Shown one piece after another: positions 1 to 27,153 of a DNA stretch of 27,153 nt. This DNA comes from a virus. The translations under genes and the position numbers were made by a program. Location of the stretch: the IMG/VR virus record IMGVR_UViG_3300033148_001931, positions 1 to 27,153 of that record; one strand, given 5' to 3'. Within the stretch, counting starts at the first letter, position 1. Each line of letters opens with the position of its first letter. The notes below the pieces were generated by a model. The model did no database searches. It was not told the DNA's origin and saw nothing but the letters and a program-made list of their open reading frames with translations.

Positions 1-2
1 CG

Positions 3-89
3 GAGGCACGAGCGTCCTCAAGGATAGAGTTCCGCATTGATCGGTTTTTAGGCTTACTCAAAAAAGTTAATTTTGTTGACAAAGAGTAA
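3..89 (+). CDS. Possible 3' end of an upstream gene (partial)
   Basis: One frame is open from the window edge to a TAA at 87-89 and would encode about 28 residues rich in Arg, Lys and hydrophobic positions, compatible with an amphipathic C-terminal helix. I do not recognise it. The other two forward frames close at 27 and 41. The open frame is short enough to be chance, and it overlaps a TTGACA box at 76-81, so this is only a candidate tail of a gene that lies mostly outside the window. Confidence 0.2.
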   Translation, partial: EARASSRIEFRIDRFLGLLKKVNFVDKE

Positions 90-125
90 TTTTCGTAGAT
101 TAAATTTAGTTATTTTGAGTAATTT
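54..125. promoter_or_regulatory. Operator-like cluster: inverted and direct GAGTAA repeats around a TTGACA box
   Basis: TTACTCAAAA (54-63) is the exact inverse of TTTTGAGTAA (113-122). A further direct copy, GAGTAATTT, sits at 84-92 and again at 117-125. The three GAGTAA cores start at 54 (inverted), 84 and 117, spaced 30 and 33 bases, close to three helical turns each. A TTGACA hexamer at 76-81 lies between them, with a weak -10 (TTAAAT, 100-105, spacing 18). This geometry would suit a regulator that loops or binds cooperatively over a promoter. That function is inference; only the repeats are seen. Confidence 0.4.
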
Positions 126-144
126 CACAGGGTTCGTTGCTCCT

Positions 145-164
145 GTGGAACATCTCGTGGAACA
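145..164. repeat. Direct repeat GTGGAACA x2, 12-base spacing
   Basis: GTGGAACA occurs at 145-152 and 157-164, ten bases upstream of a -35 box at 174. A short direct repeat here could be an activator site or a terminase recognition element, since packaging sites often lie beside the small terminase gene. Neither role is shown by the sequence. Confidence 0.35.
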
Positions 165-173
165 GTTAAATGG

Positions 174-200
174 TTGACATCAGTTCTGTTTTGCTAAAAT
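174..200 (+). promoter_or_regulatory. Sigma70-like extended -10 promoter for the terminase genes
   Basis: A perfect -35 TTGACA (174-179) is followed after 15 bases by TAAAAT (195-200), preceded by TG at 192-193, which makes an extended -10. The 15-base spacing is short, but the extended -10 could compensate. A start site near 206-208 is predicted. That leaves about 50 bases of leader before the ATG at 258 but almost none before the TTG at 210, which favours the later start for the small terminase. Confidence 0.55.
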
Positions 201-257
201 CTGTTATTCTTGGCAAATGTATTAACTAAATCCGGTACTTACTACCACGGTGATAAT

Positions 258-659
258 ATGAAAGTAATCCCTCGTAAGCGGCTTTCCCCACCTTTCGGCT
301 TAAACGCAGCAGAGCAATTCGTTTGGAATGAAATGGTAAATTCTTGTGACGCGGAACATTTTATTCCCTCGGACGTTCCTTTGATGATTGGGTTCTGTCA
401 ATCTTTCGTCCAGCAACAACGAGCCATGGAAGGAATGAAAGAACATGATATGTGGATATTGTCAGATAATGGGAAAGTGGCCGCCCACCCGTCAATTGCT
501 ATCCATAAATCCTTATCCGGCACACTGAGTAATTTAGCTATGCGGTTAAGAATCTGCCCATCCACCCGGATTCAGCAGACAAATAAGAAAGTTGGATCTG
601 ATTTACTACCCGGCCTGGAAACAGAGGGTGATGATATAGATAGCCTATTTGCCCATTAA
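258..659 (+). CDS. terS: Phage terminase small subunit, P27 family
   Basis: This is the DNA-recognition subunit of the packaging motor, which binds the phage DNA and hands it to the large subunit. The protein is 133 residues from the ATG at 258, typical for P27-type subunits. The C-terminal part has the family pattern: a helical stretch with HPSIAIHKSL, then LAMRLRICPSTR, matching the common 'LGLSPSSR'-type ending, and finally an acidic tail. An in-frame TTG at 210 would add 16 residues, but it has no ribosome site and sits almost at the predicted transcription start, so I prefer 258. The ribosome site for 258 (GGTG) is itself weak. The large terminase begins 6 bases after the stop, as expected. 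Confidence 0.8.
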   Translation: MKVIPRKRLSPPFGLNAAEQFVWNEMVNSCDAEHFIPSDVPLMIGFCQSFVQQQRAMEGMKEHDMWILSDNGKVAAHPSIAIHKSLSGTLSNLAMRLRICPSTRIQQTNKKVGSDLLPGLETEGDDIDSLFAH

Positions 660-665
660 CCAGTA

Positions 666-2255
666 ATGAAATATCCCTATAACCGGGAAGAATTCGATTA
701 TAAAGTTGCCGAACGAACGATTAAGTTCATTGAGGCGGTTTGTATAATTCCGGAAGGAACCCACGTTGGTAAACCCTTGCGGCTGGAAGATTTCCAGAAA
801 AAGTATATTCTGGACGTTTTCCGGGTTGATCGGATAACCGGGCGCCGCCGGGTGAGAGAAGGAATTTTAACCATTGGCCGGAAGAACGGTAAAACCGCTT
901 TCATGGCAGCCTTGGTTATAGCGGCTCTTTCCGGACCACTTTCTGCCAGAAATGCAGAAATATCCTCTATTGCTTTAACCCGGGATCAGGCTGCCGTTAT
1001 CTATAGGTACGCCAACGGCTACGTTAAAATGAATCACCGGCTTACCGACCGGATAAAATCGGTGGACTCCAAGAAGCACTTGATTGATTTGGAGATCGGA
1101 TCAAATTACACAGCTCTCTCAGCAGATCACCGTTCCCAGTTGGGGAAGTCCCCGGCCATTTGTTTCTTCGATGAGGCTGGGGCGTTCCGCCAGGACCGGG
1201 AGCTTTACGATGCAATGATGACTGCCCAGGGAGCCCATTCCGATCCGCTGATGTTGATCCTGAGCACTGAGGCACCTAGCGACCAAGATTTGTTTGCTGA
1301 GATGGTGGACTACTGCATTAACAACCCAGATGACGAAAGCGAATACTTAATGCGCTTTTCTGTTCCCCCGGAGGACGATCCTTGGTTAGAGGCGAATTGG
1401 TATAAAGGGAACCCTGCTCTCGGGAAGTTCCTCAACCTTGATGATTTTAGGATTGCCGCCAAAAAAGCCGAGGCTATGCCGGGCGCAAGGTCTAATTTTT
1501 TCAATCTCAGACTCAACCAACGGGTTGATGCAGAACAATCTTTCCTGTCACGGGATGTATGGTTAGATAAACTCCATGATCGGGAACCCACGTTTGAAGA
1601 TTTGCGCGGATTAAAGGTTGCCATTGGGATCGACATAGCCGAGCGTCGAGATTTGTGCGGTATCGTATTTACTGCCTATAACCCGGAGGTCGAAGGTGAG
1701 ATAATTGTGGTCCCTACTGCGTTTTTACCCAAGGGAGCATTGGCAGAAAGGCAAGAGGAGGACAAGGTTGATTATCGCCGTTGGGTCGAAACCGGGCACT
1801 TGTTAACTCCGTCGGGAAACTCTCTCGACTTTGACTGGGTGGCTCAGTGGATGGTCAAGGTTGTGGATGATTATGATTTGACTGTGGCCACCGGCGGAGT
1901 TGATCCCTGGAAATGGCCACACTTACAAAAATCTCTAAAAGACGCCGGTGCAGATACCCGGTTCTCAAAAGTCGAAAAGTTTATCCAGGGTTACATTTCT
2001 ATGTCCCCGGCTGTGGATTGTTTAGAATCCGCTGTTTACGATGATATGATGTGGCATGGGAATTCCCCGGTGCTGACCTGGAATATTTCCAACGTGGTCA
2101 TTACCCAGGATGCCGCGAATAATCGGAAGATGGATAAAAAGAGGTCTTACCAAAAGATTGACCTCGCGGTTGCCTTGGCTATGGCGTCAAAAACTATGGA
2201 TGTAATAAAAGATGGTTCATATCTGGATACAGTTGAAGAGGTATTGTTTATATAA
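666..2255 (+). CDS. terL: Phage terminase large subunit (ATPase-nuclease), HK97-like
   Basis: This is the motor that pumps DNA into the prohead and cuts concatemers. The 529-residue length fits the HK97 gp2-like family. The N-terminal ATPase has a Walker A motif GRKNGKT (71-77), a Walker B ending in ICFFDEAG (165-172, with D169 and E170) and a coupling motif LILSTEA (198-204). The C-terminal RNase H-like nuclease shows the expected acidic residues: D323 in GIDIAERRD, D413 in GGVDPWKW and D499 in KIDLAVAL. The gene follows the small subunit by 6 bases with little sign of its own ribosome site, suggesting translational coupling. A separate promoter starts two bases after its stop codon. Confidence 0.97.
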   Translation: MKYPYNREEFDYKVAERTIKFIEAVCIIPEGTHVGKPLRLEDFQKKYILDVFRVDRITGRRRVREGILTIGRKNGKTAFMAALVIAALSGPLSARNAEISSIALTRDQAAVIYRYANGYVKMNHRLTDRIKSVDSKKHLIDLEIGSNYTALSADHRSQLGKSPAICFFDEAGAFRQDRELYDAMMTAQGAHSDPLMLILSTEAPSDQDLFAEMVDYCINNPDDESEYLMRFSVPPEDDPWLEANWYKGNPALGKFLNLDDFRIAAKKAEAMPGARSNFFNLRLNQRVDAEQSFLSRDVWLDKLHDREPTFEDLRGLKVAIGIDIAERRDLCGIVFTAYNPEVEGEIIVVPTAFLPKGALAERQEEDKVDYRRWVETGHLLTPSGNSLDFDWVAQWMVKVVDDYDLTVATGGVDPWKWPHLQKSLKDAGADTRFSKVEKFIQGYISMSPAVDCLESAVYDDMMWHGNSPVLTWNISNVVITQDAANNRKMDKKRSYQKIDLAVALAMASKTMDVIKDGSYLDTVEEVLFI

Positions 2256-2257
2256 TG

Positions 2258-2286
2258 TTGACACTTAACTATGTCTGCCATATTAT
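2258..2286 (+). promoter_or_regulatory. Strong sigma70-type promoter ahead of the capsid genes
   Basis: TTGACA (2258-2263), a 17-base spacer, then TATTAT (2281-2286): all six -35 positions and five of six -10 positions match the consensus with optimal spacing. It is in the gap after the large terminase gene (stop at 2253-2255). Transcription would start near 2293 and feed the protease and major capsid genes, the proteins needed in greatest amount. This is the best promoter-like sequence I found in the window. Confidence 0.7.
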
Positions 2287-2322
2287 CTACATAACTCCAT
2301 TCTTTCGAGGGTCTTAACGGTT

Positions 2323-2448
2323 ATGAAGAAACCAAGACGCAGACCCGGAAAATCAGAAAGACAACGAGGCAACGGTGCATCCGGCCAAGGTACTAACCCG
2401 AGGTCACGATGCCCGATCAAAACCCAGTCTACAAAGCGACCCTTATAA
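2323..2448 (+). CDS. Possible small very basic protein or leader peptide (41 aa)
   Basis: An ATG at 2323 opens a 41-codon frame rich in Arg and Lys (starting MKKPRRRPGK) and containing one Cys. It ends at TAA 2446-2448, so its last 40 bases overlap the start of the protease gene in another frame. The ribosome site is GAGGG at 2307-2311, eleven bases away, which is rather far. It lies in the leader of the strong promoter at 2258-2286. It could be a DNA- or RNA-binding peptide, a leader peptide that couples translation, or nothing. I do not recognise a family. Confidence 0.35.
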   Translation: MKKPRRRPGKSERQRGNGASGQGTNPRSRCPIKTQSTKRPL

Positions 2449-2996
2449 AATCGGTTAACGAGAGTGACAGGACCGCCCGGTTTATAGCTTCGGACGAATC
2501 CATTGATCGCTACGGTGACATCATTGTTGCTTCAGGTTGGGATGTAACCAACTTCAAAGAAAACCCCCAATTTCTGTTCGGTCACAAATCGCACCAACTT
2601 CCCATCGGTCGGGTTTCTAAAACTTGGCAGAAGGGCAAAAATTTCATGGCAGATGTTGAATTTACCCCTCTCGGGATGGATGACTTTGCCGACAAATGCT
2701 TTAACTTCCTGAAAGCTGGCTTCCTGAAAGCCGTATCTGTGGGCTTCATGCCTATCAGTCGAGAGCCTATATATGATGACGAAGGTCGTTATATTGGCAC
2801 TAAGTTTTTGAAGCAAGAGCTTTTGGAATTGTCCCTTGTGCCTATTCCTGCGAACGCGAATGCGCTCCAGGTGGCCAAGGGTTTCAACTTCTCCGACAAG
2901 GATCTTGATTTGTTCTTCCAGTCCGACAAAGGGCGAATGGATGTACAAAATGCCAGATTTGAATTGGAAAATCTACAACTGCGACATAGCAGATAA
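2409..2996 (+). CDS. HK97-type prohead maturation protease (peptidase U35)
   Basis: This is a serine protease that acts inside the prohead, removing the capsid scaffold (delta) domain and then itself. The 195 residues fit the family. The candidate catalytic residues are H59 in FLFGHKSH and S110 in LKAVSVGF, with the conserved ELSLVPIPANANA block at 140-152; early residues ASDESIDRYGDII (28-40) match the usual 'D..GDii' start. The ribosome site GAGG (2400-2403) is five bases before the ATG. The gene directly precedes the major capsid gene, the normal pairing, but here the portal is not upstream of it. The C-terminal 35 residues are probably non-catalytic. Confidence 0.93.
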   Translation: MPDQNPVYKATLIKSVNESDRTARFIASDESIDRYGDIIVASGWDVTNFKENPQFLFGHKSHQLPIGRVSKTWQKGKNFMADVEFTPLGMDDFADKCFNFLKAGFLKAVSVGFMPISREPIYDDEGRYIGTKFLKQELLELSLVPIPANANALQVAKGFNFSDKDLDLFFQSDKGRMDVQNARFELENLQLRHSR

Positions 2997-3033
2997 ATCC
3001 ATTCATTTAATGCCATTTTAAGGAGAATTTCTC

Positions 3034-4443
3034 ATGTTTGGCGAAAAAATCAAAAACCTTCAGGGTTTAATCGAAGCAAAATTAACTGAAATCGAAACCC
3101 TGCAAACCCTGGTCGAAAGTGAAAACCGTGGCTTTTCTGAAGATGAAGCTGCCACTCGTTCTGCTGCGATCACTGAAATTGCGGCTCTGCAAAAGCGTAA
3201 AGCGGATCTGGAAGAAACTGAATCGCTGGTTTCCCAACGCGCCGCGCCCGCTGCTCCTGGTGCTCCTGGTGCTCCTGGTGCTCCTGCTCCTGCTCCCATG
3301 GCTGCCTATCCTGTTCCTGCTACTCCAATCACAGGTGGTAGCCCGGTAAAAGATGCAGATGCCTCCTTGTTTTTTGCAAAGCAGGCTCACGCATTGTTCA
3401 TTACTGGCGGAAACCGTTATGCGGCTGCTCAGTATTCCAAGGATTCGTTGGGTGATGAACTGTTGGCCAAGACCTTCTTGATGCCTGCTGACATTGTACA
3501 TCGTGCCGCTGTTGCCCCTGCTGACTCAACCACTAGCGGTTGGGCTGCTGAGCTGGTACAGGTGAACCAAGCCTCTGCTGCGTTCATTGAGCTATTGCGT
3601 AACGTGTCCATTGTTGCTGGTTTCCCATCTGTTCGGAGAATGTCTTTCGACGGGTACGGCTCAATCAAAGTCCCGCGTCAAACCGGTGGAACTTCTGGTA
3701 ACTGGGTGGGTGAAGGTTCTGCCATCCCTGTTGATGCGCTGGCTTTCGACGATGTTACTTTGGACCCGAAAAAGAACGCAGTTATTGTAGTTTCGACTGC
3801 TGAGACTCTCAGGCGTTCGGACCCGTCCGCGTTGGCTCTGATCCGTGACGATCTGATTGCCGGTATTTCCCAGAGCATTGATACCAAGTATGTATCTGCT
3901 GATGCGGTAAGTGCGGGCGTGAGCCCTGCCGGTATCCAAACCTTTGACAGTTCGTCTACCGCCTCCGGTGGTGATACTCTGGATCTGATTACTGCGGATC
4001 TAAAGGTGGTTATTGGTGCAATGAACACCAACAACCTGACCGACGCTGGTCGCGTTTGGGTGATGAATCCTGCTCGTAAATTGTCCCTGTCTCTCATTCG
4101 TGACGGCCTCGGCACATACGCCTTCCGTGATGAACTGGCTTCAGGCACTCTGATGGGTTATCCAGTTCTGACTTCCAACACGGTTACGGCCACTGTTGTT
4201 ATGTTGGTTCATGCTCCGAGCATTGTTATCGCTTCTGAGCTGGCTCCGCAGATCAGCATCTCCATGGATGCCTCTTTGGAAGTAGATGATGCCCCAGCGG
4301 GTTCCCTGGATACGCCGACAACAGCGACCCAGGCCAAGTCCATGTTCCAGATGGATATGGTAGCAATTCGTGCGCTGACAACACTAGACTGGGCGGCCCG
4401 TCGCGCCCAGGCTACTGAGGTTCTCACTAGCGTAAGTTGGTAA
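3034..4443 (+). CDS. Major capsid protein, HK97 fold, with delta domain and Gly-Ala-Pro linker
   Basis: This is the shell subunit. At 469 residues it is longer than HK97 gp5 (385), mainly because of its N-terminal part. Residues 1-68 are a helical, coiled-coil-like scaffold (delta) domain. Residues 70-99 form an unusual Ala/Pro/Gly linker with repeated GAP triplets, and the HK97 body follows. Body signatures include the N-arm/E-loop region (GTSGNWVGEGSAIPVD, about 218-233), KKNAVIVVSTAETLRRSDP (residues 247-265), and the C-terminal MDMVAIRALTTLDWA, typical of the family. The protease upstream would be expected to cut at or after the linker (inference). The ribosome site AGGAG (3021-3025) is well placed. 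A hairpin follows the gene at 4483-4508. Confidence 0.95.
   Translation: MFGEKIKNLQGLIEAKLTEIETLQTLVESENRGFSEDEAATRSAAITEIAALQKRKADLEETESLVSQRAAPAAPGAPGAPGAPAPAPMAAYPVPATPITGGSPVKDADASLFFAKQAHALFITGGNRYAAAQYSKDSLGDELLAKTFLMPADIVHRAAVAPADSTTSGWAAELVQVNQASAAFIELLRNVSIVAGFPSVRRMSFDGYGSIKVPRQTGGTSGNWVGEGSAIPVDALAFDDVTLDPKKNAVIVVSTAETLRRSDPSALALIRDDLIAGISQSIDTKYVSADAVSAGVSPAGIQTFDSSSTASGGDTLDLITADLKVVIGAMNTNNLTDAGRVWVMNPARKLSLSLIRDGLGTYAFRDELASGTLMGYPVLTSNTVTATVVMLVHAPSIVIASELAPQISISMDASLEVDDAPAGSLDTPTTATQAKSMFQMDMVAIRALTTLDWAARRAQATEVLTSVSW
3259..3285 (+). repeat. Tandem 9-base repeat GGTGCTCCT x3 in the capsid gene
   Basis: Three exact units encode Gly-Ala-Pro three times, flanked by partial units (GCTCCT and similar). 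The tract encodes the linker between the delta domain and the capsid body. A perfect short tandem repeat can change length by slippage in 3-residue steps without breaking the frame. Confidence 0.85.
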
Positions 4444-4482
4444 GTCTGACTCAGTTCATCTGATTTAAGATGACCTTGTAAT

Positions 4483-4508
4483 CTGTCCCAGGGAGATCCT
4501 TGGGACAG
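4483..4508 (+). terminator. Hairpin after the major capsid gene
   Basis: CTGTCCCA (4483-4490) pairs perfectly with TGGGACAG (4501-4508). Three inner pairs (GGG with CCT, one wobble) extend this to an 11-pair stem with a four-base AGAT loop. It begins about 40 bases after the capsid stop codon and ends about 20 bases before the next ATG. There is no clear T-run after it (GTTCTAAACT), so it is not a textbook intrinsic terminator. It more likely attenuates transcription or protects the 3' end of the capsid message. Confidence 0.65.
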
Positions 4509-4529
4509 GTTCTAAACTAAAGTGAGGCG

Positions 4530-5021
4530 ATGATGCACTATACGAAAATTACGAATGCTTCTTTCCTGCCGGACCTTCTGAGTGATGGGGATGTTTGGCA
4601 ATGTAATTTGGTCACAGCCAAATGGGTATGCGACCACGGTTACGGTTTTTATTCTGACTCCGCTGGAACCGCAGCAACTTCACCCTGGGATGGTGCCGGG
4701 GAAGATGTACCTGCACCACAATTTGAATCTGGTTTGGTTTCCGATCTGGACACTTCTGAAGTCGTTATCAACTTCGATGGGTCTCTTGCGGTAACTGATG
4801 AGACTGGTATGACTATAACGGCAGATGCCGCTCCCATTGTTGTCAGTAATGCTGCTGTTGCCGGTGATGCCCTGACTCTGACCCTGGCCGGACCAGTTGC
4901 CGCTGGGGAAGCTGTGTTATTCAGCTATGATGCTGATACAGGGAATCTGTTGGCTTCTGGTGAAGGTGATACCCCGGTTGCGGATCTTACCGACGCAGTT
5001 GTAACCAACACGGTGACTTAA
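4530..5021 (+). CDS. Ig-like/SwmB-type repeat protein, possible capsid decoration
   Basis: The 163 residues fall into two parts. Residues 1-70 are aromatic and Cys-containing and unrecognised. Residues about 75-163 resemble bacterial Ig-like (SwmB-type) beta-sandwich repeats, with alternating Val/Thr strands and a DALTLTLAGPVAAGEAVLFSYD segment-like pattern. Position right after the capsid gene suggests a head decoration or fibre protein, as Ig-like domains are common on phage heads (inference). There are two adjacent ATGs, 4530 and 4533; the GAGG at 4524-4527 gives better spacing to the second. It is transcribed past the preceding hairpin and is followed after 2 bases by the next gene. Confidence 0.75.
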   Translation: MMHYTKITNASFLPDLLSDGDVWQCNLVTAKWVCDHGYGFYSDSAGTAATSPWDGAGEDVPAPQFESGLVSDLDTSEVVINFDGSLAVTDETGMTITADAAPIVVSNAAVAGDALTLTLAGPVAAGEAVLFSYDADTGNLLASGEGDTPVADLTDAVVTNTVT

Positions 5022-5023
5022 TC

Positions 5024-5305
5024 ATGCCAATCCGAGTAAAAATTGTAGAAGAGGGATTTTGTCTGGGAACTACATTATTACCGCCCGGCACGATTGTTGA
5101 AGTTAATCAGCCAGTCAGGGACTACCTTGTGCGGGTTGGAAAGGCGGAAGATTTCAATGGTGAATATGATGCCCTTGGCACTTATTCCCGCAGGGACATG
5201 CAGGCCAAGCAAGCGCAAGCGCCAGAGGACGCCCCTCTGCCGGTAAAGCGTAAGCGCAGAACAAAGATTGAGATGGAAAGAGCCCGGGCGAATGGTGCAG
5301 CGTAA
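5024..5305 (+). CDS. Small head-region protein with basic tail (unknown function)
   Basis: The protein has 93 residues. The N-terminal half (1-50) has a compact beta pattern: RVKIVEEGFCLGTTLLPPGT, then YLVRVGKAEDF, a form often seen in small proteins encoded near phage capsid genes. The C-terminal half is charged, with a KRKRRTK cluster at about 74-80 and several Ala/Gln. The stop TAA overlaps the portal ATG by one base (TAATG), indicating coupled translation. The basic tail could contact DNA or the acidic portal tail, but no function is established. Confidence 0.75.
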   Translation: MPIRVKIVEEGFCLGTTLLPPGTIVEVNQPVRDYLVRVGKAEDFNGEYDALGTYSRRDMQAKQAQAPEDAPLPVKRKRRTKIEMERARANGAA

Positions 5306-6690
5306 TGGAAGAGACCAAGGTAGTTGGTGAATCCGAGGAAGTTGTAGAACCCACTAAACCAATTGGTGAGTTTAAGAACTGGCTTAGTTGGCCTGGGACA
5401 GAGGGCTACGATGCCCAGTGGTTCCAGAAAGGAGGTACGCCGCCGGACCCCCACACAGCTAAAGCCCATGCTGCCGTTTTCGCCTGCACAACTATCCTTG
5501 CTCAAGAGGTGGCCAAGCTCAGGATTGAGCACTTTCGCTTAAAGGATGATAATTCCAGAACCCCGTTGCGGGGAAGTTCGGTCTCCCGGTTGATGCGGAA
5601 GCCGAACCACTATCAGACTCGATCCGATTTCTTTTTGATGATGGTAGGACAGTTGGTATTGTCCGGCAATGCTTATGTGTTTGCGGAACGGAATGATTCA
5701 GGCCGCATTATAAAACTCCACCCGCGACCCTCTTCTGAGTGTATGCCCTGGGTGTCCCCAGATACCGGGGATATTTTTTATTCGCTGATTAAGACTGATC
5801 TTGATATGGCGATGATTCAAAATATGCCAGAGAAGTATCTGGTTCCACAGCGGGACGTTCTCCATATAAAGCTGGACACCCCCAGGCACCCGCTCATTGG
5901 GGAAAGCCTGCTTGCCGGCCTATCGTATGCAGTAGCCCAAGGGGTGAATATCCAACGGGATTCGACTGCATTTTTCGGAAATATGTCCCGTCCATCCGGT
6001 ATTCTTTCTGCCCCGAATGAAGTTAGCGAAGTGACTTTGAAACGGCTTAAAGCTGCGTTCAGCGATGGGTCTGCCGGGCAGAATGCTGGTAAAACGGCGG
6101 TACTCGACCAGGGGTTCACTTGGCACCCGATGACCCTGAGTGCTGCCGATGCCCAGTTGATTGAAACCTACAAGATGACCGTGGCTGATATTGCCATGGT
6201 GTTCCGGGTTCCGCTTTATATGTTGGGTGATCTGACAAAGGCCACCTACACCAATGTTGAGCAAATGCAGAAGGGTTTTCAGGCCGGTATTCTGGGATTC
6301 CTTACCGAACACATCGAAGCCTCCCTTGATGATTTTTTCGGGATGACAACTTCTGGGTCTGAATATATGGAATTTGATTTAGAACGGGGTGTTATCCGGT
6401 CAGAATTCACCACTCGAATGGAAGGATATGCTAAGGCACTATCGGCTGGCATCACGGTAAACGAGAACCGAGCCAAGGAGAACCTGCCTCCAGTTGAAGG
6501 TGGAAATGAAGTATATCTCCAGCGTCAAAATTGGCCGCTTGGCCTGCTCGGCATGGACGCGATTAAAGAGGTTGAGGATGCAACCGGAGGGTCAGATCCG
6601 GATGATGATTCTTCGGATGATTCAGATGATAAAGATTTTGAAAATGCGCTCCGGCGCGAGTTCACATTGATCCAAGGCGGACGAGCATGA
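5305..6690 (+). CDS. Phage portal protein, HK97 family
   Basis: This forms the dodecameric ring at the capsid vertex through which DNA enters and leaves. The 461-residue length is normal. Family features include the early helix AAVFACTTILAQEVAKL (residues 56-72), the GNAYVFAERND block, the HIKLDTPRHPLIGESLLAG region and the stem/crown part around VADIAMVFRVPLYMLGD. The C-terminus carries a run of Asp and Ser (about 428-447), giving a strongly acidic tail before a final basic helix. Its position is odd: in most HK97-like genomes the portal gene sits between the large terminase and the protease, whereas here it follows the capsid gene and two small genes. Start by TAATG overlap; stop by ATGA overlap with the next gene. 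Confidence 0.95.
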   Translation: MEETKVVGESEEVVEPTKPIGEFKNWLSWPGTEGYDAQWFQKGGTPPDPHTAKAHAAVFACTTILAQEVAKLRIEHFRLKDDNSRTPLRGSSVSRLMRKPNHYQTRSDFFLMMVGQLVLSGNAYVFAERNDSGRIIKLHPRPSSECMPWVSPDTGDIFYSLIKTDLDMAMIQNMPEKYLVPQRDVLHIKLDTPRHPLIGESLLAGLSYAVAQGVNIQRDSTAFFGNMSRPSGILSAPNEVSEVTLKRLKAAFSDGSAGQNAGKTAVLDQGFTWHPMTLSAADAQLIETYKMTVADIAMVFRVPLYMLGDLTKATYTNVEQMQKGFQAGILGFLTEHIEASLDDFFGMTTSGSEYMEFDLERGVIRSEFTTRMEGYAKALSAGITVNENRAKENLPPVEGGNEVYLQRQNWPLGLLGMDAIKEVEDATGGSDPDDDSSDDSDDKDFENALRREFTLIQGGRA

Positions 6691-7919
6691 AAGCAGAAAC
6701 GATAGCAAAATTTCTACATGAGGTAATGAAGCCTCTTCAGGACGATGTAAAAGATCTGCAAGCAATCTTTGATGATGTTGTGGATCATGTTTCCAAGATT
6801 GACAGTTCTGCGGCCCTAAGCCAACAAGAGCTTAAAACCCTCATCGTGGACCGGGTGCATGATACTCGGTTGGCCTTGATGAAAGAGCGCGATTCTTTCC
6901 GGGGAGATCCTGGTCCGCAAGGCGAAGTTGGTACACAGGGAAAACGGGGCGATATTGGCCAACGCGGAGAAAAGGGGGACATGGGCGGCCAGGGCGGCCA
7001 GGGCGAACGCGGAACCACTGGTAAGACTGGTGAACCTGGGCAGCCGGGTGAACCCGGCCAACTGGGACAACCTGGACCACAGGGAAAAGAGGGCTCACCG
7101 GGAGACCGTGGCGACCTCGGCCCCCAAGGCGACCAGGGTGAACCCGGCCAACTGGGACAACCTGGACCACAGGGAAAAGAGGGCTCACCGGGAGACCGTG
7201 GCGACCTCGGCCCCCAAGGTGGTCAGGGTGAGCGTGGACATCCCGGCAAAGACGGGAGGAATGGAGATCGTGGATACCGTGGCGAACAAGGTGAACGTGG
7301 CGACATTGGCCAAGAAGGAAAAGTTGGGAAACAAGGGGACCAGGGAGAACGTGGCCTCCTCGCTGCAATTTCCGAATGGACTGAAAGAAAACATGCGCCC
7401 GGCGAAGTTGTCACAATTTCCGGAGGAACATGGCAAGCCCGTAGAACCACTACGAAAGAGCCGAACTTTAATTCAAACGATTGGGAGCTATTGGCCAATG
7501 GAATTGGGTCCGTGGAGTCCAAGGATTATTGCTTGGCACTCACAGTTTCGTCCGGCGCCGTGGTTAAAACGTCCTCCTTACGCGGCGAGAAGGGAGAACC
7601 TGGGGAAAGTGTAACCTTCCACCCAAAATACGAGGAGACCCGGCTTTATCGGTCCTCCCTCGACGAAGTTAAGGAGTCCGGCTGTACATGGCGGGCACTC
7701 AAGGATGGCATTCTACATAAGCCCGGTACTACTAAAGGCAAAGAGCAATGGAGGAATACTACGCACGTTGGTCCTCCAGGCAAAGATGGAAAGGATGCTG
7801 ATGAGGAAATTGTAGCGGAAAAGGTGTTTCAATTGATTGCTCGGGATGCAAAGGCGACCCTGGACTTGACCATAAAGCAAGTGGATGATTATTTTAGCAG
7901 GCTGAGTCTCAATGTCTGA
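6687..7919 (+). CDS. Collagen-like phage fibre protein with chitin-binding-like module
   Basis: This is probably a trimeric virion fibre. Residues 1-70 look like a helical coiled-coil trimerisation or attachment region. Residues 73-223 contain 51 uninterrupted Gly-X-Y triplets, rich in KGE/KGD-type charged triplets that stabilise bacterial and phage collagens lacking hydroxyproline. Residues 228-270 (ISEW...GEVVTISGGTWQA...NDWELL) resemble the small CBM5/12 (chitin-binding) fold. A weaker similar segment spans about 311-356, with short extra collagen patches at 300-308 and 362-370, and the end (372-408) is helical. The DNA includes an exact 84-base duplication (7046-7129 and 7136-7219). The start overlaps the portal stop (ATGA). 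Binding to surface glycans is inference. Confidence 0.85.
   Translation: MKAETIAKFLHEVMKPLQDDVKDLQAIFDDVVDHVSKIDSSAALSQQELKTLIVDRVHDTRLALMKERDSFRGDPGPQGEVGTQGKRGDIGQRGEKGDMGGQGGQGERGTTGKTGEPGQPGEPGQLGQPGPQGKEGSPGDRGDLGPQGDQGEPGQLGQPGPQGKEGSPGDRGDLGPQGGQGERGHPGKDGRNGDRGYRGEQGERGDIGQEGKVGKQGDQGERGLLAAISEWTERKHAPGEVVTISGGTWQARRTTTKEPNFNSNDWELLANGIGSVESKDYCLALTVSSGAVVKTSSLRGEKGEPGESVTFHPKYEETRLYRSSLDEVKESGCTWRALKDGILHKPGTTKGKEQWRNTTHVGPPGKDGKDADEEIVAEKVFQLIARDAKATLDLTIKQVDDYFSRLSLNV
7046..7219 (+). repeat. Exact 84-base direct repeat, 90-base period, in the collagen-like gene
   Basis: Copies 7046-7129 and 7136-7219 match base for base as read by eye, and six bases separate them. The period of 90 bases equals 30 residues or ten Gly-X-Y triplets, so gain or loss keeps both the reading frame and the collagen phase. 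Identity at synonymous positions indicates a recent duplication or ongoing gene conversion. Confidence 0.92.
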
Positions 7920-8556
7920 TTTCACAATCTATGCACAACGTGGAATCACTTGGATAGAGGCCAACCTTCAATCTATTGTAAAGTCCGCTATGCTCCAAAG
8001 CCAAAAAGTTCTATGGCAAGGGATGTTTGTGTACGGGGATCACATTTCCAAGGGGTCCGCTGTTGTTTATACCTCCAGGGTATTTTTGGCGGTACGGGAT
8101 AATAAAGACTCCGTTCCAAAGAATGATTCCCCGGATTGGTTTATGCTGGTGGATCTCCGGACCATGCAATTTCCAGATGGTGATTTCCAGTCGATTGGAA
8201 TTTCACTTCCGCCGGTGGATAAGTCGAGTTCCACCCGGCTGATTTCATCCCAGGTCGCCCGGTATATGCTGACCACGGTGTACAACAAAGCATTGAATGA
8301 ACCGATCGCAGGGACTCATCAATGGCGTAGTCGATTTACTACCGAGGCCAAGTATAGCCCTGGGGATATAGTAGCCTTTCGTAACTCGGTGTACATTGCT
8401 ACTACCGGTGACGGTGTTCCAGGCGAAGGCAAAGGATGGGAGCCTCTTCATGTAACCGGAGCCGTTGGGCATGGTAAGGATATGAATTACTTGTTCGATG
8501 GGTCCACAGGTCAACTGTTGGTCACTGAGGACGGGGAGCCCCTGGTGTACGAATGA
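7912..8556 (+). CDS. Virion protein with two chitin-binding-like modules
   Basis: The protein has 214 residues. Two segments, about 34-81 (VLWQG...GDHISKGSAVVYTSRVFLA...DWFML) and about 137-182 (HQWRS...YSPGDIVAFRNSVYIA...GWEPL), share the W - Y/G - GD-V - Y-A - W pattern of CBM5/12-like modules, also present in the collagen-like protein just upstream. The C-terminus ends in a short beta-type motif (QLLVTEDGEPLVYE). The start overlaps the upstream stop by 8 bases. It is likely to be part of the same surface fibre assembly, as a chaperone, adaptor or receptor-binding partner (inference). I cannot name a known orthologue. Confidence 0.7.
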   Translation: MSDFTIYAQRGITWIEANLQSIVKSAMLQSQKVLWQGMFVYGDHISKGSAVVYTSRVFLAVRDNKDSVPKNDSPDWFMLVDLRTMQFPDGDFQSIGISLPPVDKSSSTRLISSQVARYMLTTVYNKALNEPIAGTHQWRSRFTTEAKYSPGDIVAFRNSVYIATTGDGVPGEGKGWEPLHVTGAVGHGKDMNYLFDGSTGQLLVTEDGEPLVYE

Positions 8557-9173
8557 GAGAAATTAACGAATACGCGAAGAATACAGGATTTGGCGCAGGG
8601 GCCAATCGGTTTAAGATTGAAGAGGACGGTACAGCCGTGCGCGTCGGAGATGCGACAACCTGGGATGATTTGGTTGGTTCGTTGACCGGTAAACGATTGT
8701 CCTCCACCAGTGGAAAGGTGGCCTATGATTACACGGAGAATGCTATTCTCTTTCTGCCTGGAGGCTCTATTTCCACTGAGGCGGATATTGTTAATTTCAA
8801 TTTCCAATACCCCCATGCTGCAATCGTCGATGGGATAATGGCATTGCACATTCATTGGGAACAGCCCGATGCAACAGAAAGGGAATTTACGCTCAAATAC
8901 CGAGTGCAAAAGAATAGCGCGGCGAAAAATACAACATGGACGACTGTGGTAATTGCGACTAGTGAAGCAAACAACGTGTTTCCCTATGTCTCTGGGGTTT
9001 TGAATCAAATCACTCCGTTGGCCGATGTTGATATGACGGACGCTGGAATAAGTGCCACTGTTCAATTCCAGTTGGCCAGGACAGATGGTGAAAGTGGTGA
9101 TATTAGAGCAACTTTTGTAGATGCTCACATAGAACGAGACACCGACGGGAGTCGTTCTGAGTATGTAAAATGA
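8553..9173 (+). CDS. Jelly-roll-like virion surface protein
   Basis: The 206 residues begin with a short helical part. A beta-rich domain follows, starting TTWDDLVGSL (35-44), with a central block ALHIHWEQPDATEREFTLKYR. That 'h-IHWEQP' block is reminiscent of a widespread family of phage proteins with WDDL and HIHW/PHVHW motifs that lie among head or tail-fibre genes. The function in those families is not established; a trimeric beta-sandwich on the virion surface is plausible. ATGA overlap with the upstream gene implies co-translation with the module protein. The C-terminus is charged. Confidence 0.6.
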   Translation: MREINEYAKNTGFGAGANRFKIEEDGTAVRVGDATTWDDLVGSLTGKRLSSTSGKVAYDYTENAILFLPGGSISTEADIVNFNFQYPHAAIVDGIMALHIHWEQPDATEREFTLKYRVQKNSAAKNTTWTTVVIATSEANNVFPYVSGVLNQITPLADVDMTDAGISATVQFQLARTDGESGDIRATFVDAHIERDTDGSRSEYVK

Positions 9174-9211
9174 CCGTCTGGTTTATTTTTTGAAATTGTA
9201 AGGAGTATGAA

Positions 9212-9598
9212 ATGGCTTCCGGTAAAACTGATACCCATGAAAATGCAGTAATTAATCACTTTTGCAGAGGCACGGGTGAAACAACGAAGAGCGCGTATAT
9301 CGCTCTTTTCAGTACCGCCCCTGGCGAAGCTGGCGGCGGCGTCGAGCTGAGTGGTAACGGGTATGCCCGTATCGCTATTGGCCTGAATGCCCCATCCGAC
9401 GGGGTTGCTTTGAATGGCGGCGAAGTTAAATTCACGGCTGCCGGTGGTGCTTGGTCTGCAATCGACGGTCACGCAGTAATGGATGAATCCAGTGCCGGGA
9501 ACATGCAGTATTACGAAGATTCTGTTGGTGGTCCGACATTGGGCGATGGCGACAGTTATCAATTTGATGCCGGTGATATATCTGTGACTGAAACATAA
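9212..9598 (+). CDS. Small phage fibre/appendage protein
   Basis: The 128-residue protein has the pattern 'Y-ALFSTAPGEAGGGVELSG-GYARIAIG' (about residues 30-59), which recurs in small phage proteins annotated as tail-fibre-like or Gp80-like and forms a compact beta fold. It lies within a run of surface protein genes. It has a good ribosome site, AGGAG (9201-9205), six bases before the ATG. The stop codon overlaps the next ATG (TAATG). The exact virion location is unknown. Confidence 0.65.
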   Translation: MASGKTDTHENAVINHFCRGTGETTKSAYIALFSTAPGEAGGGVELSGNGYARIAIGLNAPSDGVALNGGEVKFTAAGGAWSAIDGHAVMDESSAGNMQYYEDSVGGPTLGDGDSYQFDAGDISVTET

Positions 9599-9996
9599 TG
9601 GGACGGGTATATAAAGCCCGGGCCAATATGAGTCGTCCGAAACCACCGAAGTACAAGATCTATTATGCAGACGGGTCTACCTACTGCGATGAAGACGGTA
9701 CACCGGACGCGGCCCCTAAAGCCGGGGTTCAGATGGTTGTGGTGGAAGACTCCGAGGTTGGCCGGAAGATTGAGCAGGGCGGCCCCTACTGGGTTTACGA
9801 TGGGTTCAGGTGGATCAACGTAAACGATGCGGGGTTGTACCTTTATATGTTTTCGCCAGGGTGGAAGATTGTCTTGTATGGCCAATCGGTTCCTGATAAC
9901 AGTTATCAGAACTTTCTGAGTGCTGCAACAAGTGATCCCTATTTGCCACCTAAAACCGGCGTTACTGACAGTGAGAGGAACAAGTATCGCGTCTGA
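9598..9996 (+). CDS. Conserved-looking phage protein of unknown function
   Basis: The protein has 132 residues. After a basic lead, the motif KIYYADGSTYCDEDG (about 19-33) and a later stretch VVEDSEVGRKIEQGGPYWVYDGFRWINVNDAGLYLYMF-like pattern give many aromatic residues. Short proteins beginning 'Y-DGSTY...' with 'VQ-VV' and 'YW' motifs are common among phage structural genes, with no known activity. The start at 9598 is by TAATG overlap; a second in-frame ATG at 9628 could also be used but has no better ribosome site. Confidence 0.65.
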   Translation: MGRVYKARANMSRPKPPKYKIYYADGSTYCDEDGTPDAAPKAGVQMVVVEDSEVGRKIEQGGPYWVYDGFRWINVNDAGLYLYMFSPGWKIVLYGQSVPDNSYQNFLSAATSDPYLPPKTGVTDSERNKYRV

Positions 9997-10026
9997 TGTG
10001 CCGGTAAATTATTAGAGGAACATAAA

Positions 10027-10272
10027 ATGAAAATGTATTGGGCGTTTCTTATGATTATTTTCCTGGGTCTTTCTGGCCTTGCTGCCGGTGAAGGCGGGAA
10101 GAAAGGAAATCCAAATCTCATCATTGGTGAGGATGGCTGTGTCTATGCACTACCTACCAGCACCAAGGCGTGTGAGGAGGTTCCAGCGCCTCCTCAGTCG
10201 GGGATTGAAGTGTATGTTTGTAGCGACGTTATTGCTCTCTGCCCTGAAGAAGTGGAAGAGCCAAAAAGTTAA
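10027..10272 (+). CDS. Secreted small protein with four cysteines
   Basis: The 81-residue product begins with a signal peptide: MKMYW, a hydrophobic core of about 12 residues, and a likely cleavage after LAA (position 20). The mature part has four Cys (38, 49, 65, 72), which could form two disulfides in the periplasm, and an acidic end. There is no lipobox Cys at the cleavage site. A clear ribosome site AGAGGA (10014-10019) lies 7 bases before the ATG. Secretion of a small disulfide protein is unusual in the middle of virion genes. Options include superinfection exclusion, a lysis accessory or host envelope modification. I do not recognise it. Confidence 0.65.
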   Translation: MKMYWAFLMIIFLGLSGLAAGEGGKKGNPNLIIGEDGCVYALPTSTKACEEVPAPPQSGIEVYVCSDVIALCPEEVEEPKS

Positions 10273-10275
10273 ACC

Positions 10276-12126
10276 ATGGCCGCTGAAACCCTAAGCCCCG
10301 ATGTCCTGCTTGTCCAGACTAATCTCTCTGGTACGGTTTCAGATATTCAGGATGATCCGGATAGCCCGGATAGTAATTGGCTGAATGCACCTGATGGGGA
10401 CGCGAATACTTATCTGGAAGTAGACTTCCCTGATGCCGCTGGTTCATTAACCACGGGTGCTGGTCTGCAAGAATTTCGGGTTCAAGTAGGTGCAACTTTC
10501 GGCACAAGAAATCCAGACAGGCTAAGATTCTATCTGTATGAAGGGGCCACACTAAGAGCAACGCTATACGACGAAACCGGCAACGTCATTGCCACTAGTT
10601 CAGGTGGGCAGGTCATATCTCTGACTTGGGATGCCAGCCTTCTTTCTTCCCAAGCCGCCGATACAGATGTTCGGTTGATAATGGAATGTGATGCTGACAC
10701 GCATCCACCGGCACAAGAAACAACTATTGAAGTCGGCGCCGTTGAATGGAATGTGGATTACACCGGGGCAACCACTTACGACGGTACTGCAACCTTTGCG
10801 GCATCCGGAACCATGGCCGCCGTTGGGGATGCCATTGTCAGGTATGAGGGAACTGCGGCCTTTGCAGGCGTAGGTTCGTTCGCCGGTCTCGGTGACGCAA
10901 AGGTAAGGTATGAAAGCACGGCGGCCTTTGTCGGCGCCAGTTCTTTGTCGGCCACCGGGGGTTATTCTCATGCCGGGGCGGCCTCCTTCTCTGCTGCCGG
11001 GTTCTTATCTGCAACAGGTCAACAGGTCAAAATTTACGATGGTGTTGGTGCGTTTGTCGGCGGTGCGTCCTTCGGCGCTCTCCCGGCGGTAGATAGGGCA
11101 GGCTCAGGCGCATTTGCAGGCTCAGGCGCATTTGCAGGCGCACCGGTTACCAATCGGTCAGGGGTTGCCGCTTTTGCCGGTCAGGGGCTTTATTCTGCTG
11201 CCGGAAGCAAGATCAACAAGGCCGGCAGCTTATTTGCCGGGTCTGGTTCACTTCTTGCATCTGGTGAATATCTTAGCTATTTCCCTGGGAGTGCTTCCTT
11301 CTCAGGCACCGGGGCATTTACCGGAGCTAATTCCAGTGTTACCAGGGCGGCCTCTGCTGCCTTTGTGGGAGATGGATCTTTTGCTGCGGTTGGTGAATTA
11401 TCCGGGGTTGCCCCTGGTAATGCCTTATTCTCAGGTGTTGGGGCATTTACCGGAGTTAATCCCAGTGTTACCCGGGCGGCCTCTGCTGCCTTTGTGGGAG
11501 ATGGATCTTTTGCTGCGGTTGGAGATCTGGTAGGGGTTAACCCTGGTAATGCCTTATTCTCAGGTGTTGGGGCATTTACCGGAGCTAATTCCAGTGTTAC
11601 CAGGGCGGCCTTTGCGGCCTTTACCGGTGCCGGGACATTATCACTGGCTGGCCAAGCTGTTCGTGCTTCCACGGCGGAGTTTAACGGGTCTTCTGTTTTC
11701 TCTGCTGTCGGGTCAACGTCTTCGGATACAGCCGGCGTCGCTTCTTTCCTGGCCACTTCCACCCTTCAAACAACTGCGAAAGTTGTACGCAGAGCTGGGG
11801 CAAGTTTCGGCGGCGGATCGTCGGTAGGATTATCTGGAGCCGCTACTTATTTTAGACAGGCCAACTTTGTGGCCGCCGGGTCTTTAACCGGGCTTGGTAC
11901 TGCAAAGTACAACTATCCCGCAATTGCAGCATTCGCCGGTCAGGCTTCTTTCGCAGGACAGTGGAGAGTTATCCCGATTGCGGGTAATGGATTCCTGTGT
12001 GTCAGCGTGTCTGTTTCTCCTATTCTGAATGGTGGCCTTTCCACATATCCCGTTTTAGATTCTAGTGTTATTATAGAGCCGGCACTTGATGCCGATTTAG
12101 AGGTTACACAATGTCCTTCGTCTTAG
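10276..12126 (+). CDS. Large repeat-built fibre protein (about 20 repeats of ~20 aa)
   Basis: The protein has 616 residues. Residues 1-165 form a beta-sandwich-like domain (RLRFYLYEGATLRATLYDETGN and following strands), similar in texture to sugar-binding jelly rolls. From about 168 to 585 the chain is made of repeats with the pattern 'aaFaGsGsFaavG', 19-22 residues each, low in charge and rich in Ala, Gly, Ser and Phe. A regular beta-solenoid or shaft is likely. The last 30 residues include two Cys. At the DNA level there are near-identical 129-base double repeats (11311-11611) and an exact 18-base tandem (11101-11136). The start has only a weak ribosome site, and the end overlaps the next gene by 16 bases. 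A tail or head fibre role is inferred from the neighbours. Confidence 0.75.
   Translation: MAAETLSPDVLLVQTNLSGTVSDIQDDPDSPDSNWLNAPDGDANTYLEVDFPDAAGSLTTGAGLQEFRVQVGATFGTRNPDRLRFYLYEGATLRATLYDETGNVIATSSGGQVISLTWDASLLSSQAADTDVRLIMECDADTHPPAQETTIEVGAVEWNVDYTGATTYDGTATFAASGTMAAVGDAIVRYEGTAAFAGVGSFAGLGDAKVRYESTAAFVGASSLSATGGYSHAGAASFSAAGFLSATGQQVKIYDGVGAFVGGASFGALPAVDRAGSGAFAGSGAFAGAPVTNRSGVAAFAGQGLYSAAGSKINKAGSLFAGSGSLLASGEYLSYFPGSASFSGTGAFTGANSSVTRAASAAFVGDGSFAAVGELSGVAPGNALFSGVGAFTGVNPSVTRAASAAFVGDGSFAAVGDLVGVNPGNALFSGVGAFTGANSSVTRAAFAAFTGAGTLSLAGQAVRASTAEFNGSSVFSAVGSTSSDTAGVASFLATSTLQTTAKVVRRAGASFGGGSSVGLSGAATYFRQANFVAAGSLTGLGTAKYNYPAIAAFAGQASFAGQWRVIPIAGNGFLCVSVSVSPILNGGLSTYPVLDSSVIIEPALDADLEVTQCPSS
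11101..11136 (+). repeat. Exact tandem 18-base repeat x2 in the fibre gene
   Basis: GGCTCAGGCGCATTTGCA occurs twice head to tail (11101-11118 and 11119-11136), encoding a six-residue Gly-Ser-Gly-Ala-Phe-Ala unit twice. It is a slippage-prone site inside the repeat protein and preserves frame. Confidence 0.9.
11311..11611 (+). repeat. 129-base higher-order repeat in the fibre gene
   Basis: Units start at 11311, 11440 and 11569. The first two full units differ at about 12 of 129 positions by my count. The third is partial and matches the first exactly for 43 bases (11569-11611 against 11311-11353), better than it matches the second. Each 43-residue unit holds two of the short protein repeats, so recent growth of the fibre occurred by duplication of repeat pairs. 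Confidence 0.88.
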
Positions 12127-12437
12127 CCTTACATCCTGATAACTCGCTATCTTTCCAGGCGATCATAACAAATCCCCTGGTCGATCCAATCTATGTAAAC
12201 GATGCGACTGTTACCGTGACGGTGTATGACAGTGCGGACGCTGAAGTGGTTGGGGAAACTTGGCCTTTGACCCTGGCTTATGTGACCGATAGTGATGGGG
12301 AATATGCTAAAACGGTTAACCCAATTTCAGGGATAACCGCAGGAGAAATTTACAAGGTCGTATTGTTGGTCCTCGGGGCTGATTCACTTGCTGGAAGATG
12401 GGAAGGTGTTGTTGCCGCGACTGTTCGCGGAGGATAA
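12111..12437 (+). CDS. Small beta-sandwich virion protein
   Basis: The 108-residue protein has alternating hydrophobic strands (DATVTVTVYDSADAEVVG at 32-49; TAGEIYKVVLLVLG at 76-89) and a DSDGEYAKTV turn, resembling small Ig-like domains found in phage baseplate and fibre accessory proteins. Its start overlaps the repeat fibre gene by 16 bases, so it probably joins that fibre as a base or cap (inference). The GGAGG at its 3' end doubles as the ribosome site for the next gene. No family is named with confidence. Confidence 0.65.
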   Translation: MSFVLALHPDNSLSFQAIITNPLVDPIYVNDATVTVTVYDSADAEVVGETWPLTLAYVTDSDGEYAKTVNPISGITAGEIYKVVLLVLGADSLAGRWEGVVAATVRGG

Positions 12438-12439
12438 AG

Positions 12440-12544
12440 ATGGTTGAATGGATCGTGTTGGGCTTGTGTTTGCTTGCCGTGATAATAGTTGCTTGCCTTG
12501 CAGGGTGTTCTGAAAATAACAGAGGTGGGATGTATCATGATTAA
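12440..12544 (+). CDS. Tiny membrane or lipoprotein-like peptide (34 aa)
   Basis: An ATG at 12440 follows a strong ribosome site GGAGG (12429-12433) with six-base spacing, so this short gene is credible. The product is a hydrophobic segment (residues 5-22) ending in LAGC, which fits a lipobox with Cys23, then SENNRGG and a short tail. The N-terminal region is MVEW with no positive charge, which is unusual for a secreted lipoprotein, so a single-pass membrane peptide is an alternative. It overlaps the next lipoprotein gene by 8 bases. Together with the following gene it occupies the place where spanin pairs often sit, but the resemblance stops there. Confidence 0.6.
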   Translation: MVEWIVLGLCLLAVIIVACLAGCSENNRGGMYHD

Positions 12545-12836
12545 ATTTTGGATTGTTGCTGTATTTGCGTTGGTCCTCAGTGCGTGCGAGTCAATTTCAC
12601 CGTATGGTGAGGCTCATACCGGGGGCGCAGTTTATCATTATGAAAATACTGTGAGCCCCGACGGGGTTAAAAGTTGTACTGTCAATGGAACAACTGCGAA
12701 AGAAGTTCCTGGGGTTAAGGTAAAGATAACAAGCGATTGTGAGCTGGAGGTTGAGGCCGGGGGGTCTTCTCCAGTTGGTGATGCCTTCGAGGCGATAAAC
12801 GGACTTGTTGAGCGGTTGCCGGGGGTGATGCCATGA
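12537..12836 (+). CDS. Phage lipoprotein of the lysis region
   Basis: The 99-residue protein has a signal sequence MIKFWIVAVFALVL followed by the lipobox LSAC, Cys17, with Glu at +2, so outer-membrane sorting is expected in a Gram-negative host. The mature part contains a beta-type stretch with two further Cys that could pair (SCTVNGTTAKEVPGVKVKI and SDCELEVEA, residues about 44-71), and a short amphipathic end. It is not the proline-rich type of classical Rz1. The start at 12537 is preferred over an upstream TTG (12489) because the signal peptide then begins correctly and GAGGTGGG sits just upstream. The stop overlaps the next ATG (ATGA). Confidence 0.7.
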   Translation: MIKFWIVAVFALVLSACESISPYGEAHTGGAVYHYENTVSPDGVKSCTVNGTTAKEVPGVKVKITSDCELEVEAGGSSPVGDAFEAINGLVERLPGVMP

Positions 12837-13279
12837 AAATACTCGCATACAAAGGAAGGTCGATCTTTTCCAAATTGATTAAAATCCAGACTCGTTCTGA
12901 TTACAGTCATGTTGCTTTTCTGCTGGATGATGGCACGGTGATTGAGGCGTGGGCGCTGTTGGGCGTCCGGCATGTTGCCTCGCCCACGGAAGCGCATAAA
13001 TCCGGTACAGTCATTGACACTTTTGAAATCGAAAGTGAATATGACTCACTGGCTACAATGGACTTCCTGAAATCCCAGCTTGGTAAAAAATATGACTACC
13101 GGGGGATTGTTCGTTTCTTGACTCGTAGGAAGTCGCCAGCAGATGATCGGTGGTTCTGTTCAGAACTTGTCATGGAGGCGCTTAGACGCGGCGGATTGGA
13201 TTTACAGGAGCGCTTACCCTCGTCTTATGCTACGCCTCGGGATGTAGTTATTTCGCCGCATTTGCGCGGACCCGTGTAA
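12833..13279 (+). CDS. YiiX/YebB-type permuted papain-fold (NlpC/P60-like) hydrolase
   Basis: The protein has 148 residues. The order of motifs is that of circularly permuted NlpC/P60 enzymes: His first (H26 in YSHVAFLL), an acidic residue (E38 in VIEAWA), and the nucleophile Cys late (C109 in WFCSELV). Family members are thiol hydrolases or acyl-transferases of cell-envelope or lipid substrates. There is no signal peptide, so it would act in the cytoplasm, through the holin, or in the virion. Lying between lipoproteins and the holin/endolysin genes, it may be a second lysis enzyme (inference). The ATGA overlap couples it to the lipoprotein gene. Confidence 0.8.
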   Translation: MKILAYKGRSIFSKLIKIQTRSDYSHVAFLLDDGTVIEAWALLGVRHVASPTEAHKSGTVIDTFEIESEYDSLATMDFLKSQLGKKYDYRGIVRFLTRRKSPADDRWFCSELVMEALRRGGLDLQERLPSSYATPRDVVISPHLRGPV

Positions 13280-13292
13280 GTAGAGGGGAGTA

Positions 13293-13820
13293 ATGATTTT
13301 CGATCATAATCTAGGTGAAGTTGGCTTTTTGTTACTAGGCAAAAAGAACATGTTGTTGTTTGGAGTGGGGATGGTTGCTGAAAAAATACGGACGAATCCG
13401 GACTGGCGGATGTGGGCTACAATTTTAGGGATGGTGATTGGTTTATTACTTCCCAGCGGTGCTTTTTTTGCCTGGGCGTATGATAATTTGGATGAAAGAA
13501 GTGTCATGCGAATCACTCCACTCCAAAATCAAATAAAGGCAATGCAACATTTTCATGACAGCATGGATGGGTTGGTTGATTTGAAGTTAGAACCAGTCAA
13601 AGTGCAAATAGCACACATGCTCAAATTTCAAGATGTTGGGAAAAGACACACTAAGGATGATGCGAGGGAGGATAAGGTAGAAATAATGCGTTATATTGAT
13701 GAAAATCGAGGATCTATAAAAACATCAATAGTGGAGTGTAAAGATGACAATGCCGCAGATCATCTTGAAATAAACTCCCGGCTCAGGTGGCTAGAAAGAG
13801 GGGTGTTGGGAAATGAGTAA
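13293..13820 (+). CDS. Single-pass membrane protein, holin-like candidate
   Basis: The protein has 175 residues. Its one clear membrane segment runs from about residue 41 to 64 (ATILGMVIGLLLPSGAFFAWA). An amphipathic hydrophobic stretch comes before it (10-29), and a long, charged, helical domain follows (70-175). It lies immediately before the endolysin gene and overlaps it by 8 bases, the position of holins and of membrane partners of endolysins. Its long soluble tail is larger than in most holins, so it could also be an inner-membrane spanin-like or antiholin protein. The ribosome site GAGGGGAG (13283-13290) is strong. Confidence 0.65.
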   Translation: MIFDHNLGEVGFLLLGKKNMLLFGVGMVAEKIRTNPDWRMWATILGMVIGLLLPSGAFFAWAYDNLDERSVMRITPLQNQIKAMQHFHDSMDGLVDLKLEPVKVQIAHMLKFQDVGKRHTKDDAREDKVEIMRYIDENRGSIKTSIVECKDDNAADHLEINSRLRWLERGVLGNE

Positions 13821-14241
13821 TTTCTACTTAGGCCGCAAGTCGTTATCTAATCTGATTGGGGTTTACCCAGAACTAGGGTTTATTGCAACGGAAGCAATAA
13901 AAATTACCAGCCAGGACTTCACTATTTTTGATGGGGTACGGACGGACGAAGAGCAGAGAGAAATGGTCAACTCTGGTGCTAGTATAACCATGGACAGTTA
14001 CCACCTTTATGGTCTTGCGATTGATTTGGTCCCATGGATAAACGGTGCAGCAAGATGGGAGGAAGAACCTTGCAAAAAAGTCATTGTCGCAATCAAGGAA
14101 GTCATACGGGCGCACGGGTTAGAGGATATTGAAAACGGATATGATATGTGGGGCTGGGATTTGCCCCATTGGCAGAAGTCCGGGTATAAAGAGAAGTATG
14201 ATTTCCGGAGGCTCGACACATTTAATTTACTGGAGGCTTGA
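13813..14241 (+). CDS. Endolysin, M15 (VanY-like, T5-type) peptidase
   Basis: The 142-residue zinc peptidase probably cuts the L-Ala-D-Glu or D-Ala cross-link of peptidoglycan at lysis. Zinc ligands are visible as H64 and D71 in SYHLYGLAIDLVPW and H119 in WDLPHW, with D116 as the likely catalytic acid. The GVRTDEEQ motif (41-48) matches the 'G-RS/T--Q' start of T5 endolysin-type enzymes. There is no signal sequence, so export depends on a holin, presumably the membrane protein just upstream. It is followed directly (no gap) by the connector gene, so lysis and head-tail genes share a transcript. Confidence 0.92.
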   Translation: MSNFYLGRKSLSNLIGVYPELGFIATEAIKITSQDFTIFDGVRTDEEQREMVNSGASITMDSYHLYGLAIDLVPWINGAARWEEEPCKKVIVAIKEVIRAHGLEDIENGYDMWGWDLPHWQKSGYKEKYDFRRLDTFNLLEA

Positions 14242-14835
14242 ATGGGCTACCCAACATTGACCGATATAAAGTCGTACCTCGGGATTACCACCCCGGCAGA
14301 CGATGCGTATTTGACCCTGGTCCTGGCTGCCGTTATTCAGGCGGTTGAGGAATACTGCCAACGCGCCTTCCCAGAAGCCGAGGTTGTCCAGACACTTGTG
14401 CATGTGGATGATACTGACACTTTCCTACTGAAGCACTACCCGGTGTCAGCCGTGAGCTTGGTAGTGGCCAATGGAACTACCTTGGGTGAGTCCGATTACA
14501 CCTTGGACGGGGATCTCGGATTATTGTATTTAACCATTAGCCGAAGTGGGGACTTTGAGTTCACTTATACTGGTGGGTATGATCCAATACCGCCGATGGT
14601 GGATTATGTTATAAAGGAAGCCGTGAAGACCGTGTATAGCAACCGGGATACTGATTCTGAACTTGGCCCGATTAAATCGGAACGGGTCGATGGGGCTACT
14701 ACGTTGGCCTATTTCGCACCTGAAGATTATGTATCTTCTGGAGGGGGCAGTTCATTAACCCCAAAAATCCTTTCCCCTTATGCGAATCTCTTGGACACGT
14801 TCAGATCAGAACGAGCGTTTGGAGTATTTGGATAA
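14242..14835 (+). CDS. Head-tail connector (adaptor, gp6-like)
   Basis: The 197-residue protein has the HK97 gp6/SPP1 gp15-like all-helical adaptor pattern: a start of the type 'TLTDIKSYLGI', with DAYLTLVLAAVIQAVEEYCQR (residues 21-41), then a beta insertion (about 45-110), and a C-terminal helix DYVIKEAVKTVYSNRD. Such adaptors dock under the portal ring. Here the gene is 7.5 kb away from the portal gene rather than next to it or next to the capsid gene. Its start immediately follows the endolysin stop, and its stop overlaps the next ATG (TAATG). Confidence 0.88.
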   Translation: MGYPTLTDIKSYLGITTPADDAYLTLVLAAVIQAVEEYCQRAFPEAEVVQTLVHVDDTDTFLLKHYPVSAVSLVVANGTTLGESDYTLDGDLGLLYLTISRSGDFEFTYTGGYDPIPPMVDYVIKEAVKTVYSNRDTDSELGPIKSERVDGATTLAYFAPEDYVSSGGGSSLTPKILSPYANLLDTFRSERAFGVFG

Positions 14836-15008
14836 TGACTACAGCCGTGTACAAAGTGGAACCAATTAAACAACCGTATGGTATTTACTATGAAGTTGTT
14901 TATGGAGGGCTGTGCAAATTCACCAAGAAGACCAGGAAAGAAGCCCAGGACATCGCTGATAAATTAAACGCGATTCGGAAACGCAAAGAATCAGAGGGGT
15001 GGGGATAA
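14835..15008 (+). CDS. Small connector-region protein (57 aa)
   Basis: The ATG at 14835 overlaps the adaptor stop (TAATG) and its own stop at 15006-15008 directly abuts the next ATG, so the frame fills the gap exactly, which argues for a real gene. The product has a beta-like first half (YGIYYEVVYGG, 15-25) and a lysine/arginine-rich helical second half (TKKTRKEAQDIADKLNAIRK, 30-49). I do not recognise a function. Similar small basic proteins are often found between adaptor and stopper genes. Confidence 0.7.
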   Translation: MTTAVYKVEPIKQPYGIYYEVVYGGLCKFTKKTRKEAQDIADKLNAIRKRKESEGWG

Positions 15009-15338
15009 ATGGCTCAAGGTAGAATCACTTTCGCCCGTTCGTTCGCCCGGCACGGTATGCCTGCGACACTGATCCGGATCGGACCCCCCGCGCTTGAGAT
15101 CCCCATCACAGTTCTCCGCCGGTATGCGGAAGAGTCTCCTGTGGCACATGAAATAAGTCAACAGGATACCCGGTTTACTTTGGAATATGCAGACTTGGTG
15201 TCCAAAGGTTTTCCTGTACCACCGAAGAAAGGAGACCGTATTTTGAAGACTGGTGATTATTTCACCATCTCTTTGGTACGTCCCCTGGAAACCCATGGTG
15301 AGCTTGTCGGCTATGAAGTCAGGACGACAGGGGGATAA
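15009..15338 (+). CDS. Head-closure (stopper)-like protein
   Basis: The 109-residue protein has a small beta-barrel pattern: FARHGMPATLIRIG near the start, then PPKKGDRILKTGDYFTISLVR and a final ELVGYEVRTTGG. This 'GD-I---G-Y-V...GE-VGY-V' ending is typical of head-completion/stopper proteins (gp16/gpFII-like), which close the portal channel and offer the tail attachment surface. Position between the adaptor and the gp10-like neck protein supports it. Confidence 0.75.
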   Translation: MAQGRITFARSFARHGMPATLIRIGPPALEIPITVLRRYAEESPVAHEISQQDTRFTLEYADLVSKGFPVPPKKGDRILKTGDYFTISLVRPLETHGELVGYEVRTTGG

Positions 15339-15339
15339 T

Positions 15340-16137
15340 ATGGCAACCGGATCACTTATCAAGGTAAGCGAAGACTGGAGGATTAACCCCGGAGATGGAA
15401 AATTCCTGCGGGTTATAACTGCAAACTTGGCTATGGACACTTTGAAAAGGGATCAGATGACAAACCGGTTCCCAAAGTTATCCACTGACTATCTGAAGGT
15501 GGTGGACAATAAATTGGGCGCCAGTGAGTTCGGGGTCCTGTCTGGGGGAACTATCGTTTACCAGAATAATTCCTCCACCATGGATGAAATGTTGGCCTGG
15601 ATAGCGGAACAATTGGTTATACGGTCGCCATATCGGAATAAGCGTCCACAGGATGTTAAGGGCTTCCGGTCATCTCATTACGAAGATGCCCATTTGTACA
15701 TGGTAGATGGCCGAGCGGTAATGTCTATCGACAACACCACGAATATTGTTAGCTTCCGGCGGAATTTTAACACCGTGAAGCATACTCAGGGGTCCAAGCA
15801 TGTGTTTGTTAACACTATGCCCTATGCTCGTCGTATAGAGCACGGTGGAGGCTTGACCCATACCAGCCGAGCACGGAGAATAAAACGAGGGAAGAACAAA
15901 GGGAACATGGTTATATCAAAGACTCGTTCCCTCGCATGGTCCATGCAAGCCCCTAGCGGGGTGTACCGGGCGATCGAACGGGCGGCCAAAGCCAGGTTTG
16001 GAGAAAGCGTGAGAATAAAATACACTCGGCTCCAATTGTCACTCCCCTATAAATTTGGGGCAAGGTTAGGGATGACTTCCCAGTTTTATCCAGCCCTGGT
16101 CATTCGGCCTAAGAGCGTAACGAAGGGGGTACTATGA
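15340..16137 (+). CDS. Neck/tail-completion protein, HK97 gp10-like
   Basis: The protein has 265 residues from the ATG at 15340. An ATG upstream at 15253 is in frame but inside the stopper gene, and the GGGGG at 15330-15334 gives 15340 a proper ribosome site. The diagnostic motif is FVNTMPYARRIEHGGG (about 155-170), corresponding to the 'N--PYA--IE-G' signature of the gp10/tail-completion family. A basic block RRIKRGKNKG follows. The protein is longer than HK97 gp10, with an extended N-terminal domain. It should sit between the stopper and the tail terminator at the neck. The stop overlaps the next ATG. Confidence 0.88.
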   Translation: MATGSLIKVSEDWRINPGDGKFLRVITANLAMDTLKRDQMTNRFPKLSTDYLKVVDNKLGASEFGVLSGGTIVYQNNSSTMDEMLAWIAEQLVIRSPYRNKRPQDVKGFRSSHYEDAHLYMVDGRAVMSIDNTTNIVSFRRNFNTVKHTQGSKHVFVNTMPYARRIEHGGGLTHTSRARRIKRGKNKGNMVISKTRSLAWSMQAPSGVYRAIERAAKARFGESVRIKYTRLQLSLPYKFGARLGMTSQFYPALVIRPKSVTKGVL

Positions 16138-16559
16138 GCAGTAAATTTGTAAGGGACGCAGTAAAAGCCTTCTTGGATGCTAATTGGGGCAGTACAACAA
16201 TCGCCGGTGAAGAGAATGAATTTGATGATCCCCCAGAGGATCTTGCCCCATGGCTAACCTATGGGTTTATTTCATCCGGTGAGTCCAAGTTGTCAATCGG
16301 CTCTTCTGTTAGTTGTTATCTGGAGGAAGGGCAGGTTATCATTACAGTGTTTGTAGCCTCCGGCACCGGTAGCTCCGTCGCCCTTGGGTACGCAGAGAGT
16401 GTTCGGGCATTGATGCGATCGGCGTCATTTCCAGGTGGTCTTCGATTTACCACGGTAGATCCACCCGAAACCGCATTTCCTTCACAGGTGAATGCGTCAA
16501 GTGGTAACTTTTTTGGGTATCAAGTTGCTGCCCAATACACTTATAATTATTCGGCATAA
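16134..16559 (+). CDS. Tail terminator-like protein
   Basis: The 141-residue protein has the layout of lambda gpU-like terminators: an N-terminal helix (FVRDAVKAFLDANWGS), 'APWLTYGFISSGES' in the middle, and beta strands ending QVAAQYTYNYSA. It caps the tail tube and makes the connection to the head neck. Gene order (neck protein, terminator, tail tube) supports the call, although sequence likeness in this family is low. ATGA overlap with the neck gene. Confidence 0.8.
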   Translation: MSSKFVRDAVKAFLDANWGSTTIAGEENEFDDPPEDLAPWLTYGFISSGESKLSIGSSVSCYLEEGQVIITVFVASGTGSSVALGYAESVRALMRSASFPGGLRFTTVDPPETAFPSQVNASSGNFFGYQVAAQYTYNYSA

Positions 16560-16562
16560 AAT

Positions 16563-16573
16563 AGGAGACTCCT
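16563..16573 (+). promoter_or_regulatory. Ribosome site inside a short palindrome (tail tube gene)
   Basis: AGGAGACTCCT is an 11-base palindrome with its AGGAG half as the ribosome site, one base before the ATG at 16575 once the CTCCT half is counted. A four-pair stem with a three-base loop (GAC) is possible and would mask the site. Such a weak stem is easily melted; regulation is speculative. Confidence 0.35.
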
Positions 16574-16574
16574 C

Positions 16575-17648
16575 ATGCCTGTATCCAGTGATTTAGTTCG
16601 CATTTCCATAGGCGAAGAAGGTGCCGATGATTACGGTTCTGAAACCGCTTTACCTACTACCTTTTATGAGTTACCTATAACGTCGGAAGGGATGATGCCC
16701 GAGGTTCAAGTATCCCTGTCTAATTTGCAGAGTGATAATCGACAGGTGCTAGATTCCCTGTTGAACGGGATCAATGCCCAAGGAGACATTAGTACCGAGT
16801 TGGTAATTTGTCCAGCTCTCAAGTTAGTGCTTGAATCTGCAATGGCAAATGATGTTGATCCTGCCCCAGCCCCAGTAGGAGGAGCTGACCCGGCGAACAT
16901 GGAGGAGGTAAAAGTCGGAGTGCTTCAAAAATCCCTGGTAGTTGTAAAACGGTTTCCTGATCCAGAGGGAACCCCTGATGTAGATTTCCTGTATCACATC
17001 ATAACTGGCGTAGTTGTAAATACACTCAACGTCAATACGAGCCCTGGCAGCCCTGTGGCTTACGGCCTTGGCCTAATTGGTAAGGAGTATGTTGTCGGTG
17101 CGACGGGTGACACTGGCCTCGGGGAAGCTGGGATTATTGATATTGTTGATGTTGCTACTGCTACTCCTGTTGTTGATCCGGTTGTCTTGAGATCCCCGGA
17201 TGTTGTTAATCTTCAGTTCGGCGGGGCGCCACTTACGGATGCTGCCCTGGGTCGGTGTTTCGGTAACTTCGGGTTCACTTTGAACAATAATTATCGTGGC
17301 ATTCAGTGCATAGGTTCCCTGTTCAATAAAAATGTTGCCATTGGTCGTTGTGAAGTTGATTTGACAGCGACGGTTCATTTCTCAGATAACCTGCTGATGG
17401 AAGCCGTGTTAGCTCAGTCAGAACATACGATGTTGTTCCGTGTGCAAAAAGCAGATTCTCCGATAACTACTTTTGAAGGGATGTTTTCCTCCTTGTTCCC
17501 CCGGATGAAGTTTGCCGGGGATTCTGTGGTTGCCGGTGGGACAGGAACCGATGTGGTTAATGACCTCAGTATGAACGCACTGTACGATAGCTCTGAGGAG
17601 TCTACGTTGACGATCCAATGGGGCGACTCAACACTTGAGCCGGTCTAA
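16575..17648 (+). CDS. Major tail tube protein
   Basis: The 357-residue subunit of the tail tube. It matches the layout of tube proteins found in proteobacterial siphophages: a start of the type 'LVRISIGEEG---YG-ETALPTTFYELPITSEGM', a repeat-like doubling of the tube fold, and a closing 'VNDLSMNALYDSSEESTLTIQWGDS'. The doubled size relative to lambda gpV and an acidic, Ala/Pro/Gly-rich loop (about 95-110) suggest an extra surface domain. It is followed by a large hairpin (17656-17716), then the chaperone genes, the normal order for tail tubes. Confidence 0.85.
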   Translation: MPVSSDLVRISIGEEGADDYGSETALPTTFYELPITSEGMMPEVQVSLSNLQSDNRQVLDSLLNGINAQGDISTELVICPALKLVLESAMANDVDPAPAPVGGADPANMEEVKVGVLQKSLVVVKRFPDPEGTPDVDFLYHIITGVVVNTLNVNTSPGSPVAYGLGLIGKEYVVGATGDTGLGEAGIIDIVDVATATPVVDPVVLRSPDVVNLQFGGAPLTDAALGRCFGNFGFTLNNNYRGIQCIGSLFNKNVAIGRCEVDLTATVHFSDNLLMEAVLAQSEHTMLFRVQKADSPITTFEGMFSSLFPRMKFAGDSVVAGGTGTDVVNDLSMNALYDSSEESTLTIQWGDSTLEPV

Positions 17649-17655
17649 AGAAAAG

Positions 17656-17716
17656 GGGTGTGATGCGGCCACCCGAATAATCGGTTCCTGCGGTCGATTA
17701 TTTCCGTGTCACACCC
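17656..17716 (+). terminator. Large bipartite RNA hairpin between tail tube and chaperone genes
   Basis: The lower stem has GGGTGTGATGCGG (17656-17668) pairing with CCGTGTCACACCC (17704-17716), 13 pairs with two adjacent G-U wobbles. Inside it AATAATCG (17676-17683) pairs exactly with CGATTATT (17695-17702), leaving an 11-base loop and a 7-base internal loop on the 5' side. T-rich bases follow (CTCCTTATTATCT). It lies in the 106-base gap between two genes with very different product demand, so partial termination or RNA processing that lowers chaperone and tape-measure expression is the simplest reading. Confidence 0.7.
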
Positions 17717-17754
17717 TCCTTATTATCTCGCAGGATAAGATACGCAGGTGAATT

Positions 17755-18186
17755 ATGAGCGGTTTTCAAGGTTTAGATCTTTACAAACGTGACGATGATT
17801 TGGAAGGTGAACTAGGGATTGATGTCGATCTGAGTGAATCAATCAGTATCCGGATTCTTCGCGCTGGTGGCGGAAACAAGAAGTTCGGTAGATCATACAC
17901 CAGAATCACGGCACCATTTCAACGCCGGATGCAGGCTAAACAAATGGATGATGCTACGAGTGATCGTTTGCATTATGAAATTTATGCCGAATCCGTTGTT
18001 ATTGGCTGGAAAGGGATTCGGTTTGAAGGCTCGGATGAAGATGCCCCGTTGACCAAGGAGAACGTGGTTAAGTTGTTCGTTGAGATGCCGGATGTTTTCG
18101 ATATTATTCGGGATGCCGCTATGAACATGGCGTCGTTCAGAAAAGAAGAGTTGACGGCAATGGTTGATCCATTGGGAAACTCGTAA
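17755..18186 (+). CDS. Tail assembly chaperone (lambda gpG-like)
   Basis: The 143-residue zero-frame product is almost exactly the length of lambda gpG (140). It is followed by a second frame and the tape-measure gene, as in lambda. Its last codons are TTG GGA AAC TCG TAA, containing the slippery heptamer GGGAAAC (18174-18180). The C-terminal half (helical, VKLFVEMPDVFDII) fits the helical chaperone domain that coats the tape measure before tube assembly. It has a moderate ribosome site (AGGTGA). A large hairpin lies just upstream. Confidence 0.85.
   Translation: MSGFQGLDLYKRDDDLEGELGIDVDLSESISIRILRAGGGNKKFGRSYTRITAPFQRRMQAKQMDDATSDRLHYEIYAESVVIGWKGIRFEGSDEDAPLTKENVVKLFVEMPDVFDIIRDAAMNMASFRKEELTAMVDPLGNS
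18174..18180 (+). promoter_or_regulatory. Programmed -1 frameshift site GGGAAAC
   Basis: The zero frame is read G GGA AAC, the classic X XXY YYZ form (lambda uses GGGAAAG at the same point of its G/GT pair). It is two codons before the stop TAA at 18184. After a -1 slip, reading continues from 18180 with no stop until 18485. A small stem at 18219-18236 (AACC/GGTT plus AGA/TCT) lies 38 bases downstream, which is farther than usual for a stimulator. The lambda site likewise works without an evident strong structure. Confidence 0.9.
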
Positions 18187-18485
18187 CGTGGAAATTGGAA
18201 TGGGGAAAGTATGAAAGGAACCTAGAGGATCTGGTTGCTTCAGGCGGCGAATCTAAAGCCTTGGAAAACAGGCCAGAGATTGATGGAGTGGAATGGTTAT
18301 GGAATGCTTATATAGAACTTTCCACTTGTCGCCCGGTAGGTTTCGGGTTCGCCCCTATTCCATGGACCGCAATTCAGTTGTATATTGCGGTAAACAAGTT
18401 GAATGGTGAAGATGAGGAACTTCTGAATCATTGCATTTCTACGTTAGATGGAATACAACAGGAACACAGCAATAAAGATAAATAA
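18180..18485 (+). CDS. Frameshift extension of the tail chaperone (gpT-like part of GT)
   Basis: The frame is open from the slippery site through 18485 and gives 101 residues added to the 142 residues of the G part (243 total; lambda GT is 279). It contains no ATG at all. Only a TTG at 18195 without a good ribosome site could start it independently, so synthesis by -1 frameshifting is the natural explanation. The product has the pattern of second chaperone frames: LWNAYIELSTCRPVGFGF followed by IPWTAIQLYIAV. The GT fusion recruits tape measure and tube subunits in lambda; the same role is inferred here. Confidence 0.85.
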   Translation, partial: LVTWKLEWGKYERNLEDLVASGGESKALENRPEIDGVEWLWNAYIELSTCRPVGFGFAPIPWTAIQLYIAVNKLNGEDEELLNHCISTLDGIQQEHSNKDK

Positions 18486-18520
18486 TGCTGTACTTTTGAT
18501 TTGTCACGGAGGCTTGAGTT

Positions 18521-20752
18521 ATGCCCACATCTACATCACAAGAGCACTTTGTACGAATCCGAGTTGTCAGCCGAGATGCCGCAAAGCAGTTAGGTAATAT
18601 GGACAAGACTCTAAAGAAGACCCAGAAATCCGTGGGCGGTCTTCAGCAGTCTTTTACTCGGCTGAATGGTGCCATTGGTTTATTGGTCGGGGCTAACCTT
18701 ATCGGTGGAGCAATTAAAGGTGCTGTCCGTTTAGTTGATTCCTACCAGGAACTCGGTGGTCGGATCAAGCTGGTTGCAGATGCTACTGTGGGGCTAGAGC
18801 AAGCCCAGGATGATCTTAATCAGGTCGCCATGGATACCTATAGTTCCTATGATGCTATTGGCACCCTGTACGCCCGTATGGGGATGTCAATGAAGGGGTT
18901 GCAGGTAGCCCATGAGGATCTGATTAGTGCGACCGAAACTGTAGCGATTACTCTCCGGCTCTCCGGCGCATCTGCCCAGGAAACCAGATCCTCCATGCTT
19001 CAGTTATCACAGGCTATGGCTTCCGGTAAGTTGGCTGGCGACGAGTATCGTTCAATCTCAGAGAATAATGTGGCGTTGATGGATCTGCTTGCTACTGCGT
19101 TGGACAAGACTCGCGGGGAACTCAAGAAAATGTCTAAGGACGGGCTGTTGACAACAACGGTGGTGTTCAATGCTCTGATTAAACAGCAGGAAAAATATAA
19201 AAAGCTGGTCGAGGGTCTTCCTCTCACTGTTAACCGGGCTATGACTAACTTAGAGACCGCTTGGCAATCGTTGCTAAACGAAAGTGCAGCGGACAATGGA
19301 ATAGACACTATTGCCGAGTCTATTGACGCATTAGCCAGGACATTGAACGACCCAGCAACCAAAGCCGGATTTGCTTGGTTTATGTCCTTTGTAATAGATG
19401 GATTACGTTTGATGGCCGCAAGTGCCGGTTCCATAAGTGGTATGTTTGAAACCATAGGGGTTACTTTGAAAAGTGTCACTATTTCCAGGTTGGAGGAGGA
19501 GCATAGAGAAGAGCTGGAAGCTATTAGGGCGCACGATTTAGAAATACAGAATATGCGGGAGTTACAAGATTTGGCGAACACGGAAGACGCCAAAAAGATA
19601 TGGGATGTCAAGATAGCTTACGCTGAGAAGGGGATGGCGGAGCTAAGGGAGAAGTTGAAAGACTTGCCCACTTTGTTTGGATTTAACTTGTATGAAGGAT
19701 ATTTCAGCGGCGATGATGAGATGGGCGCTGAGATGGATAGAATTGATAAAATTTTCAGGGATCTGGATAAAGCAGAGCTGAAGAAACTCCAAAATACTGG
19801 TTTGTCCGGGGGCGGAGGTGGCTCAGATAAAAAGACAGATATGGAAAAATATGCAGAATCAGTTATGAAAGCTGAGAATGCTGTGGATCTGTTGTTCCAG
19901 AAACATGCCTACTTGGATGAACAGATGACCCTCGGCAACATTGGGTCGGGCACATATATGGCAGAGCTGGATAAAATTCCTGGTGGCGTTGCACAGGTAG
20001 TATCCAGTTTGGAGGAGTATATAGATTCAGTTATAGCATTGGATCAAGAGCAAGAATACCTCTGGCAACAAGAGATGAAGTTGGTTGAGGCATTCAACCA
20101 AGGTAAAATTTCGCTGGAAGAGTTAACTGCTGCTCAGGAAAAACTGGGACTTGTTTCCGCAAAGGTTATACCTGATATTGAATCCATGGGCGAAGCCTTG
20201 ACCATCGCAGTTGGTGGAGCGATAAAAGGATTCACTGGGGATTTATCTGATGCTATTGTGGACTTTGCTTTGCTTGGAAAAACAAGTTTTGCCGACATGG
20301 CAGAATCAATGGTAGCCAGTCTTGCAAAGGTAATCCTTCAGACACAAATGATTAAAGCATTGGAAACAGCGTTTCCTTCTCTTTTTGCAGATGGTGCTGT
20401 TTTCCAGGGGGGTAATGAGGTTACAGCTTTTGCCTCTGGTGGAGTAGTTTCTTCTCCGACAATCTTCCCTATGGCCGATGGAATAGGGCTCATGGGGGAA
20501 GCTGGACCTGAAGCTGTAATGCCCTTAACCCGTATAAATGGTAAGCTCGGGGTTCAATCAACTGGCGGAGGAACCACGGTGAATGTTATCAATAACTCCG
20601 GTGGAGAAGCCACCACTACGGAACGACCAAACGGTAATGGGGGAATGGACATCCAGGTTATAATTGAACGAGCTGTAGATAATTATGTGGGGAGCGGTGG
20701 TGCCAACTCCATGTTTGGAACCCAATTTGGCGCACGGCCAATTCCTAGATAA
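18521..20752 (+). CDS. Tape measure protein
   Basis: The 743-residue protein sets tail length; at about 0.15 nm per residue this predicts a tail near 110 nm. Residues 1-250 match the conserved N-terminal tape-measure domain (helical, with Gly-rich hydrophobic GAIGLLVGANLIGGAIKGA at 50-68 and a TYSSYDAIGTLYARMG block). The middle has long charged helices. The C-terminus has the characteristic GEAGPEAVMPLTR motif (659-671) and a Gly/Asn-rich end. The hydrophobic segments are thought to help DNA cross the inner membrane. The ribosome site GGAGG (18508-18512) is 8 bases upstream. It follows the G/GT genes, as expected. Confidence 0.95.
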   Translation: MPTSTSQEHFVRIRVVSRDAAKQLGNMDKTLKKTQKSVGGLQQSFTRLNGAIGLLVGANLIGGAIKGAVRLVDSYQELGGRIKLVADATVGLEQAQDDLNQVAMDTYSSYDAIGTLYARMGMSMKGLQVAHEDLISATETVAITLRLSGASAQETRSSMLQLSQAMASGKLAGDEYRSISENNVALMDLLATALDKTRGELKKMSKDGLLTTTVVFNALIKQQEKYKKLVEGLPLTVNRAMTNLETAWQSLLNESAADNGIDTIAESIDALARTLNDPATKAGFAWFMSFVIDGLRLMAASAGSISGMFETIGVTLKSVTISRLEEEHREELEAIRAHDLEIQNMRELQDLANTEDAKKIWDVKIAYAEKGMAELREKLKDLPTLFGFNLYEGYFSGDDEMGAEMDRIDKIFRDLDKAELKKLQNTGLSGGGGGSDKKTDMEKYAESVMKAENAVDLLFQKHAYLDEQMTLGNIGSGTYMAELDKIPGGVAQVVSSLEEYIDSVIALDQEQEYLWQQEMKLVEAFNQGKISLEELTAAQEKLGLVSAKVIPDIESMGEALTIAVGGAIKGFTGDLSDAIVDFALLGKTSFADMAESMVASLAKVILQTQMIKALETAFPSLFADGAVFQGGNEVTAFASGGVVSSPTIFPMADGIGLMGEAGPEAVMPLTRINGKLGVQSTGGGTTVNVINNSGGEATTTERPNGNGGMDIQVIIERAVDNYVGSGGANSMFGTQFGARPIPR

Positions 20753-20762
20753 GAGGTAAGAT

Positions 20763-21197
20763 ATGACTATCCCTATTGCGCCGTATGCGAGTCTTCCGCC
20801 GATAAAGGTTCCAGTTGTAGCTTGGCCGACCAATTTATACGGATGCACTCATTGCGATAAGCCTTGTGTTACCGGGTGGAAAGAAGCAACAAACGACATG
20901 CGGGTTCGCACTTCTATGTCAGTTGGGCCACCGAAGACCCGCAGACGTTTCACATTGCCGATGAGAACGGTAAAAGTTACGATGAATTTCGCGGGGTATG
21001 ATTTTGTAGAACTTCGCGCATTCTTTGAAGGGTCAGGAACCGGTGGGACAGGGGGAACAGAGGGAGGGTATAAGTTCTTTACGTTCCCGCATCCGTATGA
21101 TGGGAAGACCCATTATTACCGCTTCCTAAAACCGCCACAGACATCTGATGATGGTCCGCTTCGATTCAATGCCTCAATGGAATGGGAGGAATTGTAA
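20763..21197 (+). CDS. Minor tail tip protein (gpM-like) with a Cys cluster
   Basis: The 144-residue protein lies right after the tape measure, the place of lambda gpM. The central segment RRFTLPMRTVKVTMNFAGYD, followed by FVELRAFFEG, matches the beta-rich minor-tail family, and the end (RFNASMEWEEL) is typical of a distal tail protein. An unusual N-terminal insert has C28, C31 and C35 (CTHCDKPC). In lambda it is the neighbouring gpL that carries Cys for an Fe-S cluster. The RBS is AGAGGT. The stop is followed directly by the GTG start of the next gene. Confidence 0.78.
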   Translation: MTIPIAPYASLPPIKVPVVAWPTNLYGCTHCDKPCVTGWKEATNDMRVRTSMSVGPPKTRRRFTLPMRTVKVTMNFAGYDFVELRAFFEGSGTGGTGGTEGGYKFFTFPHPYDGKTHYYRFLKPPQTSDDGPLRFNASMEWEEL

Positions 21198-21812
21198 GTG
21201 CCGAGAACTACGTTAAGCGCGTTGGGTTTTGAATCGTTAACCGATCACGATACGGAAGCCGCGTGGGTTAGTTTCTTGTCTATCGGTCTACACCACAGGG
21301 AGAGCCAAAAGGTAAAGGACCAGTTTCAAACTCTTACCGTAGAAGGTGAGGATAGATTGTATGTGTGCGATAACAACGTCACCACGTTAGCAAAAGATCC
21401 CGGTGCCGGTGCTATTGAGCGAGCGCACATAGCGTTCCCTTTCAAAGTCACCCTTTCGGATTCTACAATCTCAAGGAAGCAAACGGTAAAGTTGGAATTT
21501 GATAATATTGATCGACTCCTGGTTGATGTGTTGCGGGTGGCTAAATACCCGTTGCAGCTCAACTACAGTTTGGGAATGGTCCTTAACGTATGGATTACAG
21601 TTACGGGGGATGTAGTAACAGCACAGGCAAAAACTTATGGACTTGAGCTGTTTGTTACCGATTTAGATTTGATAGATGTCTCATGGAATGAAACCGTGAT
21701 AACCGGAACTTTGGTTAAGGATGATGTTCTTGGAAGAGCTTTTCCTTCTAATCATCCTTTCTACGAACACTATAATTTCCCTGGTTTATTTGGAACTTCG
21801 ATTCCATTATGA
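21198..21812 (+). CDS. Tail tip protein, DUF1833/gpL-like position
   Basis: The 204-residue protein begins with GTG (21198). The ribosome site GGGAGG (21184-21189) is 8 bases upstream and inside the previous gene. Its central part (IAFPFKVTLSD, then VKLEFDNIDRLLVDVLRV) follows the DUF1833 phage tail protein pattern, with a beta-rich remainder. In the tail-tip operon this occupies the place of lambda gpL, between M and K, but it has only one Cys and so cannot carry a four-Cys Fe-S cluster alone. The stop overlaps the next ATG (ATGA). Confidence 0.78.
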   Translation: MPRTTLSALGFESLTDHDTEAAWVSFLSIGLHHRESQKVKDQFQTLTVEGEDRLYVCDNNVTTLAKDPGAGAIERAHIAFPFKVTLSDSTISRKQTVKLEFDNIDRLLVDVLRVAKYPLQLNYSLGMVLNVWITVTGDVVTAQAKTYGLELFVTDLDLIDVSWNETVITGTLVKDDVLGRAFPSNHPFYEHYNFPGLFGTSIPL

Positions 21813-22183
21813 GCCGGGTTACTGAATTCATAGGCATCCCATACGGGTTTAGAGATGAGCCGGGGATGGACTGTTATCAACTGGTTGTTGCTGTCATGGA
21901 TAAGGTCTTCGGCAAACAGATACCAGACTACAATTTCGCTGGAACTTGGAAAACTGCGGATACTGGATTCCTTTCCCATAGCGATGAGTTTCTCAAAGTC
22001 AATAATCCGGAACCAGGGGATATTGTATTATTGTTGATCGGTGGTAGACCAATACATTGTGGGGTAGTAGTTAAGCCAGAGTCGATGTTGCATTCTTTAC
22101 GCGGGTCTAATTCTTGTATTGAAAAATTCACCACAACTAAGTGGAAAAACAGAATTGAAGGATTTTACAGATGGGTGAACTAG
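21809..22183 (+). CDS. Tail tip NlpC/P60 peptidase (gpK-like)
   Basis: The 124-residue enzyme has C22 in GMDCYQLV and H83 in PIHCGVVV, the Cys-His pair of NlpC/P60 cell-wall peptidases; H95 (MLHSLRG) is a third polar candidate. In lambda-like tails gpK is thought to help tip assembly and local peptidoglycan opening. It lacks the N-terminal Mov34/JAB-type domain of full lambda gpK, so it is the short form. It overlaps both neighbours: by 4 bases with the previous gene and by 13 with the J-like gene. Confidence 0.88.
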   Translation: MSRVTEFIGIPYGFRDEPGMDCYQLVVAVMDKVFGKQIPDYNFAGTWKTADTGFLSHSDEFLKVNNPEPGDIVLLLIGGRPIHCGVVVKPESMLHSLRGSNSCIEKFTTTKWKNRIEGFYRWVN

Positions 22184-25100
22184 CTACTTTAAATACACCG
22201 CTGGTCTCGGCAAAGAGTAATGTCTTTGAGAACTTTACTTTTGCTCCCGTATGCCTGCCTGACTACAGTACAGTTGAAGATTATTTCAAACAGATAGCTT
22301 GGCCTGCTGGAAGTAAAGAACTTACTTATGTATTTCTAAATGGCATTCGTTTGGATGACTGGGACTATATGGTGCAACCAGGGGATCATGTCCAGTTCGT
22401 CGTTGTGCCGGGTGGTGGCGAGGGAGGGGGCAAACAAGCGATGATGTTAATCGCCGCTGTTGCCATATCCATTTTCTCCGCTGGTATTGCTTCCGGGGCT
22501 ATATTTGGAACGTATTTCACTTCGGCCAATGTGGTCCTCGGACTAAGTAGTGCCCAATTAGCCGGATTAGCCGTTGGTGTTGTTGGTAATCTGTTGATAG
22601 GGGCGGTATTCAAGCCTCCCGTTGCATCTAACAACAACGTCGAGGGCATGGCACCAACTGAAGAGGCGTTCGCTCCTAGCGCCATGATAACGGCTCAGAG
22701 CAACCGTGCCCGGATTGGAGGAGTTATTCCAAAGATTTTCGGCCATCATAGAATTTTCCCTGATCTGGCAGCCGTTCCTTACGTCATAAAATCCGCGTGT
22801 AAACAAACTCTCCATGCCCTTTATTGCACTGGCTATTATGCTGTGCCTAATACAGCCACCGCTGAATTTGGTGGGATTAACATTCAGGCTTTGCTGGTAC
22901 AGGACCAAAATGATCTAGTTAGACAATACCCCGGGAAAGTTTATTACAAGTTAAATGCTGATGGAATTACCGGGTATAGCACCGGGCAGCCAGGAAATTA
23001 TCACGGCAGACATGAATCAGAATCTATTGGGTTTAACCTCCCGTTGATTGAAACCCTCGATCAAATAGACGAGGAGGGCGGAGCGGATATGAAGTTAATA
23101 TCTACTATCGTACAGTCCGCAAATGGCTCGGACGAATGCTATTTGGACTTCGTATTCCCGAGCGGTTTGTTTCGTACTGATAGTAGCGGGGTTGTTGTTG
23201 GTCATCGGGCCACAGTAAAAATTCAAACTGGATCGGGTGGTGACTGGAAGGATATAGAGAATAGTGATTTTATAGAAGAGGGTTTATCTTCTTGTATGCG
23301 GGAGGAGGCTGCTTATATTGAAGGGAGTATTGAAAAAGAAAACTTCGTGCAGCAGTATTGGGGAGAAATTAGTAAGGTGGTCAGCGGAGATGCTGATAGT
23401 GATGCCATAAATATTGTAGCCCCTTCAAAAGATTTATATAGGGACGACGGCTATGCTTTTTCCGACCAAACTAGAGGACTCTGGAATGGTGGAGAAGGAG
23501 AAGACAATAAAGGCCCAGATAGCGGGAAAAATGTCTATCTTTTTGATTTTCGATATACTGACTGGATAACTTCTCTCGAAGTTATTGAATATCATTGCCG
23601 CAGAGAAGTCCCTGGAAAACGGTTTAATATTTACTATGACATGAAGCCAAATGCCGGTGGTAGTTTTGCAGCAGGCACCTACCGGTTCGAGTTTTTTGTT
23701 TCAAGCGCGGCTAAGTACAACACTTTTGAAGGGACCGTTGGCATATTGGATAGAAAAGGATACATGTGGGCCAGCTCCCAGGCGACTGCTGGAGGAATAC
23801 GAGCAGAAAGCGGATATACCACTTTAACTTCAGGGGATCAACCTCAACGGTTTTGGTGCCAGTTTGAATTGGGAGCAACGGTCCATTTGGGCGATTATGT
23901 TCGCATAGGGTTTACGTTAGATCAGGGATATTATGACGGAGATCCAGAAGTAATAGAGCTTCATCAGTTCCGTTTCCATGAACTCCGGTGCATGTTTACC
24001 ACAGCATTGGACCAAGATGAAACGATTGAACCGGAAATAATTATTGCCGTAAAGAATACTTTGGAGGTTCCGGAGTATAAACGGATGACTCCTCCAAGTA
24101 GAGGGTTTCTATTCTACCCGGCTACTGATGCGGTTTGTGATTCAAATGCCGATTACAACGATCAAGATGTAGCCCCTGAAAAGTGTTTTGAAAAGCTGCC
24201 GGGTGGAGGATACACGGTAATTGCTGACCCAGTTGTAGTAGGTGTAACTGATAATGGGAGATTTACCGAGTACCGCATTTTTTTAGATAGAGAGTATGTC
24301 CATGGTGATGCTGAATATTACATTACTGAAAATGTTTATCCCGCAGGATTCCAAGTTGCCGGATTGACAAGAAACCCCTTGCACTTCGGGATCAGGCTTC
24401 AATGTCAATCTAAGCAACAGTTCCGCATCTTCAAAGGATCAGTGACCCCACAGAACTCGGTGGATAGTGTGGTGTTAAATGCTATCAACTCTAAGTCTCC
24501 AGGCTCCGCTGTAATAGCCCCACCTAACTCCGGAAATTTGGCCTACGGGATCATTGGGCTTACGGTGAAGGCGAACAATATAATCGGGCAGCAGTTGAAA
24601 CCATATAGTCTGGAAGTTGATGGGGATGTTCGATCATACGACATTACTCCACACACGGACGATGACGGGGTTGAATGGCTTGATTATGATGACTCCCTTA
24701 CTTGGGGAGATAACCTTGGGAAAGGAGTAACTTCCCCCAGATCAAACCCGGCGTGGGTGTATATGAATGTTCTTTTCGGGAATGCTTCCGACCGACCAGT
24801 TCCTATATTAAGAGATCAATTCCTCGGTGATTTTGTTGACCTTGCCGCCATGTCCAGATGGGCACAATTCTGTGACGATATGTATTTAACTTTCCAATTG
24901 GTTGTGGATTCGGTTAGTACCATAAGAGAACTCCTACAAACGATTTGTGCTGCGGGTATGGCCATGCCGATTAGGCCAGATGGTAAGTATTCCGTATTGT
25001 TTGATGGAGATCCTGAGAACTATGAACTCAACGAGGACACGGGTGTACTTGAGCCAATTCCAACGCAACTCATCACCCCGGAAAACAGTTGGGGTTTAGA

Positions 25101-27153
25101 GGCCACGTTAACCTATGTCCAAAAGACTCATGCCTTAAAGATGAAATACCTCCCGCTCCTGTCAACCACAGAAGCTACGGTAATTGTTTATGAGGAAGGA
25201 TTCTCTGCCGGGACCATCGACGACCCAGGTAGTGATTATGATGCCATTGGATCAACGGCTCCTTGGAAGGCGACTATATTTGAGACTATCCGGCTGCCCG
25301 GTGTAACGGACTCAAATCAGGCTGAACTTCTTGGGCATTTTTATCTGGCGCAGAACAGGCTTCGCAGAGAGTATGTGAATGTCAGCATGGATATAGAAAA
25401 CCTTATCTCTCTGGAAGGTGATGTTCTATCAATGGCGCATGATGTATTGAAGATGGGTGGGCAGGTAGCTTATTTTCGTGAAGTCTCGGTAGCAGGCGGA
25501 ATTGTGACCGCTGAACTTGGGGAGCCTATTCCATATGACTCATCTGGAACTTCGATACGGTTCCGGTTATTTGTCAATAGCTCTCCAATACTAACTAGAC
25601 CAATTGCTATTACGCTGGATGACACTGATCCAACTTTAATAGAGTTTAGTGATGCTTTTGGAATCCCTGAAGTTGGTGGAATGCTGGTGTGGGGGAGGAA
25701 GGAACTTGTCACCCAAGATTTCCAGATAATGAACATCAAGTACAATTCTGACCTTACTGCAAGGTTGACCATGCTTGAGTATATTCCGGAAGTCTGGAAG
25801 GCTACTGGTAGAAGTACCATCGGGGAAAGCCCAACCACCGGCACCGTTCCGGCACCAGAGAATGTTACCCTGGATCTCATTTGGCAATTTAACGCGGGTA
25901 ATTGGGAATTCCAGTATGAGTGTGATTGGGATGATGTTCCTGGTATTACCGGGATGGGAGGAGTCTATAGGGTTAATTTCCAAAAGGCCGCCCTGAACCA
26001 TATCATTGTGGAATCCTCTTATTACGCCAGTAATACATGGAGGAAGTTTGATTCTGAAGGAACTCAGGAAGTTTGTGTTCGGGCAGTTGATATGTATGGA
26101 AATCAATCTGAAGCAACCTGTGCCCTGACAAAGATAACATGCCCCGGTGAAGAGCCGCTCACCATGGCGGATATTAGTTCTAATATCGTAGGAACCCAGA
26201 TTACGCTTACTTGGGATAAGCCTATTCAGCAAGATCCACGAGGCTACATATTGCGGCAAATGAGCGAGGCTGAATATCTAGCGTTGCCGGTCGATGATGA
26301 GACTGGGTTAATAATAGCTACGCCGGAAGATGCACATCCTATATCCGGGCTCGGCGATGAACTGATACCTTATGAAGTTACTCAGTATCAACTAGATGCA
26401 CTTGTGACCTCTGCCGGTCTGGTGTTCTGCATTTGGTTGAAAACCGCATGTGATTACATTTCTCCAAGTGCCGCGTTCACTGTGTTGGACTACGACCATA
26501 CAATAGGGATTAAACCTCTTCCAGATAAGAGCCTTTGGCCGGATGTTACGACCGGGGGGTTGCATGTGAATACCGCCGTTGATGGCTCTGGAAACCTTGT
26601 ATTGGGCACTGACTCAAATGGCCATTACTATGGAGAGGGGTGGTTTATCTCTGCCTATTATGAGGACCACGGAACTTATCGAAGTGCTGTGGTAATGACC
26701 CCTTCCATTGTCGCCCCGGAGACCGGGCCAGAATCTTGGTTTGAGTGGCTGTTGGAAGAAATGATCCCGTTAAGTGTTGCTCAACCGTTGAGCGGTAAAA
26801 TATTAAAACCGGAGGGGGATAAACGGTATGCTCAAATATACACTTGGCGAGATCCGGACATATCATCGGATTCTGCAATAGATGAGTTGCTGGATCTTGG
26901 GCAAGCGGCCAGGAACCTTCTGTCAGAAGCGGCGACTGTTTCTGGGATCAAAATTTACTTCGGAATCCGTTTGGTCAGTAACCTTAAAAACGTAACCCCG
27001 GTAGTAAATAGCGCAACGGTCTCCCGTGAATACCCATCCAGAACGATAAATGGAACCAAGGCAATTACTGTCCTCGTTGGCCAAACTATTGACACTTGGA
27101 TCTCGTTTGCCTCAGACAGTGTGGATGGGTGCGTATTTATGCCAGATCAGCAA
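22171..27153 (+). CDS. Host-specificity (J-like) tail tip protein with gpI-like N-terminus, incomplete at 3' end
   Basis: The frame is open for 1661 codons to the window edge. The ATG at 22171 follows AAGGA and is inside the gpK-like gene. Residues 1-80 have a beta-grasp look (TYVFLNGIRLDDWDYMVQPGD), a Gly-rich hinge follows (81-87), and residues 91-147 are hydrophobic and Ala/Gly-rich; this matches lambda gpI. The J part starts about 165, with RARIGGVIPKIFGHHRIFP (180-197). Residues about 430-610 look like an inserted beta-sandwich, possibly carbohydrate binding (YRFEFFVSSAAKY... RIGFTLDQGYYDGD). Core hub segments follow (CDDMYLTFQLVVDS, RELLQTICAAGMAMP), then Fn3-like modules from about 1226. 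It determines receptor binding and probably forms the trimeric tip. Confidence 0.9.
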   Translation, partial: MGELATLNTPLVSAKSNVFENFTFAPVCLPDYSTVEDYFKQIAWPAGSKELTYVFLNGIRLDDWDYMVQPGDHVQFVVVPGGGEGGGKQAMMLIAAVAISIFSAGIASGAIFGTYFTSANVVLGLSSAQLAGLAVGVVGNLLIGAVFKPPVASNNNVEGMAPTEEAFAPSAMITAQSNRARIGGVIPKIFGHHRIFPDLAAVPYVIKSACKQTLHALYCTGYYAVPNTATAEFGGINIQALLVQDQNDLVRQYPGKVYYKLNADGITGYSTGQPGNYHGRHESESIGFNLPLIETLDQIDEEGGADMKLISTIVQSANGSDECYLDFVFPSGLFRTDSSGVVVGHRATVKIQTGSGGDWKDIENSDFIEEGLSSCMREEAAYIEGSIEKENFVQQYWGEISKVVSGDADSDAINIVAPSKDLYRDDGYAFSDQTRGLWNGGEGEDNKGPDSGKNVYLFDFRYTDWITSLEVIEYHCRREVPGKRFNIYYDMKPNAGGSFAAGTYRFEFFVSSAAKYNTFEGTVGILDRKGYMWASSQATAGGIRAESGYTTLTSGDQPQRFWCQFELGATVHLGDYVRIGFTLDQGYYDGDPEVIELHQFRFHELRCMFTTALDQDETIEPEIIIAVKNTLEVPEYKRMTPPSRGFLFYPATDAVCDSNADYNDQDVAPEKCFEKLPGGGYTVIADPVVVGVTDNGRFTEYRIFLDREYVHGDAEYYITENVYPAGFQVAGLTRNPLHFGIRLQCQSKQQFRIFKGSVTPQNSVDSVVLNAINSKSPGSAVIAPPNSGNLAYGIIGLTVKANNIIGQQLKPYSLEVDGDVRSYDITPHTDDDGVEWLDYDDSLTWGDNLGKGVTSPRSNPAWVYMNVLFGNASDRPVPILRDQFLGDFVDLAAMSRWAQFCDDMYLTFQLVVDSVSTIRELLQTICAAGMAMPIRPDGKYSVLFDGDPENYELNEDTGVLEPIPTQLITPENSWGLEATLTYVQKTHALKMKYLPLLSTTEATVIVYEEGFSAGTIDDPGSDYDAIGSTAPWKATIFETIRLPGVTDSNQAELLGHFYLAQNRLRREYVNVSMDIENLISLEGDVLSMAHDVLKMGGQVAYFREVSVAGGIVTAELGEPIPYDSSGTSIRFRLFVNSSPILTRPIAITLDDTDPTLIEFSDAFGIPEVGGMLVWGRKELVTQDFQIMNIKYNSDLTARLTMLEYIPEVWKATGRSTIGESPTTGTVPAPENVTLDLIWQFNAGNWEFQYECDWDDVPGITGMGGVYRVNFQKAALNHIIVESSYYASNTWRKFDSEGTQEVCVRAVDMYGNQSEATCALTKITCPGEEPLTMADISSNIVGTQITLTWDKPIQQDPRGYILRQMSEAEYLALPVDDETGLIIATPEDAHPISGLGDELIPYEVTQYQLDALVTSAGLVFCIWLKTACDYISPSAAFTVLDYDHTIGIKPLPDKSLWPDVTTGGLHVNTAVDGSGNLVLGTDSNGHYYGEGWFISAYYEDHGTYRSAVVMTPSIVAPETGPESWFEWLLEEMIPLSVAQPLSGKILKPEGDKRYAQIYTWRDPDISSDSAIDELLDLGQAARNLLSEAATVSGIKIYFGIRLVSNLKNVTPVVNSATVSREYPSRTINGTKAITVLVGQTIDTWISFASDSVDGCVFMPDQQ

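Follow-up and report, generated by a model that had tools for sequence, protein, structure and literature searches.

The DNA between the portal and head-tail connector genes of an uncultured long-tailed phage of HK97 type most plausibly encodes accessory neck fibres, one a collagen-stalked fibre with CBM5/12-like modules and the other a bead-and-rope fibre of the type of fiber I in the Ralstonia podophage GP4, together with a lysis cassette in the same late operon (Table 1). The window, the whole stretch of DNA analysed, is 27,153 nt long. Taken as a whole, the region combines known parts in a new way and does not amount to a new type of machine.

Table 1 Features of the portal-connector region. 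Genes are named by their first coordinate. The module HMM is a CBM5/12-like profile built from relatives, with E-values obtained in a 32-protein set.
Feature	Position	Strand	Evidence
Portal protein, left boundary	5305..6690	+	phrog_12 8e-89; 44% identical to L012 portal; stop overlaps next ATG by 4 nt
Portal-adjacent trimeric-type fibre	6687..7919	+	PF01391 1.9e-23; module HMM 1.4e-8; position conserved in most relatives
Second protein, two CBM5/12-like modules	7912..8556	+	Module HMM 6.9e-8, two domains; phrog_5073 tail fiber 1e-3
Mobile beta-rich adhesin-like protein	8553..9173	+	Relatives (63% and 57%) in L101 and L102, which are unrelated phages
Gp80-family bead protein	9212..9598	+	PF23140 3.3e-25; phrog_240 2e-22; PDB 8jou phmmer 5e-4
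Small protein	9598..9996	+	Pfam, PHROG, NCBIfam and phage-record searches: no match
Small protein, signal-like hydrophobic N-terminus, 4 Cys	10027..10272	+	Hydropathy
Rope-like fibre	10276..12126	+	Autocorrelation z 7.6 at lag 20, 9.4 at lag 43; 19 repeat units; tandem array
108-aa protein overlapping rope stop codon	12111..12437	+	Position like GP4 Gp77 in JC1 and L104
Lipoprotein, lipobox LVLSAC, outer-spanin-like candidate	12489..12836	+	Sequence and hydropathy
YiiX/YaeF-like permuted papain amidase (C92)	12833..13279	+	phrog_1128 5e-29
Single-TM protein, long charged C-terminus	13293..13820	+	TM at residues 42-60; no family match
M15-type peptidoglycan endopeptidase (endolysin)	13813..14241	+	phrog_465 3e-30; PF13539 1e-4
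gp6-like head-tail connector, right boundary	14242..14835	+	phrog_442 4e-26; PF05135 4e-9

Gene layout and insertion point

Positions 6687-14241 (7.55 kb) hold 12 tightly packed genes on the same strand, and the connector gene begins directly after the endolysin stop codon. The separation of portal and connector claimed in a preliminary description of this DNA is therefore real. Both GC and GC3 are the same as in the flanks, so the island carries no compositional sign of recent arrival or transfer.

The portal-connector interval was compared across 77 distinct relatives. The two genes are adjacent in 12, parted by a short gap without a called gene in two and by one or two genes in 56; one relative carries a portal-fibre fusion, one has a different gene order, and five contain islands of 5.2-8.7 kb at the identical point. 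With adjacency in so few, the block once described as normally contiguous is not so in this phage group, and the five islands at one point make it a recurrent insertion site. Those other islands contain glycosyltransferases or further fibres, and no lysis gene was recognised in them. Since most relatives carry a fibre gene at the position of 6687, this gene lies outside the insert, which spans 7912-14241 (~6.3 kb). By the comparison with relatives, the reading of the entire 7.5 kb as an insertion was rejected; the ancestral gene order extends to 6687 and not to the other genes. Scans of IMG/VR with the single portal or TerL protein returned no close relatives and alignment queries did find them, while the near-identical strain was the sole match to the 12111 and 14242 proteins among viral contigs.

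A conserved collagen/CBM fibre gene next to the portal gene

Gene 6687 overlaps the portal stop codon, and phage L012 likewise has a fibre gene right after its portal gene. Its product comprises a short helical N-terminus, a collagen stretch of ~150 aa and, C-terminally, the CBM5/12-like module or modules; the collagen-like and chitin-binding-like proteins noticed earlier are accordingly present, the latter as modules of 6687 and 7912 detected by the relatives-built profile. PF02839 itself matches the modules of relatives and not those of these two proteins. Of 116 genes that follow the portal gene and encode 120 aa or more, counted over fetched loci that were not de-duplicated, 89 have a CBM-like module, 89 a collagen run and 70 both. 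Cultured phages with such a post-portal fibre include Stenotrophomonas SOVA965 and Rhizobium RHph_X2_26. The portal of the E. coli phage 783R2 (L006) continues at its C-terminus into a fibre of this architecture, which argues for contact between fibre and portal. From this distribution, the collagen/CBM fibre appears to be an ancestral neighbour of the portal gene. The 7912 product is probably a companion adhesin, and the two proteins together would form a collagen-stalked fibre with CBM5/12-like modules at its end, anchored at or near the portal.

A Gp80-family bead gene followed by a repeat protein

Gene 9212 scores 89 bits against the PF23140 cutoff of 27 bits and is confidently placed by this match in the Gp80 family, to which the bead of GP4 fiber I belongs. 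In phiM5, Gp80 is a virion protein, its detection in the particle proteome being noted in the phiM5 record. In 61 of 79 IMG/VR Gp80 loci of podophage type, many of them related marine podophages and not independent, an adaptor gene directly precedes gp80. Members of the portal group that have a Gp80 gene (the studied phage, L051, L211, L071 and L226) carry it either in the island after the portal or next to the connector, or not far from it. Elsewhere Gp80 genes occur in tail-tip/baseplate or minor-tail regions, as in Sporosarcina phage Lietuvens and mycobacteriophage Hocus, which means that the family is not confined to the neck.

The repeat fibre predicted in the preliminary description, gene 10276, consists of an N-terminal domain of ~160 aa, 19 units and a C-terminal tail. 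The units were located by motif positions, and their spacing varies within 20-22 aa. The gene contains a 129-bp tandem array at 11311-11622, and in the near-identical strain L100 exactly two of the units, 129 bp in all, are missing. In 46 of 78 loci, the first or second gene downstream of gp80 shows a period of 20-22 aa, nearby control lags of 13-15 and 25-27 also scoring in 25 of the 78 (about a third); the period is found in none of 75 loci in the two genes preceding gp80, and in 20 of 566 proteins elsewhere in those loci. JC1_54, POI1126_16 and C72C1_8 have it as well. The distant relative L051 independently carries, at the same site, a bead gene, two small genes and a 1139-aa repeat protein. 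Neither this protein nor 10276 has a sequence relative among solved PDB chains, GP4's own rope is not identifiable in the PDB set, and 10276 has no sequence homology to other post-gp80 genes.

Other genes of the inserted block

Gene 8553 encodes a conserved H-I/V-H-W-E-Q motif. Its relative in L102 lies one small gene after the portal, and that in L101 follows tail-fibre genes. The jelly-roll label given to this protein or to the N-terminus of 10276 finds no family match. In the PDB, 8553 weakly matches (0.01) the lectin-like part of a clostridial neurotoxin, which we put down to chance. The 10027 product, earlier described as a secreted Cys protein, has the corresponding features and is probably exported. 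By its place in the gene order, 12111 is a candidate fibre-to-neck adaptor; its identification as a Gp77 collar is unsupported by sequence (hhalign probability 4% against Gp77), and no protein of the window matches a Gp77 profile built from JC1 and POI1126. A Gp77 candidate is present in only one of the 79 Gp80 loci, so that its absence is common.

Lysis genes

Positions 12489-14241 would form an ordinary lysis set, sharing the late operon with the fibre genes and mechanistically separate from them. A lysis block had been foreseen, and it exists, with an endolysin, 13813; it holds four genes instead of five, of which two belong to recognisable enzyme families. In the amidase 12833, matches to PF05708 (8e-4) and NF008552 (7e-10) each fall below their own cutoffs, and the likely catalytic residues are a His in SHVAF and a Cys in WFCSEL. 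A search for holins and spanins yielded one single-TM protein, 13293, a candidate holin- or inner-spanin-like protein, and one lipoprotein, 12489, neither with a family match; the true start of 12489 is probably a later ATG.

Proposed neck fibres and alternative explanations

In the favoured model, the part of the insert from 8553 to 12437 would encode a bead-and-rope fibre of GP4 fiber I type. Gp80 subunits (9212) would grip the rope protein 10276 at its evenly spaced units, and the ends of 10276 outside the repeats would carry either a terminal adhesin or the anchor to the neck, with 8553 as candidate tip. Family memberships, repeat architecture, gene order and recurrence are observed; presence in virions, bead-on-rope assembly, glycan binding and, since GP4's Gp77 adaptor was not found in this phage, anchoring at the neck are inferred. 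Such a fibre may improve adsorption by attaching reversibly to glycans or other structures at the surface. The primary receptor binder is more likely the J-like tip protein encoded from 22171 onward, and the fibre need not have that role. A neck with glycan-binding fibres, one of two locations suggested previously, thus draws support from comparison, namely the conserved portal-adjacent fibre with its one portal fusion and the Gp80 bead gene followed by a repeat protein; a decorated head has no support.

The island proteins may instead be virion adhesins with 9212 and 10276 located away from the neck, on the tail (tip or shaft) or the head, their gene position reflecting only late-operon packing. 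The location of Gp80 genes in Lietuvens and Hocus, close to those for baseplate or minor tail proteins, and the 8553 relative behind tail-fibre genes in L101 fit this arrangement, which we nevertheless consider unlikely, as five portal-group members have Gp80 next to the connector or not far from it, gp80 directly follows the adaptor gene in most podophage-type loci, and GP4 Gp80 belongs to a tail-vertex fibre structure. Somewhat less likely still, 10276 would be a trimeric tail fibre of the ordinary sort or a beta-solenoid, with no relation to its chance neighbour 9212. Repeats rich in Ala, Gly and Ser evolve easily, and the lack of homology between 10276 and other post-gp80 genes is consistent with this, yet in podophages and L051 genes downstream of gp80, and not those upstream, again show the 20-22 aa period, and the unit spacing of 10276 stays strictly within 20-22.

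We give the same low weight to the possibility that some of the genes in the block are cargo aimed at the host, 10027 and the lipoprotein 12489 altering the infected cell surface, for example in phage exclusion. The signal-like and lipobox N-termini point in that direction, as does a match of 12489 to Exc2 entry-exclusion lipoproteins (0.053); this match is, however, far below the cutoff, the genes sit within a late structural and lysis operon, and a lipoprotein adjoining an endolysin is commonly a spanin. The coupling of adhesion to lysis proposed at the outset is very improbable: adjacency in gene order is what speaks for it, whereas phiM5 also has lysis genes adjoining fibre genes and the other islands at the site lack a recognised lysis gene.

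Returning to the bead-and-rope model, we tentatively suggest that 10276 could act as a molecular ruler, binding one Gp80 subunit per 20-22 aa unit so that the unit number sets the fibre length, and that the site beside the portal fibre could serve this phage group as a plug-in point where neck appendages and glycan-modifying enzymes are exchanged. The JC1 rope has ~10-11 units, counted by eye, versus 10 Gp80 chains in PDB entry 8JOU. Bead number would then track repeat number: the studied phage would load ~19 Gp80 subunits (9-10 dimers), the sister strain 17 and L051 ~40, and the loss of precisely two units would mean one dimer bead fewer. With or without a ruler, the unnamed repeat genes that follow gp80 in many phages gain a probable role as ropes. 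The portal-connector junction of this group combines a conserved collagen/CBM fibre gene with repeated gain of islands.

Comparison with known systems

The E. coli prophage fibres EPclA/B are likewise trimeric and combine collagen with coiled coils; they differ in their terminal domains, PfN/PfC, and their description contains no portal, neck or carbohydrate-binding modules (PMC3368898). The neck passage structure (collar-whisker) of lactococcal siphophages TP901-1 and the 936 group has carbohydrate-binding modules, a proposed portal attachment and a reportedly non-essential role; the likeness to the predicted siphophage neck fibres here is one of function, and that structure is not collagen-based and has another gene position (PMC6669499). 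In the Alishewanella siphophage LSH1, gp34-gp36 form an accessory three-gene module, proposed as adhesin, fibril and adaptor, with a Gp80-like dimeric protein near the lysis module. Unlike in the present phage, the Gp80 match is weak (HHpred 0.0075), no repeat rope is described, and the module is downstream of the lysis genes, not at the portal (PMC13243795). Anabaena phage A-1(L) gp80-gp82 build flexible bead-chain neck fibres with a distal carbohydrate-binding module, resembling the fibre predicted here, but A-1(L) is a myophage with fibre genes far from its neck genes, and its beads are trimers of another protein, A-1(L) gp80 not being GP4 Gp80 (PMC10966104).

For GP4 fiber I, PDB 8JOU and the Pfam families PF23140 (Gp80) and PF23148 (Gp77) served as references. 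Zheng et al. in 2023 reportedly described five such fibres with gp80 dimers and a rope. The studied phage differs from the podophage GP4 in its long tail of HK97 type, in a rope about twice the length of that of JC1, in two additional small genes separating bead from rope, and in that no Gp77 adaptor was detected. It shares the Gp80 bead homologue and, as in the GP4 relative JC1, a next large gene with the 20-22 aa period, family-level evidence that would extend the GP4-type fibre from podophages to long-tailed phages of HK97 type.

Gene order between portal and connector

The window, an IMG/VR virus record of 27,153 bp that lacks end repeats, is a fragment of an HK97-type long-tailed phage. 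In gene order it carries TerS, TerL, the protease, the major capsid protein, two small genes, the portal and the region in question; after these come the gp6-like connector, the genes for head-tail joining, Neck1, the tail terminator, the major tail protein and chaperones, and then the tape measure, the tip proteins, an NlpC/P60 protein and a J-like protein. The portal gene lies 3' of the capsid gene, an order common to relatives. The protein between them (4530-5021) has an Ig-like SWM repeat (PF13753) and is a possible head decoration protein. The Neck1-like ORF (15253-16137) overlaps the preceding gene by 86 nt at its start, the true start probably being internal.

About 170 portal relatives were gathered from IMG/VR, GTDB genomes and phage records, and the portal-connector gap was measured in the 77 distinct loci with both genes found; gene calls were mechanical and a few are artefacts. 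The median gap is 835 bp. Portal and connector are adjacent in 12 loci, separated by a short gap without a called gene in 2 and by one or two genes in 56, while a fused portal fibre and a different gene order (Paracoccus Shpa) occur once each; islands of 5.2-8.7 kb are found in five (L051, L259, L237, L264, L233). A single intervening gene is usually a collagen/CBM fibre, and in L012, the closest relative (44% portal identity), the connector directly follows the fibre gene. The portal-adjacent fibre gene 6687 is therefore ancestral and the insert spans 7912-14241, so that the island which the preliminary description had splitting the portal-connector block begins one gene later than proposed. 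The base composition of 7912-14241 gives no sign of recent arrival.

Glycosyltransferase-like gene clusters occupy the fibre-connector site in several relatives (Table), those of L233, L259 and L051 also holding FkbM-type methyltransferases, which hints that the collagen fibre, or some other part of the virion, is glycosylated. By eye, a gene shortly upstream of the L004 portal (701-1534; EBPR siphovirus 3 gp2) resembles the L233 glycosyltransferase-like gene.

Table. Coordinates of portal-fibre fusions, 8553 homologues and glycosyltransferase-like clusters in relatives.
Feature	Locus	Coordinates	Remark
Portal + coiled-coil/CBM fibre fusion	L006	8706-11204	Single reading frame
Portal + coiled-coil/CBM fibre fusion	L029	6201-8786	Single reading frame
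8553 homologue, 57-63% identical	L101	7947-8582	Unrelated surroundings
8553 homologue, 57-63% identical	L102	4701-5330	Unrelated surroundings
Glycosyltransferase-like cluster	L233	11891-16534	
Glycosyltransferase-like cluster	L259	7427-14521	
Glycosyltransferase-like cluster	L051	6492-9339	
Glycosyltransferase-like cluster	L237	7228-8693	

The portal-adjacent fibre, 8553 and the putative lysis genes

The genes listed previously are all present, close-packed on a single strand. Collagen-like sequence is certain in 6687, and chitin-binding-like was right in kind: the corresponding modules of the L012 and Salmonella phage FSL SP-016 fibres match PF02839 (CBM5/12; 3.6e-7 and 7.5e-5), and a CBM-like profile built from relatives only matches solely 6687 and 7912 in the window. 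Fusion of portal and coiled-coil/repeat/CBM fibre in E. coli phage vB_EcoS-783R2 (L006) and L029 is the strongest indication that, in members where the fibre is a separate protein, it attaches at the portal or neck. The collagen region contains a 90-bp tandem duplication (7046-7231), a natural site of length variation.

The adhesin-like 8553 belongs to a small, mobile family shared among unrelated phages; one copy lies one small gene after the portal near a holin-like gene (L102), another after tail-fibre genes (L101). At 57-63% identity amid unrelated surroundings, these copies point to recent horizontal movement of an adhesin-like gene. The lysis block has four genes, not the five claimed: 12489, 12833, 13293 and 13813 form a plausible lysis set. 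It includes an M15 endolysin and an amidase that is C92-like, with profile matches short of the curated Pfam and NCBIfam cutoffs. No counterpart of these four was found in the other islands examined. The Alteromonas phage PT11-V22 homologue of the C92-like permuted papain amidase (12833-13279) is annotated with a tail-fibre chaperone, and the gene may belong to the fibres rather than to lysis.

A probable bead-and-rope fibre

Gene 9212-9598 encodes a member of the Gp80 family, named after the podophage GP4 fiber I protein, and a direct PDB comparison matches it to 8jou (5e-4). That entry contains ten Gp80 chains and three chains of a 93-aa protein matched by JC1_55, whose Pfam family is named GP4 fiber-tail adaptor Gp77. 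Annotation of the phiM5 Gp80 homologue records its presence in virions. In L051 the portal is followed by a collagen fibre, glycosyltransferases and a methyltransferase, Gp80, two small genes, a 1139-aa protein and the connector; in L211 by a collagen/CBM fibre, a collagen gene, Gp80 and a large protein; in L071 and L226, Gp80-like genes sit immediately at the connector. By this placement, Gp80 is repeatedly tied to neck genes in this portal group.

The gene 3' of gp80 is repetitive in JC1, POI1126, phiM5, CRP-4 and C72C1; the autocorrelation at lag 20 or 22 is clear in three of these and only weak for phiM5 and CRP-4. Among 79 IMG/VR Gp80 loci, partly related so that counts are not independent events, a 20-22 aa period occurs in the next one or two genes after gp80 in 46 of 78, in the two genes before it in 0 of 75, and in 20 of 566 other proteins; about one third of loci also score at nearby control lags. 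In the window, 10276 contains 19 units spaced by 20, 21 or 22 aa only, and the L051 1139-aa protein, at the same genomic site, has a 20-aa period. L100 and L268 share genes 99-100% identical to the window, with a 10276 counterpart 43 aa shorter: the DNA differs by 129 bp, two repeat units, between identical 16-bp ends within a 129-bp tandem array.

The 108-aa protein 12111, after 10276, matches the position of Gp77 in JC1 and L104; profile comparison does not support it as a Gp77 homologue.

Comparison with known fibres

The stretch combines three parts: a collagen/CBM fibre that is ancestral and linked to the portal, a bead-and-rope fibre resembling that of GP4, and a lysis cassette. The place of the fibres in the virion, their binding of glycans and the bead stoichiometry are inferred. 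The stretch would work like known neck fibres. Because the Gp77 adaptor was sought in the window and not found, it is not counted as a full GP4 fiber I system.
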